Source: Desulfosporosinus youngiae DSM 17734
GTDB lineage: Bacteria > Bacillota > Desulfitobacteriia > Desulfitobacteriales > Desulfitobacteriaceae
Direction: 5' to 3'
Assembly (NCBI RefSeq): GCF_000244895.1
Contig: NZ_CM001441.1
Coordinates: 2,252,226 to 2,316,225, forward strand
DNA: 64,000 nucleotides
The notes beneath the pieces were generated by a model. It had not been told where the DNA came from, made no database searches, and worked only from the letters and a program-made list of their open reading frames with translations. This document shows positions 1 through 64,000 of the stretch, one piece after another. Position 1 is the stretch's first letter; every line of letters starts with the position of its first letter. The position numbers and the translations under genes were made by a program.

Positions 1-649
1 AGTGACAGAATCTGTCTTTTCGACAGAGGGCAGTATTGCCCCCTGTAAAGAGATCGTTCAATTGTGTGAGAAGTACCAGGCTATACCCATAATCGATGAT
101 TCCCATGGCCTTGGAGTGTTAGGCAAATCGGGACAAGGAATTCTTGAAGAGCAGAAGATTGAAGGATATAAGGGAATTTACACCGCTTCTTTAGGAAAGG
201 CAATCTCTAATTCGGGCGGGATGATCAGCGGCGCAAAAAGCCTGATAAACTATCTCAGGTACTATTGCTCTCATCTTGTTTACTCTACAGCGCTTACCCC
301 AGCCGCCCTGGCAGGGATAAGTGCAGTTCTGGATATCATTCATTCTGAATTTCCCGGGATTAAGAAACGTCTTGTATCCCATCAACGCCGGATCTATGAA
401 GCCCTTATGGAGGGGGGATTTAAGGTGGTTTCCGGCGAGGCTCCCATCAATTCTATTCAAACCGGCAGTAAAGAAGAGACCTTTATCCTTGCCAAAAAAC
501 TCTATGCCAAGGGGATTCTTTCCACACCTTTTATTGAACCCGCCGTTCCCATCAATGAAGGACGGGTAAGGCTGATCGCCGGTGCCGGCCTTAGCTCGGA
601 TACCATCTCTGAAGCTGTGGAAATCATCAAAAGGATAGGGTTCTCATGA
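1..649 (+). CDS. alpha-oxoamine synthase family PLP enzyme (5' truncated by window edge)
   Basis: This is the C-terminal part of a fold-type I PLP enzyme of the AOS family (BioF, Kbl, HemA, serine palmitoyltransferase, CqsA). These enzymes condense an amino acid with an acyl thioester and release CO2. The visible 215 residues begin with a FSTEG segment like the Kbl/BioF FSMDG. Then come DDSHGLG (PLP-binding Asp/His, near residues 32-35) and ASLGK, whose Lys66 is the expected Schiff-base lysine, followed by SGG. The real start lies upstream of base 1. The stop overlaps the next start (ATGA), so it is translationally coupled to a lipid kinase. With a ketoacyl synthase and a reductase downstream, a serine-palmitoyltransferase-like or alpha-aminoketone role is an inference; plain BioF or Kbl is less likely in this context but not excluded. 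Confidence 0.8.
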   Translation, partial: VTESVFSTEGSIAPCKEIVQLCEKYQAIPIIDDSHGLGVLGKSGQGILEEQKIEGYKGIYTASLGKAISNSGGMISGAKSLINYLRYYCSHLVYSTALTPAALAGISAVLDIIHSEFPGIKKRLVSHQRRIYEALMEGGFKVVSGEAPINSIQTGSKEETFILAKKLYAKGILSTPFIEPAVPINEGRVRLIAGAGLSSDTISEAVEIIKRIGFS

Positions 650-1644
650 GATATTTGTTGATTTTAAACCCCGGGTCCCGAGGGGGAAAAAGCCAGGCAA
701 ACTTTGAACGAATTTTTTCGTTTCTGCAGGCTCATAGGGCAGAGTTTGACTATAAGCTGACCAAAACCCCGGAAGATGCTTATACCTTCTCGGCAGAAGG
801 TAATAAAAAGGGTTATGATGTTATCGTTGCTGTGGGGGGAGACGGAACGATTAATAGGGTGTTGAATGGCTTTTATGATAGCAAGGGCAACAGGATTTCC
901 AAGGCTAAGCTGGCAGTCATTCATACGGGTACCAGCCCTGATTTTTGCAAAAGCTATGGTTTACCCCTGGAAATCCCTCAAGCTCTTAGGGCAGTTCTTG
1001 AGGGAAACAGTATAAAGATACCGGTGGGCAAGATTATGCATATGGGCGAGTATGACAAGAGGCTGGACGGTCGTCCGCTCAGCCTGGATCATGTGCATCT
1101 GCAAACGAGTTATTTCGCCTGCTGTGCTAATATCGGACTGGGTGCCTCAGTAGCCAGGGGGGCCAACAGTGGAATCAGAGATTCTATCGGAGATCTGGCA
1201 GGGACATTTGTTTCCCTGATTAAGAATTTGTTTGCCTATCAACCTGTTGACGTTTCAGTTTGTATTGACGGAAAAAAACAGGTTTATGAGCAGGTTTACA
1301 ATATCTTTATCGGCAAAACCACCTATATAGCCTCGGGGATTAAGATCAAAAACAAACTATTACTAAATGATGACCGGTTTTATACCTTAGTCATAAAAAA
1401 CATTAGCCCCACAAATTGGCTCAGGGTTTTAAGAAAATTATATAGGGCGGAAGAGTTTGTTAATAACAAGATAATGTCCCTGCAGTACGTTCAGAAAATC
1501 GAAGTATACGGAAACTGCAAAAATAATGAATTGGAATTTGACGGTGATCCAAGGGGCTTTCTGCCTTGTATGATTGAATCAGCCCGCGATCCTTTAGACG
1601 TAATAAGCTGGGCAGGTGGGAATAAGTTAGACAGGCGGGAATAA
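646..1644 (+). CDS. diacylglycerol/sphingosine kinase-like lipid kinase
   Basis: A 332-residue protein of the DagK catalytic-domain family (YegS/BmrU/DgkB type), which phosphorylates lipid hydroxyls with ATP. It starts with LLILNPGSRGGK (nucleotide-binding strand-loop, residues 4-15) and carries the family GGDGT motif at residues 64-68. A C-terminal LEFDGDP segment matches the conserved end of the family. The ATG overlaps the TGA of the PLP enzyme gene by 4 bases, and the ThiL-like gene follows after 8 bases, so the three form one operon. The substrate is unknown. Beside an AOS-family enzyme, a long-chain amino alcohol or ceramide-like lipid is a reasonable guess alongside diacylglycerol. Confidence 0.85.
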   Translation: MRYLLILNPGSRGGKSQANFERIFSFLQAHRAEFDYKLTKTPEDAYTFSAEGNKKGYDVIVAVGGDGTINRVLNGFYDSKGNRISKAKLAVIHTGTSPDFCKSYGLPLEIPQALRAVLEGNSIKIPVGKIMHMGEYDKRLDGRPLSLDHVHLQTSYFACCANIGLGASVARGANSGIRDSIGDLAGTFVSLIKNLFAYQPVDVSVCIDGKKQVYEQVYNIFIGKTTYIASGIKIKNKLLLNDDRFYTLVIKNISPTNWLRVLRKLYRAEEFVNNKIMSLQYVQKIEVYGNCKNNELEFDGDPRGFLPCMIESARDPLDVISWAGGNKLDRRE

Positions 1645-1652
1645 GGAAACCT

Positions 1653-2660
1653 ATGAATAGAGAAAGAGAACTAATCGAACTAATTAATAAACATATGCCT
1701 AGAAGTTCGAGCCAACTTAATACTATTTTTGAGTCAGACTCTGAAATCCTCATGTTCCAGGGGAAAGGGCTTGTTTATAATATTGATGAGTTTTCGGAAA
1801 CCGATTTATTGCGGGAAGATGACCCTTACGCCCTTGGCTGGAATATGGCGGCAGGCAGTATTAGTGACATTCTGGCCTCAGGGGGCAGGCCTAAATTTTA
1901 TGCGCACAGTATGGTTGTCCGGGATTCCTGGACCATGGACTTTGTCGAAAAACTGGCTCAGGGAATTGCCGGAGTGCTTAAAGAAGCAGGGGCAGCTTTC
2001 ATCGGCGGAGATTTCGGAATCTCTCCAACCTGGAGATATACAGGTTCAGTCATAGGAGATATGAACGGTCAAGCCATGCTGAGGAGCGGAGCAAAGGTTA
2101 GGGACGGAATATATCTTACCGGCCCAATCGGCGGAGGAAATGTGGAAGCCGCTCTCAAACTATATGGGCAAAATTTGTTGGTCAAACAGTTAACCGGGCC
2201 ATGGAAAACCTTTTTTCCCTTGAGAATCAAAGAGGCCGAGCTCATTAAGCGCTACAGTCATTGCTGTATTGATACCAGCGATGGAGTCTTTAATGCCTTA
2301 GGTATAATTTCAGAAATGAGCGGAACAGGTTTTGCTGTCAGCAGTTTACCCTATGTAAAAAGCGGGTTATTATTGGCGAAGGTTCTGAACCTGCCCAAAG
2401 AAATGCTTTTCTTAGGGGAATGCGGGGAATACGAATTGCTTTTCACCCTCGGGGAAGAGGTTGAAGATGAGTTCGCAAGAGAAGCCGGGGACAAGAAGCT
2501 GAGGTTTCATAAACTTGGTCAGGTAAAAGAACAAGGGATTAAATCCCTTTGCCAAAAAGATCGAACGTTCGATTTGAGCACTTACACATTACGGGCCAGG
2601 GATTATGCAGATCCCATGGACTATTTGCGAAATGTTGCGGATTTTCTGGCCAAAGTCTAG
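1653..2660 (+). CDS. ThiL-like / AIR synthase-related ATP-dependent kinase family protein
   Basis: A 335-residue protein with the two-domain layout of the PurM/ThiL/HypE/SelD superfamily. The N-terminal part contains DPYALGWNMAAGSISDILASGG, matching the ThiL region around D-x(n)-N-x-SD-x-A, then GGDFG near residue 115. The C-terminal part has CIDTSDGVFNALG, close to the ThiL D(x)SDGL motif. ThiL phosphorylates thiamine monophosphate, but here the gene sits inside a lipid-type cluster with no thiamine genes, so a different phosphorylation is possible. The start ATG follows AAGGAAA. A structured intergenic repeat lies directly downstream. Confidence 0.7.
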   Translation: MNRERELIELINKHMPRSSSQLNTIFESDSEILMFQGKGLVYNIDEFSETDLLREDDPYALGWNMAAGSISDILASGGRPKFYAHSMVVRDSWTMDFVEKLAQGIAGVLKEAGAAFIGGDFGISPTWRYTGSVIGDMNGQAMLRSGAKVRDGIYLTGPIGGGNVEAALKLYGQNLLVKQLTGPWKTFFPLRIKEAELIKRYSHCCIDTSDGVFNALGIISEMSGTGFAVSSLPYVKSGLLLAKVLNLPKEMLFLGECGEYELLFTLGEEVEDEFAREAGDKKLRFHKLGQVKEQGIKSLCQKDRTFDLSTYTLRARDYADPMDYLRNVADFLAKV

Positions 2661-2691
2661 TCTTGCCTTAGCGGTACTGAGAGTAGACTCT

Positions 2692-2978
2692 CATGCCGCT
2701 GACGTGGCACCGGCAGAGGATGAAAACGGGAGTGCGCTTGGGTAGGGCAGCTTCCCCCACATCCGCTCACCTCAGCATTCCGAGGCTGGTCCACTCGCCG
2801 GTGCGGGACTCCGCCAAACCTCAGGGTAGTACCTGATGTGAACCCGTGGCTACGTTTCCCCGCACCGTCTTGTGGGCTTGTAACGCCTCTCCATGCAATG
2901 GGTTCGCTTCTGTGGACGAAGCTGCCCTGCTTGCGGGTCTGGGGATTCTTCTGGTTATCTTTAGGGTTCTTTTTCTGA
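2692..2978 (+). ncRNA. structured intergenic repeat element, copy 1 (HEARO/omega-like RNA candidate)
   Basis: A gene-free stretch whose sequence recurs at 18658-18940. Predicted folding by eye: closing helix 2745-2761 with 2911-2927 (10 bp, a two-base internal loop, 5 bp); internal helix 2799-2807 with 2858-2866 (9 bp); pseudoknot 2838-2845 with 2900-2907. The same pairings form in copy 2 with compensating base changes, so an RNA rather than only a DNA repeat is supported. It lies between the ThiL-like gene and the ketoacyl synthase gene, in the same orientation as both. The assignment to transposon-associated HEARO RNA is only a hypothesis from the layout (long closing helix plus pseudoknot, no ORF). 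No tnpB/iscB gene is adjacent. Confidence 0.6.
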
Positions 2979-3109
2979 GTAGACCTCTATGCCGCTAGGC
3001 AGCACCAAGATATAAAAGATAAGTTTATCAAACCTTGAAGCTCGAAGCATATACTGCACTTGGATTTCGTCCTCGAACCTTAATTTTTGAGAAGGAGGGT
3101 CGGCTTACA

Positions 3110-4378
3110 ATGAAACGAAGAGTGGTTATTACAGGTTTGGGACCGGCTGCGGCTCTGGGAATCGGCAAGAAGGATTTTTCAGAAGGTGTTTACGGGCTGA
3201 AAACCTGTCTGGCCGAGATTCCCAAGAGCTATGAACAGACTTACAAATTTAAATCCCGCTATTTTGTTCCCAGACCAAAGTTTTCCCTGACCGATATAGG
3301 ATTCCATAAGTCGGTTGAAGGGATGATGGAGGAGGCGTCAAGGCTCTCCGTATTATGTACCAAGCTCGCCTTAGAGGATGCGGGATTTCAAATAGGCAGC
3401 GGAGAAAACTATAAGCAAGTTGAGGGAATGGAAAACTGCGGCACTATTATCGGTATCGGGATGAGCAGCTTGCAGACCGCTTTTGATTCCTATACGGCCC
3501 ATATCGCGGAGACTGAAGAAGGTTCTAATCCTAAGCCCAGGTTTAATAGGATGGTTATTCCCATGCTGATGACCAATTCTCCTGCTGCCTGGATATCCAT
3601 CCTCTTCGGGCTTAAAGGGTTGAGTTACACTATTAATGCGTCCTGTGCTTCAGGGAGTTATGCTCTTGGTGAGGCTTACCGGAACATCTCAGAGGGCAGA
3701 TGTGATGTGATGCTGGCAGGAGGGGTCGAGGCCCTGGCGGAAAGGAAGGGGGCTATCATGAGAGGGTTTGATATGCTCTCAACTCTTACCAGGGCCAAGG
3801 ACGGCAGACCGCAGCCCTTCTCTCCCCAAAGAAGCGGATTTCTATTTAATGAAGGGGCGGGATGTGTTCTTGTTTTAGAGGAACTGGCAAGAGCTCAGAC
3901 CAGGGGGGCCGAGATCTATGCGGAGATTGTCGGATATGAAGCGGGCAGTGATCATTACAGCATTGTCCAGATGGACCCCGGCGGGGATAAGATCGCCGGT
4001 CTATTTGAGAGGATTTGCGGGGGAATTAAGGTTGACTATCTGAATGCCCATGGTACAGGGACAATGATGAATGATGATATCGAGTCCGGAGTAATACAAA
4101 GGATTTTTGGGGATAAAAGCAAGCAGCCCTACATAAATTCCAGCAAAGGAGTCCTCGGTCACAGCATTGGAGCAAGCGGAGCTCTTGAAGCGGCAGTCAC
4201 TGCGCTATCCATCCAAGAATCCAGAATCCATGGGAACTTAATTTCTGAACCCATGGATAACTTAAATCTTCCCTTAGGGACACTTGAAGCTTCTATCAAA
4301 TATGCTCTATCTGCTTCCTACGGTTTTGGAGGGCATAATGCCTTAATTCTGTTCAAGAGGTTTGAAGAAAATGGGTAA
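3110..4378 (+). CDS. beta-ketoacyl-[ACP] synthase (KAS II type)
   Basis: A 422-residue condensing enzyme of the KAS I/II thiolase fold, which catalyses decarboxylative Claisen condensation of acyl chains on ACP. All three catalytic residues are visible: Cys179 in NASCASGS, His314 in AHGTGT and His351 in KGVLGHSIGASG. RRVVITGLGPAAALG at the N terminus is typical. The start at 3110 is chosen because GAAGGAGGG lies just upstream; an earlier in-frame TTG at 3035 lacks such a site. No acyl carrier protein or acyltransferase domain is nearby. The sequence differs from housekeeping FabF in loops, and its neighbours suggest a dedicated secondary pathway. Confidence 0.88.
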   Translation: MKRRVVITGLGPAAALGIGKKDFSEGVYGLKTCLAEIPKSYEQTYKFKSRYFVPRPKFSLTDIGFHKSVEGMMEEASRLSVLCTKLALEDAGFQIGSGENYKQVEGMENCGTIIGIGMSSLQTAFDSYTAHIAETEEGSNPKPRFNRMVIPMLMTNSPAAWISILFGLKGLSYTINASCASGSYALGEAYRNISEGRCDVMLAGGVEALAERKGAIMRGFDMLSTLTRAKDGRPQPFSPQRSGFLFNEGAGCVLVLEELARAQTRGAEIYAEIVGYEAGSDHYSIVQMDPGGDKIAGLFERICGGIKVDYLNAHGTGTMMNDDIESGVIQRIFGDKSKQPYINSSKGVLGHSIGASGALEAAVTALSIQESRIHGNLISEPMDNLNLPLGTLEASIKYALSASYGFGGHNALILFKRFEENG

Positions 4379-5408
4379 GTCCAGCGTCATGATCACAGGT
4401 GCGACAGGATTTATAGGCAGTCATATTGCGGGAGAGTTTTGTAAACAGCAGATCACAGTGGGCTGCCTGATCAGAGAAGGCAGCAGCCTTGCGAATCTTG
4501 AGGGATTACCCATCGAGCTGAGGATCGGTGATCTTAGGAATACCGAGGAGTTGACGAAAGCGTTCAGCGGCTATGACTGGGTTATTCATAATGCCGCTAA
4601 AGTAGCGGACTGGGGGGATTATGAAGATTTCTATCAGACGAATGTGGTTGGCACAGTCAATGTTCTGACTGCATGTGTTCAGGCCGGAATAAAAAATATC
4701 CTGATAACCGGGTCCAATTCTGTGTATGGAGAGGAAAACTGCTTGGAGGTTAAGAATGAGGATTCTCCCTATAATTCTCATTACCGGTATTTTGGAGACG
4801 GCCTTTTTCCTTGCAAGTTAAATTATTATCGGGATACCAAAGCCATTGCTAAGAAAAAGGCCCTGGCCTTTGCAGCTGTCCATAATCTGAACCTGACTAT
4901 TTTAGAGCCTGTTTGGGTGTATGGTGAGAGGGAGTTAAACACGGGGTTTTATGAATACCTGAAGACCGCCAAGGCTGGAATTCCTTTTGTCCCGGGAGCA
5001 AGGCAGAATAAATTTCATGTCATCTATGCCGGAGACCTGGCCAGGGCCTATTTTTTGGCTTATAAAAAACAGCTGACAGGGCAACACTGTCTTCTGGTCG
5101 GCAATCAACAGCCTGAAAATATGGATCGGATCTATAGGCTATTTTGTGCTGAAGCGGGCTTAAAAAAGCCCGGCAATCTTCCCAAGGCTTTGATCTATCC
5201 GGCAGCATTCCTGATGGAACTTTTCTTCACGCTCTTTAATTCTCAGAGTCCTCCGCTCTTAACGCGGGGAAGAGTCAATATGTTCTACGACAACCTTGAG
5301 TTTTCCGTGGAGAAAGCCAGGGAGATCCTGGGGTTTAAAAACTCTTTCAGCCTCGAAGAAGGGGTTAAGAAAACGGTTTTATGGTATAAACAGCAAGGTC
5401 TGATTTGA
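4371..5408 (+). CDS. NAD(P)-dependent epimerase/3-beta-HSD-like reductase
   Basis: A 345-residue extended short-chain dehydrogenase. The Rossmann motif GATGFIG is at residues 10-16 and the catalytic YRDTK gives Tyr153 and Lys157, with the Ser region at SNSVYG. Extended SDRs of this type reduce or epimerise ketones or dihydroflavonol/steroid-like and long-chain substrates. Beside an AOS-family enzyme, reduction of the 3-keto group of a condensed acyl-amino product would fit, as in bacterial ceramide pathways; this is inference. ATG 4371 is preferred over TTG 4362 because AAGAGG sits 10 bases upstream. It overlaps the end of the ketoacyl synthase gene by 8 bases. Confidence 0.85.
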   Translation: MGKSSVMITGATGFIGSHIAGEFCKQQITVGCLIREGSSLANLEGLPIELRIGDLRNTEELTKAFSGYDWVIHNAAKVADWGDYEDFYQTNVVGTVNVLTACVQAGIKNILITGSNSVYGEENCLEVKNEDSPYNSHYRYFGDGLFPCKLNYYRDTKAIAKKKALAFAAVHNLNLTILEPVWVYGERELNTGFYEYLKTAKAGIPFVPGARQNKFHVIYAGDLARAYFLAYKKQLTGQHCLLVGNQQPENMDRIYRLFCAEAGLKKPGNLPKALIYPAAFLMELFFTLFNSQSPPLLTRGRVNMFYDNLEFSVEKAREILGFKNSFSLEEGVKKTVLWYKQQGLI

Positions 5409-5445
5409 AGTAACAGATACATTTGGCAAGATGGAGGAAACTCGT

Positions 5446-6738
5446 GTGATAGCAGTAAATAATGTTACAGGCTGGGAAAGAATCGTTTTTAACTTGAAGC
5501 TTAAACTTAGTATCTTCAGTTACTTTCTTCCCATGCTCTGGAAAGGGGAGCTTTCTCTAAAACGGTTTATACTATTATTAAAACGACTTTTACTTTTTGT
5601 ATCCAGGATGAGGCATAATAAATTGGTTAAAATAGGCGGCAAGACCAGGTTGGGATTGTATATCCCCGGTTTTCCTTCTCCGGCGTTTGATACTGCCTGC
5701 CGGAAATTCAGTCAATTTGAAGATAAAATGCCCTGTACCACAGTCTTGTTATCGATCACCTCTGCTTGTCCCTATCAATGCAGGCATTGTTATCAGAAAC
5801 TGGATAAGGGTAAGGATGTCCATATCGATACTCTGATCAGGATGGTTAGGAAGCTGCAGGATAGGGGGATTGCTTTCTTTAATATCGAAGGGGGGGAACC
5901 TTTTTTAGCCTATGAGAGGCTGAAGCAGATTTGTTCCGCCATTGATTCCCGCTCGGAAATCTGGATAAATTCCACGGGTGCCGGAATGACGCAAGAGAGG
6001 CTTGCGGAACTAAAGGGGCTGGATGTGACCGCGGTCATGTTTTCCCTGCACAGTCCTGATGCAGATGTCTTTAACGAATTTATGGGTAAAAAGTCTGCCT
6101 GGGATACTATGGCTGCCGGGGTTAAGCTGTGCCATGATGCGGATTTGGCAGTTGCTTTCAATACCTGTCTGATGCGAGAGGATTTTTATAATGGCAGGTT
6201 TGAACAAATTATGGATGCGGCCAAGGGCTTCAAGGCCTGCCTGGTTCAGATTATTAAACCCAAACCGGCAGGAGGATGGTTGGAAAAAACGGATATCGAA
6301 TTCACTTTCCAGGACATTGAATATATCAAAGCCAAGGTTAACCGCTACAATTTGCAGGCAGAGTTTGCCGAGTATCCTGCCATCTCAGCTCAGATCATTG
6401 AAGAAGATAAGTCGGTATTTGGCTGCACCGCCGGGGGAACAGACAGGTTTTATATTAATGCCAAGGGAGATCTGCAGCCTTGTGAATTCCTTAATATCTC
6501 CTTTGGTAATATCACAGTGGATAATTTCGAGGATATTTATCAAAAAATGCGCGGCTGTTTTGAATGGGGTGGAGAGTGTTATTTATGCGAAAGCTGCTCG
6601 CCAGAGGTACATAGGCTTTATCAAGAGAATGGGTTGACGTCCCTTCCCCTTCCTCCCGAGCTTTCGGAGAAAATTTACAGTTCCTGGGAGCGGGGGAAGA
6701 GAACAGATTTGTATGAGCGCTTGGAGAGGATGAGGTAA
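5446..6738 (+). CDS. radical SAM protein with SPASM-like C-terminal cluster domain
   Basis: A 430-residue radical SAM enzyme. The [4Fe-4S]/SAM motif CPYQCRHC gives Cys108, Cys112 and Cys115 (CX3CX2C), followed by GGEP. The C-terminal region has a Cys cluster (FGCTAGG, LQPCEF, GGECYLCESC) typical of SPASM/Twitch domains that hold auxiliary iron-sulphur clusters. The basic N terminus (about residues 10-60) contains hydrophobic stretches and could touch the membrane. GTG 5446 is chosen because GGAGG lies 8 bases upstream, whereas ATG 5431 has no ribosome site. It is the last gene of the lipid-like cluster. The reaction is unknown; no RiPP precursor peptide was recognised nearby. Confidence 0.8.
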   Translation: MIAVNNVTGWERIVFNLKLKLSIFSYFLPMLWKGELSLKRFILLLKRLLLFVSRMRHNKLVKIGGKTRLGLYIPGFPSPAFDTACRKFSQFEDKMPCTTVLLSITSACPYQCRHCYQKLDKGKDVHIDTLIRMVRKLQDRGIAFFNIEGGEPFLAYERLKQICSAIDSRSEIWINSTGAGMTQERLAELKGLDVTAVMFSLHSPDADVFNEFMGKKSAWDTMAAGVKLCHDADLAVAFNTCLMREDFYNGRFEQIMDAAKGFKACLVQIIKPKPAGGWLEKTDIEFTFQDIEYIKAKVNRYNLQAEFAEYPAISAQIIEEDKSVFGCTAGGTDRFYINAKGDLQPCEFLNISFGNITVDNFEDIYQKMRGCFEWGGECYLCESCSPEVHRLYQENGLTSLPLPPELSEKIYSSWERGKRTDLYERLERMR

Positions 6739-6784
6739 CACTTCAACACTTGTGCTCATAGTATGGCTGAAAAGGAGAGTGGAA

Positions 6785-7534
6785 ATGGATAAGCCAACTA
6801 TTAAGTGGATGGGTTCGCCAAACTTCAGCAGCCCAAGAGGGTATAAAATAATTGCCATTGTTAATCACATCATGGAGGGCACATTAGCTGGCACCGACGC
6901 TTGGTTTGCCAACCCGGCAAGTAAAGTAAGTTCTCATTTTGGAGTCGGGAAGAATGGTGAAATCCATCAGTATGTCGATCTCAAGAACCATGCTTGGGCT
7001 AATGGGGCGGTAAATAAGCCAGACTGGCCGCTGCTCATTCCAGGGGCGAATCCGAATTATTACACAATAAGCATTGAACACGAAGGACAAAGCGGAGATG
7101 TCATGCCCGAAGTTCAGTACCAAGCCACCCTGGCCTTACATCGGTGGTTAATTGAAACCATGGGAATTCCGGTGACTAGGGATACTATCATCGGACATTA
7201 CCGGATTGACTCAGTTAATAAATCAAGGTGTCCGGGAAACGGATTTCCTTTAGACCGGCTTTTAAAGGATTTGCAAGGGGGAATGGACGTGTTGAAAGCT
7301 GCTGTGCTGTTATATACAAAGGAAGATTTCTGGGCCGGTTATGATGTTGCCGTTAAGAATGGTAATTGTGCTGTTTTTATACGCCCAGCAGATGGTTCAG
7401 TCCCCTCTGAAGCCTTAAGTGCAGAAAAATTGATCGTTGTCGGCGGACTAACGACCAATCATCCTAACGAAGTGCTGTTGAGTGGGAAGGACAAATATCA
7501 AACGGCTGCTGCGGTGGCCAAGTACCTAGGTTAA
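6785..7534 (+). CDS. N-acetylmuramoyl-L-alanine amidase (Amidase_2) with CWB2-like tail
   Basis: A 249-residue cell wall hydrolase of the Amidase_2/PGRP family, which cuts the muramic acid-L-alanine bond of peptidoglycan. VNHIMEG holds the first zinc His, SSHFGVGKNGEIHQYV the usual strand region, and GHYRIDSVNKSRCPG the C-terminal His and Cys ligands. About residues 165-249 (LLYTKEDFWAGYDVA to VLLSGKDKYQTAAAVAKYLG) resemble one cell-wall-binding type 2 unit. No signal peptide is evident from ATG 6785, which follows AAAAGGAGAG, so export may be non-classical or rely on lysis. A cytoplasmic or mother-cell role in sporulation is possible. Confidence 0.85.
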   Translation: MDKPTIKWMGSPNFSSPRGYKIIAIVNHIMEGTLAGTDAWFANPASKVSSHFGVGKNGEIHQYVDLKNHAWANGAVNKPDWPLLIPGANPNYYTISIEHEGQSGDVMPEVQYQATLALHRWLIETMGIPVTRDTIIGHYRIDSVNKSRCPGNGFPLDRLLKDLQGGMDVLKAAVLLYTKEDFWAGYDVAVKNGNCAVFIRPADGSVPSEALSAEKLIVVGGLTTNHPNEVLLSGKDKYQTAAAVAKYLG

Positions 7535-8002
7535 AGAATTCCGCTTCACAAAGGAACTTGTCTTAATAAATACAAACGTAATTATCGACCACCATGCTAA
7601 AAAAGCAAGATAAGCGAAAAACGGATAGAACCAAGGTTTAAAGTCGAACAGACCAATATTATGAACCAAATAGCCAAACCCAACACTGAATAAAGCAAAT
7701 GTTAAAACATAGAAGTATTGGAATGTTTTCCGCTGGGGTAAAAATCGAAGAAAAATCATAACTGTAAGGGCCCAGCTGGGGGGCGATAGCAGATTCTGGC
7801 CTAATACATTGAAGATACCGGCATTCTTAAACCAAATAATGTTAAGGAGATTTTGATATAAACCGACAATAACAATATCCCCTAATCCTCCGAGCAGGAT
7901 ACCATAAATGTAATATTCCCTAAAGTCATTTTTAGGGATAGTTATCAGTACAAAAATAACCATAATGACAATATACGATGGATAAAAATACGTAATAAGC
8001 AT
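7526..8002 (-). CDS. small multi-pass membrane protein (CBO0543-like)
   Basis: A 158-residue protein with about five hydrophobic segments (near residues 5-22, 32-50, 65-88, 95-115 and 125-147). It resembles the CBO0543 family of clostridial/bacillar membrane proteins of unknown function, a resemblance recognised by eye from its length and the YxxxY/FPP-type loops. The start is well supported by AAGGAG seven bases before the ATG on the minus strand. It converges with the amidase gene, and the two 3' ends overlap by 9 bases. No function can be given. Confidence 0.7.
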   Translation of the reverse strand: MLITYFYPSYIVIMVIFVLITIPKNDFREYYIYGILLGGLGDIVIVGLYQNLLNIIWFKNAGIFNVLGQNLLSPPSWALTVMIFLRFLPQRKTFQYFYVLTFALFSVGFGYLVHNIGLFDFKPWFYPFFAYLAFLAWWSIITFVFIKTSSFVKRNSLT

Positions 8003-8372
8003 GAATTACTCCTTAAAATAGTATCTTTTAGCTTGAATGTAGTTTTCCAAAATTGTAAAAATATATGCTCTGCGGGTTGCCGGTAAAGAGATGAGGAGAA
8101 CTATGCTGAATTTCATATAGAAGGTCTAAATGAAAGCTTGAAAAGAGCAGGATGATGATCGCAATGAAAGAGGTCGGGCGATTTTATGAAGATTTTGTAA
8201 AATCGCTATTGAAGTATAAATAACACCTGCTACAATAATGATAACGGCACCGGCCCATGTCTCTAAGAAAGGAAGTGAATACGCCTGGTTTAATTTCTGC
8301 CACTTTGTCTGGTCGGCAGAGTGAAAAGGCTGGATGTATAGAGTTGTCCAGTATTGAAAACTGGGTAATATC
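8003..8372. other. intergenic region with weak ORF signal
   Basis: This 370-base stretch lies between divergent genes. It contains a minus-strand open frame at 8126-8374 with one hydrophobic stretch but no convincing ribosome site. It may be a decayed membrane-protein gene or noise. Promoters for the two flanking genes are expected here, but none with good -35 and -10 boxes was identified. Confidence 0.3.
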
Positions 8373-8810
8373 ATGGATAATTTGCGCGCTCCCGAACTTT
8401 TTATTGATAAGGATGGATTATGGTACGCTGACGGTCTGCTAATGATTAATAAAGAGATTATTAAGTTATTTGCTTCCCATTTAACAAAAGATGGTCATGA
8501 TAAATATCATTTAGATTGGCAGAATTATTTGTACCCTGTAGAGGTAGAGGACGCTCCTTTTTTTGTTCAATCCTTAACCGTGCAGGTTGGTCAGCTTATG
8601 ATCCAGCTTTATGACGGCCGAGAATTTCCCCTGACTCCGGGCAATATCATTATCAAAAACAATATCCCCTACATCTCTCTGTTCTGGCAGTGTGATACGA
8701 AACTGTCCCGTCCTTCCTATGCTGAGTTATGTAAAAACGTCATCGAGCGGGATGGTCAATATTTTATCAAGTACGGCGATAACGAATGGCTCGTTGAAGA
8801 GATGGCATAA
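8373..8810 (+). CDS. DUF1285-like conserved protein
   Basis: A 145-residue soluble protein. The pattern IDKDGLWYADG, then KEIIKLFASHL, then YPVEVEDAPFFVQSL resembles DUF1285 (residues about 10-140), a family of unknown function. The match was recognised from the conserved VEDAPF segment. There is no signal peptide and no membrane helix. The ribosome site before ATG 8373 is weak (CTGGGTAAT). A strong hairpin terminator follows at 8831. The function is not known. Confidence 0.65.
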   Translation: MDNLRAPELFIDKDGLWYADGLLMINKEIIKLFASHLTKDGHDKYHLDWQNYLYPVEVEDAPFFVQSLTVQVGQLMIQLYDGREFPLTPGNIIIKNNIPYISLFWQCDTKLSRPSYAELCKNVIERDGQYFIKYGDNEWLVEEMA

Positions 8811-8830
8811 ATTATTGAGTACGAAGTGTT

Positions 8831-8871
8831 AAAGCTGCATTTGCTTGTTCTTCGCAAGAAAATGCAGCTTT
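8831..8871 (+). terminator. Rho-independent terminator after the DUF1285-like gene
   Basis: A perfect 12-bp inverted repeat (8831-8842 with 8860-8871) closes a hairpin that is extended inside by TTGC/GCAA. It sits 20 bases after the stop codon. The downstream T tract is short, so efficiency is uncertain. Confidence 0.65.
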
Positions 8872-9005
8872 TGGTATATAATAGACAAGGATGATGAATC
8901 CACAGGTCAATTAGTTATGACAATTTCTTAAAATTGGTTATCTTCTTACTGAAACAACAGAAACTTTTGTACAAGAGTTGACTAGATTGAAGGGAAGTAT
9001 AAACT

Positions 9006-9377
9006 ATGCGTGTTATCACCAAAGAGAAGAATAATAATATAATCGCACTTGTGCAAAGTGATGAGCTGCTGATCATGGATATTCAATCGGCCTTGGATTT
9101 TATAGCAACTGTAAATTATGAATCCGGATGTAATCGGATCGTTATAAATAAAGAAGCTATTACAGAAGACTTCTTCAAGCTAAGTACAGGTCTTGCCGGT
9201 GAAATACTGCAAAAGTTTGTAAATTATAGGGTAAAGTTAGCCATTGTCGGCGATTTTTCCGGTTATACAAGTAAACCTTTGAAAGACTTCATTTATGAGT
9301 GTAATCATGGAAACCATGTCTTTTTTGTTGTTTCTGAAGATGAGGCAATCGAAAAATTGGCCGCCGCTAAAGGTTGA
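9006..9377 (+). CDS. DUF4180 family protein
   Basis: A 123-residue cytoplasmic protein. The segments ITEDFFKLSTGLAGEILQKFVNYRVKLAIVGDFS and LKDFIYECNHGNHVFFV are characteristic of DUF4180, a small alpha/beta family of unknown function resembling STAS/SpoIIAA-like folds. It stands alone between a terminator and an RNA-like region. The ribosome site is GAAGGGAAG before the ATG. Confidence 0.8.
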   Translation: MRVITKEKNNNIIALVQSDELLIMDIQSALDFIATVNYESGCNRIVINKEAITEDFFKLSTGLAGEILQKFVNYRVKLAIVGDFSGYTSKPLKDFIYECNHGNHVFFVVSEDEAIEKLAAAKG

Positions 9378-9428
9378 GCCGCCCCAAAACTGAAAAGATA
9401 AAATAATTTGAATAGTTTGATAAATTTA

Positions 9429-9457
9429 TTGACAGACTGTATGATTTAAGGTATTCT
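9429..9457 (+). promoter_or_regulatory. sigma-A-type promoter for an orphan RNA
   Basis: TTGACA at 9429-9434 and TATTCT at 9452-9457 with exactly 17 bases between them. Transcription would start near 9464. No protein gene begins within the next 300 bases, which points to a non-coding transcript. Confidence 0.65.
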
Positions 9458-9463
9458 TAACTT

Positions 9464-9874
9464 ACCTTAAGAAAAGGTTTCGCCTGAGTAGGAAGGTTAC
9501 CCCATAGAATCGGCAGCAAATGGTTATAAATAATCTGCTGAAGTTAAAATAGTTTATTTACTGAGGGTTATGTTGGTTCTCTGAACTTCGGTAAATGGGT
9601 TTCCTCTCCCTTACCTCGCTCTCTTTAAATGGCTATTTGGATTAAGCAGTAAGAAAGCCTAATGCGAAAAATCTGGGATTGAAGGCTGAACTTTAATAGA
9701 GTTTGGAGCTAAATCTTCAGAAAGGACCGATGAAGCCAAAGACGATAGCTATATCGCTTATTGGATGAGGGGTAAAAAATGAAAAGGAGGACGTACTCAA
9801 TTGCAGTACACCTCAAAGGAATGAGTAAGCTGATTCTTTGCAGGAATTGGAGGCTTACTCATTTTCTTTCTTTT
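9464..9874 (+). ncRNA. candidate non-coding RNA with promoter and terminator
   Basis: A 410-base stretch without a convincing gene, bounded by a near-consensus promoter and a terminator-type hairpin (9820-9830 with 9853-9863, followed by TTCTTTCTTTT). Bases from about 9464 to 9640 contain complementary segments (AGGAAGGTTACCCCAT against ATGGGTTTCCT) that could form a bulged rod. 6S RNA is one possibility, but the family was not recognised with confidence. RNase P and tmRNA signatures are absent. A 47-codon frame at 9779-9922 with a possible GAGGGG site overlaps the terminator. Confidence 0.4.
9820..9874 (+). terminator. Rho-independent terminator of the orphan RNA
   Basis: An 11-bp inverted repeat AATGAGTAAGC/GCTTACTCATT (9820-9830, 9853-9863) followed by a T-rich run. 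A second perfect 10-bp hairpin (9870-9879 with 9889-9898) follows immediately. Confidence 0.6.
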
Positions 9875-10011
9875 CAGCATGAAGGAATTGCTGAAAAGAA
9901 TCGATACGTCTTTTATGGATAATTCAGCTCAAAGGTTGTATTATATAGGGTGGCAGGGGACGGGAGTTAGTCGCATTGGCTAAGGCGACCTTGCGAACAG
10001 GAGGATGCTTT

Positions 10012-10797
10012 GTGGAGGAGTTATTTTTAAAGGATTCGTATCATACTAAGGATAATACACCTCGTTTTTTTCTGGATAGATTAGTGATCAATACTCGATT
10101 ATTTTTTATGTCTCAATTCTGCAGGATCGTGCTGAAATCCCGGAGTGCCGCGCTAAAAGGTCAATATGATAAAGAGGCTTGGGTATTATCTTCCTATGAA
10201 GTTTTCAAATTAATTGAAGGCTGCGGAGGAAGGTTTCATATTACGGGACTTGAGAATCTGCATAAGTGCCAGGGACCTGTCGTTTTTATAAGCAACCACA
10301 TGAGCACACTTGAGACAATGGTTTTTCCCTGTCTGATTGCTCCGATTATGAATGTAACCTTTATCGTTAAAGATAGTCTTGTTGAGCATCCATTTTTTGG
10401 ACCCATTATGCGTGCTCAAAATCCAATTGTCGTTAGCAGAAAGGATTCCCGGGCAGATTTTCAAATAGTCATGAAACAAGGCCAGGAATTATTGTCTAAT
10501 GGGGTATCAATCATTGTATTTCCGCAAAACACAAGGACTGTAGAATTTGTACCAAAGGAATTTAACAGTTTAGGAGTAAAACTGGCAAACAAAGCGAAGG
10601 TTCAGGTTGTTCCCATTGCCATAAAAACCGATTTTTGGGGAAACGGAAAATACCTGAAGGATCTGGGACCAATCAATCGTCGTGAACCAATTCATATGGC
10701 TTTTGGAGAGCCGTTATCCATTAACGGTGCAGGAAAAGAGGAAAATCAAGCAATTATTGAATTCATTCGTTCTCATTTAAAGGAATGGAATCTTTAA
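10012..10797 (+). CDS. plsC: PlsC-like 1-acylglycerol-3-phosphate acyltransferase
   Basis: A 261-residue acyltransferase of the LPLAT family, which transfers an acyl group to lysophosphatidate or a related acceptor at the membrane. The H-x4-acid motif is NHMSTLE (His96, with Glu in place of the usual Asp). Block III is FPQNTRT, deviating from the common FPEGTRS. GTG 10012 is chosen because AGGAGG lies 7 bases upstream; the upstream in-frame TTG at 9976 has no such site. It is monocistronic between terminators. The substitutions suggest a paralogue with a special acceptor rather than the housekeeping enzyme. Confidence 0.8.
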   Translation: MEELFLKDSYHTKDNTPRFFLDRLVINTRLFFMSQFCRIVLKSRSAALKGQYDKEAWVLSSYEVFKLIEGCGGRFHITGLENLHKCQGPVVFISNHMSTLETMVFPCLIAPIMNVTFIVKDSLVEHPFFGPIMRAQNPIVVSRKDSRADFQIVMKQGQELLSNGVSIIVFPQNTRTVEFVPKEFNSLGVKLANKAKVQVVPIAIKTDFWGNGKYLKDLGPINRREPIHMAFGEPLSINGAGKEENQAIIEFIRSHLKEWNL

Positions 10798-11219
10798 GCC
10801 TCCCTATCTCAAAACATGCTTCGTTTGAGAAAAGCTGATTCTATCCGAGGGAGGCAGGCTGAAGGAAAAAACAGATAGAAGGCTGTCGCAGAGATGCGGC
10901 GGCTTTTTGTTATACTATCAGAAAGTATAAAACTTACGTTATTATACTTTCCAAGCATAAGGGCAACCAACGGTTTCGCCTCATTTGTGAGTATGCGTTT
11001 AAGGCTCGGCGAAGCCGGGTTTTCTTTATATTTGGGGTTATCAGTGGAGGATTTTCCAATTATCTGCTGAATAGCATACTAGGACAATTGTGACACACCA
11101 TCGACATTATTTTGAGGACATGATTGTGAAATTATAAGATAATAAATGTGCATTTTAGACGAAACAGACGTTAACGTTATATAACAGTTTTTGTAATGTA
11201 TTGAATGGAGAGTGTTTCA
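10798..11219 (+). other. intergenic region with hairpins before the sensor kinase
   Basis: This 422-base gap holds a long-range helix GCCTCCCT/AGGGAGGC (about 10799-10857) enclosing TCTCAAA/TTTGAGA, then a terminator at 10882-10908, then a GC-rich hairpin near 11016-11032 followed by TTTTCTTT. No riboswitch class was recognised. The c-di-GMP-I core sequence is not present. Confidence 0.45.
10882..10908 (+). terminator. Rho-independent terminator
   Basis: GCTGTCGCA pairs with TGCGGCGGC (two G-U pairs) across a GAGA loop, followed by five T residues. Confidence 0.7.
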
Positions 11220-14102
11220 ATGAGCTTGGACTCTGAACCTTCAGGCAACGAAATGGGCAATAATACTGCACCCGTTGCGACTTTTAATGACATCACTGAG
11301 CGCAAGCAAACCGAAAAAAGTACAAGGCTCAGTAGGCTCTATGGTGTGCTTAGTAAAATAAATGAGGCAATTGTTCGCATTCGAGAGCCTCAGAAGCTCT
11401 TCGAGAAAGTGTGCAGAGTTGCAGTCGAAGATGGACAGTTCGAGATGGCTTGGATTGGTCTGGCTGATCATGACACGAAGCGCATAAAGGCAGTGGCTAA
11501 ATATGGTGATGATGAAGGATATTTAGATAGCATCCATATTTCCTTGGATAAAGATACACCCGAAGGCCAGGGCCCGACCGGTATCGCCTTGCGAGAAGGC
11601 CGGGTCCATGTAAATAACGATACGGAAAATAATCCGGCAATGAAGCCGTGGCGAAACGAACAGCTAATCCGGGGCTATAAGGCTTCAGCGAGCTTTCCTT
11701 TGCTGATCGAGAATCAGACAATAGGTGCAATGACTCTATATGCCAAAAAGGTGAACTACTTTGATGATGAAGAAATTCAACTGCTTAAGTCCCTGGCTGA
11801 TGATGTCTCGTTTGCCATCGAATCCGCAGATATCGAAAGACAGCGGTTACAAGCAACAGAAGAGTTGCGCAGAGCCCGGGATGAGCTGGAGGCAAGGGTC
11901 CGCGAGAGAACCGCTAACCTTGAGCTCATGTACAACATAACTAAAATCTCGACGAGTTCCTTAGATATTGTTAAGGTATCGGAGCAAGTGCTCGAAAGTT
12001 TAGTAAAGAGTTTTGATTTAACTCAGTCGGTAGTCTATTTGTGGGATGATCAACATAAAGAACTAGTACCAACAGCCTCTTATGGATATCCTTGTGAGCC
12101 TTCCAACCCTATCTCACCGCAATCTCTCGACTCAGACGATATGGTGGTTGGTGCATTCAAATCGGGAGAACCTATATTTATTGCCAATAGATATAATGTC
12201 ACCACGCCAAAATTTGCTCAAGAATCTATGGAGAAAGCTGAGCTCTTAATAGGCCGGCAACTTAGCTCCTCCATAGCCTTACCGCTTACAACCTATCGGA
12301 GGACAATTGGAGTTATTGCTTTTTCCTGGTCAGAAGCACGTATGTTCAGCCCGGAAGATGTGGAATTCTTTATCTCCATCGCTCATGAAATAGCGGTAGG
12401 ATTAGAGAACGCACGTCTTCATACTCAAACCGAACGGGAACTCGCCCGTACACAGCTGCTCCAAGACGTCGCTATAGCTGCAACCACAAGACCTGATCTC
12501 CAGACAATAAGTAATGGGATACTTCAAGCCTTGAAAAAGTATATTAATCTTAAATCAGGTGTTTTTTACCGATTTAATCAAAAAGAGCTTGTTTTCAAGG
12601 TACTCTCTACATTGAATTTTGATGAAACCCCCATAGCGAAAATTAAAGAGTTTTCGATTACAAGCGAAGAGTTTTTTAGTCCTAAAGTAGTCCAAGCTAA
12701 CAAGATACTGACACATAATGATGATACTCTGAGCCCGGAACGAGTGGCGATTTTAAAGAAATTAGGAGCATGGGGCAATCGCTATGTGGGAATTCCCATC
12801 AAATATCGTGCCAAGACTATTGGTGTCATATTTCTGGTCTTTAAAGGCAGGCGTGATTTTACTCAAGGGGAGCTGGCACTATTCAATTCCATCGCCCATA
12901 TCGCATGCCAGGCGATGGAAAATACGAGGCTTTATGAAGCTGAGAAAAAACGGGCTGAGGAATTGGCAGAGCACCGAAAAAACCTGGAAAAGACCATCCG
13001 GGAAAGAACCCAAGAGATCAGTGATATAAATATACGGCTGCGCCATAGTGAGGCCCAGCATAGGCAAATCATTGAAGCATCTCCGGACGCGTATTTCATA
13101 TTTGGCAACAATAAAATCATTTATGCTAACCCGGCTGCCCTGCATCTATTTGGATTTAATAAGACCAGAGAAATAGATATTACGATTCTCAAGAACTTAA
13201 TTAGGTCAGATAAATTCAAGGAACTGGAAAGTTTAAAGGGTTCTCAAAACCCAGTTCATCTGGGTGAGATTACAATCGTTAGAGAATCAGGTTTATCTAT
13301 TACTGTGGAAGGTATAGTGATCCCTATTATATTTGAGAAAGAAGCAGCCTATCAATATATTATCCGGGATATAACCCAACGAAAAGAGATTGAAAAAGAA
13401 ATGGCTCGCCTGGACCGACTCAACTTAATAGGAGAAATGGCTGCCGGCATCGGCCACGAAATCAGGAACCCAATGACCGCAGTGCGTGGTTTTCTGCAGA
13501 TACTTGGCACTAAAGAGGAATGCGTTAAATATAAAGACTATTTTGACCTGATGATTGAAGAGTTGGATAGGGCTAACTCCATAATTACCGAGTTTCTTAA
13601 ACTAGCGAGAAATAAAACGGTGGAAAAAAGGTTATTTAACTTAAATGATGAAATAAAAACTTTATTTCCCTTAATACAGTCCGATGCAACGAAAAGTGAT
13701 AAAAATATAGTGCTGGAACTTGCAGAGATTCCTGATTTATTGATGGACGAAAAAGAAATCCGCCAGGTAATATTGAATTTAGTTCGTAATGGACTTGAGG
13801 CATCGCCGGCTGGCAGTGATTTGATGATCAAAACCTTCACGGTTGATAATGATGTAATATTAGCCATAAAGGATAATGGCAAAGGGATCAATCCGGATGT
13901 CCTGGAGAAAATAGGAACCCCATTCTTTACAACGAAGGATAATGGAACCGGCCTGGGTTTGGCTGTGTGTTATAGTATTGCGGAGCGTCATAATGCCAAA
14001 ATTGAAATAGAAACCGGAAGAAATGGGACGACGTTTTATATTCGCCTCAAGCAATTTGAGCAGGCTATGCCTGCGGTTGAACTAAAACCATTCGCTTTTT
14101 AG
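11220..14102 (+). CDS. multi-GAF/PAS sensor histidine kinase
   Basis: A 960-residue soluble sensor kinase. Three GAF-type regions are visible at about residues 30-200, 245-400 and 415-590, with coiled-coil linkers (RARDELEARVRERTANLE and KNLEKTIRERTQE). A PAS domain spans about 610-730. HisKA carries the phospho-acceptor His746 (GIGHEIRNP). HATPase_c shows NLVRNGLEA, DNGKGI and GTGLGL. There are no membrane segments. The protein starts with a stump ending in VATFNDITERKQ, the usual end of a PAS/PAC domain, so an N-terminal PAS domain appears lost. ATG 11220 has GGAGAG nine bases upstream. It is 61 bases from the hybrid kinase and probably co-transcribed. Confidence 0.9.
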   Translation: MSLDSEPSGNEMGNNTAPVATFNDITERKQTEKSTRLSRLYGVLSKINEAIVRIREPQKLFEKVCRVAVEDGQFEMAWIGLADHDTKRIKAVAKYGDDEGYLDSIHISLDKDTPEGQGPTGIALREGRVHVNNDTENNPAMKPWRNEQLIRGYKASASFPLLIENQTIGAMTLYAKKVNYFDDEEIQLLKSLADDVSFAIESADIERQRLQATEELRRARDELEARVRERTANLELMYNITKISTSSLDIVKVSEQVLESLVKSFDLTQSVVYLWDDQHKELVPTASYGYPCEPSNPISPQSLDSDDMVVGAFKSGEPIFIANRYNVTTPKFAQESMEKAELLIGRQLSSSIALPLTTYRRTIGVIAFSWSEARMFSPEDVEFFISIAHEIAVGLENARLHTQTERELARTQLLQDVAIAATTRPDLQTISNGILQALKKYINLKSGVFYRFNQKELVFKVLSTLNFDETPIAKIKEFSITSEEFFSPKVVQANKILTHNDDTLSPERVAILKKLGAWGNRYVGIPIKYRAKTIGVIFLVFKGRRDFTQGELALFNSIAHIACQAMENTRLYEAEKKRAEELAEHRKNLEKTIRERTQEISDINIRLRHSEAQHRQIIEASPDAYFIFGNNKIIYANPAALHLFGFNKTREIDITILKNLIRSDKFKELESLKGSQNPVHLGEITIVRESGLSITVEGIVIPIIFEKEAAYQYIIRDITQRKEIEKEMARLDRLNLIGEMAAGIGHEIRNPMTAVRGFLQILGTKEECVKYKDYFDLMIEELDRANSIITEFLKLARNKTVEKRLFNLNDEIKTLFPLIQSDATKSDKNIVLELAEIPDLLMDEKEIRQVILNLVRNGLEASPAGSDLMIKTFTVDNDVILAIKDNGKGINPDVLEKIGTPFFTTKDNGTGLGLAVCYSIAERHNAKIEIETGRNGTTFYIRLKQFEQAMPAVELKPFAF

Positions 14103-14163
14103 GCAACGGCTAGGTCAGAAATGTTTGAAGAGTTTAAAATCCTTTAATGAGTGGTGATATATC

Positions 14164-16530
14164 ATGAAGGACGATAAGAAAACCAAAGCTGACTTAAGGA
14201 AATGTGAAGAGGCTGAAGAAATCCTCAAAAAGTCTGAAGATAAATTTTCTAAGGTATTCCAATCAAGTCCTGCTGCCATGCACATAACCCGTTTAAGCGA
14301 TAAACGAATTATTGAAATTAATCAGGCATTTGTTATGTTAAGTGGTTTCAGCCAGGCGGAGGTTATCGGGCATCGAGCAACCGATCTGGGGATTTATCCT
14401 GATGCCTGGGACCGCGAACTCATCATCAGGACGACCTTAAATGAGGGTAGGATTGTTAATTACGATTTTCGTTTTAATGCTAAAGGAAATAAACTATTGC
14501 TCTGTCGAATTTCCACAGAACTAATATTGTTAGAAGAACTTTGCATGCTTTCAACGATAACCGATCTCACTGAAATCAAGCGTGTAGAAGAGGCTTTGCG
14601 GGAAAGTGAGGCACAGATCAGAGCGCTTAATGAAGAGCTGGAACAACGTGTCAATAAAAGAACGATGGAACTGGAACAGGCAAATAGGGACTTACTTGCC
14701 CATTCAAAGAAATTAGAGGAGTCGACCCGGCGTTTGGGTATGCTTTCCCAAGCGATTGACAACAGCTCCATTAGTGTAGTCATGACAAATAAGCATAAAA
14801 ATATTGTCTATGCTAATTCACAAGTTGCCAATGTCACGGGGTATTCAATCGATGAACTTTTGGGACAGAACCCCCGTATCTTTAAATCAGGTCATCATTC
14901 AGAGGAGTTCTATGCAAACATATGGGCCACTTTAGATAAGGGTTTACAGTGGTCGGGTGAATTCTGCAACAAAAAGAAAAATGGTGCAATATTCTGGGAA
15001 TCTTCAACTATTTCTCCGGTTTTCAACACTAAGGGGATTCTAACCAATTACATTGCAGTCAAAGAGGATATCACTAAGCGAAAGCAGATGATCCAAGAGA
15101 TGGAAGTCGCAAAATCGGCTGCAGAGGCTGCAAATCGGGCTAAAAGCACCTTCCTGGCCAATATGAGTCATGAAATCCGCACGCCGATGAATGCTATTTT
15201 AGGCTATACCCAATTACTGCAGAGGGATGTGTCCTTGAGCTCAGATCAAAAGGAATATTTACAAATCATTAATCAGAGCGGGGAACACCTGCTGGCTTTG
15301 ATTAATGATGTTTTAGAAATGTCTAAGATCGAGTCGGGAAGAGTGTTAATCAATTCGGAGGACTTCTCCCTAATTGATCTGCTTGATGAGTGTGCCAAGA
15401 TGTTTAGAATACAGATCCAGCAGAAGGCTTTAATATTTAAGATTGATCTTCTTAGTCAAATACCCAACTTTATTCGTGCCGATGGTAAAAAAATACGGCA
15501 AGTACTTATCAACATCATTGGTAACTCTATTAAGTTTACGGATAATGGCAGTATCACTATACGAGTATTATGTACGGACGGTCAAATAGAGGACGAACTT
15601 ATCTTGACTATTGAGGTTGAAGATACGGGCTGTGGAATAGCACCGGAAGAGATTGCTAAAGTTTTTGAGGTGTTTGAACAAACTCAAAGCGGAAAACATG
15701 TGGGCAGCAGTACAGGGCTTGGTATGCCTATAAGCCGGCACTATGCACGCTTGATGGGAGGAGATTTGACAGTCACCAGCAAATTGGGCGAAGGGAGTAA
15801 ATTTACGTTTACCCTTATTATCCATAGAACCAGTTCCGAAACACTATTGATGGAAGAGATTTCTTCGCAGCGAGGGGTGATTGGCCTTGTGTCTGCCAAT
15901 TCCCCTAAAATACTGGTGGTGGATGATATTGTTACAAATCGCACATTGCTGAGGCTGATTCTTGGGAAAGTTGGGTTTTCTGTGCAGGAAGCCGGCGATG
16001 GTAAAGAGGCCCTTTCTTTATTCAGGCAATGGAAGCCTGATGTCATCTTAATGGATGCCCGTATGCCGAAGATGGATGGATTTGAAGCAACTCGCTTAAT
16101 AAAATCTACTCCCGAAGGTCAACGTGTAGGGGTCATTATCATCACGGCGAGTGTCTTGGAAAATGATCGATTGGAGGCTCTCGAATCAGGAGCTGATGGA
16201 TTTATTCGTAAACCATTTAAAGAAGGGGAGATTTTTAAAGAACTACAACATATTTTATCTGTTGACTATCGATATGCCGATGAAGTTCGGAGAAGCTTTA
16301 CAAACGAGGCTTTAGGGGAATCCGCTCTTGCAGTTGCTCTGATACCTGCTCAATGGGTCTCTCGTATTGTCGAAGCCGCTGAGTTAGGAGAGAGTATCCT
16401 TCTTAAGGAGTTGATCAGCCGCAAGGTTGTGCCTTATAACCCTGTACTTGGTCAAACCCTGCTTAATTATGCCAACGACTACGATTATAAGAGAATTACG
16501 GAGATATTAATACGAGGGGGTATAAAATGA
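14164..16530 (+). CDS. hybrid sensor histidine kinase (PAS-PAS-HisKA-HATPase-REC)
   Basis: A 788-residue cytoplasmic hybrid kinase. PAS domains lie near residues 25-140 and 195-310. The dimerisation box is NMSHEIRTPMNA with His336, and the ATPase domain has NIIGNSIKF, DTGCGI and STGLGM. A receiver domain (about 580-700) begins KILVVDD and has phospho-acceptor Asp631 in ILMDARMP. A short alpha-helical tail (about 705-788) is unassigned and may be a partner-docking segment. The stop overlaps the ATG of the HD-GYP regulator (ATGA), so the two are coupled and probably form a phosphorelay. Confidence 0.9.
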   Translation: MKDDKKTKADLRKCEEAEEILKKSEDKFSKVFQSSPAAMHITRLSDKRIIEINQAFVMLSGFSQAEVIGHRATDLGIYPDAWDRELIIRTTLNEGRIVNYDFRFNAKGNKLLLCRISTELILLEELCMLSTITDLTEIKRVEEALRESEAQIRALNEELEQRVNKRTMELEQANRDLLAHSKKLEESTRRLGMLSQAIDNSSISVVMTNKHKNIVYANSQVANVTGYSIDELLGQNPRIFKSGHHSEEFYANIWATLDKGLQWSGEFCNKKKNGAIFWESSTISPVFNTKGILTNYIAVKEDITKRKQMIQEMEVAKSAAEAANRAKSTFLANMSHEIRTPMNAILGYTQLLQRDVSLSSDQKEYLQIINQSGEHLLALINDVLEMSKIESGRVLINSEDFSLIDLLDECAKMFRIQIQQKALIFKIDLLSQIPNFIRADGKKIRQVLINIIGNSIKFTDNGSITIRVLCTDGQIEDELILTIEVEDTGCGIAPEEIAKVFEVFEQTQSGKHVGSSTGLGMPISRHYARLMGGDLTVTSKLGEGSKFTFTLIIHRTSSETLLMEEISSQRGVIGLVSANSPKILVVDDIVTNRTLLRLILGKVGFSVQEAGDGKEALSLFRQWKPDVILMDARMPKMDGFEATRLIKSTPEGQRVGVIIITASVLENDRLEALESGADGFIRKPFKEGEIFKELQHILSVDYRYADEVRRSFTNEALGESALAVALIPAQWVSRIVEAAELGESILLKELISRKVVPYNPVLGQTLLNYANDYDYKRITEILIRGGIK

Positions 16531-17636
16531 GTCTTTTCGCTTACAATACTCCGCGAATTATGATTATTGATGATACCCCGCATAATTTAAAGCTCTTAGA
16601 AAAATTGCTGGGGGCAAAGGGGTATCTGATCTCAGCGTTTCTCGATGGAGCAATAGCTTTGAAAGCGGCGGCAGTGAAGCCGCCTGACTTGGTTCTTTTA
16701 GACATAAACATGCCGGGACTGAACGGATTTGAAGTGTGTGCCCGGTTTAAAGCTGATAAAACTCTCGAATCCATTCCCATAATATTCCTGAGTGCCTTAA
16801 ATGAAGTCTCTGATAAGATCAAAGCTTTCCAGTTTGGAGGGGTTGATTATATTACGAAGCCCTTTCAGATTGAAGAAATTCACGCCAGGGTTAAAACCCA
16901 TATTCAAATACGCGAACTTCAGAAATCCTTAGCCCTACATAATAATAATCTGCAGGGATTGCTGAATGAGCAGCTCAAGGAAATATTCGCCACGAAAGAA
17001 GCTTTATATAAAACACAGCTGGCAACTATTTTAGCCTTTTCCAAATTGGCTGAAGTAAGAGATGACGAAACAGGACAGCATATCGAACGCACCCGAGTGT
17101 TCTGCCGTATGCTTACGGAGCAGCTCCGTGACCAAGGTGCAGGTGATTCGAATCTCGATAACATCTTTGTGGAGAATATTTACTATGCTTCTTCGCTGCA
17201 TGACATCGGTAAAGTTGCTATTCCTGATGATATTCTGCTTAAACCAGGTAAATTAACGGCACAGGAGTTTGAAATAATGAAAACCCATACCGTTATTGGA
17301 GCAACTACTTTACAAACAATGCTGGAGCATTACCCGGAGAATAGGTTAATAAGGATGGCAGTGGATATTTCGCAAAGCCATCATGAAAAGTGGGATGGTT
17401 CAGGTTATCCACAAAATCTGAAGGGTCAGGCAATTCCCCTGAGCGCACGGATTATGGCTTTAGCCGATGTGTATGATGCCCTGACCTCTGTGCGTCGTTA
17501 TAAGCCCGCTTTTTCTCATAAAAAAAGTCTGGACATTATTTTAGAAGGCCGGGGGGTACATTTTGATCCTGATGTTGTGGATGCTTTTTTGGTCTTAGAG
17601 GATAAATTCCGAGTGATAAAGGAGCAATCAGCGTGA
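16527..17636 (+). CDS. response regulator with HD-GYP phosphodiesterase output
   Basis: A 369-residue two-domain protein. The receiver domain (1-125) begins RIMIIDD, with phospho-acceptor Asp59 in VLLDINMPG and a KPF switch lysine. The HD-GYP domain (about 165-355) has SSLHDIGKVAIPD, KTHTVIG, SHHEKWDGSGYP and ALADVYDALTS, the complete metal-binding set of active c-di-GMP phosphodiesterases. The product would hydrolyse c-di-GMP in response to the upstream kinases. Its gene is coupled to the hybrid kinase gene by a 4-base overlap. Confidence 0.92.
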   Translation: MSLFAYNTPRIMIIDDTPHNLKLLEKLLGAKGYLISAFLDGAIALKAAAVKPPDLVLLDINMPGLNGFEVCARFKADKTLESIPIIFLSALNEVSDKIKAFQFGGVDYITKPFQIEEIHARVKTHIQIRELQKSLALHNNNLQGLLNEQLKEIFATKEALYKTQLATILAFSKLAEVRDDETGQHIERTRVFCRMLTEQLRDQGAGDSNLDNIFVENIYYASSLHDIGKVAIPDDILLKPGKLTAQEFEIMKTHTVIGATTLQTMLEHYPENRLIRMAVDISQSHHEKWDGSGYPQNLKGQAIPLSARIMALADVYDALTSVRRYKPAFSHKKSLDIILEGRGVHFDPDVVDAFLVLEDKFRVIKEQSA

Positions 17637-17823
17637 TAAGGTCTGTACACAGTATTCAGCTCTCCTAAGACCTAGCCAAAATGGGGGGGATTCGTGTATA
17701 GTAGTACAATAGGGGGGATGCTATAGGTGCGTACTTTGTACTTAAGCTAAATAGTGATTGATGGGAGTCATAAATGGTTAATTGAGTTTATTGGGATAAT
17801 TGACGGCGAAGGGAAGGATAGAA

Positions 17824-18651
17824 ATGAAAAGAAGATGGTTGGTATTATTAGTAACGATCTGTGCAGTTGCTCTGCTAGGTACAGGATGCGGTCAGAAAGC
17901 TCCGGACACTGCACAAACAGGGGATCAATCCTGGAATAAGATCAAAGAAAGTGGAGAATTCATCGTTGGTTTAGACGATAATTACCCGCCCGCAGGTTTT
18001 CGTGATAAAGCTGGAGAGCTGGTTGGCGTTGATATTGACTTAGCGAAAGAGGCTGCTAAACGTCTGGGCGTAAAAGCTGTATTCAAGCCTGTTCAATGGG
18101 ATGGAGTTCTGTTGAATTTGAAAAACGGTGAAATTGACCTGATCTGGAATGCCCTGGGTGTTACTCCTGAAAGGCAGCAGGAAATTGGCTTTACGGATGT
18201 TTATATGGAGGATCGGAATATTATCGTGGTTAAATCCGGTTCACCAATCAAGACCAAGGCGGATTTAGCTGGAAAAACCATTGGACTTCAATTAGGCAGC
18301 ACTGCGGAAGAAGCGGTTGCTAAAGATGAGGTTTCCTCTAAGATTAAGGAAGTCAGAAAGTTTGAAAGTCCAACGGTTGCCTTGATGGATTTAGAAGCTG
18401 GCCGTATTGATGCTGTCGTAACTAACGAAATGAATGGCCGTTACTTGATTACCACAGAAAAAACTTCCGATAAGTTCTATATTTTATCAGCAGAAGAAGG
18501 GGATTTTGGTAAAGAACCTTATGGTGTTGGTGTACGCAAAGAAGATAAAGCTTTCCTTGCCGAACTTAACCGTGTTCTTGATGAAATGAAAGCCGATGGA
18601 ACGTCTGCTAAAATCAGTAATCAGTGGTTTGGATCAGATATTATTAAGTAG
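17824..18651 (+). CDS. polar amino acid ABC transporter substrate-binding lipoprotein
   Basis: A 275-residue periplasmic-binding-protein type 2 family member (SBP_bac_3). It has a signal peptide with Cys in LLGTGCGQ (lipoprotein attachment), followed by FIVGLDDNYPPAGFRDKAGELVGVDIDLAKEAAKRLG, the classic start of amino acid binding proteins. ATG 17824 follows GGGAAGGA. It belongs functionally with the permeases and ATPase at 19068-21214. The 416-base gap to the first permease contains structured repeat copy 2, which interrupts the operon. The ligand is unknown; cystine, glutamine or arginine would be typical. Confidence 0.9.
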   Translation: MKRRWLVLLVTICAVALLGTGCGQKAPDTAQTGDQSWNKIKESGEFIVGLDDNYPPAGFRDKAGELVGVDIDLAKEAAKRLGVKAVFKPVQWDGVLLNLKNGEIDLIWNALGVTPERQQEIGFTDVYMEDRNIIVVKSGSPIKTKADLAGKTIGLQLGSTAEEAVAKDEVSSKIKEVRKFESPTVALMDLEAGRIDAVVTNEMNGRYLITTEKTSDKFYILSAEEGDFGKEPYGVGVRKEDKAFLAELNRVLDEMKADGTSAKISNQWFGSDIIK

Positions 18652-18657
18652 CCCATT

Positions 18658-18940
18658 CATGCTACTGATGTGCACCATCAGATGATGAAAACAGGTCCCT
18701 TTGGTCGGGCAGCATCGCCCACATCCGCTCACTCAGCACTCCGAGGCTAGCCCACTCGCTGGCGCGGGGCTCCGCCAAACCTCTGGGTAATACCTGAGGT
18801 GAACCCGTGGCTCCGCTTCCCCGCGTCAGCTTTGTGGGCTTTACCGCCTCTCCATGCCATGAGTTCACTTCTGTGGGCGATGCTGCCTTCCTTTGAGGTC
18901 TACAATTGTTCAGAATGCTTTTGGGATATTTTTCAGAGTG
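18658..18940 (+). ncRNA. structured intergenic repeat element, copy 2
   Basis: This is homologous to the element at 2692-2978. The closing helix is 18707-18723 with 18872-18888 (16 Watson-Crick pairs plus one G-U). The internal helix is 18759-18769 with 18819-18829 (11 bp, one G-U). The pseudoknot is 18799-18804 with 18863-18868. It begins 7 bases after the stop codon of the amino acid binding protein and separates it from its permease genes. An untranslated T-rich, A+T-rich stretch (18941-19067) follows up to the first permease. Confidence 0.6.
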
Positions 18941-19067
18941 TAAAGGAATAGGAAGCTGAGAAATTCTTCCTATTCCTTATTTTACCCACCCCAATGCAAG
19001 AACTTACTCCTCCCTATTCTTTAGTTACGGTCAATAAAAGACAATCATAAGGGGACAAGAGAAAACC

Positions 19068-19709
19068 ATGGATTATGTTCTATCGATATTACCCATTCTA
19101 TTAAAGGGGCTTAAGCTTTCCCTGACGGTTTATGGTATTGTCATTATTTTAATCTTCCCTTTAGCAATTTTGGCCGCTGTTGGTAAAGTTTCAGGCCCCT
19201 TGATTATCAAAAGGATTTTGGATTTATACACTTGGATCTGGCGAGGTACTCCACTTTTACTCCAATTGTTTTTCATATACTTTGGTTTGCCTTACTTTGG
19301 CATCAATTTACCGCCTTTGGCTGCAGTAATTATCGCTTTTACCTTAAATGTAGCAGCTTATGAAACAGAGATTATTCGGGCAGGAATTGAATCTATTGAT
19401 AAAGGGCAGTATGAAGCTGCTAAGGCGTTAGGGATGACTTATGTTCAGACAATGCGTCGGATTATTATTCCTCAAACGATCAGACGGGTCTTGCCGGCTA
19501 CCTGCAATGAAGCCATTCTTACCTTTAAGGATACCGCGCTGGTTGCGGCTATCGGTATGGGTGATTTACTGCGCTCAGCTAAAGAAGTAGTAACTAGTGA
19601 TTTCAAGATTACTGCCTTTTTTGTCGCTTTTGTTTTCTACCTGATCATTTCTTCTATTTTGCTTCAAGTGTTTACCCGGTTAGAGAAGAAATATTCGATT
19701 TACGAATAA
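19068..19709 (+). CDS. polar amino acid ABC transporter permease, first paralogue
   Basis: A 213-residue HisM/GlnP-type permease (His/Glu/Gln/Arg/opine family) with about five membrane helices. The cytoplasmic EAA loop reads GQYEAAKALGMTYVQTMRRIIIPQTIRRVLP, which contacts the ATPase. RBS GGGGACAAGAG precedes the ATG. Its closest relative is the next gene; much of the two proteins aligns residue by residue, ending in the same EKKYSIYE. They may form a heterodimeric channel. Confidence 0.92.
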   Translation: MDYVLSILPILLKGLKLSLTVYGIVIILIFPLAILAAVGKVSGPLIIKRILDLYTWIWRGTPLLLQLFFIYFGLPYFGINLPPLAAVIIAFTLNVAAYETEIIRAGIESIDKGQYEAAKALGMTYVQTMRRIIIPQTIRRVLPATCNEAILTFKDTALVAAIGMGDLLRSAKEVVTSDFKITAFFVAFVFYLIISSILLQVFTRLEKKYSIYE

Positions 19710-19787
19710 GGAGCTGTGCCGAATAGACAGCTATGATATAAATGAAAATTAACGGTCTGATTAAGGCAAACGAAGGGACAAGAGATA

Positions 19788-20438
19788 ATGGATCATATGG
19801 AGTATGTTCTGAGTATACTACCGTTTATTTTATCCGGATTAAAGCTGACGGCTAAGGTTTATGTACTTACCTTAGTATTCGCGCTGCCTCTGGGGCTTTT
19901 AGCTGCTATTGGAAAAGTAAAAGGACCAAAGCCTTTACAGAAGATCCTATATCTGTACACATGGATCTGGAGAGGCACGCCTCTGCTTCTCCAGTTGTTT
20001 TTTGTGTTTTATGGCTTGCCCATAATAGGTATCAGGCTCTCCCCTTTGGCAGCGGCGACCGTTACCTATGCTTTAAATTCCGGGGCATATTTGACGGAAA
20101 TCTTCCGGGGCGGGATAGAATCCATCGACAAGGGTCAATATGAAGCTGCCAAAGTTTTGGGGATGACATACCCTCAAACCATGCGCCGGATCGTCATTCC
20201 TCAAACCGTGAGACGGGTTTTGCCTCCTTCTTGCAGTGAGGCTATTAATTTAGTTAAGGAAACTGCTCTTCTGGCAGTTATAGGGATGCCAGACTTATTG
20301 CGTATTGCAACCCAAATTTTCACCAGGGATTTTAATATTACTCCATTTATTGTGGCCTTTGTTCTGTACCTAATTATCTCTTCTGTTCTTGTCAAACTTT
20401 TTGGCACATTAGAGAAGAAATATTCGATATATGAATAG
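19788..20438 (+). CDS. polar amino acid ABC transporter permease, second paralogue
   Basis: A 216-residue permease of the same family, with the EAA loop [31 protein letters not shown]. Tandem duplication is likely, as both genes share framework, loop and C terminus. A second in-frame ATG at 19797 is possible; 19788 follows GGGACAAGAG. It is 17 bases from the ATPase gene. Confidence 0.92.
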
Positions 20439-20455
20439 GAGAGTGTGAAGAAGCA

Positions 20456-21214
20456 ATGACAATGATACGTATGAGTAATATTCATAAATATTTTGGCCGG
20501 CTCCATGTTCTGAAGGGAGTATCATTAGAGGTTAATAAAGGGGAGATTATTTCGATTATCGGGCCGAGCGGTTCCGGAAAAAGCACGTTGCTTCGCTGTA
20601 TGAATCAATTGGAACGAATTGATCAGGGGAGTATTGAGATTGAAGGGGTAATAGTAGAGGCGGCAGGAGATACAGGAGTAAAGGTGACTGCATCTCATCC
20701 GGAGGTGCGGGCTACTTACCGGAAAATGGGTATGGTGTTCCAGGGCTTTAATCTTTTTCCGCATATGACTGCTTTAGGCAATGTCATAGAAGCACCGATG
20801 CTTGTCAATAAAATGGCCAAAGATGATGCAGTACAAATTGCCGAGAAGCAATTGGCAAAGGTGGGTTTATTGGAGAAAAAAGATGCCTATCCTTCAAAAC
20901 TATCCGGCGGACAAAAGCAGCGGGTGGCCATTGCCCGGGCCTTGGCCATGAACCCTGATATTATGCTTTTTGATGAACCAACCTCAGCTTTAGATCCGGA
21001 GTTAATCGGAGAAGTGCTGAGTGTCATCAAGAACCTGGCTCAAGAGCATATGACAATGTTAATAGTGACTCATGAAATGGGATTTGCCAAGGAAATTTCC
21101 GACCGGGTGATTTTCATGGATGATGGAAAAATTCTTGAAGACAGCAGCCCTAAGGAATTTTTTGATAATCCCCGTCACCCCAGGATTAAAACGTTTTTAG
21201 AGAAGATGCTGTAA
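20456..21214 (+). CDS. polar amino acid ABC transporter ATP-binding protein
   Basis: A 252-residue GlnQ/HisP-type ATPase. Walker A is GPSGSGKST, the signature [16 protein letters not shown], Walker [14 protein letters not shown], with the switch His in VTHEMGFA. The insertion after Walker A ([21 protein letters not shown]) is somewhat longer than in most GlnQ proteins. It energises uptake by the two upstream permeases. A strong terminator follows. Confidence 0.95.
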
Positions 21215-21247
21215 AGTTTTGGTTTTATTAATAAGCGGACATCACTA

Positions 21248-21276
21248 GCGATTGGTTTAGCCAATCGTTTTTTTTA
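21248..21276 (+). terminator. Rho-independent terminator of the amino acid ABC operon
   Basis: CGATTGG (21249-21255) pairs with CCAATCG (21261-21267), followed by eight T residues. Confidence 0.85.
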
Positions 21277-21394
21277 TGGAGAAGCGCTGAATAGCAGGCA
21301 GAAACTCCACAATTGTGGTACAAAACTATAATGGATGATTTCAAACAGACAGGATAATTGGTAATTCGTTACTAATACTGGTTGAATCTACAAA

Positions 21395-21424
21395 TTGACG
21401 CAGGATTTTTGGTCGTGCTACTAT
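21395..21424 (+). promoter_or_regulatory. putative promoter of the TasA-like operon
   Basis: TTGACG at 21395-21400 and TACTAT at 21419-21424 with an 18-base spacer, about 80 bases before the first TasA-like gene. The A+T-rich leader between them contains no recognised riboswitch. Confidence 0.5.
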
Positions 21425-21505
21425 AGCAGTGACAAAAGTAATGATATTCAGTAAAAAATAATTATTATAATAATATCAATTATCCTTTTTTAGCAGGAGG
21501 AATAT

Positions 21506-22468
21506 ATGAAAAGAGTATTATTGCTATTAACATTGATTTTGGTTATGGTAAGTTCGATTACGGCAGGTACGTTAGCAATGTATACTGTTTCCATTGATAA
21601 TTTGGCTGAAGGCAGTGTTGTTGCCAAAGAGTTTATCTTTGTCGGGGAAGGTGCGGATAATTTTCAGCAGGGACTTAAGATAGCGCCGGCAGAGACTGTG
21701 CAGTGGCAGTTTAAAGTTAAAAATTATCAGAATCACATTGTCTCAGAAACAGATATGTATTATAAACTTACCTTTAATGTAGACGCTTTGTCAGGTAAAA
21801 GTGCCATAGAGCCATTAACAGTCACGGTTAAGGACTCGAAAGGCCATGTGCTCAATCGTGTGACCGGAGTAGGGACCTTTGATGTGTTGGGATCATTTCC
21901 TCTGGCGGCCAATGGACAGGAAGAGGATTACACGGTCGAGATCTACTGGCCAAGTGACGGAACCACCGATATTGATTATGCCGGCGGCAATTATGGAACT
22001 ATGATTAATGTGGATGCTGTTGCTTCTCAGATTCCTTTCAGTACCCAGCCTGAGAACCCTTCCCCAAGCAGCCAGGTCAGTGTGCGTTATGAGACAACAA
22101 CTCCCTGGCAGAATGGACAAAGCGGTAATTATCAATATGAATATAAGATTACGATTACTAATAATTCTTCAGAAGCTATCAATAACTGGAGAATCGGGTT
22201 CTTCCTTCATACCGACCAGTTGATTAGCTCATGGAGCAATGCCAAGCTGGTATCCAATTCTTCCGACGGATACTACGAATTCCTTAATCCTGGTTACAAC
22301 AATCAGGCAACGGATAATATATTGCCCGGACAAAGCGTATCATTCCGTGGTCCTGCACGGGGGATGGGCACTGCGGCAATCCAAAATGTGACTGTCGGCG
22401 GCAGTAATATCAGCAATATCGTCGATTTGGACTTGAAATGTGAATTTGGCAAAGCATCTCTGAATTAA
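21506..22468 (+). CDS. TasA/camelysin-like secreted protein with cellulose-binding-like domain
   Basis: A 320-residue secreted protein. The N terminus has a signal segment ending ITAGTLAMYTVS, the cleavage-region pattern of TasA/CalY proteins processed by SipW. The TasA-like beta domain spans about residues 30-175 (IDNLAEGSVVAKEFIF to DYAGGNYGTMINV). About residues 190-315 form a second domain (VRYETTTPWQNGQSGNYQYEYKITITNNSSEAINNWRIGFFL) resembling CBM2-type carbohydrate-binding modules, with several exposed Trp and Tyr. The RBS is AGCAGGAGG. The product may anchor a fibre to polysaccharide; this is inference from domains. It shares its N-terminal half with the protein at 22674. Confidence 0.75.
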   Translation: MKRVLLLLTLILVMVSSITAGTLAMYTVSIDNLAEGSVVAKEFIFVGEGADNFQQGLKIAPAETVQWQFKVKNYQNHIVSETDMYYKLTFNVDALSGKSAIEPLTVTVKDSKGHVLNRVTGVGTFDVLGSFPLAANGQEEDYTVEIYWPSDGTTDIDYAGGNYGTMINVDAVASQIPFSTQPENPSPSSQVSVRYETTTPWQNGQSGNYQYEYKITITNNSSEAINNWRIGFFLHTDQLISSWSNAKLVSNSSDGYYEFLNPGYNNQATDNILPGQSVSFRGPARGMGTAAIQNVTVGGSNISNIVDLDLKCEFGKASLN

Positions 22469-22511
22469 GGGATCTCTGCTGGATGATAGAGGAGAATGAG
22501 GAGGGGGGAAG

Positions 22512-22652
22512 ATGAGGAGGAAGGTTATTTTGATTCTGGCCTTAAGTGCGGTACTATTTGTCTCCCTAACCGTTAGCACCCTTTCTAATTATACGAGTGT
22601 TTCGAGTTTCGGTACAAGCGTTTACCCTGATTTGGAGAAAAACCGAAATTGA
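22512..22652 (+). CDS. 46-residue TasA-like signal-sequence peptide
   Basis: A short ORF between the two TasA-like genes, with a strong ribosome site (GAGGAGGGG). The product is a basic start (MRRK), a hydrophobic core and VSTLSNYTSVSSFG, which mimics the SipW cleavage zone AGTLASYTTTIDN of its neighbours, then only 12 more residues. It could be a truncated TasA-like paralogue, a small secreted peptide or a pilin-like nucleator. No stop or frameshift separates it from a longer frame, so it appears intact as a short gene. Confidence 0.5.
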   Translation: MRRKVILILALSAVLFVSLTVSTLSNYTSVSSFGTSVYPDLEKNRN

Positions 22653-22673
22653 TTTAAAATTGGAGGAATAATA

Positions 22674-23204
22674 ATGAAAAAAGTACTTTCGATTGTCGCA
22701 CTTGTCTTGATTTTATCAACGTCTCTGATCGCCGGAACCTTGGCCAGCTATACTACAACCATTGATAATCTTGCAGAGGGTAGTGTCGTTGCCAAAGAAT
22801 TTATCCTCACTGAAGGCGGCACGGATACGTTTATTAAGAATGTAAAAATCGCGCCGGCTGAAACAATGGATTGGCAGTTTAGCGTGAAAAACTATGATGG
22901 TACAGTTATCAGCGAAACTGAGATGGATCTCAATTTTGTTGTGGATGTTATAGCAGAGAATGGTAAAAGTGTCATTGCGCCCTTGGAAGTAAGTGTTAAA
23001 AATCCTAATGGTGATACTGTTGGCTCAGTAAACTCAAACGGAAAAATAGAATTCAGCGACGAATTTGAGCTGAGTGCCAGTGGTCAGGAGAAAATCTATA
23101 CTGTATCAGTAAACTGGCCCAGCAATGACAACGTAGATATTGACTATGCAGGCGCAGGTTATGGAACCGCCCTTAAGGTATCTGTGACAGGATCTCAAAA
23201 GTAA
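22674..23204 (+). CDS. TasA/camelysin-like secreted fibre protein
   Basis: A 176-residue secreted protein consisting of a signal peptide ending LIAGTLASYTTT and one TasA-like beta-sandwich domain (residues about 27-175). It aligns along its whole length with the N-terminal half of the 21506 product (IDNLAEGSVVAKEFI, IAPAETMDWQFSVKNY, NWPSNDNVDIDYAGAGYGT). TasA family members form extracellular fibres after SipW processing. The RBS is TTGGAGGAA. A strong terminator follows at 23230, so it may be expressed at a higher level than the secretion genes behind it. Confidence 0.8.
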   Translation: MKKVLSIVALVLILSTSLIAGTLASYTTTIDNLAEGSVVAKEFILTEGGTDTFIKNVKIAPAETMDWQFSVKNYDGTVISETEMDLNFVVDVIAENGKSVIAPLEVSVKNPNGDTVGSVNSNGKIEFSDEFELSASGQEKIYTVSVNWPSNDNVDIDYAGAGYGTALKVSVTGSQK

Positions 23205-23229
23205 GCCAATCAGATAGGGCATATTAATC

Positions 23230-23270
23230 AAATAGGGCACAAGTATCAACCTGGTACTTGTGCCCTATTT
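23230..23270 (+). terminator. terminator between TasA-like and SipW genes
   Basis: A perfect 16-bp inverted repeat (23230-23245 with 23255-23270) with a short loop, ending in TATTT. It would reduce read-through from the structural genes into the peptidase and transporter genes. Confidence 0.75.
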
Positions 23271-23373
23271 ATCATTTTAACGGGTAGTCCGCTGATTTTT
23301 TACATATCCATAGGACATAATAGAGACAATCCTTTATGCTGCATACTTGATTCCTTAAAGAGAAGGTTGAGCT

Positions 23374-23913
23374 ATGACACAGAGAAAGTATACGACCCAG
23401 GAGCAAATTGAAGCAATGCGGGAAGAAATCTTGCGTGAAAAACAGAAAATGATGGGCATAGCTACTGATAAAAGTTTATCCGGCCGCTTGTCCCGGAGAA
23501 GGAGAATATTGGGAATAACCGGTCAAGTTCTATTGTCTGCTATGATTGTACTGCTTGTGTGGTCTATTATCTCGATCCAGCTAACAAGGGGCAGGGGAGA
23601 TATTCCCAACATCTTAGGGTTTCAGCTTTTTGCCATAGAATCCGGCAGTATGGAGCCTACCTTAAAAATTGGAGCCGTGATTGTCAGCAGGATACCAAAA
23701 GAAGCAGAACCTCTTGATGTAAATGACATCATAACCTTCAGAACCTTATCGGGTGCTGTCGTCACGCATCGAATTATCGAAGTGGTGAGGGAGGGCGACG
23801 ATACTACAGCATACCGTACCAAGGGAGACAATCCCAAAAATTCAGCAGATCAGGAACTGCTGACCAGGGACAGAGTAATTGGAGTATTTGTTGCCAGAAT
23901 ACCTTTAACCTGA
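23374..23913 (+). CDS. sipW: SipW-type signal peptidase I
   Basis: A 179-residue membrane serine protease of the archaeal/ER-type signal peptidase class. A charged cytoplasmic N terminus (1-45) is followed by one membrane segment (about 48-70). The catalytic Ser is in ESGSMEPTL and the catalytic His in VVTHRI. His in place of the usual Lys defines the SipW subtype, which in Bacillus processes TasA and TapA. Linkage to two TasA-like genes supports the same job here. The second helix common at the C terminus of ER-type enzymes is not obvious; the protein ends ARIPLT. Confidence 0.88.
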   Translation: MTQRKYTTQEQIEAMREEILREKQKMMGIATDKSLSGRLSRRRRILGITGQVLLSAMIVLLVWSIISIQLTRGRGDIPNILGFQLFAIESGSMEPTLKIGAVIVSRIPKEAEPLDVNDIITFRTLSGAVVTHRIIEVVREGDDTTAYRTKGDNPKNSADQELLTRDRVIGVFVARIPLT

Positions 23914-23964
23914 GTTTGCCGATAATTTACAACAGGCCACTCCAAGCTATAGGGGAGAAATGAT

Positions 23965-24930
23965 ATGGAACATAATCCTGAGCAGGTTGTATTAATGGAA
24001 GGAGTCTCATCAGCCGAACGCTTTCTGCTCCCTAAAGAAATATCCCGGAGAGTATTAGATGAGATCACTCTGGTGGTCAAAAGGGCGGAAGCATGGGGGA
24101 TTACCGGAAAGTCATTGTTGGAGCTTAAGTTATTGTTAGAAATTATGGCAAACATTAGACCCTATGACAAGGGAAAATGCGTACTGGTTGAGCGGGGCAT
24201 GATGAGGCGTAAAAGGGTAATCCTTAAGCATGTTTTTTATATCGGAAACTCAGATATGCTTTACAACAATATGAATGTGTTAGAATTCCTGATGTTCGCC
24301 ACTGCTAAGTATAAGATGAATAAGGTATTGCTGCAGGAAGAAATTTTTGAATTGATTATAGATATCGGGCTGGGACACCTTTCCCTGACCCCTAACCATA
24401 GGCTGACCAAAGAGGAAAAGGCTGTGATTACGTTGATCGCAGCAGCATACTCGAATAGTTTGATAATTGTATTCAACCTTCCCGAATACCAATGGGATGA
24501 AGTGCTCGTTGAGGCAGTCGCCGAATTATGCAGGTTTATCAGGGAGCGGGGAAAAAGCATCATCCTTGCAACTCAAAACTGTGGTTTAATTGAGAAAGCT
24601 TGTTCCCATACGGCAATAATTAAGGATGGAAAACTAATTTATGATGGTACGGTGGAGGATTTTCGTTTGAAGTTTGACAAAGTGGAAGTTATTATTCGGG
24701 ATAAATCTGCCCGGTTGATGGCTGAAAAACTTGTTGAGCTTCTCCCGGCCTATGAGTTGGGTATCAAAGGCGATAGTTTGCTGATCAGTAACAAAGGCTT
24801 ACAAGGAAGTGACCCCGGTACAATTTATAAGAACATTTTAGAATCCGGGTTTACACCAGACTCCATGGAGATTAATCCTAAAACTGTGCAAAATGCCTAT
24901 GAGGAGCTTATGAGGCAGCATGATTTATAG
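23965..24930 (+). CDS. degenerate ABC ATPase-like protein
   Basis: A 321-residue protein laid out like an ABC transporter ATPase but lacking its catalytic motifs. The Walker A position reads WGITGKSLLELKLL (no GxxGxGKST). The signature position reads LTKEEKAVITLIAAA instead of LSGGQ. Walker B reads SLIIVFNLPEYQ without the DE pair. The region after it (GKSIILATQNCGLIEKACSHTAIIKDGKLIYDGTVEDFR) keeps the normal ABC shape, with Gln in place of the switch His. About residues 235-321 resemble the C-terminal domain of drug/lantibiotic-export ATPases. It overlaps the permease-peptidase gene by 11 bases. It is probably a structural partner of that membrane protein rather than an ATP hydrolase. Confidence 0.7.
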   Translation: MEHNPEQVVLMEGVSSAERFLLPKEISRRVLDEITLVVKRAEAWGITGKSLLELKLLLEIMANIRPYDKGKCVLVERGMMRRKRVILKHVFYIGNSDMLYNNMNVLEFLMFATAKYKMNKVLLQEEIFELIIDIGLGHLSLTPNHRLTKEEKAVITLIAAAYSNSLIIVFNLPEYQWDEVLVEAVAELCRFIRERGKSIILATQNCGLIEKACSHTAIIKDGKLIYDGTVEDFRLKFDKVEVIIRDKSARLMAEKLVELLPAYELGIKGDSLLISNKGLQGSDPGTIYKNILESGFTPDSMEINPKTVQNAYEELMRQHDL

Positions 24931-26326
24931 AAATAGCTATTTTAGAAAAGAACTGCGCCAAGCTTATACGGAAAACAAAATCAGCACTAAGCGAAAAATG
25001 GCTTCGGCTCTTTTTCTCGGCCTATTTTCCTTTGCCCTTTACTTTGTGTTTCAGACTCTGCAGGAAAGTGTGCTTTCTGATGTTATTCCCGAAATTATGC
25101 AGCCAAGTTTCTTTTCCACCATATACATTTATATTCATATTGCCGTTATTTTTAACATCAGTTATTTTATAATCTATTACGACTATTTATTTTTCACAGA
25201 AATAAGAAAAAATGCTTGGTACCTTTTGATCCAAATGGGTTATAGTCCGGTGATCATGTTTTTTTTAAAGTTGTTGGCCCTTATCTATTCTGTTTTGCTG
25301 ACATACACAGTTGGCTTTGGGACCATAATAATCCTCACCTTTCTTTTAAAGTATAACTTTATTGCAGCCTATCTTCCTGCTCTTTATATTGCAGGAATGG
25401 CAGACCTGCTCTTGATCACGATCCTTTCTATGACCTTTTCCCTCTACGCCAAGACAGTCATCAATGGCCGGTATTGGACTTTCTTTACGGCAATCTTGGG
25501 GTTTGTCCTAAAAATTCTGATGGGTCAGTACGAGATCATTTCTAATCGTGTCGCCATGCAGAACCTTGACACACTATTCAATTTGGGGATTTCACTGTAT
25601 TGGCCGGCTGCGCTAGGGATCATGTTTGCCTGCTGTCTGATAGGTCTGTTTCGGAGCAAAAGTCTGGCCATGTATTATAATCTGTCCCTCAACAGTACCG
25701 TCATCCCGGAGAAAACAGATCTTATAGAAATCGGATCAGGGACGGGCAGGGACCATTTGCTTGGCAGCAAGGCCAAGAAGGGATGGGGCAGTACCATTGT
25801 TGATACACTTACCACCATAGCCTTGATTGTATTTATTTGTGCCGCTCTGGTGTTCAATCTCTTCATTATTCTGATCAATGCTTCGACTCCCGGTCAAGAG
25901 GTTACAATACGCGGAGTGATCCCTTTTGTATTTAGGTCCAATACCATGGAACCGGAAATTATGATTAACGATCTGACTTATTTTCAAAAGGTGGACCATC
26001 AGTACCCGGTTGAGGAAGGAGATATCATTTTATTTGAGGAGAATAATGTACTTTATGTAGAACGAGTTATCGCTGAGTCAGATAAACAATTGACCGTTGA
26101 TATTGACAATTACCCTCCTATGTCGCAGACTGGAGCTATGCAGAAAATAGTGACACGGGACAATGTACACGGCGTGTATACCGGCAGAAGCCGCTGGCTC
26201 GGAGCGTTGATTCTTTTTGCCAATACCATAGTGGGCAGGCTGCTGTTTTTGCTTGTTCCGGCCGTTCTGCTCTTTTATCAGGCCCAGATTTATAAGTATT
26301 TTAAAAAAAGCAATAACCAAGCTTAA
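24920..26326 (+). CDS. ABC-2-like permease fused to a degenerate signal peptidase domain
   Basis: A 468-residue membrane protein. The first part (about 25-250) has six hydrophobic segments in an ABC-2-type permease arrangement. After a hydrophilic linker (about 250-290), a further helix leads into a SipW-like domain (about 330-420). FVFRSNTMEPEI aligns with the SGSMEP box, but the nucleophilic Ser is Thr; LYVERVIAES aligns with VVTHRIIEV, but the His is Glu. A final pair of helices (about 425-460) follows. Catalysis by this domain is doubtful. It may bind TasA-like preproteins and present them to SipW or to a channel. It is coupled to the pseudo-ATPase gene. Confidence 0.72.
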   Translation: MIYRNSYFRKELRQAYTENKISTKRKMASALFLGLFSFALYFVFQTLQESVLSDVIPEIMQPSFFSTIYIYIHIAVIFNISYFIIYYDYLFFTEIRKNAWYLLIQMGYSPVIMFFLKLLALIYSVLLTYTVGFGTIIILTFLLKYNFIAAYLPALYIAGMADLLLITILSMTFSLYAKTVINGRYWTFFTAILGFVLKILMGQYEIISNRVAMQNLDTLFNLGISLYWPAALGIMFACCLIGLFRSKSLAMYYNLSLNSTVIPEKTDLIEIGSGTGRDHLLGSKAKKGWGSTIVDTLTTIALIVFICAALVFNLFIILINASTPGQEVTIRGVIPFVFRSNTMEPEIMINDLTYFQKVDHQYPVEEGDIILFEENNVLYVERVIAESDKQLTVDIDNYPPMSQTGAMQKIVTRDNVHGVYTGRSRWLGALILFANTIVGRLLFLLVPAVLLFYQAQIYKYFKKSNNQA

Positions 26327-26443
26327 GAAGGTATTAAAGTTAAACCTTGGCATTATGGTTGCTTCCTTACGTCTTTTATTTCGATCAAAATCATGGTATC
26401 ATGCAATCTAAGAGAATTACGGCATCGACGACTGATTGCGCGA

Positions 26444-26471
26444 AAGGCCATAGACAAAGTGCTATGGCCTT
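26444..26471 (+). promoter_or_regulatory. hairpin in the leader between secretion operon and purL
   Basis: A perfect 10-bp inverted repeat AAGGCCATAG/CTATGGCCTT with an 8-base loop, about 75 bases before purL. Only a weak T-rich run follows, so it may be a terminator of the upstream operon or a leader structure. No purine riboswitch core is present. Confidence 0.4.
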
Positions 26472-26544
26472 ATACATATTTTGGGACGCGAGCTTATGGT
26501 TAATCAATATTAAGTCAAGAAAAAAGTAATTAATGGAGGATGTT

Positions 26545-29500
26545 ATGGAGTCACAAGCTGTAAAACGTATTTACGTAGAAAAAAAACCGGGCTATGATAT
26601 TGAAGCTCAGGGCCTCTATACCGATCTGATCGAAAATTTAGGTATCCTGGGGTTACAAGGATTGAGAGTCATTAACCGCTATGATATTTCCGGAATTACA
26701 GATGAGGAGTATGCCAAGTCCCGCCCGATTATCTTTGCTGAGCCTCCCTTAGATTTAGTGTATGATGAAGAACTGGATATCCCCGCACAGGACCGGGTTT
26801 TTGCTATGGAATATCTGCCCGGTCAATATGACCAGCGGGCAGATTCGGCAGCTCAGTGTGTACAGATCCTGACCCAAAAAGAGCGTCCGGCGATTGCTTC
26901 AGCTAAGCTGATCGTCTTAAAAGGGGAAATTTCTGAAGACGATTTCCAAAGGATTAAAGAATACTGTATTAACCCTGTAGAATCAAGGGAAGCTGCTTTA
27001 GAAAAGCCTGAAAGCTTAGAGTTTGAAGCCGTTATTCCTCCGGATGTCGAAATTCTTGACCGCTTTATGGAAAAATCGCCGGCAGAACTGAGAGAGTTTT
27101 TTAAGGAAACAGGCTTAGCAATGAGCTATGAGGATTTAGCATTTTGTCAAACCTATTTCCGGGACACGGAGAAACGGAATCCTACGATTACTGAGATTCG
27201 AGTGATCGATACTTACTGGTCAGATCACTGCCGGCATACGACCTTTAATACTAAGATCGAGGAAGTTTCTTTTTCCGAAGGGGAATTCTCCTTTCCCATA
27301 AATACGGCTTATCAGGAGTATCTCACTTCAAGGGATTATGTTTATGGCGAAAATTCTGCTCATCGGGATGTCTGTCTCATGGACATTGCTGTCCTGGGGA
27401 TGAAAGAACTGAAAAAGCAAGGGAAATTACCGGACCTTGATCTGTCGGATGAGATCAATGCCTGCAGTATCGTGGTAAATGCCGATATCAACGGTCAAAC
27501 AGAAGAGTGGCTGGTGATGTTTAAGAACGAGACCCATAACCATCCTACAGAAATTGAACCTTTCGGGGGAGCTGCCACTTGTCTGGGGGGAGCGATTCGG
27601 GATCCTTTGTCCGGACGTACCTACGTCTACCAAGCTATGCGTGTAACGGGAAGCGGAGATCCGAGGGCAAGACTGGAAGATACCCTGCCCGGAAAACTGC
27701 CTCAGAGAAAGATTACAACAGGCGCAGCTGCCGGTTATAGCTCCTACGGAAACCAAATCGGACTTGCCACCGGGCAGGTGACCGAAGTATATGATGAAGG
27801 TTTTGTTGCCAAACGCATGGAAATAGGGGCTGTGATTGCAGCCGCTCCCCGGGAAAATGTCGTGCGTGAAGCTCCTCAAGCCGGAGATGTTGTGGTGCTT
27901 GTCGGAGGGAGAACAGGCCGGGACGGATGTGGCGGAGCCACAGGTTCTTCTAAAGAGCACACCACTGAATCCTTGCTGACCTGCGGCGCCGAAGTGCAAA
28001 AAGGAAATCCTCCCACGGAGCGAAAAATTCAACGGCTTTTCCGTAATCCAAAGGTAAGCACCCTTATTAAACGCTGCAACGATTTCGGAGCAGGCGGAGT
28101 ATCCGTAGCTATCGGAGAATTAACGGATGGCTTAGAAATCAACTTGGATGCCGTTCCCAAAAAATATGAAGGGCTTGATGGGACGGAGCTGGCGATCTCC
28201 GAATCACAAGAGCGTATGGCAGTCGTGATTCGTGCCGAGGATTTTGAAACCTTTGCTGACTATGCTCATCAGGAAAACCTGGAAGCAACCTTAGTGGCTA
28301 AGGTTAGTTCCAATCCCAGACTAATAATGCATTGGCGGAGGCAGGCAATTGTTGATCTCAGCCGGGAGTTTCTGGATACCAATGGAGTCAAGCAGAAGAC
28401 CAGGGTTCGGGTTAGTCAGCCTGAAGCTAAGCAAAACTATTTCAGTAAGCTTCCTGAACTCGTTGCGGAAAAAATCACTTCCTATAATTCGGAGAATAAT
28501 CCGGAAAACCGGGGTTCCTTACTGAAAGAAGCTTGGCTGGCTAATCTATCCGACTTGAATGTTTGCAGCCAAAAGGGTTTAGTGGAAAGATTTGATAGTA
28601 CGATCGGCATGTCGTCCGTCTTGATGCCCTTAGGCGGCAAATACCAGGCTACTCCGGCTGAAGGCATGGCCGCTAAGCTTCCCGTATTATCAGGGGAAAC
28701 CAATACGGCAACGATGATGACTTACGGCTATAATCCTCAATTGGCGAAGTGGAGCCCCTTTCACGGCGCCTTATATGCTGTTATTGATGCGGTAACTAAA
28801 ACCGTAGCCCTAGGCGGGGATTACAGCCAGGTTCGGCTTACCCTTCAGGAGTATTTCGAGCGCTTAGGAACCGATCCGGAAAAATGGGGCAAACCCTTCA
28901 GTGCTTTGCTGGGTGCCTTTTATGCTCAGAAAAACCTGGGGATTCCGGCGATCGGCGGTAAAGACAGTATGTCGGGAACGTTTATGGATTTGAACGTCCC
29001 GCCCACTTTAGTTGCTTTTGCAGTGAATGTGATCAAAGCGGATAAGGTTGTTTCCCAAGAGTTTAAGAAGCCCGGCAGTCAGGTTGTACTGGTGAAAGCT
29101 GAGCGGGATGTACATGAAGTCCCTGATTTTGAACAACTCAGTAAAAACTATTTAAAGGTCAACCAGTTGATTGATTCAGGATATGTCCTGGCATCTCATA
29201 CTGTCAGGATCGGCGGACTGGCGGCGGCACTCAGCAAAATGGCATTTGGCAATAGGATTGGGGTTGCCTTAGAAAATTCCCTTGATCTTCAGAGCTTATT
29301 TAGGGCGGATTATGGTTCAATCCTTTTAGAGATAGAGGAATCAGTGGATCTGGCGGAAGTCTTTGGCGGGGCAGCTTATCAGTTCCTTGGGGTGACTCAG
29401 GAAAACCCGGTGATCACGGTTAATGGAGCAACTATCGAGCTGGAGACTGCTTTAGCTGCTTGGGAAAAGCCTCTGGAAAAAATCTTCCCGACTCAAACGG

Positions 29501-30372
29501 AAAAAGTTGCTCAACCGCAGACCGTGAGCTTCAGACTGCGAAATACTCTAACTCCATCGATTAAAGTAGCTAAGCCAAGGGTCTTTATTCCGGTTTTCCC
29601 GGGTACGAATTGTGAATACGATTCAGCTGCGGCTTTTGAGAAAGCCGGAGGGATCGTGGAAACCTTGGTTATTCGAAATCTGAGTGCGGCGGATGTGGAG
29701 CAGTCAATCCAGGAAATGGTTAAAAAGATTAATCAAGCCCAAATTGTCATGCTTCCAGGGGGTTTTAGTGCCGGAGACGAACCGGATGGTTCAGGTAAGT
29801 TCATCGCTACTATGTTCAGAAATCCCCGGATAAGTGAAGCAATAGCCGGACTTATGAATCAAAGAGATGGTTTAATGCTCGGAATTTGCAATGGATTTCA
29901 AGCATTAATCAAATTGGGTCTTGTACCCTATGGCGAAATCATTGATCTGATGGAAGATTCCCCAACCCTTACCTATAATAAAATTGGACGTCACGTTTCG
30001 AGTATGGTCCAAACGAAAGTGGTCTCCGTCTTATCCCCCTGGTTTAGCGGGGTAAATTTAGGAGACATTCATTCAGTGCCTATCTCCCATGGAGAAGGCC
30101 GGTTTGTCGCGGATCCGGATATGATTCAAACCTTAATCCATAATGGCCAGGTTGCTACTCAATATGTGGATCTTAATGGGAACCCGAGCAACGATGTTCT
30201 CTATACTCCCAATGGTTCCTTTGAAGCGATTGAAGGAATTACCAGTCCGGATGGACGTATTCTGGGTAAAATGGCCCATTCCGAAAGAACGGGTCCGGAA
30301 ATAGCCAAAAATATTCCGGGCAATAAATATCAGCCGATTTTTGCCGGCGGGGTTAATTATTTCAGAGGATAA
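26545..30372 (+). CDS. purL: phosphoribosylformylglycinamidine synthase, long single-chain form
   Basis: A 1275-residue enzyme of purine synthesis that converts FGAR, glutamine and ATP to FGAM. It is the fused type in which the ATPase halves and the glutaminase are on one chain. Visible parts: the synthase core with TYWSDHCRHTTFNT, the FKNETHNHPTEIEPFGGAATCLGG ATP site, a second PurM-like half with IGGKDSMSGTF, and a C-terminal class I glutaminase with LGICNGFQ (nucleophilic Cys) and an SHGEG region. ATG 26545 follows GGAGG; ATG 26533 would have the ribosome site inside the gene. It stands alone, without other pur genes. Confidence 0.95.
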   Translation: MESQAVKRIYVEKKPGYDIEAQGLYTDLIENLGILGLQGLRVINRYDISGITDEEYAKSRPIIFAEPPLDLVYDEELDIPAQDRVFAMEYLPGQYDQRADSAAQCVQILTQKERPAIASAKLIVLKGEISEDDFQRIKEYCINPVESREAALEKPESLEFEAVIPPDVEILDRFMEKSPAELREFFKETGLAMSYEDLAFCQTYFRDTEKRNPTITEIRVIDTYWSDHCRHTTFNTKIEEVSFSEGEFSFPINTAYQEYLTSRDYVYGENSAHRDVCLMDIAVLGMKELKKQGKLPDLDLSDEINACSIVVNADINGQTEEWLVMFKNETHNHPTEIEPFGGAATCLGGAIRDPLSGRTYVYQAMRVTGSGDPRARLEDTLPGKLPQRKITTGAAAGYSSYGNQIGLATGQVTEVYDEGFVAKRMEIGAVIAAAPRENVVREAPQAGDVVVLVGGRTGRDGCGGATGSSKEHTTESLLTCGAEVQKGNPPTERKIQRLFRNPKVSTLIKRCNDFGAGGVSVAIGELTDGLEINLDAVPKKYEGLDGTELAISESQERMAVVIRAEDFETFADYAHQENLEATLVAKVSSNPRLIMHWRRQAIVDLSREFLDTNGVKQKTRVRVSQPEAKQNYFSKLPELVAEKITSYNSENNPENRGSLLKEAWLANLSDLNVCSQKGLVERFDSTIGMSSVLMPLGGKYQATPAEGMAAKLPVLSGETNTATMMTYGYNPQLAKWSPFHGALYAVIDAVTKTVALGGDYSQVRLTLQEYFERLGTDPEKWGKPFSALLGAFYAQKNLGIPAIGGKDSMSGTFMDLNVPPTLVAFAVNVIKADKVVSQEFKKPGSQVVLVKAERDVHEVPDFEQLSKNYLKVNQLIDSGYVLASHTVRIGGLAAALSKMAFGNRIGVALENSLDLQSLFRADYGSILLEIEESVDLAEVFGGAAYQFLGVTQENPVITVNGATIELETALAAWEKPLEKIFPTQTEKVAQPQTVSFRLRNTLTPSIKVAKPRVFIPVFPGTNCEYDSAAAFEKAGGIVETLVIRNLSAADVEQSIQEMVKKINQAQIVMLPGGFSAGDEPDGSGKFIATMFRNPRISEAIAGLMNQRDGLMLGICNGFQALIKLGLVPYGEIIDLMEDSPTLTYNKIGRHVSSMVQTKVVSVLSPWFSGVNLGDIHSVPISHGEGRFVADPDMIQTLIHNGQVATQYVDLNGNPSNDVLYTPNGSFEAIEGITSPDGRILGKMAHSERTGPEIAKNIPGNKYQPIFAGGVNYFRG

Positions 30373-30481
30373 CCTATCCCGGTTGCTGCCGGAGGTTAAG
30401 ATTGGGTTGAAGGGTTTTTGAGAGGTTTGTCGAATTCTAATTATTATGCTGCAATGATTAAAACAATAGGAGATGAAGTTT

Positions 30482-30790
30482 TTGAACACGACATTTGAAA
30501 GTGCTGTTGTAACTGTACAAGACAAAACAATTGCCGTAGTTTCTGTCAAACCAACTGTATTTCAGAACTCGTTTAATGCTACGACAGTTATTAAAGGATT
30601 GCTCCCTGTGTTTAAGGGAATGCCATTGGTTCTCATGACGCTGGATCCTCAAGGGAATCCTGCCTACTTTGGCAGATCAGACCTTATCCTTCTGCTAGAA
30701 ACCATCAACATTAAAGAGGCTGATTGGAAAGAGGTAACAGCAGCCGTTGACTTGACGAATTCTTGTCCTATGAAAGATGATGAAGGGTAA
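30482..30790 (+). CDS. small conserved protein of unknown function
   Basis: A 102-residue soluble protein (NTTFESAVVTVQDKTIAVVSVKPTVFQN to SCPMKDDEG). No known domain was recognised. It has an alpha/beta-like alternation, no signal peptide and no Cys pair. TTG 30482 is suggested because AGGAG sits 10 bases upstream; ATG 30473 directly abuts that site. It lies between purL and dinB and may be co-transcribed with dinB, 30 bases downstream. Confidence 0.55.
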   Translation: MNTTFESAVVTVQDKTIAVVSVKPTVFQNSFNATTVIKGLLPVFKGMPLVLMTLDPQGNPAYFGRSDLILLLETINIKEADWKEVTAAVDLTNSCPMKDDEG

Positions 30791-30820
30791 TACATTTTAG
30801 AACATTTCGCAGAGGAAACT

Positions 30821-31987
30821 ATGGATGTTTGGGCGAACTATCGTAAGATAATACATTTGGATATGGATGCTTTCTATGCCTCTGTTGAGCAGCGCGACGA
30901 TCCTTCTTTGCTGGGTAAACCTGTTGTGGTAGGAGGCAGCCTTAATAGCAGAGGTGTCGTTTCGACGGCCTCTTATGAAGCGCGCAAATATGGAATACGC
31001 TCGGCAATGCCTATTGCAGAAGCCGCTAGACGCTGTCCTTCTGCCATTTTTTTGCCGGTTAATTCACGAAAATATCAAGAGGTATCTCGTCAAATTCAGG
31101 CTGTTTTTTTGACCTATACTCCTATGGTCGAGCCACTGTCTTTGGATGAGGCCTTTCTGGATGTTACAGGTTCGACGAGCTTATTTGGTTCTGCACAGAC
31201 TATTGCTCTAACTATAAAACAGCGCATCCGACAGGAATTGAACTTAACGGCATCCGTGGGCTTAGCCTGCAACAAGTTTTTAGCAAAGCTCGCTTCAGAT
31301 CTGAAAAAGCCGGATGGCTTCGTGGTTGTGCAGCCTCATAGAATTCAGGAGTTTCTTGATCCATTGCCTGTGGAAAGACTCTGGGGAGTTGGAGAAAAAA
31401 CTGCCGAGCGCCTGCATATTCATAAGGTTAAAACCATCAGGGACTTGCGCAGACTGGATTTGAAGTTTTTAACTGAGCTCTTTGGAGCTCTAGGCACCCA
31501 ACTGTTTCAGTTGGCACAGGGAATTGACGACCGACCTGTGGAAAGCGACCGGGCCGTTAAATCCATTGGCCGTGAGACTACCTTTGCAACGGATATTCTG
31601 GATTATGAGGTATTGGAGACGACCTTATTGAAGCTGGCCCTGGATGTGGGGCGGAGAACGCGCAAAGAGTCGCTGAAAGGCAAAACCGTGACCTTAAAAG
31701 TCAGGTATGCTGATTTCCGAACGTTAACCCGTTCCCATACACTGGCCCGGGCCACGGATCTTGATGATGTGATTTATCGGGAAGCTTGCAGCTTGCTGCG
31801 GGAGTTAGCCATTAAGCAGCCGCTAAGATTAATTGGTGTTACCTTGTCCAATCTGACGGATCAGGAACAACATCAATTATCCTTATTTGAAGAGCCTGAG
31901 CTCGAACGGGAGAAGCTGACTAAGGTTTTTGATTTAGTGAAAGAGAAGTACGGCGAGAAAAGTATTACCAGGGCCAGACTTTTGTAA
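30821..31987 (+). CDS. dinB: DNA polymerase IV (Y family)
   Basis: A 388-residue translesion polymerase. The palm motifs are IIHLDMDAFYASVEQ (catalytic Asp pair region) and EPLSLDEAFLDVT (catalytic Asp-Glu). The HhH region is ERLWGVGEKTAERLH, with the little-finger domain at about 240-350. The C-terminal QLSLFEEPE segment matches the beta-clamp-binding motif QLxLF. The start ATG follows GAGGAAAC. It performs error-prone bypass synthesis in the cytoplasm. A terminator follows. Confidence 0.95.
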   Translation: MDVWANYRKIIHLDMDAFYASVEQRDDPSLLGKPVVVGGSLNSRGVVSTASYEARKYGIRSAMPIAEAARRCPSAIFLPVNSRKYQEVSRQIQAVFLTYTPMVEPLSLDEAFLDVTGSTSLFGSAQTIALTIKQRIRQELNLTASVGLACNKFLAKLASDLKKPDGFVVVQPHRIQEFLDPLPVERLWGVGEKTAERLHIHKVKTIRDLRRLDLKFLTELFGALGTQLFQLAQGIDDRPVESDRAVKSIGRETTFATDILDYEVLETTLLKLALDVGRRTRKESLKGKTVTLKVRYADFRTLTRSHTLARATDLDDVIYREACSLLRELAIKQPLRLIGVTLSNLTDQEQHQLSLFEEPELEREKLTKVFDLVKEKYGEKSITRARLL

Positions 31988-31997
31988 CCAAGCAGCC

Positions 31998-32046
31998 AAT
32001 AAGTAATGGCCATTTGCATTTTTCAGGCAGATGGCTTATTCATTTT
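31998..32046 (+). terminator. Rho-independent terminator after dinB
   Basis: AATAAG and GCCATTTGC pair with GCAGATGGC and CTTATT with a small internal bulge, followed by a T-rich stretch. The remaining bases up to 32299 are A+T-rich and hold a short tandem CGAACCACGAACCACGAA, with no gene. Confidence 0.6.
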
Positions 32047-32299
32047 ATAGTGATTAAGAGTATGTATCATCTCCTAACTTTATGGTCATTAAATGACGGG
32101 CAAGTACATAATAATTTCTATAATTTAACTGTCAGAAATAGCTCCAAACCGCGTCTATATATTTAGTAGGTAATTTCGTAAGGTATAAAAATAAATGGTA
32201 GAAGGAGGGAACTTCGAGTAATAACATCAATCCGGAAGTTCAGCTATAGCTGGATCGAATATCGAACCACGAACCACGAATTGGGAGGTAGATAAGACA

Positions 32300-34525
32300 A
32301 TGAAAAATAATTGGCGTTCTCTCCTGGCAGGGATTGTTGTTGCTTTTTTACTGGTTCCGGCGACGTCTGCTCCCTTAGCTCTGGCAGGAGAAATTAATAC
32401 CCTGCCGGCGGCCGGGGCTTTGGCAATCCCAACAATAAGCCTGGAAAAAGCGATTCAGATCGTTAAGACCAACTTCGACGTTCCCAAAGACTATACGGAT
32501 TTCAGCTCTTCATACAATACTTATGATGGTCGTCAGGCATGGGCTTTGCGTTGGAATGGTACATCAGAACGACCGGGAGAGTTCGCAGCAGAGGTTAATG
32601 CCCTTAACGGGGATATTGTGAGCATGAATTATTGGAAAAATGAAGATCAGTCAGCCAATCCATCAGTTCCAGCCATTAGTAAGGCGGATGCCCAAGAGAT
32701 CAGCGATAAATTGCTGAGCCGTCTATTAGGTAAACGGACTGAAGAATTGCGTTTAATTCCCAGTGAACAAGAGATTATTCCGTTAAACTACGGCCCTTTC
32801 AACTATTCTCTTCAATATCAACGGCTCACAAATGGAGTGCCTTTTCTCGGCAATGGAGTTAATGTGCAAGTTTCAAGTAAGGACGGTCAAGTTACTTCCT
32901 ACCGGCTGAACTGGAATGATGCGCAAGCGCCGGGAGCAGAGGGCGTGATTAGTGCCGAACAAGCGCGGCAGGCCTTCAGCGAGGCACCATTTTTCAAACT
33001 TGAGTACTGGGTTCCGTCATCCTTCAGACCTCTGCTGACAGGGCAAAAGCAGGAAGCTAAGCTGGTATATCAATTAAGAGGGGAAAATAATGGCGGAGCA
33101 ATTGATGCTTTCACGGGCAAACCGCTTCAGTTAAATCCGGGAGAATGGCTGGAGAATGATTCCTACGGTGGCGGGGGTATGGGTGCTGCCAAGGAGGCTA
33201 GGTCTGGAGCGGCTAATGATGCGCTCCATGTTCTAACACCCGAGGAACTAAAAGAAGTGGAACGTACAGCTAAGCTCCTTAAGCAGGATGAAGCAATTGC
33301 CGCGGTGAAGGGCTGGATTGAGATTCCAGCTAATTTGACATTACGCAGCGCAAATCTGGGTCAGGACTGGCGCAGTCCCGATAAGCGTATTTGGAGTTTT
33401 GATTGGGGCAGTGTATCCAACGATAGAGAATCAGGTAAACCTCAATACCTCAGTGCCAGGGTTAGTGCCGCAACCGGTGAACTGCTTGGGTTTGTTGTCT
33501 CCACACAGCCAAACGATAAGACAGAGGTCAAGCTGGACCGGGCAGCCGCCCAAAATCTGGCCGAGGAATTTTTGAAAAAAGTTCAGCCGGAGAGATTTAG
33601 TCAAGTGGTGTTAGACCCCGAGTCGGATTTAATGGCTAAGATGAACCCTGAACCCTGGAATAATCAAGCCTTCTCCTATCGAAGGGTCGTTAATGGGATT
33701 AATTTCCCCGAAAATGGGATGATTGTCAATGTCGATCCTGTGAGCGGCAAAGTGACGAATTATGAACTTAATTGGTTTGACTATGATTTTCCCGGCGTAT
33801 CCGGGATTATCAGCAAGGATAAAGCTGTGGAGTCATTTCTTAAGGCGCGTCCTTTAACCCTCAGCTATGTTCGTATCTATTCCAACGGCATTCCCGGGGA
33901 TTTGCGCTTAGTATATCTTCCAATTGCTGCAGACCGCAGTGTTCCGGTATCCAACACCGTGGATGCCAAAAGCGGAGAAATGCTGGATTACCAGGGCCAG
34001 CCAATAGAAAAGGGACCAAAACCATTTAAGTTTACGGATCTGGGTGAGGTTAAGGGTGCCGCAGAGATTGCGGCCCTTGGTCAAGCGGGATTGTTCGGTG
34101 ATTATGGGAATAGCTTTAAACCTCTTGAGAAGATGAGTGTTGACTCATTATTACGCGCTATGTATCTCAGCCGCTTTGGAATATGGGGAAATACCGGCCT
34201 TACAGAGAAAGAGGTTATTAGTAAAGCGAAAGATCTCGGCTGGCTGAAGGAAGATCTTAAGCCTGGAGATCCTGTGAATCGTGAACTCCTGACCAAAGTC
34301 TTACTGCGCTATATTCAGCTTAACAAGATAGCAGAACTTAAGGATATCTATCAAGTTAGTTTCCAGGATTCCGATCAGATCAGCCCGGAAGCTCTCGGCT
34401 ATGTTGCTATCGCCAGCAGTACCGGGATTGTCAAGGTCGAGGGGCAAACTTTGGCCCCGCGTGAAACAGTAAACCGTGCTGAAGCTGCTGTTGCCCTGTT
34501 CAGGGCTTTGGGTTGGCGCAATTAA
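32300..34525 (+). CDS. YcdB/YcdC-repeat surface protein with SLH-like C terminus
   Basis: A 741-residue exported protein. The signal peptide (about 1-29) ends SAPLALAGE. Two long repeats of YcdB/PepSY-like character follow (about 40-290 and 340-560); compare VSSKDGQVTSYRLNWNDAQAPGAEGVISAEQA with VDPVSGKVTNYELNWFDYDFPGVSGIISKDKA. The last 150 residues contain S-layer-homology-like motifs (FQDSDQISPEALGYVAIASSTGIV, ETVNRAEAAVALFRALG), suggesting attachment to the cell wall. The family often has a propeptide-like inhibitory fold, but no protease domain is present. RBS GGGAGGTAG. Confidence 0.8.
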   Translation: MKNNWRSLLAGIVVAFLLVPATSAPLALAGEINTLPAAGALAIPTISLEKAIQIVKTNFDVPKDYTDFSSSYNTYDGRQAWALRWNGTSERPGEFAAEVNALNGDIVSMNYWKNEDQSANPSVPAISKADAQEISDKLLSRLLGKRTEELRLIPSEQEIIPLNYGPFNYSLQYQRLTNGVPFLGNGVNVQVSSKDGQVTSYRLNWNDAQAPGAEGVISAEQARQAFSEAPFFKLEYWVPSSFRPLLTGQKQEAKLVYQLRGENNGGAIDAFTGKPLQLNPGEWLENDSYGGGGMGAAKEARSGAANDALHVLTPEELKEVERTAKLLKQDEAIAAVKGWIEIPANLTLRSANLGQDWRSPDKRIWSFDWGSVSNDRESGKPQYLSARVSAATGELLGFVVSTQPNDKTEVKLDRAAAQNLAEEFLKKVQPERFSQVVLDPESDLMAKMNPEPWNNQAFSYRRVVNGINFPENGMIVNVDPVSGKVTNYELNWFDYDFPGVSGIISKDKAVESFLKARPLTLSYVRIYSNGIPGDLRLVYLPIAADRSVPVSNTVDAKSGEMLDYQGQPIEKGPKPFKFTDLGEVKGAAEIAALGQAGLFGDYGNSFKPLEKMSVDSLLRAMYLSRFGIWGNTGLTEKEVISKAKDLGWLKEDLKPGDPVNRELLTKVLLRYIQLNKIAELKDIYQVSFQDSDQISPEALGYVAIASSTGIVKVEGQTLAPRETVNRAEAAVALFRALGWRN

Positions 34526-34536
34526 TATTGGTCAAC

Positions 34537-34580
34537 AAAAACAAGTCCCCTCATATCATTGTATTGAGGGGACTTGTTTT
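34537..34580 (+). terminator. bidirectional-type terminator
   Basis: A perfect 16-bp inverted repeat (34537-34552 with 34565-34580), A-rich before and T-rich after, directly behind the YcdB/SLH gene. Confidence 0.8.
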
Positions 34581-34608
34581 TATTGTGTCGCGTTTCGCTT
34601 CCAGCGAT

Positions 34609-34660
34609 GAAGGGGGCAGGTCAAATTCGTCTGCGCAGACGAATTTGACCTGCCCCCTTC
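34609..34660. repeat. 52-bp perfect palindrome
   Basis: Bases 34609-34634 are the exact reverse complement of 34635-34660 with no spacer. The arm begins GAAGGGGGCAGGTCAAATTC and ends at GTCTGC. The GGGCAGGTCAAATT core is reminiscent of REP-like palindromes mobilised by Y1/RAYT transposases, but no transposase gene is nearby. It is separate from the terminator 28 bases upstream and has no T run. Confidence 0.9.
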
Positions 34661-34662
34661 TC

Positions 34663-34740
34663 CTTTTGGGAATTCCGGAAAATGAGCGTGAGAAATTTAT
34701 CCTGCAGCATGATGTCAAACTGCCGGAAGTGCTCGGCTGA
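34663..34740 (+). pseudogene. possible C-terminal gene remnant after the palindrome
   Basis: The frame ending at 34740 reads GIPENEREKFILQHDVKLPEVL, an amphipathic protein-like stretch, directly after the palindrome. Upstream the same frame runs through the palindrome and terminator and looks non-coding. This may be the tail of a gene whose rest was replaced by the palindrome. The parent family is unknown. Confidence 0.2.
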
Positions 34741-34753
34741 CTAACCCTTGTGC

Positions 34754-35995
34754 TTAGTTTTTAATGAGTATTGATAAGTACTTCATTGAGTTTAAACCTT
34801 TTCTTTTGAACCAATCTTTCGTTTCATTTATGTATTGAGGATTGTGTTCAATTGTTTTGGCAAAGGACTGAATCAGCTTAACTGACAACTCTAAACTAAG
34901 TCCTTGGTGGAATCCGGCAATACCGGTAAGAAGCATTTTGATCAATGAGTAATGAAACACGAGCTTTATATATTCGTCAAAAATATCTCCGTTACTCAGT
35001 GGAAAAAGATTATTGTAGACGTAATTCACCAGATAATTCTCAAAAATATATTCGTGCTTAAAAGCAAAAGGAGCGTAGTAATTTTCAAAGGCCAGACGAT
35101 AGTTTTCAGCCGAAATATCTAAGCTTATGTCAGGTGAATGCTTTATGCCTTGCAAAAACTCAATGAAACATTCAGCGTAGCGTTGATTGGTTATTCCCTG
35201 TACAAGCCTTGTGAGAGCGCTTTGCATCAACAGTTTAAACTGAACTACCGGGGATGTGGGGGTTTTCGCGAGAAGCGCTGTTAAAGACTCTTCCTTTAAT
35301 AATTGGGCAAAGGAAGCAATGAACTCAGGTATAGTATCAACCTTTTTTTCATTACATACTTTCGCAAGCTTTTGAAAAAACAATCCCAGGATAATAAGCC
35401 GTTCCTCGAGCTTATAATCCCTGTTCTTTAATAGATGAAGTGTAAAATTTCGTAAATCCTGAAAATACTTGTTGGGTGTATCAGTGAAGGCCGGATCATT
35501 GGTATTAAGTGAAATTGAAATTTTGTTGCGCACATCCAGAGGTTCTTGTACTGAAATAAAGTCAATTCCTTTAGAGTTTAACAGTGCCACGCGTACAGCC
35601 TCGGGACAGGACATGACAGCGGATTTTTCCAGGATACCGTTGATAACATTAGTTACCCGGGGAAAAGCAAAACAAATCTGGGGTAAATAGTTTTCGCCTT
35701 GTTTTAACTGCATTAGGCAAAGTCTTTTTTTAGTTAAAAAAGGGCAGGTTGAATCATTGTTTAGTATCACATGGGCGTAGGTTTCCGCACTTTGTTCGGT
35801 TTGGTTGAGTTCGACCTTATTATCGATTATTTCTTTCAATGCCGGGTCATGGATACTGCTGTATTTTTTGAAGGTTCCGCTGTCCACCGTGATACTGCTC
35901 CAGCCAAAGCAGCAGCTGTCCTCGCAGGCGGAACCTATGCAATTGAAAGACTTCAGGTAGAGAGGCATTTGTATCTCTCTCGTTGTTTTAGTCAT
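34754..35995 (-). CDS. fliB: FliB-type flagellin lysine-N-methylase
   Basis: A 413-residue protein. The Cys-rich N-terminal region (FNCIGSACEDSCCFGWSSITVD, CPFLTKKRLCLMQLKQGENYLPQICFAFPR, MSCPEAVR) is characteristic of FliB, which methylates lysines of flagellin and holds an iron-sulphur cluster. The helical C-terminal half has no known motif. The start is supported by GAGGG on the minus strand. No flagellar genes are in the window, so it is a stand-alone copy. The regulation is not visible. Confidence 0.8.
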   Translation of the reverse strand: MTKTTREIQMPLYLKSFNCIGSACEDSCCFGWSSITVDSGTFKKYSSIHDPALKEIIDNKVELNQTEQSAETYAHVILNNDSTCPFLTKKRLCLMQLKQGENYLPQICFAFPRVTNVINGILEKSAVMSCPEAVRVALLNSKGIDFISVQEPLDVRNKISISLNTNDPAFTDTPNKYFQDLRNFTLHLLKNRDYKLEERLIILGLFFQKLAKVCNEKKVDTIPEFIASFAQLLKEESLTALLAKTPTSPVVQFKLLMQSALTRLVQGITNQRYAECFIEFLQGIKHSPDISLDISAENYRLAFENYYAPFAFKHEYIFENYLVNYVYNNLFPLSNGDIFDEYIKLVFHYSLIKMLLTGIAGFHQGLSLELSVKLIQSFAKTIEHNPQYINETKDWFKRKGLNSMKYLSILIKN

Positions 35996-36182
35996 GTATT
36001 TTCCCTCAAATCCATTTAAGAGTGTTAATATTAATTAAGGCACAATTATTATAATTTTACACCCAAATATGGGCCTTTTTCCCTGATAATTTTAAAACTT
36101 GTATATAAAAATATTAAGTGTCAGGCCTCAATAAAATTTATGAAGAAAACGAATCGTTTGTGGCAAAAAGTAAGGAGTGGGG

Positions 36183-36211
36183 TTGACGTATTCAAATAAT
36201 TAAAATAATAT
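36183..36211 (+). promoter_or_regulatory. sigma-A-type promoter of the riboswitch-controlled operon
   Basis: TTGACG (36183-36188) and TAATAT (36206-36211) with a 17-base A+T-rich spacer. The start would fall near 36218, just before the cobalamin riboswitch. Confidence 0.7.
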
Positions 36212-36227
36212 GTAGCTAAGTAAATAA

Positions 36228-36412
36228 CTGATACGGTATCGAGGTGCCCTGAAAGAGGGAGAATAGGGAATCCGGAATTGTCTTCAAAGGTGACAATAAA
36301 CGGAGCGGACCCACCACTGTAATCGGCGAGCGATCAGAGGCCACTGGCATAAGCCGGGAAGGTCCTGAAGAACAGCAATGACCCGTAAGCCAGGAGACCT
36401 GCCTTGGTATTG
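36228..36412 (+). promoter_or_regulatory. cobalamin (adenosylcobalamin) riboswitch
   Basis: Conserved blocks occur in the right order: GGTGCC near 36242, GAAAGAGGGAGAATAGGGAA, GCGGACCCACCACTGTAA near 36304, and the B12 box AGCCAGGAGACCTGCC at 36388-36403. The flanks GATACGGTATCG and CCTTGGTATTGTAG could close P1. The terminator right behind it suggests transcriptional repression when cobalamin is bound. The controlled genes are a symporter and a selenoprotein reductase operon, an unusual regulon for this element. Confidence 0.92.
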
Positions 36413-36433
36413 TAGATTGTTAAGGATGAAGGT

Positions 36434-36476
36434 AAAGTCCTACGTCAAATTTTAAATTTGGCGTAGGACTTTTTTA
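36434..36476 (+). terminator. regulatory terminator of the cobalamin riboswitch
   Basis: AAGTCCTACG (36435-36444) pairs with CGTAGGACTT (36462-36471), extended by CAAATTT/AAATTTG, followed by a T run. It lies between the riboswitch and the first small ORF. Confidence 0.88.
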
Positions 36477-36496
36477 TTTGGGAAAGGGGTGATTTT

Positions 36497-36601
36497 ATGT
36501 TTGCTTCTACAGCGGGGACGTTCCTATTCTCAACAATCATCGTTTTTGTTGTTGCTTCGCTGGCAATCTCGGTATTAAGCAAGAACTTATTTAAACTGTA
36601 A
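36497..36601 (+). CDS. 34-residue single-helix membrane peptide (symporter accessory)
   Basis: A short gene with RBS GGAAAGGGG. The peptide is MFASTAGTFLFSTIIVFVVA followed by a short tail ending LFKL: one transmembrane helix and a basic end. It lies 40 bases before a sodium/solute symporter gene. Small accessory peptides of this kind accompany such symporters in other Firmicutes (from general recollection, not searched). It is likely co-expressed and may stabilise the transporter. Confidence 0.7.
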   Translation: MFASTAGTFLFSTIIVFVVASLAISVLSKNLFKL

Positions 36602-36641
36602 AAGTAGTATACCAGTGAAAAAATGTTAAGAGGTGGTTTAT

Positions 36642-38084
36642 ATGAGTATGGAAATGATCATCGGGTCGATATTATTCTTTGCCAGCATTATTGTAGTTGT
36701 GCTTCTTGCCCATAAACATACAGGAAGTGTCAGGGGTTATTTAACTGGGGATAACAATGTGGGCGGAGTAGTATCGGCCTTTACCTGGTCGGCTTCGGCA
36801 GCCAGTGCAGGACTTTTTTTAGGGGCAGCGGGGTTGGCTTATCAGTTTGGCTGGGCCGGTTTGATGTATCTTTTGGGTGTATTTGGGAGCATGTTTATCA
36901 GTTGGGTCCTGGTCATTCCAAGATTACGTCGTGTCGCTGTCAAGGCATCCATTTTGACGACGGCAGATTATTTGGCTCTGCGTTTCGGCAAAGAAAATCT
37001 GAAACCAATTACAGGACTTTGGACGCTGATTTTTATTATCCCTATGATTATTATCCAGCTCATGGGAGCCGGTTACCTTATTGAGTCAACCTTAGGCATC
37101 AGCTATTTTTGGGGAATGATTATTTTGGGTCTGACGATTGTCATTTCTACTCAGTTTAGCGGCTATCTAGGGGTTGCCTGGCTGGACACTCTGCAAGGAA
37201 CGATCATGACGATTGGGACGATTGTTATGGTATACATCTCCATGAAGCTCGTGGGCGGGTTCTCCGGTCTCAATGCTCAGCTGGCGGTCATCGATCCGAA
37301 GCTCATAGAATTTAGGGGTTCCATGCCCCTAACTTTACAAATAGGTCTAATTATATCTTACCTTATCGCCTTTTGGGGTCAGCCGCATCTGACCGCGCGA
37401 GTATGGGGGCTTAAGGATTCCCTGGCGATGCGCAGAGCGTTTCCCATTTCTATGGCACTTGGAGCACTGTGGTCATTTGGTGCTGGCTTGGTCGGCTTAA
37501 CTGCCCGGGTCATTCATCCCGGTCTGGCCAAATCCGATATGGCTATGCCGAGCGTGATCAGTGGTCTGCCCTCAATTTATGCGGCACTTTTGTTTTTTAC
37601 ATTAATTGCGGCAATGATGACAACCGCTAATTCCCTCTTGCTTGCCGTTTCAGGTACGGTAGGCAATGATATTCTGCCGCGCTTCTCTAAAGACGTAAAG
37701 GAAGGCACCAAGTTATTAGTGATAAAAGGGGCAGTTCTGGTGATAGGAATCATTTCCTTTGTGCTGGCCTTAAAACCTCCGGCCTTAATCCTGGAAATCA
37801 ATGCTTTCGCTTTCGGTGGGTTTGCTTTGATTTTTGGTATTCCGCTGATACTTGGCGTCCTCTGGAAAAAGGCCAATCTCAGCGGCGCGCTGGCCGTGGT
37901 CGGTATTAGTCCATTGGTTTATATTATCTGGAAGCTGTTTTTAGTCAAACTAACCGGAATTCATGAAATGGTCGGTGCCTTGCTCGTGACCATTCTGATC
38001 ATCCTCATAACTACGATCATTGGTAAGAAGCCTACCCCGCAAATGGAGGAAATATTTAGCTTAGGTCAGACCCCAAAGGTGTAA
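36642..38084 (+). CDS. sodium:solute symporter (SSS family)
   Basis: A 480-residue membrane protein with about 13 helices of the SSS/LeuT fold (PutP/PanF relatives). AFTWSASAASAGLFLGAAGLAYQFG near residues 45-70 and RRVAVKASILTTADYLALRFG match family landmarks. ATG 36642 follows AGAGGTGG; an upstream GTG at 36633 is part of that site. It is the first large gene behind the riboswitch and precedes the reductase genes by 24 bases, so it probably imports their substrate (glycine betaine, sarcosine or a similar amine; inference). Confidence 0.9.
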   Translation: MSMEMIIGSILFFASIIVVVLLAHKHTGSVRGYLTGDNNVGGVVSAFTWSASAASAGLFLGAAGLAYQFGWAGLMYLLGVFGSMFISWVLVIPRLRRVAVKASILTTADYLALRFGKENLKPITGLWTLIFIIPMIIIQLMGAGYLIESTLGISYFWGMIILGLTIVISTQFSGYLGVAWLDTLQGTIMTIGTIVMVYISMKLVGGFSGLNAQLAVIDPKLIEFRGSMPLTLQIGLIISYLIAFWGQPHLTARVWGLKDSLAMRRAFPISMALGALWSFGAGLVGLTARVIHPGLAKSDMAMPSVISGLPSIYAALLFFTLIAAMMTTANSLLLAVSGTVGNDILPRFSKDVKEGTKLLVIKGAVLVIGIISFVLALKPPALILEINAFAFGGFALIFGIPLILGVLWKKANLSGALAVVGISPLVYIIWKLFLVKLTGIHEMVGALLVTILIILITTIIGKKPTPQMEEIFSLGQTPKV

Positions 38085-38108
38085 TATCAGAAGAGAGGAT
38101 GAATCTCG

Positions 38109-39422
38109 ATGGAGAAAAGGATTAAAGTTTTTCATTACTTAAATCAATTTTTTGGAGAAATTGGCGCTGAGGATAAAGCGGACACCCCTCTGGAATTTCA
38201 GCAAAAAGCAGTAGGGCCGGGAAAGGAATTAGGGCGTTTGCTCGGTGAATCCTTTGTTATATCGACAACGGCAATTTGCGGAGATAACTATTTTCAAGAA
38301 AACCAGGATGATGTGCTAAAAAGAATTGCTCAAAAATTACAGCAGGAAAAAGTGGACCTCATCCTTGCCGGACCTGCCTTTGGTGCCGGACGCTATGGTG
38401 TTGCCGGCGGAGCAGTTTGTCAGTATTTATCTGACTTGTTGGGAATACCGGCGCTTACTGCTTTCTCGCCGGATAATCCCGCAGCAGAGATGTATCGCCG
38501 GAATCAAACCATCTATATTCTGCCCACGACTAAAACCGTGCGAGGGATGCAAGATGCCTTAGTCCGGATGGCTGCTTTTGCTCATAAGGTAGTGAGCCAA
38601 AAAGAGCTGGGAGCCGCTCAAGTCGAAGGCTATCTACCTCGGGGAATTCGCAAAGTCATTTCACGTGAGAAATCGGGCGCCCAAAGAGCCATAGAGATGC
38701 TTGAAGCCCGTTTGCAAGGCAGGAGTTACACTAGTGAACTGGTTCTCCCGGTTTTCGAACAGGTTAGGCCGCCCAAACCTGTAACGGAGCTGGCAAGTGC
38801 TAAACTTGCTTTTATAACCACGGCGGGGGTTGTCCCTAAAGGAAACCCCGACAAGATGAAAGCCTTAAATACGGACAATTGGGCGCTTTATCCCTTGGAG
38901 CTGCTCAGCGGAGGGGATTATGAATGCATTCATGGCGGAATTAATCCGGACCATTTAAACGCGCGGGCGGAATATGTTGTGCCCCTGCACACTGCTGATA
39001 AGTTTCGGGAACGGGGAGTTATCGGCTCGATCTTTAATAACTACTTTGTTTCAGCAGGATGCGGCGGGGTCATCAAGACGTTTCAAAGAATGGGGAGAGA
39101 AATGGCTGCCGCCTTAAAAGAAAACCATATCGATGCAGTAATTCTTACCAGCACATGAGGTACGGACACGCGCAGCGGTGCTGTGCTCGCCAAAGAAATC
39201 GAAAAATCCGGGATTCCCGTGGTGCTGGTCACCGCCATGACTCCCTTAGCCAAACAAGTAGGTACGAACCGGATCGTTAAGGCAGTGAAGATACCTCATC
39301 CCTGGGGTGATCCCAGGGCAAGTGCGGCAAAAAATAGGGAAATAGAAGCAAAACTATTTGAGGCAGCCCTTGATTTGTTCCAAAAAGAGGTGACGGGACC
39401 AACGATCGCTCAACCCATCTGA
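38109..39422 (+). CDS. component B selenoprotein (GrdB/GrdF/GrdH family), Sec at UGA 39156
   Basis: A 437-residue selenoprotein of the glycine/sarcosine/betaine reductase component B family, which binds the amine substrate and forms the selenoether-linked intermediate. The frame is interrupted by TGA at 39156-39158 and continues without shift to 39422. The context LTST-U-GTDTRSGA matches the family motif TST-U-GTCTRCG, with Asp and Ser in place of the two Cys. A hairpin at 39171-39185 (CGCAGC, loop GGT, GCTGTG) begins 12 bases after the UGA and fits a bacterial SECIS. A naive caller would split this gene. Which substrate it takes cannot be read from the sequence. Confidence 0.9.
39171..39185 (+). 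promoter_or_regulatory. candidate bacterial SECIS hairpin in the component B gene
   Basis: A six-base-pair stem with apical loop GGU, starting 12 bases after the UGA codon (loop at about 18). Distance and a G in the loop match what SelB recognises in known bacterial SECIS elements. Confidence 0.55.
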
Positions 39423-39451
39423 AATAACATCCTGTGAAAGGAGAAACGACT

Positions 39452-40747
39452 ATGAAACTTGAAGTCGGTACGTTTTATATCGAGAATGTTGAGTTTGGCC
39501 CTCAGACCGCATTGCGGCAGAAGATGCTGGTTATCAATAAAGAAGAACTTCAGGAAATCTTACTTAGGGACAGTACCTTCGCCGAGGTAAACATTGAAAT
39601 AGCTGCACCGGGCGAGAATACACGAATTATTCACATCATGGATGCCGTAGAACCCAGAATTAAAAAGAGCGGCAGGGATAATACCTATCCGGGCATCGAA
39701 GCCCCTGTCTGTCGCGGAGGGAGCGGGACGACCTACCGGCTCGATGGGGCGGCTGTAATAACATCCTGTCTGATTCCTTTGCGTAAAGCTGGCGGACTGT
39801 ATATTGCCAGGGAAGGGATCATGGATATGGCCGGACCAAACGCCGCCTTGACTCCCTTCAGTAAAACCTGGAATGTGGTTCCTGTACTTACTGTAAAGGA
39901 GGGGCTTGATGAAGAAGTCTATGAAAAAGCAATCCGTAATGCCGGGATTATCACTGCCCGCTATTTGGGGGAAGTCACCCGGGAGTTAGAACCGGATGAG
40001 ACGAAGCAATATTCAATAGAAGAAAAAAGTCCTGATTTGCCCAATGTAGTCTACATTGATCAATTAGAGTCTTGCGGACTCTATGGAAGAAATTATTTAT
40101 ATGGAATGAGCTTCGATGATTTACTGCCCACACTGATTCATCCCAACGAACTGATGGATGGTGCTGTAGTGAATGCCTTGCACTCTCATACTGCGACCCA
40201 GACTCCGACCTATTATCAGACCAATAATCCAATCGTGGAAGAGCTGTATAAGAAGCACGGAATAAGTTGGAATTTCTGCGGCGTCATTCTTTGTCGGGGA
40301 CATTTCGAAGATATTGACAGCAAACAGCGCTGTGCCAATTTGGTTGCCGGAATGGCTCAGATGCTGAGGGCAGATGGCGTTATCGCCACCTGGGAATGCG
40401 GGGGCAATACATTCATGGAAACGATGCTTTATCTGAAAGAATGTGAAAGAACAGGGATTAAAACTGTGCTGGTGACCTATGAACATGGAGGAGCGGACGG
40501 CACAGATAATCCTCTATTCTACTGGGAGCCGGAAGTTAAAGCCATAGTCAGTACAGGAAGTCTGGATCGTACGATACATTACCCCAAGGTAGACCGTGTG
40601 GTCGGAGGAGATAGTATCCGTCTCTATCCTGAGAAAGGAGGAGTTCACCTGCCGGCTAGTGAAGCCTTGGATTTAGATTATCGTCTGGAAGCATGGTGCG
40701 CCTGCAACAACATTGGCATGGTCAATACGAGTTGTGATGAATTTTAG
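39452..40747 (+). CDS. component B pyruvoyl-subunit precursor (GrdE/GrdG/GrdI family)
   Basis: A 431-residue proprotein that is self-cleaved into alpha and beta chains, with a pyruvoyl group at the new N terminus. The group forms a Schiff base with the amine substrate. NVVYIDQLESCGLYG near residue 208 holds the likely cleavage Cys208. GGADGTDNP and VVGGDSIRLYP near the C terminus are family blocks. The ATG at 39452 follows AAAGGAGAAACG. It partners the selenoprotein encoded just upstream. Order B-selenoprotein then B-proprotein is the reverse of the classical grdE-grdA-grdB operon. Confidence 0.88.
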   Translation: MKLEVGTFYIENVEFGPQTALRQKMLVINKEELQEILLRDSTFAEVNIEIAAPGENTRIIHIMDAVEPRIKKSGRDNTYPGIEAPVCRGGSGTTYRLDGAAVITSCLIPLRKAGGLYIAREGIMDMAGPNAALTPFSKTWNVVPVLTVKEGLDEEVYEKAIRNAGIITARYLGEVTRELEPDETKQYSIEEKSPDLPNVVYIDQLESCGLYGRNYLYGMSFDDLLPTLIHPNELMDGAVVNALHSHTATQTPTYYQTNNPIVEELYKKHGISWNFCGVILCRGHFEDIDSKQRCANLVAGMAQMLRADGVIATWECGGNTFMETMLYLKECERTGIKTVLVTYEHGGADGTDNPLFYWEPEVKAIVSTGSLDRTIHYPKVDRVVGGDSIRLYPEKGGVHLPASEALDLDYRLEAWCACNNIGMVNTSCDEF

Positions 40748-40761
40748 GAAGGAGGTTCCAA

Positions 40762-41223
40762 ATGATAAAGGGAAAAAAGGTCATTGTCATTGGTGATCGT
40801 GATGGTATTCCATCTCAAGCCCTTGAAGATTGTGTGCGCAGTGCGGGAGGGAACGTGATATTCGCCATGACGCATTGTTATGTCTGAACATCGGCGGGTG
40901 CCATGGATCAAGAGAATCAGGTGCAAATCAGAGCACTTGCTCAAAAGTACAGCAGGGAAGAATTAATGATTGTGCTGGGCAGTGCAGATCCGGAAATGGC
41001 CGCTATCGCCGCAGAAACGGCGGCAGGCAGGAACCTGACTTATATTGGTCCATCCGCTGAAGTCCGGTTCGGACTCAAAGCGTATCATGTTCTGGAACTA
41101 AAAGAATTCATTGCTCCGGAGGTTTATTCCCGTCATCTGGAGATGATGGAAATGATCCTTGATATTCCGGGAATCGTCTCCGAAGTCTCATCCGTGCGGG
41201 AACAAGTTTTTGCTGAGGAGTGA
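40762..41223 (+). CDS. grdA: glycine/sarcosine/betaine reductase component A selenoprotein, Sec42
   Basis: A 153-residue selenoprotein that carries the carboxymethyl group as a selenoether between components B and C. Sec42 is encoded by TGA 40885-40887 in HCYV-U-TSAGAMDQENQ, matching the GrdA motif CFV-U-TAAGAMDLE with the redox partner Cys39. The frame continues to 41223. The N terminus GKKVIVIGDRDGIPSQ is typical. The ribosome site is AAGGAGG. A short GGC-GGGT-GCC hairpin just after the UGA may be the SECIS core. Its stop overlaps the region of the grdC start. Confidence 0.95.
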
Positions 41224-41228
41224 TTAAA

Positions 41229-42671
41229 GTGATGTACCCTGTTATCAAAGGAGCGAGCTATGATTTAATTCACACACCCGGTCTGATGATGCAGCAAATT
41301 CAGGGGAGAAACCCGGAGTTATGTACGCTCACGGAGCATCTTCGGACCTTCGCCAGTGCGGTGGGTTATCCGCCTCATCAGGCGTTTATCGGCAATATTC
41401 TGCCGGAAGATTTACCAACTGTCTCCCGGCCCTGGTATAAAAACCTTTTGTCTGACACGACACGTCAGGGACAGCGGGGTGAAATAGTCCCTGAGGATGA
41501 GTTTCTTGGTTTAATGAAGGTTGTTGATGAGTTTGAGCTGGTATGCTTGGAAGATAGCTTTCAGAAGGCTATCCTGGAAAGACTGCGGACCAACTCTGCT
41601 GTGCGCGCCCTCAAAGGAGTTTGTGAACCCTCAGCAAAGGGCTACTCTCTTTGGGAAATACAAGAGATGATCCAAAAGGAGGATGCCCTGCCGCTTTCTT
41701 GCGCGGGAATGACTAAAGGCTGTGTGCGGAGGGGGAGTACAACTGATCCTGAGCATTCTGCGTCCAGGGTGGCCGAAAATATCATAACCAAAGCTTCGGC
41801 TGTCATCGCTCTCCAAACTCTTTTTCTGAAGACAGGGCTTGAACCATCGGATGTGGATTATGTCATCGAAGCATCTGAAGAAGCGTGCGGCGACTTGCGG
41901 CAAAAGGGCGGCGGGGGTTTTGCAAAGTCGATCGCCGAAGCATGTTCCTGCCTTAAGGCCAGTGGGGCAGATATTCGGGCATTTTGCGCGGCCCCTGTGC
42001 ATGCGCTTATGCAAGGGGCTGCCCTGGTTCAGTCCGGGATTTTTAAAAATGTTGTGGTTGTCGCCGGGGGATGCAGTGCCAAGCTGGGCCTTAATGCCAG
42101 TGTGCATATTGAACAGAAAATGCCTTTGTTGGAAGATATGCTGGGAGCATTTGCTTTCTATATCAGTGAGAATGACGGGATAAATCCGATAATCCGCACG
42201 GATCTTATAGGCAGAATGAATGTCGGCTGCGGTGATTCCCCGCCGGTAGTTTATCGTGCTCTCGTTGCTGACCCTTTAGCTAAGGGCGGGTACAAGATCA
42301 CCGATATCGATCGTTACGCCGGTGAACTGGTCAATCCTGAACTAATTGAGCCAATCGGATGTGGGGATGTGGCTAAAATGAACTATAAGATGATTGCTTC
42401 TCTTGGAGTTTTGCAAGGTGAGTTCGAACGTACACAGATCGAGGCCCAGATTAAGCGTTTCGGAGTACCGGGCTTTGCCCCCAATCAGGGGCATATACCC
42501 TCCGGAGTGACCTATATCGGACCGGCATGTGAGCTTATACTTCAAGAAAAAATATCTCAAGTCATGATCATAGGAAAAGGAAGCTTATTCTTGGGAAAAC
42601 TGACGCATTTATACGATGCCGTTTCACTGATTATTCAAAAAAATCCGGGCGATTTGTTTTCGCTTTCTTAG
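41229..42671 (+). CDS. grdC: glycine reductase component C beta subunit
   Basis: A 480-residue FabH-like protein (YPVIKGASYDLIHTPG, then YPPHQAFIGNILPEDL) of the GrdC family. With GrdD it converts the carboxymethyl-selenoether of GrdA to acetyl phosphate. GTG 41229 is placed 8 bases after GAGGAG; ATG 41232 is equally possible. No grdD gene follows here, and no thioredoxin or thioredoxin reductase gene lies in the window, so GrdD must be supplied from elsewhere or the system differs from the standard one. Confidence 0.85.
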   Translation: MMYPVIKGASYDLIHTPGLMMQQIQGRNPELCTLTEHLRTFASAVGYPPHQAFIGNILPEDLPTVSRPWYKNLLSDTTRQGQRGEIVPEDEFLGLMKVVDEFELVCLEDSFQKAILERLRTNSAVRALKGVCEPSAKGYSLWEIQEMIQKEDALPLSCAGMTKGCVRRGSTTDPEHSASRVAENIITKASAVIALQTLFLKTGLEPSDVDYVIEASEEACGDLRQKGGGGFAKSIAEACSCLKASGADIRAFCAAPVHALMQGAALVQSGIFKNVVVVAGGCSAKLGLNASVHIEQKMPLLEDMLGAFAFYISENDGINPIIRTDLIGRMNVGCGDSPPVVYRALVADPLAKGGYKITDIDRYAGELVNPELIEPIGCGDVAKMNYKMIASLGVLQGEFERTQIEAQIKRFGVPGFAPNQGHIPSGVTYIGPACELILQEKISQVMIIGKGSLFLGKLTHLYDAVSLIIQKNPGDLFSLS

Positions 42672-42928
42672 TTCCATAGGAGTTAAGAGGGCTAAATAAT
42701 AAAGGAGAAGTCTGTTACGACATTTAAGAAAGTTAAAGAGTTAGCGGAAGTGAAGAGCCGGAAAAGCTGTAAATCTGTTCCGAAAACTGAGTAATAATTT
42801 CTGTAAATAGTTTTTTATGTGTATAATAAATTATGTTAGGAAAGTCAGTTCCAAAACTCGCCTAATCTTTGCAGTGCGCCACGCATGGTGTTATCAATCA
42901 GAAAACGTGAAAAGGTGGAAGAAAGACT
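42672..42928 (+). promoter_or_regulatory. spacer with putative promoter for the LUD gene
   Basis: A TATAAT box at 42822-42827 with a weak -35 (TTCTGT at 42799-42804, 17-base spacer) could start a separate transcript. A short open frame without a standard start codon (KSVTTFKKVKELAEVKSRK) precedes it behind AAAGGAGAAG; it is not called as a gene. No grdD fragment was found. Confidence 0.4.
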
Positions 42929-43570
42929 ATGGAGAAAACGCCTTTAGAAATCCGTAACGACAAATTAGGGGAAAAGGTCGTAAAAGCGCTTAACAGACGG
43001 CATTTTGAAGCCTATTACGTGAGAACGAAACAAGAAGCGTTGGAGAAGGCTTTGGAACTGATTCCGGAAGGCAGTGTAGTGTCCTGGGGCGGTTCAGTGA
43101 CAATTCAGGAAGTGGGTCTTCTGGATTCAGTCAAAAACGGTAATTATTCGGTAATCGATCGGGATACCGCGACAAATCCTGAGCAAAGAATGGAACTCAT
43201 GCGTCAAGCTCTTACGTGTGATACGTTTCTTTCGAGTATAAATGCCATGAGTGAAGATGGTCAGCTGGTCAATATCGATGGCAATGGCAATCGAGTGGCG
43301 GCCATGGCTTTCGGCCCCAAAAGTGTGATCGTGGTAGCTGGAATTAATAAAGTGAGACCCACAGTGGAAGAAGCCTTTTCAAGAGCAAGGAATGTGGCTG
43401 CGCCCATTAATGCTCAACGTATCGGTATAACGACACCCTGTGCCATTAATGGTTCCTGCGGTGATTGTATTGCACCTGATTGTATCTGTGCGGATCTTGT
43501 GACTACTCGGATCAGCCGGCCGGCAGGACGCATCAAGATTCTTTTGGTGGGAGAGTCGTTGGGCTACTGA
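42929..43570 (+). CDS. LUD-domain (lactate utilisation protein-like) protein
   Basis: A 213-residue protein of the LUD/DUF162 family (LutC/YkgG relatives), with SVVSWGGSVTIQEVGLLDSV and GPKSVIVVAGINKVRPTVEEA typical. The C-terminal Cys cluster CAINGSCGDCIAPDCIC may bind a metal or iron-sulphur cluster. RBS AAGGTGGAA. Family members take part in lactate oxidation complexes, but many clostridial copies are stand-alone and of unknown role. It ends before a terminator at 43615. Confidence 0.85.
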   Translation: MEKTPLEIRNDKLGEKVVKALNRRHFEAYYVRTKQEALEKALELIPEGSVVSWGGSVTIQEVGLLDSVKNGNYSVIDRDTATNPEQRMELMRQALTCDTFLSSINAMSEDGQLVNIDGNGNRVAAMAFGPKSVIVVAGINKVRPTVEEAFSRARNVAAPINAQRIGITTPCAINGSCGDCIAPDCICADLVTTRISRPAGRIKILLVGESLGY

Positions 43571-43614
43571 TATGAATTACTTGATTTTTGCAGACATCGC
43601 AGTTAATAAGAATA

Positions 43615-43660
43615 AACAACAGGGCATTTCCCGTGAACGGATATGCCTTGTTGTTGTCTC
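43615..43660 (+). terminator. Rho-independent terminator after the LUD gene
   Basis: AACAACAGGGCAT (43615-43627) pairs with ATGCCTTGTTGTT (43643-43655, one G-U), followed by a short T-rich run. Confidence 0.6.
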
Positions 43661-43704
43661 TAAGGTTTTTATCACAGGAGGCTATGATCACCGAAGCATA
43701 AGGA

Positions 43705-43729
43705 ACACCCACTCATTAGAAGTGGGTGT
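43705..43729. repeat. small hairpin ACACCCACT/AGTGGGTGT
   Basis: A perfect 9-bp inverted repeat with a short loop, followed by CTTAAAT. A weaker relative occurs near 59456-59480 (ACCCATTCGTAGAAGTAGGTCTTAA). Such hairpins occur at ends of IS200/IS605-type elements, so both may be remnants, but no transposase gene is present. Confidence 0.35.
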
Positions 43730-43825
43730 CTTAAATATGGATTAAACTATGCCCCACGGCAGATGTATGAAAAATGAATTTTCTGAGTAGTATCTGTAAA
43801 CTTTGAACCAACATTAATGCTATAA

Positions 43826-44506
43826 TTAATCTACACTTATTTTTAATCCGGATAATCGTTCCGACGGCTGAACAAGAACCATTTGGCCTGTTTGATTAAA
43901 CTGAAACTGATAGGATTCTCCAGAGGTTTGTCCAATCGCTGTTTTCCAACTGAAGTTATTCATGGCCACACTTGGATCTCCGCCGCCGTTTTGGCTGCTT
44001 GTCCATGCTACGACAGCGTCAGGATCAACAACACAAGGTGCCTCCAGCATGAGGGGGTTGCCATCGGTTATCACGGCAACTTGTTGGGGGCGGTTAGAGA
44101 AATTGCTTAGGACGGTTGTTGCTAAGCCTTTTTGAGATAATACACCGCTCCCTATAAAGCGAACATCGTATTTAAGGTCTGTGGGAAATGCCAGCAGATT
44201 TTCACTCTCAACCGATAAGCAATCACCGTGCTCTAATTCAAAGACTGAGACATGATAGGCATTTCTTGCTAAATATATGGTGCCTGAGCCTTCGACTGTC
44301 ATCAGTTCAATATTTTCGCCGGTTAAGGATCTTTTGGCAAAGCCTAAGAGAGAGCCCATAATTCCTCCGCCGTTGTCCGGTCCCAGCAGCATCTTGTCAA
44401 ACTTAAAGTTTCCTTTAAAGGCGATCATTGCTCCTTTTCTAGCAATAAACTTACCCGTACCCTCTATTTTACAGCTTAGTTCTTCTTCTACATTAAACTT
44501 AAACAC
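43826..44506 (-). CDS. AIM24/TIGR00266-like protein
   Basis: A 226-residue beta-rich protein. IEGTGKFIARKGAMIAFKGNFKFDK at the N terminus and SGTIYLARNAYHVSVFELEHGDCLSVESENLLAF match the AIM24 fold (named for a mitochondrial protein; bacterial members have no established role). The start is GTG 44506, with GGGAGG on the minus strand just upstream. It is transcribed divergently from the molybdenum hydroxylase genes. Confidence 0.8.
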   Translation of the reverse strand: MFKFNVEEELSCKIEGTGKFIARKGAMIAFKGNFKFDKMLLGPDNGGGIMGSLLGFAKRSLTGENIELMTVEGSGTIYLARNAYHVSVFELEHGDCLSVESENLLAFPTDLKYDVRFIGSGVLSQKGLATTVLSNFSNRPQQVAVITDGNPLMLEAPCVVDPDAVVAWTSSQNGGGDPSVAMNNFSWKTAIGQTSGESYQFQFNQTGQMVLVQPSERLSGLKISVD

Positions 44507-44716
44507 TACGGTTTCCTCCCTGCCTCTGAATTATTAGTCAATATTCTTTTAGTTCTATTGGTGGTTTTAATTATATCAAAAATATATCAATACAACGAGC
44601 TAAACACATGATAAGAGTAGGCGATGTTAGAGAAATTGATGTTAGGGTATGTATGTTAGTTTAAGGTTAGTTAAAGTGAACTGCATAAGTCTCAACAAAG
44701 CTGAGGAGTGAGAGTA

Positions 44717-46981
44717 TTGGAGAAGGATTTAAACTATGTTGGGCACACGTTTCCTATTCATGATGCATCGCAAAAAGTAAGGGGAGATTTAGAATACTTA
44801 AGTGATATGAAACTCCCTAAGATGTTATATGCCAAACTGCTTTTGAGTCCTATAGCTCATGGGTTAATTACTAAAATTGATACGAGCAGAGCAGAAGCTT
44901 TGCCGGGGGTTATCCGGGTTTTTACTCATTTAAATACTCCCAGTAAAACTTACAGCCGCTACCGAATTGTGCCGGATCAAGAATTTTGCTTAGAGGATGA
45001 GCGGCTCTTAACTGACAAGGTAAGGTTTGTCGGGGATCGGGTGGCTGCAGTTGTGGCAATCAGTAAAGGAATTGCCAAGCAGGCTATTGGGCTAATTCAA
45101 GTGGAATATGAGCCATTGCCTGTTTTGAGCACACCTGAGCAAGCCCTTCTGGACCAAGAGACAAAAATTCATCCCGGGGGAAACCTGCTCCATGAATATC
45201 AGCACAAATTAGGGGAGCAGGTTTCATCTTCTGATGATGATATCATTGTCGAAACTGTCACAAAGACTCAAAAAGTGCATCACGCGGCAATGGAAACTCA
45301 TGTCTGTCTGGCGGATTTTGACAGATCAGGAAAGCTTACTTTGTGGGCCGCTTGTCAAGGGGTTTTTGGGGTCAGAACGATTGTGGCCGATTTATTAGAA
45401 CTAAGCTATAACAATGTCAGAGTCATTAAAGTTCCCATGGGTGGTTCTTTTGGCGGAAGACAGGAAACTATTTTGGAACCGATTACAGCTTTTTTAGCTA
45501 AGGAAGTCAAGGGTCCTGTCAAATTGATCTTAACAAGGGAAGAAACCATTATTTCGACGATGACCAGACCGGCTACCACCTCAAGAATAAGAACTAAAGC
45601 TGCTGATGATGGAATGCTGGCGGAATGCAGTGTGGATACCATTGTAGATGCCGGTGCCTATGCGACCAGTTCAATCGACAATACCTATGTTATGTCCAAA
45701 AAGATTTGTAAATTATATAGAATCCCTTACTATGAACATTCAGGCAAGACAGTTTATACAAACACACCTATTGCCGGAGGGGCCCGGGGATGGGGAGCGC
45801 CGGAAATCATAACAGCCCTGGAAATTCATATGGATGCGGCAGCCAAAAAGCAAGCTATGGATCTTGTAGAATTCAGGCTTAAGAATCTTGTTCATCCCTA
45901 TGACCTGGATAAATCCTCTCAGATTTCCTTGGGCAATGCTCGTGTGATAGAGTGCCTGGAGAAAGGTGCAGAAGTCTTTGGTTGGCATGAACGGTACAAT
46001 AGGGAGCCGGACCAAGGCAGATTTCGCAGAGGGGTGGGATTAGCCTGCGCTGCCCATAAGAACGGCATGTACGGGGGATTTCCTGAGCATAGTACCATGA
46101 CTCTGAAGGTGAATGAGGATGGCAGTTTTATTCTTGTTACGGGTCTTCACGAGATGGGGTGCGGAACGATTACTTCGATTAAGCAAATCGCTGCAGAGGT
46201 CTTAGATGTTGATCCCGGCAAGATTACCGTATTAGAAGCAGATACTGAATACGGTCCGTATGATTTTGGCTCGTATGGCAGCAGAGTAACCTACATATGT
46301 GGTGCTTGTGCCTTTGAAGCGGCCAAGCGAGTAAAAGAGATGTTAATGGAATGCGCATCTGATATTTTTCAAAAACCTAAAGAGTCTTTAGAAACTAAAA
46401 ATGGCAGAGTGTGGGTCGTTGGGGATGAGCGGCACCCAATAAGTTATCGTGACATCGCGACAACTGCCAAAGTTAAGAATAATATGGACATTGTCATTAC
46501 ACATACTTATCATGGAACCTCTAATCCAGGTGCCTATGCGGTGCATTTTACTGAGGTGGAGGTTGATACCGCCACGGGAAGAGTTCAGGTCTTGGATTAT
46601 TTGGCGGCGCATGATATTGGTAAAGCCATAAATCCCGGGATGGTTGAAGGACAGATTCAAGGCGGCGTTCAAATGGGAATAGGCTACGCCTTGTATGAAG
46701 AAATAAAAGTTTTTAACGATGGCAGTATTCTGAATAGCAGCTTTAAAAATTATCATGTGCTTAATGCGCCGGACATGCCTTTGGTCAGAACTCTTTTGAT
46801 AGAAGAAGGCGGAGATGAAGGACCTTACGGTGCGAAGAGCATAGGAGAAATTGCCTTTGTTCCTGTGGCTGCAGCGGTAGTTAATGCCGTTAATAATGCT
46901 CTGGGAACCTCCATGTCCGATTTGCCTCTCACGCCGGAGAAGATTTTAAAAGCCTGGAAATTTCTTAAGGTAAATGTTTAA
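44717..46981 (+). CDS. molybdenum hydroxylase large subunit (xanthine dehydrogenase family)
   Basis: A 754-residue molybdopterin-binding subunit of the CoxL/XdhA family, which hydroxylates aldehydes or N-heterocycles. Landmarks: VRGDLEYLSDMKLPKMLYAKLL, then GGSFGGRQE, GGARGWGAPE, and GPYGAKSIGEIAFVP with the catalytic Glu. TTG 44717 is placed 8 bases after GAGGAG; GTG 44708 would overlap that site. It is paired with a ferredoxin-like subunit 92 bases downstream, and no FAD subunit gene follows. The substrate is unknown; the sequence is not obviously carbon monoxide dehydrogenase (no AYxCxFR loop). Confidence 0.88.
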   Translation: MEKDLNYVGHTFPIHDASQKVRGDLEYLSDMKLPKMLYAKLLLSPIAHGLITKIDTSRAEALPGVIRVFTHLNTPSKTYSRYRIVPDQEFCLEDERLLTDKVRFVGDRVAAVVAISKGIAKQAIGLIQVEYEPLPVLSTPEQALLDQETKIHPGGNLLHEYQHKLGEQVSSSDDDIIVETVTKTQKVHHAAMETHVCLADFDRSGKLTLWAACQGVFGVRTIVADLLELSYNNVRVIKVPMGGSFGGRQETILEPITAFLAKEVKGPVKLILTREETIISTMTRPATTSRIRTKAADDGMLAECSVDTIVDAGAYATSSIDNTYVMSKKICKLYRIPYYEHSGKTVYTNTPIAGGARGWGAPEIITALEIHMDAAAKKQAMDLVEFRLKNLVHPYDLDKSSQISLGNARVIECLEKGAEVFGWHERYNREPDQGRFRRGVGLACAAHKNGMYGGFPEHSTMTLKVNEDGSFILVTGLHEMGCGTITSIKQIAAEVLDVDPGKITVLEADTEYGPYDFGSYGSRVTYICGACAFEAAKRVKEMLMECASDIFQKPKESLETKNGRVWVVGDERHPISYRDIATTAKVKNNMDIVITHTYHGTSNPGAYAVHFTEVEVDTATGRVQVLDYLAAHDIGKAINPGMVEGQIQGGVQMGIGYALYEEIKVFNDGSILNSSFKNYHVLNAPDMPLVRTLLIEEGGDEGPYGAKSIGEIAFVPVAAAVVNAVNNALGTSMSDLPLTPEKILKAWKFLKVNV

Positions 46982-47073
46982 GAGACTTTATTTGTTTATC
47001 AAGAGTAAATATAAGACTGCAAGAGCAGCTTAAGAGGACAGGACCTTTAATTTATAAGATGAGGGTGGAAACT

Positions 47074-47532
47074 ATGCAAATTGAGTTTAAGGTCAATGGC
47101 AAAGAACATACTATGAATGTCCAGCCAACCATGAGGTTAGTTGATTTGTTAAGAGAGGAACTGGGATTAACAGGGACTAAAGAGGGGTGTGGTGAAGGGG
47201 AGTGCGGATCCTGTACAGTGCTTATGAACGGGAAGGCTGTTAATTCCTGTCTGGTTCTTGTACCTCAAATCAGGGGCCAGGAGATCCTCACTATCGAAGC
47301 TTTGGAACAGGATGGACAATTGGACAAACTGCAAGAATCCTTCATTAATAACAGCGCAGTCCAATGCGGCTACTGTACACCGGGAATGCTGATGTCGGCT
47401 AAGGCTCTATTGATGACCAATCCTCATCCCACTGAAGAAGACATCAAAACGGCAATTGCCGGAAATTTATGCAGATGTACTGGATACAATAAAATAGTGC
47501 AGGCCATCAAAGAGGCCGCGGCGCAGATATAA
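47074..47532 (+). CDS. molybdenum hydroxylase [2Fe-2S] subunit
   Basis: A 152-residue protein with two [2Fe-2S] domains: the plant-ferredoxin-type site GCGEGECGSC...C and the helical site CGYCTPGM...CRC. It passes electrons from the molybdenum centre of the adjacent large subunit. ATG 47074 follows GAGGGTGG; ATG 47059 lacks a site. With no FAD subunit in the cluster, an external flavoprotein or ferredoxin would be the next carrier. Confidence 0.92.
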   Translation: MQIEFKVNGKEHTMNVQPTMRLVDLLREELGLTGTKEGCGEGECGSCTVLMNGKAVNSCLVLVPQIRGQEILTIEALEQDGQLDKLQESFINNSAVQCGYCTPGMLMSAKALLMTNPHPTEEDIKTAIAGNLCRCTGYNKIVQAIKEAAAQI

Positions 47533-47589
47533 CTTCAAAGTGATTCATAATCCAACTTCATGTCTTAATTAAAAGGAGAACTCTGAGCT

Positions 47590-48765
47590 ATGAAATACAA
47601 TTTTGATCAGGTTATCGATCGCCGCCAGACTTGTTCAGTAAAATGGGATTTTAATCAACAGATATTTGGGTGTGAGGATATTTTGCCCTTGTGGGTTGCG
47701 GACATGGATTTTCAAGCTCCGGATGCTGTTGTTGAAGCTCTGGTCAACCGTGCCAGGCATGGGATATTTGGCTATTCTAATGGAATGGACGGTTATTACG
47801 AGGCCCTTATTGCCTGGTTGGGTGATCGTCATAATTGGGAGATTCAGCAAGACTGGATTTCCTTCAGCCCGGGAGTTGTCTTTGCATTATATGAATTGGT
47901 ACGCAGTTTGACAAAGCCTGGGGATAAGATCCTTATTCAATCTCCGGTATATCCGCCTTTCTTCAAAGCGGTCAAAAACAATGGCCGAGAGGTAGTTAAT
48001 AGTCAGCTAAGAGTCGAACATGGCCGGTATGTCATGGACTTTGAGGATTTAGAAGAAAAGTTTTCCGGCGGTGTTAAGATGATGATTTTATGCAGCCCCC
48101 ACAATCCTGTGGGGCGGGTCTGGGAGCGTGAAGAACTTGATCGCTTAGGCCGGCTCTGTCTGGCATATAATGTTATCGTCATCTCAGATGAAATTCACGG
48201 TGATCTTATCTATGAAGGACATCGCCATATTCCCCTCGCTTCACTTTCCCCTGAGTTAGCCATGCAATCCATTGTTTGCACGGCGCCCAGTAAGACATTT
48301 AATTTAGCAGGTTTACAGACTTCAAACCTCATCATTCCAAACCCCGAGTATCGAAAAGCCTATGAAGCGTCACGTGACTTAACCGGTATTCATAATCCCA
48401 ATGTATTTGGCATAACTGCTTTAGAAGCAGCTTATCGAGAGGGGGAAGACTGGCTGAATCAGCTAATGCACTACTTGAAGGAGAGTGTGGAATTCCTTAA
48501 GTCATCCCTTGCCCAAGAACTCCCACAGATTAAGCTGACTCAGCCTGAGGGAACCTATTTAGTATGGTTGGATTTTAGGGAACTTGGAATGAAGCCCGAG
48601 GAATTACAAAAGTTTTTGGTGCATAAGGCAGGGGTTGGGTTAAACCCAGGCTATCAGTTCGGTTCTGGCGGAGAAGGTTTTGCACGGCTAAATATTGGCT
48701 GTGCTCGCTCAGTACTTAGAGAAGGTTTGGAACGCCTTAGAACTGCTGTTTGTGAATTGAGCTAG
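47590..48765 (+). CDS. PatB/MalY-type C-S lyase aminotransferase
   Basis: A 391-residue PLP enzyme of the MalY/PatB subgroup, which cleaves cystathionine or other C-S bonds. LPLWVADMDFQAP at the N terminus is diagnostic, SPHNPVGRVW and ISDEIHGDL mark the cofactor pocket, and the Schiff-base Lys is in APSKTFNLAG. RBS AAAAGGAGAA. It is 57 bases after the molybdenum hydroxylase gene and may be co-transcribed with it. A strong terminator follows. A role in sulphur amino acid turnover fits the nearby sulfonate-type transporters, but that link is inference. Confidence 0.9.
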   Translation: MKYNFDQVIDRRQTCSVKWDFNQQIFGCEDILPLWVADMDFQAPDAVVEALVNRARHGIFGYSNGMDGYYEALIAWLGDRHNWEIQQDWISFSPGVVFALYELVRSLTKPGDKILIQSPVYPPFFKAVKNNGREVVNSQLRVEHGRYVMDFEDLEEKFSGGVKMMILCSPHNPVGRVWEREELDRLGRLCLAYNVIVISDEIHGDLIYEGHRHIPLASLSPELAMQSIVCTAPSKTFNLAGLQTSNLIIPNPEYRKAYEASRDLTGIHNPNVFGITALEAAYREGEDWLNQLMHYLKESVEFLKSSLAQELPQIKLTQPEGTYLVWLDFRELGMKPEELQKFLVHKAGVGLNPGYQFGSGGEGFARLNIGCARSVLREGLERLRTAVCELS

Positions 48766-48793
48766 GTTTGTATTGTGTTAAATTAGATCTTAG

Positions 48794-48845
48794 AAACTCC
48801 TGAGTTTCGGAATTACCGAATTCCTAAACTCAGGAGTTTTTTTCG
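48794..48845 (+). terminator. Rho-independent terminator after the PatB/MalY-type gene
   Basis: AAACTCCTGAGTTT pairs with AAACTCAGGAGTTT around an inner CGGAATT/AATTCC stem, followed by seven T residues. Confidence 0.9.
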
Positions 48846-48944
48846 TTTCCTGCAAATCACTGCCGGTTTGGAAAATTTACGAATTGCTCACCGATTAAGA
48901 TCCTGCCCAATACACTATTAGAAATTGAGATGTGTTTGGGGGGG

Positions 48945-49718
48945 ATGCCATTGAAACCTGTCGTCGAAGTTCAAAATGTAGGAATGAAATATCAGTCCCT
49001 TAACGGAGAAATAATCGCCCTCGAAGATATTAACTTTACAGTGCACGATGGAGAGTTTGTCAGTATAGTCGGTCCAAGCGGGTGTGGCAAATCCACCCTA
49101 TTATCGATTATATCCGGGCTTATTTTTTCAACCTCCGGTACGGTTTTATTATCCGGAGAAAAGGTTACGGGGACATCTCCGAAAATAGGATATATGCTGC
49201 AAAAGGATCATCTCTTTGGCTGGAGGACTATTTATCAAAATGTCATGCTCGGTTTAGAAATACGAAAAAGTGTCACAAAAGAGTCCAAGGAACGTGCTGC
49301 TCATCTTCTTAAAACATATGGTCTGTACGAGTTTAAAGATAAATATCCCAATCAGCTTTCGGGCGGAATGAGACAAAGAGCCGCCCTGATCAGGACCCTT
49401 GTAACGGACCCTCAGATTCTTTTATTAGATGAGGCCTTTTCGGCCTTGGATTACCAAACCAGGCTGGTCGTCAATGATGATATCTACGGCATTATCAAAA
49501 AAGAAAATAAGACGGCACTATTGGTTACCCATGATATTGCTGAGAGTATCAGCATGGCGGACCGAGTTATTTTATTATCGAAGCGGCCTGGAACAGTCAA
49601 AAATATCTACGATATTAAACTGAGCTGTGATAAAAGGACTCCTATATCTTCTCGGGAGACACCAGAGTTCATGCCTTATTTTCAAGAGATATGGAAGGGG
49701 CTTGATGTCCATGTCTAA
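48945..49718 (+). CDS. nitrate/sulfonate-type ABC transporter ATP-binding protein (first system)
   Basis: A 257-residue SsuB/TauB-type ATPase. Walker A is GPSGCGKST, the signature LSGGMRQRAALIRTL, Walker B ILLLDEAFSALD (Ala for the common Pro), with the switch His in VTHDIAES. A run of seven G residues precedes the start; ATG 48945, TTG 48951 or ATG 48930 are possible. The 3' end overlaps the permease gene. The ligand class (sulfonate, nitrate, pyrimidine precursor) cannot be told apart here. Confidence 0.9.
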   Translation: MPLKPVVEVQNVGMKYQSLNGEIIALEDINFTVHDGEFVSIVGPSGCGKSTLLSIISGLIFSTSGTVLLSGEKVTGTSPKIGYMLQKDHLFGWRTIYQNVMLGLEIRKSVTKESKERAAHLLKTYGLYEFKDKYPNQLSGGMRQRAALIRTLVTDPQILLLDEAFSALDYQTRLVVNDDIYGIIKKENKTALLVTHDIAESISMADRVILLSKRPGTVKNIYDIKLSCDKRTPISSRETPEFMPYFQEIWKGLDVHV

Positions 49719-50553
49719 GCAAAAATACGATCATAGTTCTCACATGGCTCAGAACCCGGAGATTTCTCAAGAACATAAAGATTATTTGCATAGGGTCAGG
49801 ATGGAAAAAATATCTGTTAAGGTCATTCAAATATTAATTTTTGGCATTGCTTTCTTCCTTTGGGAACTATGTGCCAATGCAAAAATCGTCGATCCTTTTA
49901 TCACAAGCCAGCCCTCCAGAGTTTTGGCAACCATGCTTAATTTATATCAAGATGGAATGCTGTTTTACCACATTGGAATTACTTGTCTCGAAGCTTTCGT
50001 TGGTTTTGTCTTAGGGACAATAGTAGGAACAATTATTGCGATAATGCTATGGTGGTCTGAGTTTTTATGTAAAGTTCTGGAGCCCTATTTAGTGGTTCTT
50101 AACAGTTTGCCTAAAATTGCCCTTGGACCTGTTTTTATTGTGTGGATTGGTGCAGGCCCTGCGGCCATCATTGTTATGACCTTAGCTATTTCTCTGATTG
50201 TTACGGTATTAGAAGTTTTAAACGGATTCTTAACCACGGACCAAGAAAAAATCAAACTCGTCCGAACCTTTGGCGGCACAAAACTTCAAGTTCTTACAAA
50301 GGTTCTGCTTCCCGCCTCATACCCGACAATTATTAGTGCCCTTAAAATCAATGTCGGATTGTCATGGGTAGGGGTTATTGTAGGAGAGTTCTTAGTATCT
50401 AAGGCAGGCTTAGGCTACCTCATTGTTTATGGGGGGCAAGTCTTTAAATTGGACCTGGTCATGACCAGTGTCATTATTCTGGGCATAGCGGCTACAGTGA
50501 TGTATCAGGGGGTGGTTTGCCTTGAAAAAGTGCTCGTGAAAAATAAGCTTTGA
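49705..50553 (+). CDS. nitrate/sulfonate-type ABC transporter permease (first system)
   Basis: A 282-residue SsuC-type permease with six helices. The EAA loop is EKIKLVRTFGGTKLQVLTKVLLPASYP. A hydrophilic N terminus (about 1-30) precedes the first helix. ATG 49705 or 49711 are the likely starts (GGAAGGGG upstream); a longer frame from 49627 runs inside the ATPase gene and is unlikely. Confidence 0.9.
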   Translation: MSMSKQKYDHSSHMAQNPEISQEHKDYLHRVRMEKISVKVIQILIFGIAFFLWELCANAKIVDPFITSQPSRVLATMLNLYQDGMLFYHIGITCLEAFVGFVLGTIVGTIIAIMLWWSEFLCKVLEPYLVVLNSLPKIALGPVFIVWIGAGPAAIIVMTLAISLIVTVLEVLNGFLTTDQEKIKLVRTFGGTKLQVLTKVLLPASYPTIISALKINVGLSWVGVIVGEFLVSKAGLGYLIVYGGQVFKLDLVMTSVIILGIAATVMYQGVVCLEKVLVKNKL

Positions 50554-50611
50554 GCAAGCCGTGTTACTTATATCCACATGTAAAATTAGTAAGAATTGAA
50601 GGAGGATACTC

Positions 50612-51622
50612 ATGATGAAGAAAAGGTTTATGCCCGTACTTATTGCGCTGATTCTGGCTGCTTCTTTAGTGCTGTCAGGCTGCAGCAGTCAACAACCTGA
50701 GCTTACAAAGGTTAAACTGTCAGAGGTTACCCATTCTATCTTTTACGCACCGCAGTATGTAGCCTTAAGTAAAGGCTTTTTTAAAGAAGAAGGACTTGAC
50801 GTTGAGCTTTCTAATGGGCAAGGCGCAGACAAAGTTATGACTGCCGTGCTTTCGGGGCAGGCTGACATTGGTTTTGCCGGACCTGAGGCAAGTGTTTATG
50901 TCTACAATGAAGGTAAAGAGGATAACGCTGTCGTCTTTGCTCAGCTGACCAACGGAGATGGAACCTTTTTGATGGGCAGAGCCCCTGATCCTGATTTTCA
51001 ATGGAGCGATCTGAAAGGTTTGAATATTATTGGCGGACGAAAGGGAGGAATGCCCGCTATTGTTCTTCAGTATGTTTTGAGTAAAAACGGTCTTACGGTT
51101 GGCAAAGATGTCTCCATCGATACCACAATGCAATTTGCTGCTATGCCGGGTGCCTTTATCGGCGGACAAGGGGATTATGTGATTATCTTTGAACCTACCG
51201 CATCAAGTATGGAAAAAGAGGGTAAGGCTTATATCGTAGCATCCTTAGGTGAGAATAGCGGTGAGATCCCTTATACAGCCTATTTTGCTAAAAAGAGCAT
51301 GATTGAGAATAATCCGGAGCTCATTCAGAAGTTTACCAATGCTGTCTATAAAGGTCAGCAATGGGTAGCCAGTCACACACCTGAGGAAATTGCCATGGCT
51401 ATAAAGCTCCAATTCCCGGATGAAAACGATCAGATTCTTGTAAGTGCAGTTAAACGTTATAAAGAGCAGGATTCCTGGAAGAAAGATCCTGTCCTGACTC
51501 AAAACGATTTTTATCTTCTGCAGCAAATTATGAAGGATGCGGGAGAACTAAACAAGATTGCTCCTTATGAAAACGTAGTAACAACAAAATTTGCAGAAAA
51601 CGCCATAAGCAGCATTAAGTAA
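50612..51622 (+). CDS. nitrate/sulfonate-type ABC transporter binding lipoprotein (first system)
   Basis: A 336-residue NMT1/SsuA-like binding protein. Lipobox LVLSGCSS gives lipid anchoring at Cys24, followed by SIFYAPQYVALSKGFFKEEGLDVEL, the usual start of the domain. ATG 50612 follows GAAGGAGG. It is last in the ATPase-permease-binding protein operon, an order opposite to the second system at 55277. The ligand is unknown. Confidence 0.92.
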   Translation: MMKKRFMPVLIALILAASLVLSGCSSQQPELTKVKLSEVTHSIFYAPQYVALSKGFFKEEGLDVELSNGQGADKVMTAVLSGQADIGFAGPEASVYVYNEGKEDNAVVFAQLTNGDGTFLMGRAPDPDFQWSDLKGLNIIGGRKGGMPAIVLQYVLSKNGLTVGKDVSIDTTMQFAAMPGAFIGGQGDYVIIFEPTASSMEKEGKAYIVASLGENSGEIPYTAYFAKKSMIENNPELIQKFTNAVYKGQQWVASHTPEEIAMAIKLQFPDENDQILVSAVKRYKEQDSWKKDPVLTQNDFYLLQQIMKDAGELNKIAPYENVVTTKFAENAISSIK

Positions 51623-51892
51623 ACCCCTTCAGCAAAAGCCGAGACTTAAGATTCTTCCCCCAAGGATATAAGGCGAACTTCACTCCAAAAAGTGATTCTT
51701 GGTCTGGTTTCAGGTCAAAGTGAATTAGGGATTAGGCCGCTAAGTAAAGCCTGGTCCCTTCTCGTTGTATACGGTGGCTGGAAGTCAGGTTTTCTTACAC
51801 AAGAATTGATTGACAGAAACATGGGTTTCCATGATAATAGAGGAATGATTTGTGAGTATTTACATTTGAAAAAAACTGCAGAGGAAAGAATA

Positions 51893-52801
51893 ATGAGTAA
51901 CAAACAAGATAATTCCGTTGCCGTACTATTAATCCTAATCTCGGCCTTTTGGTTTAGTGTCTACCCAATTCTGGGAAAAGTGGTCTTTGCCGGGGGGGCG
52001 GGTCTATCTACGGTTTTATTATTTAGATTCGGCATTTCAGCCCTTACGCTATGGGCGATAACCATATGGAGAGAAGGATTTCCACGCTTATCCTTGAAAT
52101 CCTGGCTTTCATTGTGGCTTATGGGCGGGGTGGCATATTCTATGATGGCTGGTCTGTACATATCTTCAGTGTTATATATTCCCGCCTCTTTAGCTGCTTT
52201 GCTTCTTTATGCTTATCCCATTATTGTTACTGTACTGGCCGTATTAACCAAACAAGAAATGTTTTCGAGGTTTAAATTTGCAGGATTAATCATCGCAACG
52301 TTTGGATTAGTTTTGGTTTTGGGAGTAGCCTTTCAGGGGATCAATATTCTGGGGGTTCTGCTGGCCCTTGGGGCTGCCTTTGTCTATGCAATCTATATTC
52401 TCGCAGGAAATAAAGTGTTAAAGACAATTTCACCTTTAGTAAGTACCGCTGCTATTTCTACGTCTGCCGCACTTACATATGGAGTGATTGGTTTCCAAGT
52501 CAGCGGGATGACTTGGAATCTTTCCTGGGGCACTTGGATGGGGATCGTTGGGATTGCTGTTTCAACCATTATTGCAATGCTGACGTTTTTCGAAGGTATT
52601 AAGCGTGTCGGCGCAACATCCGCATCAATTATCAGCACTACAGAACCCGTAATGACCGTAATTTTAGCTGTAATTATATTTCAAGAACACCTTACTCTTT
52701 GGCAGGTAGTAGGAGGGATTTTTGTTATTGCAGGAGGGATTTTGGCTGTCATATCTCCCGCTTCGAAAATCATCCGGCCGGTAAATTCCTCAGTTCATTA
52801 A
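51893..52801 (+). CDS. EamA (DMT superfamily) transporter
   Basis: A 302-residue protein with ten membrane helices in two EamA repeats (about 10-140 and 155-290). The second half ends with the family SIISTTEPVMTVILAVIIFQEHLT. ATG 51893 follows GAGGAAAG; the frame extends upstream to 51692 without a better start. Such proteins export or import small metabolites. It lies behind the first sulfonate-type system, possibly in the same transcription unit. Confidence 0.88.
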   Translation: MSNKQDNSVAVLLILISAFWFSVYPILGKVVFAGGAGLSTVLLFRFGISALTLWAITIWREGFPRLSLKSWLSLWLMGGVAYSMMAGLYISSVLYIPASLAALLLYAYPIIVTVLAVLTKQEMFSRFKFAGLIIATFGLVLVLGVAFQGINILGVLLALGAAFVYAIYILAGNKVLKTISPLVSTAAISTSAALTYGVIGFQVSGMTWNLSWGTWMGIVGIAVSTIIAMLTFFEGIKRVGATSASIISTTEPVMTVILAVIIFQEHLTLWQVVGGIFVIAGGILAVISPASKIIRPVNSSVH

Positions 52802-52883
52802 ATGTCCTCTCCGACACTCAGCTCCTTGTCTCAATCCGGAAAAGCCTTCAGTCACCTTCCAATGAAATGCGCCCCCCATCCAG

Positions 52884-52925
52884 AGCCCTCCTTCGGCAGA
52901 AACTTCTGCTTAGGGAGGGCTTTGC
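52884..52925 (+). terminator. Rho-independent terminator
   Basis: AGCCCTCC (52884-52891) pairs with GGAGGGCT (52914-52921) around an inner GCAGAA/TTCTGC stem, followed by TTTG. Confidence 0.65.
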
Positions 52926-53038
52926 CGTGGACCTAAAGGGAAAATCTGGAGGATTTTCTGCTGTGGGAGTTGTTTTCCTGTGGTACAATAATAATGAAAA
53001 TTGCTGTTTAGAAAACGAAATAGAAGGGGGGAAGCGCA

Positions 53039-55168
53039 GTGGAAAAAACAAACACCACTCAACTGGCACAATCGAAACTGAGAGGGTTTTTATCTAAAAT
53101 TCTTCGCTTATTGAAGAACTTCAAACCTTGGAAAAAGCCTAAGTTTTGGAGCCGGCTAGGTATTATCGTTCTAATATTGATCATTATTACCAGCGGCGGA
53201 GTTACGATTTACATTTCCTCCTTAGATATCAGCAAATTACAGACGCCTCTGGCTCAGCCCTCTTATCTTTACGACCAAAACGGCAACCGGATTTCCCAAC
53301 TGTCATCCTCAAAAATTGAACCTGTTTCCGGACAGCAAATCCCCCTTATTATGAAAAATGCCATTATTGCGGTCGAAGACCGCCGGTATTACGAGCATAA
53401 AGGGGTCGATCTGCGCTCTATCCTGCGTGCTCTCTACCGGGATGTGATATCGGGCGACTATTCCGAAGGGGGGAGCACGATCACCCAGCAGTTGGCCAAA
53501 AATCTTTTCTTAGCTTCGGATAAAACTCTGGCCCGCAAACTAAAAGAAGCTGCCTATGCCTTAAAGATCGAGGCGGTTCTTGACAAGGATGAAATTCTGG
53601 CAGCCTATCTTAATCGAATCTACTTTGGTGAAGGACGCTGGGGACTGCAAAATGCGGCGAGACTCTATTTTGATAAAGAGGCTGAGAATCTAACCTTAGA
53701 AGAATCCGCTTTGCTTGCCGGTTTGCTCAAAGCTCCGACGATTTATTCCCCGCTGAGCAATAAGGAAAAATCCTTAGAGAGGCGAAATCTTGTCCTTGGG
53801 TTGATGGAAGAACAGAATTACATTACTTCTGCCGAGTATCAAAAAGCCATACTTGAACCGATTGTTTTAAAAAAAGAATCTCAAAACAATCTGACGGGTC
53901 AATATGCTCCCTATGTGGATTATGTCATAGAAGAGGCAATCGATCGTATCGGCTTTACCGAAGAACAAATTTTAAACGGCGGACTGCAAATTTATACCCA
54001 AATGGACCCATTGGTACAAGAAGCGGCTGAAGATGTCTACGCAGAAAGCCATTATTTTCCTAAGGGAACAGCCGACCAAATTGTCCAAAGCGGAGTTGTG
54101 ATCCTTGATCACAAGACAGGAGGTATCAGGGGATTAGTAGGATACCGCGGAGAAAGAGTATACCGTGGATTAAACCATGCGACATCAGCCCAACTTGAAC
54201 GCCAGCCGGGTTCTTCCTTGAAACCCTTGTCAGTTTATGCTCCAGCCTTAGAAAAAGGTTATACCCCGAATTCCATGGTCAGCGACCATCCCTTAAATAT
54301 CAATGGTTACGCTCCCCAAAATTATGACAATCAATACCGCGGATATATCACCATGCAAGAGGCCGTCCGTCAATCCTGGAATGTTCCTGCAGTTTGGCTG
54401 CTTCATGAAATAGGCGTCGAAAGCGGTGTTGATTTTACTGAACGGAGTGGAATCCCCTTGGAAAAAGAGGATCATACCCTTAGTCTGGCCTTAGGGGGTC
54501 TGTCTAAAGGGGCTACACCGCTGCAAATGGCGCAAGCCTATGGAGTGTTTGCCAATCTTGGAGTTATGAATAAGGCCTATGCCATTAGTAAGATTACTGC
54601 GAAAGATGGGCGTGTATTATTTCAAGCCCAGCCGGAGGCGGTTCAAGTGACTACTCCAAGTGTAGCCTATATGATGACTCTCATGCTGCAGGATGTTGTC
54701 ACTAATGGAACCGGGAAGAATGCCAGTCTTACCCGGCCTACAGCAGGCAAGACCGGTTCTGTAGAGCTTCCTCCCGTCCAGGAGTTTGCCGGAATAAGCA
54801 AAGGGGTCAAAGACGTTTGGTTTGTCGGCTATACCCCTGAACTCACGGCTGCTGTGTGGATGGGTTATGATAACACTGACCGTGATCACTATCTTACAAC
54901 AGCGGGGGGATCTGAGCCGGCCGTGGTCTTTCATGAGATCTTAGCCCGCGCTCTTAAATCCGCTCCTGTAGTCCCCTTTGAGATTCCTCAGGAATACATC
55001 GAACAGAATAAGCTGTCCAATAAATTGTACAAGTGGTATCAAGAGAATTTTTATCCTAAGGGAATTGATACTGATCGGTATGAGTATGAGGACGATGATG
55101 AGGGCGGGGGCAACGGAAACGATAAGAAGAATAATAAAGGAAACGACAAAGACCAGGGCCGGGATTAA
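53039..55168 (+). CDS. class A penicillin-binding protein (PBP1a type)
   Basis: A 709-residue bifunctional peptidoglycan synthase. A cytoplasmic start, one membrane helix (about 42-62), a GT51 glycosyltransferase domain (AVEDRRYYEHKGVD, GGSTITQQLAKNLFL, KLKEAAYALKIE), then a transpeptidase with SSLKP (nucleophilic Ser near 391) and KTGS (near 570). The tail is an unusual Asp/Gly/Asn/Lys-rich low-complexity stretch (about 680-709). GTG 53039 follows AAGGGGGG. The gene is monocistronic. It polymerises and cross-links the cell wall at the outer face of the membrane. Confidence 0.94.
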   Translation: MEKTNTTQLAQSKLRGFLSKILRLLKNFKPWKKPKFWSRLGIIVLILIIITSGGVTIYISSLDISKLQTPLAQPSYLYDQNGNRISQLSSSKIEPVSGQQIPLIMKNAIIAVEDRRYYEHKGVDLRSILRALYRDVISGDYSEGGSTITQQLAKNLFLASDKTLARKLKEAAYALKIEAVLDKDEILAAYLNRIYFGEGRWGLQNAARLYFDKEAENLTLEESALLAGLLKAPTIYSPLSNKEKSLERRNLVLGLMEEQNYITSAEYQKAILEPIVLKKESQNNLTGQYAPYVDYVIEEAIDRIGFTEEQILNGGLQIYTQMDPLVQEAAEDVYAESHYFPKGTADQIVQSGVVILDHKTGGIRGLVGYRGERVYRGLNHATSAQLERQPGSSLKPLSVYAPALEKGYTPNSMVSDHPLNINGYAPQNYDNQYRGYITMQEAVRQSWNVPAVWLLHEIGVESGVDFTERSGIPLEKEDHTLSLALGGLSKGATPLQMAQAYGVFANLGVMNKAYAISKITAKDGRVLFQAQPEAVQVTTPSVAYMMTLMLQDVVTNGTGKNASLTRPTAGKTGSVELPPVQEFAGISKGVKDVWFVGYTPELTAAVWMGYDNTDRDHYLTTAGGSEPAVVFHEILARALKSAPVVPFEIPQEYIEQNKLSNKLYKWYQENFYPKGIDTDRYEYEDDDEGGGNGNDKKNNKGNDKDQGRD

Positions 55169-55276
55169 AAACTAGGTCTTCAAGCTAATTAGAAAAAGGG
55201 ATAACTAAATTCTTTGTCGAATAACTGAAATTACATCATAAAATAGGAAAGTGCAGGATAGGAGTGTCGAATGTAA

Positions 55277-56263
55277 ATGAGGAAAAAATATCTGGGATTA
55301 AGTATGGTGTTTCTTGTACTTAGTTTGGTAATCTTTATGTCTGGCTGCGGGTCACAAAAAACTTCGGATAGTCAACCAACAAAGACAGAGGGTAAAGCAG
55401 TCAAGATCGGAGTCTTGCCGATTGAAGATAATTTGCCGTTCTATGTTGCGGAAAAGGATGAAATCTATGCTAAAGAAGGGGTCAAAGTCGAGCTGATCAG
55501 TTTCGCCAGTGCCATGGAACGGGATGCGGCACTGCAAGCAGGACAAATTGACGGACAAGTTGCGGATTTAGTAGCAGTAGCCTTGTTAAAGAAAATCGGT
55601 ACGGATGTCAAGATTGCTTCGATCGGATTGGGAGCAACCCCAAAAGAGGGGCGTTTTGCTGTTTTGTCCTCCCCTAAGTCGGGTATCAGCGATATGGCAG
55701 GTTTAAAAGGAGGATCACTGGGGATATCTCAGAATTCAATTATTGATTACGTTAGTGATCAAATGCTCCTTGATAAAGGGTTAAAGCTGGAAGATGTGAC
55801 GAAGATATCGATTCCTAAAATGCCGGTGCGTTTAGATATGTTGCTTTCGGATCAGATCAATACGGCTTGCCTGCCAGATCCTTTAGCTTCCCTTGCAGAA
55901 GCAAAAGGTGCTCATGTACTTGTGGATGATACTTACAAGAATATTTCCCAAACGGTTTTCTTATTCCGTGCCGAAAGCATTAAAGAGAACCCGGAGGGAA
56001 TTAAAGCGGTCGTCCGGGCCTATGGCACAGCCGGACAAGCACTGACCAATAAGCCTGATCAATATCGGGACCTGTTCTTGGAAAAGGCACAAATTCCTCC
56101 GGATTTAAAGGAAAGCTACGAAACTCCGACCTTTTCTAAACTACAGCTTCCAGCCGAAGAAGATGTTAAGAGTGTCATGAAATGGATGGTTGAAAAAAAC
56201 CTTATTCCCCAAGCTTATGACTACCAAGAGTTAGTAGATCCTGATCTTCTGCCGGAATCCTAG
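55277..56263 (+). CDS. nitrate/sulfonate-type ABC transporter binding lipoprotein (second system)
   Basis: A 328-residue binding protein of the NMT1/SsuA-like family. The lipobox is IFMSGCGS. KIGVLPIEDNLPFYVAEKDEIYAKEGVKVELISF marks the ligand domain. It differs strongly from the first system's binding protein, so a different ligand is expected. It is first in its operon, 100 bases before the ATPase. The ATG lies 12 bases after GGAG. Confidence 0.9.
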   Translation: MRKKYLGLSMVFLVLSLVIFMSGCGSQKTSDSQPTKTEGKAVKIGVLPIEDNLPFYVAEKDEIYAKEGVKVELISFASAMERDAALQAGQIDGQVADLVAVALLKKIGTDVKIASIGLGATPKEGRFAVLSSPKSGISDMAGLKGGSLGISQNSIIDYVSDQMLLDKGLKLEDVTKISIPKMPVRLDMLLSDQINTACLPDPLASLAEAKGAHVLVDDTYKNISQTVFLFRAESIKENPEGIKAVVRAYGTAGQALTNKPDQYRDLFLEKAQIPPDLKESYETPTFSKLQLPAEEDVKSVMKWMVEKNLIPQAYDYQELVDPDLLPES

Positions 56264-56363
56264 TCCGATCTTCGAAGTCTGCAAATCGGGTCGGGTGATT
56301 GTCAGCCTTAACATGAAATGTTGATATCCGGGAGGGATATCTGTAAAAAGGAGAGAATAACCT

Positions 56364-57131
56364 GTGATTGAAGTTTCCCACTGTAATCTGTCCTATAAGC
56401 AAGGAACGTCACAGGTCAAGGTCTATGACGATTTTAGTTTAAAGATAGAACAAGGCGAAAGTTTAGTTTTAATAGGCCCTTCAGGCTGTGGCAAGAGCAC
56501 TCTGCTCTATCTTTTAGCCGGTTTATTGCAGCCTACAGGAGGACAGGTTAAGATTTGGGGTGAGCCGGTCAAGGGGACTCGCCAGAAATCAGCCATTATC
56601 CTGCAAGAATATGGACTCTTTCCTTGGCTGAATGTTGAGCAAAATGTTAGTTTGGGCTTGCGGGTCAGGCATATGAGCAGGGCAAAGTGCAAGTCGGCAG
56701 CTGAAGAAATGATTCAGAAAATGAGATTAGGGGAAGTAAAGTATAACTTTCCCAGTCAGCTGAGCGGAGGACAAAGACAGAGAGTGGCCTTGGCCAGGGC
56801 TCTGACCTTACAGCCGGATTTACTCTTAATGGATGAGCCTTTGTCAGCCTTGGATGCCTTGACTCGTGAACGGCTGCAGAAACTGCTGTTGGAAATTTGG
56901 CAGGAACGGAACTTGACGACGGTTCTGGTAACCCATAGTATAGAAGAGGCTGTTTTTCTTGGCAGCCGTATTTTGGTGCTTCTGGACGGCAGACCGACTC
57001 GTGTTGTAGGTGAAATCCATAATCCCATGGTTGGGGAAAAAGGATATCGCCAGACAGAAGAATTCTTTCAGAAAACCAGCTATGTCCGTTCACTTCTAGA
57101 AAGGGGCGGACTTGATGAATCAGCGAAGTAG
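56364..57131 (+). CDS. nitrate/sulfonate-type ABC transporter ATP-binding protein (second system)
   Basis: A 255-residue SsuB-type ATPase. Walker A is GPSGCGKST, the signature LSGGQRQRVALARALT, Walker B LLMDEPLSALDAL, and the switch His is in VTHSIEEA. GTG 56364 follows AAAAGGAGAG. It overlaps the permease gene by 17 bases. Confidence 0.92.
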   Translation: MIEVSHCNLSYKQGTSQVKVYDDFSLKIEQGESLVLIGPSGCGKSTLLYLLAGLLQPTGGQVKIWGEPVKGTRQKSAIILQEYGLFPWLNVEQNVSLGLRVRHMSRAKCKSAAEEMIQKMRLGEVKYNFPSQLSGGQRQRVALARALTLQPDLLLMDEPLSALDALTRERLQKLLLEIWQERNLTTVLVTHSIEEAVFLGSRILVLLDGRPTRVVGEIHNPMVGEKGYRQTEEFFQKTSYVRSLLERGGLDESAK

Positions 57132-57885
57132 ATTATCCCGGGGCAAGTTCTGGGGCTACTTAGGGGCTATGTTGTTTTTACTGGCCCTTTGGCACTATGC
57201 TGCCTGGAGCCTTAAGAATCCCCTTTTACCGACACCGAAGGCCGCTATATTGGCCACCCTTCGTTTATTTGAAGCGGATCTCGGGAGACATTTTTGGGTC
57301 AGCACTTATCGTGTTGTCATTTCTACCTTCGCAGCGTTGCTGATTGGACTCCCTCTGGGATTAATCATGGGTTATGAACGGAGAATAGATCGCTTTCTTG
57401 CCCCTTTAGTTTATATAACCTATCCTATCCCCAAGATTGTCTTTCTTCCTTTGATCCTCTTGTTTCTGGGTTTAGGAGATGGTTCCAAGATTTTCCTGAT
57501 CACCTTTATTGTCTTTTTTCAGATATTAGTTACAACCCGGGATGCCGCTCGTAAGGTTCAGTCGGAAACAATTTCCTCCCTGCGTTCTTTAGGCGGAAAT
57601 CGGCTGCAAGTCTATCGATACGTCCTCTTACCAGCGAGTTTGCCGGATGTCTTAACCTCTCTGCGCTTGAGCATGGGAACAGCCATTGCAGTTCTGTTCT
57701 TTGCCGAGTCATTTGCCACCACCGAAGGTTTAGGATATTTTATTATGGATTCTTGGAGCCGGGCGGCACCTGATGAGATGTTTGCCGGAATTATTATGAT
57801 GGCCTTACTTGGAGTCGGACTATTTATCGTCGTAGATTTTTTCGATAATATACTTTGCCGCTGGCAGCATTTAAAAAGGAACTAG
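57115..57885 (+). CDS. nitrate/sulfonate-type ABC transporter permease (second system)
   Basis: A 256-residue SsuC-type permease with six helices and the EAA loop VQSETISSLRSLGGNRLQVYRYVLLPASLP. ATG 57115 follows AAGGGGCGG; a TTG three bases earlier is less likely. The operon ends here, 67 bases before the ytxJ-like gene. Confidence 0.92.
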   Translation: MNQRSRLSRGKFWGYLGAMLFLLALWHYAAWSLKNPLLPTPKAAILATLRLFEADLGRHFWVSTYRVVISTFAALLIGLPLGLIMGYERRIDRFLAPLVYITYPIPKIVFLPLILLFLGLGDGSKIFLITFIVFFQILVTTRDAARKVQSETISSLRSLGGNRLQVYRYVLLPASLPDVLTSLRLSMGTAIAVLFFAESFATTEGLGYFIMDSWSRAAPDEMFAGIIMMALLGVGLFIVVDFFDNILCRWQHLKRN

Positions 57886-57952
57886 TGGAACAGCGCCTGC
57901 TGACAAGCAATGGGTGCAGTAAACTTGGATTAATTGAAAGGATGTGCTAATC

Positions 57953-58312
57953 ATGGCAGAGTTCAAGGAACTTTATGTTATCCAAGATTTAGAAGAAATT
58001 CTGGAGGAATCCCATCGGCGCAAAATTATCATCTTTAAGCATAGTACTGCCTGTCCTGTCAGTGCACGAGCCTGGCAGGAGGTGGAGGATTTTATCCGGG
58101 AAAGCACGGATGAGATTCTCGTGGCCATGATTAAAGTGATTGAATCCCGACCGGTTTCTAACCAGGCCGCAGATAATTTAGGGGTTAAACATCAATCTCC
58201 TCAGGCGTTGCTTATAAGTAAGCAGAAGGTTTTGTGGCATGCCTCACATCAGACTGTGACTAAAGCTAATATTGAAAAAGCGCTGCAAGGTGAGATTATC
58301 AACTTGCTTTAA
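57953..58312 (+). CDS. ytxJ: YtxJ-like bacillithiol-type redox protein
   Basis: A 119-residue thioredoxin-fold protein. KHSTACPVSARAW near residues 27-39 is the YtxJ active-site loop with a single Cys, followed by a cis-Pro region HQSPQALLI. Family members are proposed monothiol bacilliredoxins that remove bacillithiol from proteins. No bacillithiol synthesis genes are in the window. ATG 57953 follows AAAGGATG. It may belong to the upstream ABC operon. Confidence 0.85.
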   Translation: MAEFKELYVIQDLEEILEESHRRKIIIFKHSTACPVSARAWQEVEDFIRESTDEILVAMIKVIESRPVSNQAADNLGVKHQSPQALLISKQKVLWHASHQTVTKANIEKALQGEIINLL

Positions 58313-58460
58313 CCGTTAAGTTGAGTTATTTTTCAATATAGTAGACATAGCCGCTAAAGGAGCCTTTCGTATTGACGAATGCTCCTTTATTTGTTGAACT
58401 AAGAATAGTTGCGGATATTTAATTATGAAGCGTGCAATAAGACCTAAGGAAGTGTAATTT

Positions 58461-59420
58461 GTGTTAATAAAAACTAAAATCGCCCGGCTCCCTAAACACT
58501 GGTTGGGCGTAATTCAAGTTACTGGAGCAGCCATACTTTGGGGGACTTCCGCAACCTTAGCTAAACATTTATTCAATAGTGCTGTTTCGGCATTTGATGT
58601 AGCTCAAATGAGGCTGACACTATCCTTTGTACTATTATTTTTAGTGCTCTCCGTCTGTAAACCGGAGTTATTGCGTGTCCGAAGGTCCGACCTGGGCTAT
58701 CTCGCGATTTTTGGCATCGTCGGTTTAGGTTTGCTTCAATTTACCTATCTCTTTGCCCTTAGTTTAACGAATGTGGCAACTGCTCTTTTTTTACAGTATA
58801 CGGCACCGATCATCATTCTTATCGTTGGGCTATTATTGCGGACAGAAGTCCTCACAGGGATAAAATTGGCGGCGTTGGGTGCCTCAATTGTCGGCGGGTA
58901 TTTAATTGTTGCCGGTACGGCTTCGGGCTTTGGTCTGAATCCTCTGGGGGTCGTATACGGGCTGGCAGCAGCCTGTACATTTGCTTTCTATTCAATGTAT
59001 GGGAAACGCGGCCTGAAAACCTATAACTCATGGACACTTTTGGCCTGGGGGATGGGCTTCGGGTCTTTTGTCTGGTGTTTTTACCAATCTCCCTGGACTC
59101 TTGCCCTGCGCTATGGAGGATTGGAATGGCTTCAATTTCTTTACATTGCGGTGTTTGCCACAGTATTGCCTTTTGGACTTTATATTAGAGGGCTGCAAAA
59201 TCTGAGCGCTTTTCGCGCGGGGATGATTGGCATGCTCGAACCTGTCGTCGGCGCCATATCGGCTTTTTTCTTTCTGGGTGAATTACTATCCCTGACTCAA
59301 ATTTTTGGCAGTAGTTTGATTTTACTGGCAGTGGCCTTGCTCCAAATGAACGCTTTAAAGCAAAGTCGTGATGAGGGCTATGATCGACCGGAGAACGCCC
59401 TTCGTGAAGATGGAATCTAA
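58461..59420 (+). CDS. EamA (DMT superfamily) transporter
   Basis: A 319-residue ten-helix protein with two EamA repeats (about 15-150 and 160-295), including WGTSATLAKHLFNS in the first and GMIGMLEPVVGAISAFFFLGE in the second. It starts with GTG 58461 behind AAGGAAG. It is unlike the EamA protein at 51893 and closer to RhaT/YdcZ-type exporters by eye. The substrate is unknown. Confidence 0.88.
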   Translation: MLIKTKIARLPKHWLGVIQVTGAAILWGTSATLAKHLFNSAVSAFDVAQMRLTLSFVLLFLVLSVCKPELLRVRRSDLGYLAIFGIVGLGLLQFTYLFALSLTNVATALFLQYTAPIIILIVGLLLRTEVLTGIKLAALGASIVGGYLIVAGTASGFGLNPLGVVYGLAAACTFAFYSMYGKRGLKTYNSWTLLAWGMGFGSFVWCFYQSPWTLALRYGGLEWLQFLYIAVFATVLPFGLYIRGLQNLSAFRAGMIGMLEPVVGAISAFFFLGELLSLTQIFGSSLILLAVALLQMNALKQSRDEGYDRPENALREDGI

Positions 59421-59577
59421 GGTTCACGGCTATTGTCACAGAAGCAGATGATGGATACCCATTCGTAGAAGTAGGTCTTAATAATCCGGATAATCCATAA
59501 AACCTTGAAAGGTTCGATTAGTAAAAAGACTGTGTGAAACATAATTCTTAAAATTCAAAGTGGGTACGGGTAATAAG

Positions 59578-59625
59578 AGGCGTTCTTCTCTCACCATAAA
59601 CGTGGGATAAGAACGCCTTTCTTTC
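59578..59625 (+). terminator. Rho-independent terminator on the plus strand
   Basis: AGGCGTTCTT (59578-59587) pairs with AAGAACGCCT (59609-59618), followed by TTCTTTCC. Confidence 0.7.
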
Positions 59626-59645
59626 CTGATTATTCAGACGAAAAA

Positions 59646-59687
59646 AGGGGCTGTGATAAAACATCAGCAAGTTTTATCACAGCCCCT
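59646..59687 (-). terminator. Rho-independent terminator of the DsrE gene
   Basis: A perfect 17-bp inverted repeat (59646-59662 with 59671-59687). On the minus strand it is followed by a run of T residues and lies just after the end of the DsrE-like gene. Confidence 0.85.
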
Positions 59688-59699
59688 GGGTGATAAGCG

Positions 59700-60038
59700 T
59701 TAAAGGGATATAACTCTATCCGCATCATGCATCGCTTTAATTAGCAAAGGCATGTCTGTCACTTCTCCTAAGGCAATCCTTTGCCCGATATCGTAAAACT
59801 CAAGACAGGTTTTGCAGGCTAAGAGCTTGATTCCTTCCTCATGGAGCCGTTTCAAAGCGTCATGTGCCTCAAATTCCGGCAGCAGTAGTTTTACTCCCCT
59901 TTCCATAAACAAAATATGAGTGGGTTTTAAGCTGGCTTCAGCAAGCTTACGAAAAAAGTCCCGCATTAATACTTGTCCAAGGTCCGGATCCTGATGACCT
60001 ATCTTATCTGTGGAAATAAAATATACAAAGTTTGACAC
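59700..60038 (-). CDS. DsrE-family protein
   Basis: A 112-residue DsrE/DsrF-fold protein (VYFISTDKIGHQDPDLGQVLMRDFF, then LACKTCLEFYDI). The CKTC pair sits where DsrE/TusD-type sulphur carriers keep their Cys. It looks like the C-terminal half of YedF, a protein linked to selenium metabolism, without the TusA part. GTG 60038 follows GGGGG on the minus strand; an upstream ATG at 60056 overlaps that site. Sulphur or selenium transfer is possible; with selenoprotein genes in the same window this is attractive but unproven. Confidence 0.75.
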   Translation of the reverse strand: MSNFVYFISTDKIGHQDPDLGQVLMRDFFRKLAEASLKPTHILFMERGVKLLLPEFEAHDALKRLHEEGIKLLACKTCLEFYDIGQRIALGEVTDMPLLIKAMHDADRVISL

Positions 60039-60376
60039 TAAGTAACCCCCTATCAAAAATACCTTACTGCGCTAACTATAAAGGCAATAACTCTGGGAAT
60101 ACTCGCATATGAAGACTATATTCGACAACTTATTCTTAATCTCCTTCATAAACTTTAAAGGAGATAAACCCAAAGATCAAACCCTTTGTTGATAATCCCA
60201 GTGAATGTTTGGAGCATTTATTCAGCTCCAGCATATGCTATCAATACACACTAAGAATGATGAATTTTAACGAAACTTGTCAGTAAATATTTACCATACT
60301 TTGAAAGGAAATATAGTTGCCTAAGAGAATAAATAGTAAAGGAGTGGGATGGTAAAGTAGGTGCAGCAAACAAACT
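60039..60376 (+). other. intergenic region before glgB
   Basis: A 338-base gap between divergent genes. It is A+T-rich and holds an imperfect hairpin TTTGGAGCATTTATTCAGCTCCAGCA near 60212. No clear promoter, riboswitch or small gene was recognised. Confidence 0.4.
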
Positions 60377-62323
60377 ATGAACACAAAGAGTTTTCTTGAA
60401 CCAGATGAAGTTTACCTTTTTAACAGGGGTGAACTGTATCACAGTTACTTAATATTGGGTGCCCATATTATAGAGTGCGGCGCAGTCCGCGGGACAAATT
60501 TTGCTGTTTGGGTACCTGAAGCGCTTAAGGTTTGCCTTGTGGGAGAGTTTAATAACTGGTGTTCCTCCGCTGGTTCGATGATTGAAATCGGCAACACTGG
60601 GGTTTGGTCCATCTTTGTGCCCAAGGATCTCCAAGGGCAGTTCTATAAATATGAAATCCATACCAGGAATGGTCAAGTGTTGTTAAAAGCTGACCCTTTT
60701 GCCTTCTTTTCAGAATTAAGGCCGGCTACTGCCTCGATCGTTTGGCACCTGCCAGGTTATCAATGGCAGGATCAAGGGTGGATGGAATCCAGAAAAGAAA
60801 TCAAGGTTAAGCAAGCTCCACTTCTGATCTATGAAGTTCATCCCGGCTCCTGGAGAAAGCAAAAGGATGGAACCTTTTATAATTGGAGAACGCTGGCAAT
60901 TGAACTGCTGGATTATGTTCTGAAAATGGGGTATACCCATATTGAATTGATGCCTATTGCCGAACACCCCTTCGATGGTTCCTGGGGCTATCAAATAACA
61001 GGGTATTACTCATGCACCAGTCGATTCGGGACTCCAGAGGATTTTATGTTTTTTATAGACCAGTGCCACCAAGCAGGTATAGGGGTTATTTTAGATTGGG
61101 TTCCAGGTCATTTTTGTAAAGATGCTCATGGCTTAGGCGAATTTAACGGCTCGCCGCTCTATGAAAATGATAGAAATGAACAATGGGGAACCTATAATTT
61201 TAATTTTGAGAAATCTGAGGTTTGGAGCTATCTGATTTCCAACGCAGTTTTTTGGCTGGATATATTTCACGTCGATGGGTTAAGGGTGGATGGAGTAAGC
61301 AGTATGCTCTATTTTGACTACGGAAAGCCAGGCGATTCCTGGAGACGCAACATTTATGGAGGCCGGGAGAATCTTCAGGCTGTTGCATTTATGCAGAGGC
61401 TAAATGAAGTCGTTTCTGACTATTTTCCTGAGGTACTTATGATTGCTGAGGAATCGACGGAATGGCCGCTTGTCTCTTATCCGACGGACGTGAATGGCCT
61501 GGGCTATAATTTTAAATGGAATATGGGTTGGATGAACGATACTTTGCGCTATATGAGCCTGGATTTTCCTTTGCGTAAAGCTAACCATCAATTGTTGACC
61601 TTCTCAATGACCTACGCTTTTTCGGAAAATTTTATTTTACCCCTATCCCATGATGAGGTGGTCCATGGCAAGAGGTCATTGATCAATAGAATGCCGGGTG
61701 ATTATTGGCAGAAATTTGCAGGATTGAGAAGTCTCTATGGATATTGGATGTGCCACCCGGGTAAAAAGTTACTATTTATGGGCGGGGAGTTTGCCCAATT
61801 TATCGAGTGGAATGAGTCTGCTGAACTGGATTGGTTTCTTTTAGAGTATGAAATGCACAGGAAGCTTCAAACCTTTGTGCGGGATTTAAATAAATTATAC
61901 CGTCAAGAAAAAGCCCTTTGGGAAAACGAAGAGGATTGGTCAGGCTTTGAATGGATTGATGTCCATAATCATCAGCAAAGTATTCTGGTATTTTGCCGAA
62001 AAGCGCAGGAAAAGGATGATTTCCTTGTTATATTGATCAATTTCCAGACCAATCGTTATGAGAACTTTCGTTTGGGAGTACCCCAAAAAGGGCTCTATCA
62101 AGAACTATTTAATTCTGATCAGGGGATTTACGGGGGGAACAATCACATTAATCCATCATTAATCAAAGCCGAAAAGGTTGCCTGGCACGGTCAAATGTTC
62201 TCATTAACCATCAAGGTTGCTCCCTTAGCAATCATAATCTTAAAACCAACGTTTGAGAGGAAAGAATTGGAGGGACAAAAGGTATGTTCACCGATAAAGA
62301 AAGCTTTAAGCAAGCCTATCTAA
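60377..62323 (+). CDS. glgB: 1,4-alpha-glucan branching enzyme
   Basis: A 648-residue GH13 glycogen branching enzyme. The N-terminal CBM48 domain (about 30-120) has GEFNNWCS. The catalytic barrel has GVILDWVPGHF, DGLRVDGVSSML (nucleophile Asp), MIAEESTEWP (acid/base Glu) and PLSHDEVVHGK (transition-state Asp). It introduces alpha-1,6 branches in glycogen in the cytoplasm. The 3' end overlaps the glgP start by 40 bases, so they are coupled. A TAA at 62321 ends the frame inside glgP. Confidence 0.95.
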   Translation: MNTKSFLEPDEVYLFNRGELYHSYLILGAHIIECGAVRGTNFAVWVPEALKVCLVGEFNNWCSSAGSMIEIGNTGVWSIFVPKDLQGQFYKYEIHTRNGQVLLKADPFAFFSELRPATASIVWHLPGYQWQDQGWMESRKEIKVKQAPLLIYEVHPGSWRKQKDGTFYNWRTLAIELLDYVLKMGYTHIELMPIAEHPFDGSWGYQITGYYSCTSRFGTPEDFMFFIDQCHQAGIGVILDWVPGHFCKDAHGLGEFNGSPLYENDRNEQWGTYNFNFEKSEVWSYLISNAVFWLDIFHVDGLRVDGVSSMLYFDYGKPGDSWRRNIYGGRENLQAVAFMQRLNEVVSDYFPEVLMIAEESTEWPLVSYPTDVNGLGYNFKWNMGWMNDTLRYMSLDFPLRKANHQLLTFSMTYAFSENFILPLSHDEVVHGKRSLINRMPGDYWQKFAGLRSLYGYWMCHPGKKLLFMGGEFAQFIEWNESAELDWFLLEYEMHRKLQTFVRDLNKLYRQEKALWENEEDWSGFEWIDVHNHQQSILVFCRKAQEKDDFLVILINFQTNRYENFRLGVPQKGLYQELFNSDQGIYGGNNHINPSLIKAEKVAWHGQMFSLTIKVAPLAIIILKPTFERKELEGQKVCSPIKKALSKPI

Positions 62324-64000
62324 TGAAGCTGATTGCAGGGGAAGGAATTACAGCCGATGAAGCGACCCCTTGGGATAAATTTGTGGCCTTAGTTATGCTG
62401 CTCAAAGAAAAAATGAGCTATTACCGGGCTATCAATAAAAACTCTATTTCTCAGGGAAAACAAATCTACTATTTTTCCATGGAGTTTCTAATTGGCAAAC
62501 TTCTGCATAATTATTTAGTCAACTTCAAAATAGAGGATCTGGTAAGAGAAGGTTTGGCAGACTTGGATATTAAGCTTGAGGATCTCTTGGAGCAGGAAGC
62601 AGATCCGGGGTTGGGTAATGGAGGTTTAGGAAGACTGGCCGCTTGTTTTCTCGATTCGATGGCTTTCCTGGGAATTGATGGGCATGGCAATGGTATTCGC
62701 TATAAGTATGGGTTGTTTGAGCAAAAAATTGTATCCGGGAATCAAGTTGAGATAGCAGACAACTGGCTGAAAAATGGTTATCCTTGGGAAATGAGAAAGA
62801 TGGATAAAGCAGTTATCGTCAAATTTAAAGGGACAGTGAGGCATGAACTTAAAGATGGCCGGGTCGTGTTTGTCCATGAAAACTATGAGCCGGTCCTGGC
62901 TGTGCCCTATGATGTCCCGATTATGAGCTACGACAATCCAAGCTATATTAACAACTTAAGGTTATGGAGCGCGGAAACCACCTGCAGTGAACTGGATTTG
63001 GCCTGTTTTAATCGGGGAGAGTTTAATCAGGCGACAAGCTTTAGGTCAGAAGTAGAGGCTATTTCGTATATTCTCTATCCGGACGATAGCAGCCGGGCCG
63101 GCAGAGAGTTAAGGCTCAGACAGGAATATTTCTTTGTTGCCGCTGGTTTAGGAACCATTGTGAGGAGTTATAAGAAAAAGAATGGGTTAAGTTCCCTGCA
63201 TAACTTCTCAAGACGTGTTTCAGTTCATATTAATGATACTCATCCGGTATTGTGTATCCCTGAACTGATGCGCATCCTGATTGATGAAGAAGGAATGGGA
63301 TGGGATGAAGCCTGGAATATCACGGTTAACACTATGTCCTTTACCAATCATACCATTATGCCTGAAGCCATGGAAAAGTGGCCGATTGACATGGTCAAAA
63401 CTCTTTTGCCCAGGATCTATATGATTATTGAAGAGATCGACCGAAGGTTTAAAGAAGATCTGGCAGCTCGTTTTATGGATCATGAGGAAGTGGTGCAGAA
63501 CACCCATATTTTGAAAGATGGATATGTTTGGATGGCTAATCTGGCCATTGTCGGCAGTTCTTCCGTAAATGGGGTCGCCCAATTACACACAAAAATTCTA
63601 AAAAATGAAGTGTTTAAAGACTACTTCCGTGTTTTCGGGTATAAATTTAATAATAAGACCAATGGAGTGAATCACAGGCGTTTTCTTTTAGCCGCAAATC
63701 CCAAGTTATCTCACCTGATCACAGAGGCGGTCGGGCCAAACTGGAAGGAAGATGCCGGAGAACTAAAGAAACTTCAGGCTTTTAAGGATGATCAGAGTTT
63801 TTTAGAACAGCTGGCTAAAGTAAAGTATGAAAACAAATGCCGCTTGGCTGAGAGGGTCACTTCCGGATATGGGATTGTCCTTGACCCACAGTCCATATTT
63901 GATGTCCAGGTAAAACGAATTCATGCCTATAAACGGCAATTGCTTAATGTCTTAAAGATTATGCACTTGTACAATAAGTGCCTGAATGAACCGGATAGGT
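62284..64000 (+). CDS. glgP: glycogen phosphorylase (3' end beyond window)
   Basis: The first 572 residues of an alpha-glucan phosphorylase, which releases glucose-1-phosphate from glycogen using PLP. QIYYFSMEFLIGKLLHNYLVNF, EADPGLGNGGLGRLAACFLDSMA and RVSVHINDTHPVL are family blocks, and the last visible segment FDVQVKRIHAYKRQLLN precedes the PLP-lysine region, which lies outside. The ATG at 62284 follows GGAGGG. It is translated from within the glgB 3' end. Confidence 0.95.
   Translation, partial: MFTDKESFKQAYLMKLIAGEGITADEATPWDKFVALVMLLKEKMSYYRAINKNSISQGKQIYYFSMEFLIGKLLHNYLVNFKIEDLVREGLADLDIKLEDLLEQEADPGLGNGGLGRLAACFLDSMAFLGIDGHGNGIRYKYGLFEQKIVSGNQVEIADNWLKNGYPWEMRKMDKAVIVKFKGTVRHELKDGRVVFVHENYEPVLAVPYDVPIMSYDNPSYINNLRLWSAETTCSELDLACFNRGEFNQATSFRSEVEAISYILYPDDSSRAGRELRLRQEYFFVAAGLGTIVRSYKKKNGLSSLHNFSRRVSVHINDTHPVLCIPELMRILIDEEGMGWDEAWNITVNTMSFTNHTIMPEAMEKWPIDMVKTLLPRIYMIIEEIDRRFKEDLAARFMDHEEVVQNTHILKDGYVWMANLAIVGSSSVNGVAQLHTKILKNEVFKDYFRVFGYKFNNKTNGVNHRRFLLAANPKLSHLITEAVGPNWKEDAGELKKLQAFKDDQSFLEQLAKVKYENKCRLAERVTSGYGIVLDPQSIFDVQVKRIHAYKRQLLNVLKIMHLYNKCLNEPDR

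Follow-up and report, generated by a model that had tools for sequence, protein, structure and literature searches.

In Desulfosporosinus youngiae DSM 17734, a cobalamin riboswitch with its own intrinsic terminator stands ahead of genes for a symporter and for components A, B and C of a selenium-dependent reductase, and this type of reductase lies behind cobalamin riboswitches in seven genomes altogether. The kept pairing in relatives suggests that a B12-free, selenium-dependent pathway is switched on at B12 shortage. We consider it fairly probable that the riboswitch is of the cobalamin-OFF, transcription-terminating kind and represses a B12-independent grd route, of a distinct Grd type, that is derepressed at low B12. 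Positions refer to the window, the whole 64 kb stretch of DNA that was analysed (Table 1).

Table 1. Features of the riboswitch-linked grd region, in window positions.
Feature	Position	Strand	Basis
Cobalamin riboswitch aptamer	36225..36420	+	RF00174, 96 bits (gathering score 31.5 bits)
Intrinsic terminator, 18 pairs, then T-run	36434..36472	+	Hairpin scan
Weak candidate antiterminator	36391..36441	+	Putative pairing of B12 box/P1 3′ strand (~36391-36406) with GAAGGTAAAGTCCT (36428-36441)
Small hydrophobic ORF, 34 aa, before symporter	36497..36601	+	ORF reading
Na+/solute symporter (SSF)	36642..38084	+	PF00474, 186 bits
GrdB-type selenoprotein, Sec at UGA 39156-39158	38109..39422	+	PF07355; read-through
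Possible SECIS-like hairpin, GGU apical loop, 3′ of UGA	39164..39191	+	Predicted, fold only
GrdE/GrdG/GrdI-type component B subunit, without pyruvoyl cysteine	39452..40747	+	PF09338, 386 bits
GrdA selenoprotein, Sec at UGA 40885-40887	40762..41223	+	NF040748, 181 bits (cut-off 130)
GrdC-type subunit, short C-terminus, VGCGDSP and PIGCGD cysteines	41232..42671	+	NF040746, 667 bits (cut-off 450)

The aptamer spans the full RF00174 model (1-189; E 1.2e-22) and is the sole Rfam match in the window at gathering thresholds. Its expression platform is the terminator that follows; when the 90 nt 3′ of the aptamer were shuffled 100 times, the score of this terminator was never equalled. A simple scan of 36000-43000 gave seven terminator-like sites against 7.9 in shuffles, with no excess overall; the remaining six have 5-6 pairs each, compared with 18 in the hairpin behind the aptamer. 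The leader as a whole folds with z = -5.0, and none of 200 shuffles is equally stable. Terminator hairpins are present 3′ of the aptamer in all 11 riboswitches examined, each scoring higher than every one of 100 shuffles, and 65 of 66 cells are paired in the class-a terminator stems, with covariation no greater than that of column shuffles (173/500 shuffles).

How the leader might escape termination is less clearly marked. The strand that could pair with the B12 box overlaps the 5′ arm of the terminator, and the resulting duplex has a predicted energy of -11.4 kcal/mol, a value equally low in 58 of 500 shuffles; across class-a the duplex energies are matched by 2 to 58 of 500. This pairing does not occur in the truncated minimum free energy (MFE) fold of the window and is used in one of six truncated class-a folds (L062 only). 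After the shuffle control, the B12-box antiterminator is a weak candidate only. A promoter-like match at 36183-36211 is uninformative, 11 such matches being found where 9.8 are expected.

Open reading frames and profile matches bear out the preliminary description of a complete B12 riboswitch with a terminator before symporter, component B, GrdA and GrdC genes, none of which needs B12; no B12-dependent enzyme was seen in the unit. To that gene list is now added the 34-residue ORF, and the missing GrdD and the altered GrdC and GrdE had been overlooked. The small ORF has no NCBIfam match; a 33-residue hydrophobic ORF lies 5′ of the symporter in all six class-b leaders. The nearest models to the symporter are panF and putP, but it falls under both cut-offs. 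GrdB passes TIGR01918 (405 bits, cut-off 65), and its UGA falls at the position common to the superfamily, which, with a GrdA over its cut-off, places the system in the glycine/sarcosine/betaine reductase superfamily. The hairpin 3′ of the GrdB UGA is unremarkable in stability (z -0.25; 78 of 200 shuffles equally stable), and between 38900 and 41100 no SECIS element was matched in Rfam at E<=1. No PDB relatives of GrdB and GrdE were found.

Within this superfamily the window GrdB falls short of every substrate-specific model, scoring 381.7 bits on the betaine model NF040795 (GrdH; cut-off 775), 407 on the sarcosine model (cut-off 800) and 367.5 on the glycine model TIGR01917 (cut-off 602.2). 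The riboswitch-linked GrdBs form one clade in the tree, apart from the glycine, sarcosine and betaine enzymes; it also takes in L097 (SH-aLRT 98), the locus of which is without a riboswitch, and the window and L097 proteins are long branches that meet. Betaine, the substrate first suggested for this operon, is therefore not borne out, and betaine reductase was rejected as its class, given the model scores and the clade. A true betaine reductase does occur in a congener (L053 in G018; 808 bits on the betaine model), at a locus without a riboswitch.

The partner subunits are likewise distinctive. In an alignment of 107 sequences, the pyruvoyl cysteine is missing from all five readable riboswitch-linked GrdE proteins, the window protein reading NALHSHTATQ where others have GNCVSACDK, as expected of a GrdI-type subunit. 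The cysteine is also absent beside model-confirmed betaine GrdH (L053, L191) and from the subunits of their tree neighbours L057 and L058. GrdC is short and carries P[IT]GCGD in all six riboswitch-linked cases, a motif found in none of 80 others. No GrdD was found in the window genome (G000), G024 or G054; in the single-contig window genome the best match reaches 24.9 bits, so that a protein C of GrdC plus GrdD is not present there in recognisable form.

The window genome (5.66 Mb) holds 22 cobalamin riboswitches and encodes a single GrdB. The linkage that the preliminary description proposed to look for in relatives exists in six other genomes: the congeners G018, G024, G028 and G032, a Thermincola MAG (G054, or L117) and Geosporobacter ferrireducens (L118). 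Five of the seven carriers have a second riboswitch, before grdA-grdC, in a gene order that differs from that of the window. Among the grd loci found in the genus, the nine remaining full-length ones have no riboswitch, and neither do the other 19 of 20 grd loci fetched from the phylum; type II GrdB, as in the double-riboswitch loci, is present in one of ten genomes in the class of G054. We conclude that the linkage is not due to chance. Riboswitches near the L137 and L129 grd loci, which adjoin B12-transport- and cob-like genes, were not counted, and nor were those beside MttB/grd clusters in G018 and G028, which adjoin cobalt-ECF- and cbi-like genes, all as read from translations.

Candidate B12-dependent counterparts exist elsewhere in the window genome, as had been anticipated. 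It has 13 MttB-family genes, one of which, compared with a PDB chain labelled glycine betaine methyltransferase, scores 878 bits, alongside MtgA and MtgC over their cut-offs. Two carriers, G024 and G054, have two MttB-family genes each and no MtgB-like score. Because 32 of the 45 genomes of the family carry MttB genes, their co-occurrence with the operon discriminates little, and it was dropped as proof. Another cobalamin riboswitch in the window genome precedes a B12-independent NrdD, in the presence of an NrdJ-type enzyme; 11 of the 14 control genomes also give matches to the NrdJ model, seven of them above its cut-off. The proposed swap between two routes fits in its logic, the window genome having both mtgABC betaine demethylase genes and the riboswitch-linked NrdD; the two carriers that lack an MtgB-like gene count against betaine as the substrate.

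In the mechanism that we favour, bound cobalamin would allow the terminator to form, leaving the symporter and reductase genes untranscribed; with cobalamin absent the leader would refold, perhaps through the candidate antiterminator, and transcription would read on. The Sec of GrdB would attack an activated X-CH2-COO- substrate (quaternary amine, sulfonium, ether or halide) that requires no Schiff base. The Se-carboxymethyl group would then be carried by GrdA, and the shortened GrdC would take the acetyl group without GrdD. The operon would serve as a B12-sparing alternative when corrinoid-dependent routes fail. Tentatively, we extend this to a new type of selenium reductase that does without GrdD, has a substrate clade of its own and is governed by cobalamin riboswitches, of which five genomes have two at each locus. 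Bacteria that subsist on corrinoid methyl transfer may use it to shift an entire catabolic or acetyl-yielding pathway from cobalt to selenium once B12 is exhausted, the altered GrdC passing acetyl to CoA.

Two routes for betaine, MtgABC and Grd, are described for Sporomusa in the part of that report available to us (PMC12456013), and the mtgA, mtgB-like and mtgC genes of the window genome, together with a GrdE that resembles betaine GrdI in lacking the pyruvoyl cysteine, would suit a glycine betaine reductase taking over from MtgB-dependent demethylation of that compound at low B12. We regard this as unlikely, given the low betaine score, the clade separate from GrdH, the riboswitch-free betaine reductase of G018 and the two carriers without an MtgB-like score. 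Those two carriers would be accommodated if the gain were instead a B12-independent acetyl supply and electron sink upon failure of the corrinoid-dependent Wood-Ljungdahl pathway, with GrdC passing acetyl to CoA rather than forming acetyl phosphate. The absence of GrdD from three genomes and the altered GrdC of all six riboswitch-linked systems point the same way, but in Geosporobacter the riboswitch-linked B component has available only a canonical grdC, with GrdD, and we hold this reading to be doubtful too.

Most cobalamin riboswitches regulate synthesis or transport, and here a symporter gene lies 3′ of the riboswitch, so that the operon might import or process a cobamide precursor or scavenged compound. 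Grd chemistry, however, consumes acetate derivatives, no cob- or cbi-like gene was seen in the unit, and the symporter is nearest to panF and putP, all of which makes a role in cobamide metabolism improbable, even though in Sporomusa, too, the riboswitches described are mostly on synthesis or transport (PMC12456013). A relic or hitchhiking riboswitch with no control over the operon is more improbable still, as the aptamer matches are full-length, every aptamer examined is followed by a terminator, and five relatives retain two riboswitches despite their different gene order.

Our preferred reading, repression of a B12-free Grd route by cobalamin, has precedents in principle, where the preliminary description knew of none. 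In the accessible parts of the two reports, cobalamin riboswitches precede the B12-independent NrdDG, with NrdJ in the genome (PMC545781), and the B12-independent metE (PMC2211319), and as there, the riboswitch stands before a B12-free product in a genome that also holds B12-dependent enzymes. Such cofactor-sparing switches have been described for single enzymes (MetE, NrdD); we found no literature report of one on a grd-type target, and here the riboswitch is tied to a multi-protein, selenium-dependent pathway and not to an isozyme of one reaction, the MtgB-like gene being a candidate counterpart that is lacking in two of seven carriers. B12 supply would then decide how these anaerobes use methylated or related acetate derivatives, and a type without GrdD in the window genome raises the testable question of how acetyl leaves GrdC.

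Other Grd systems offer partial parallels, as far as the available portions of the reports go. Sporomusa GrdHI likewise accompanies corrinoid demethylation and has a component B without the pyruvoyl cysteine, but it is SigL-regulated or SigA-driven, whereas the window has a cobalamin riboswitch, another GrdB clade and no GrdD. In C. difficile a grd operon is likewise placed under a riboswitch, although its ligand is the substrate glycine and not the cofactor of other enzymes (PMC11477304). FarE and GrdI lack the pyruvoyl cysteine (PMC10838667), as does the window subunit, and FarB has no CxxC, much as the window GrdB reads UGTDTRS; the FarE model, however, gives 150.7 bits in the window (cut-off 675), below the level required of a fluoroacetate reductase (FarBE), and the remaining riboswitch-linked GrdBs retain UGTCTRC.

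Searched against Rfam at gathering thresholds, the 64-kb window yields a single RNA family, a cobalamin riboswitch (96 bits against a gathering threshold of 31.5), with an 18-pair intrinsic terminator on its 3' side, which confirms the arrangement proposed in the preliminary description. The operon begins with a hydrophobic ORF and continues with genes for an SSF symporter, a GrdB-type selenoprotein, a GrdE-type subunit, GrdA and GrdC, all in a single run behind the one riboswitch. A LUD-domain gene follows it. The genome (G000), a single contig of 5.66 Mb, holds 22 cobalamin riboswitches and one GrdB gene.

Coordinates of features in the window and of other cobalamin riboswitch loci in the same genome
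Feature	Position	Strand	Remark
FliB-type flagellin lysine methylase gene	34754-35995	opposite to operon	upstream neighbour
Cobalamin riboswitch	36225-36420		class a
Intrinsic terminator	36434-36472		18 pairs, 3' of riboswitch
Hydrophobic ORF	36497-36601		34 aa, first ORF of operon
Selenocysteine, GrdB-type gene	39156		
Selenocysteine, grdA	40885		
L007	G000:C1:471624-471807	+	before nrdD
L005	G000:C1:2857588-2857764	+	
L002 + L008	G000:C1:3965502-3966070	-	tandem
L019	G000:C1:4264955-4265140	-	

Linkage between this riboswitch and grd genes recurs in relatives. GrdB is matched in 12 of 45 family genomes, the window genome included, and inspection of all 15 listed grd loci besides the window's shows cobalamin riboswitches adjoining grd genes at four (L061-L064) and none at the remaining eleven, of which nine are full-length (L052-L060) and two partial (L065, L066). 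Across the phylum, the window GrdB has a match in 122 of 398 genomes, and one of the 20 best places outside the window (L098) carries riboswitches. Among the best 80 of 429 named-locus matches, riboswitches are linked to L117 (identical with L098; from a MAG filed under Thermincola ferriacetica), L118 (in Geosporobacter ferrireducens IRF9) and L119 (identical with L064); three further matches reach only E 0.2-0.45, and the remaining loci have none, an absence that is softer where contig ends cut the locus. Riboswitch matches at L137 and L129 adjoin B12-related genes and were rejected as further pairings. Among the loci inspected, the pairing occurs in seven genomes (G000, its congeners G018, G024, G028 and G032, the Thermincola MAG G054 and Geosporobacter, G437), and because it is conserved the observation is stronger than first stated. 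We found no report of a cobalamin riboswitch on grd genes in the open-access literature, which is weak evidence of absence, subscription journals being mostly outside the search.

Two classes of leader can be distinguished, in the relatives class a preceding grdA-grdC and class b preceding a small ORF, symporter, grdB and grdE. G018, G024, G028 and the Thermincola MAG have the order riboswitch a, grdA, grdC, riboswitch b, small ORF, symporter, grdB, grdE; in G032 the pieces are split over two short contigs. Geosporobacter has riboswitch b with symporter, grdB and grdE, and its sole grdC match sits elsewhere, within a GrdD-containing canonical grd cluster where the riboswitch model gives nothing beyond an 11-bit match. 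The aptamer insert and the sequence of the terminator place the window riboswitch in class a. Window GrdA and GrdC are 65-70% identical to the other riboswitch-linked proteins, whereas identity is 43-46% for GrdB, 52-53% for GrdE and 37-40% for the symporter; it therefore seems that the riboswitch and grdA-grdC move together and that the substrate-specific part varies. In 6/6 class-b leaders, as in the window, the symporter gene comes after a hydrophobic ORF of 33-34 residues, which perhaps encodes a small transporter subunit. The grdE of the Thermincola MAG (L098, 3676-4967) is broken across two frames, through sequencing error or decay.

From 108 GrdC places, removal of four cut sequences, one without the anchor motif and duplicates left 86. 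The six that are riboswitch-linked (all carriers except Geosporobacter) have a short C-terminus and also P[IT]GCGD, and by pattern five of them match VGCGDSP; one of the other 80 is short (L116) and none has either GCGD pattern. A GrdD probe gives matches of at least 432 bits in G018, G028, G437 and G147, no match in G032 (79% complete) or G054, and only 24.9 bits in the window genome and 20.4 bits in G024, weak matches that we take to be PlsX-type. Where GrdC is altered, the acetyl group may be passed to CoA in these riboswitch-linked systems; protein C (GrdC and GrdD) is described as the acetyl phosphate-forming part (PMC9908766).

The window GrdB clears only the broad TIGR01918 model and falls below the three substrate-specific cut-offs, with 381.7 bits against 775 for betaine, 406.8 against 800 for sarcosine and 367.5 against 602.2 for glycine. 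L061, L062, L098 and L118, the four further riboswitch-linked GrdBs tested, do not reach any of these cut-offs either. A tree built from 112 GrdBs places all seven riboswitch-linked sequences in one group with L097 (SH-aLRT 98), with the caveat that the window and L097 sequences sit on long branches that join. The L097 grd locus has no riboswitch; its genome, G147, has three cobalamin riboswitches, and no MttB-family gene was found there. Among 107 GrdE-type sequences (L098, in two frames, and L064, cut, left out of counts), the window has NALHSHTATQ, and L061, L062, L063 and L118 have GNWSHPNVK, in place of the canonical GNC-VSACDK. Betaine-type subunits have GSFMPCSSK (L053, L057, L058, L191) or a similar sequence (L148), and L097, L114 and L129 likewise lack the cysteine. 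The pyruvoyl group is described as lying at the N-terminus of the GrdE fragment from residue 242 (PMC9908766), and FarE, like GrdI, as lacking the two cysteines for pyruvoyl processing (PMC10838667). The evidence suggests a substrate class that needs no Schiff base, betaine-like compounds included. UGTCTRC is present in 110 of 115 GrdBs and retained in the other riboswitch-linked ones; the window has UGTDTRS. At L220 (G026:C22, 7052-9607) a regulator-like ORF start reads on in the same frame into the second half of a GrdB as far as its UGA, which could be a fusion, a deletion or an assembly fault.

A terminator lies 3' of all 11 aptamers tested, and when the 90 nt beyond each aptamer were dinucleotide-shuffled 100 times, no shuffle scored as high. 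A simple scan of 36000-43000 gives seven terminator-like sites, against 7.9 in shuffles, the other six being short. In the 11 outer pairs of the class-a stem, 65 of 66 cells are paired, a share that drops to 30-61% once the stem is shifted by 1-3 columns; covariation is not above column shuffles (173 of 500), and RNAalifold finds two-sided changes in 10 of 70 pairs of the class-a leader. The segment GAAGGTAAAGTCCT, conserved in 6/6 class-a leaders, could pair with the B12 box and the P1 3' strand at -11.3 to -14.2 kcal/mol, and is only a weak candidate antiterminator because 2 to 58 of 500 shuffles reach this energy and one of six truncated folds (L062) uses the pairing. The truncated folds of class b all (6/6) contain a local hairpin (GGTG..GAT with ATC..CACC) that overlaps the terminator arm. 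The direction of the switch is probably OFF, given the terminator and the general rule for cobalamin riboswitches (PMC11477304).

It had been proposed that the riboswitch switches the use of methylated amines such as betaine between corrinoid methyltransferases, when B12 is plentiful, and selenium-dependent reduction, when it is scarce. The switching logic is, with moderate confidence, the best explanation of the operon as judged from sequence; the assignment as a betaine reductase is unsupported, the window GrdB falling short of the betaine model. Candidate B12-dependent counterparts are present: the genome has 13 MttB-family genes, four with in-frame TAG, and one of them (L024) is MtgB-like. 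It reaches 878 bits with 9yce, which is named glycine betaine methyltransferase, and with 2qne, and it adjoins MtgA (610 of 550) and MtgC (407 of 310). The other carriers have 26 (G018), 2 (G024), 20 (G028), 5 (G032), 2 (G054) and 6 (G437), but MttB-family genes occur in 32 of 45 family genomes. An L024-like score (at least 555 bits, our own threshold; identity to MtgB was tested for L024 alone) is missing in G024 and G054. Sporomusa sphaeroides is described as using betaine via both MtgABC and Grd, with SigL promoters in the main cluster; in this species cobalamin riboswitches lie on genes that make or transport cobalamin (PMC12456013). Two congener clusters (L234, 4029-14699; L236, 5424-12629) combine a grd set or regulator-like gene with a transporter and an MttB-family gene, and adjoin cobalt-ECF/cbi-like genes that have a cobalamin riboswitch of their own (most names read from translations).

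A stronger precedent is provided by the ribonucleotide reductases of the same genome, in which NrdD (666 of 548 bits) lies behind a cobalamin riboswitch (L007) and an NrdJ-type enzyme scores 708 bits, above a cut-off for a model that also matches in 11 of 14 control genomes; B12-sparing logic has been described for NrdDG/NrdJ (PMC545781). The riboswitch at L019 lies ∼285 nt 5' of a gene resembling histidine ammonia-lyase (403 bits against a cut-off of 524; the locus end truncates the gene), a further target without an obvious requirement for B12. At L005 the riboswitch is followed by zinc alcohol dehydrogenase-like and TrpD-like genes (names read from translations), and the tandem riboswitches L002 and L008, ∼210 nt apart, precede genes for a pair of closely similar proteins whose N-termini resemble signal peptides.
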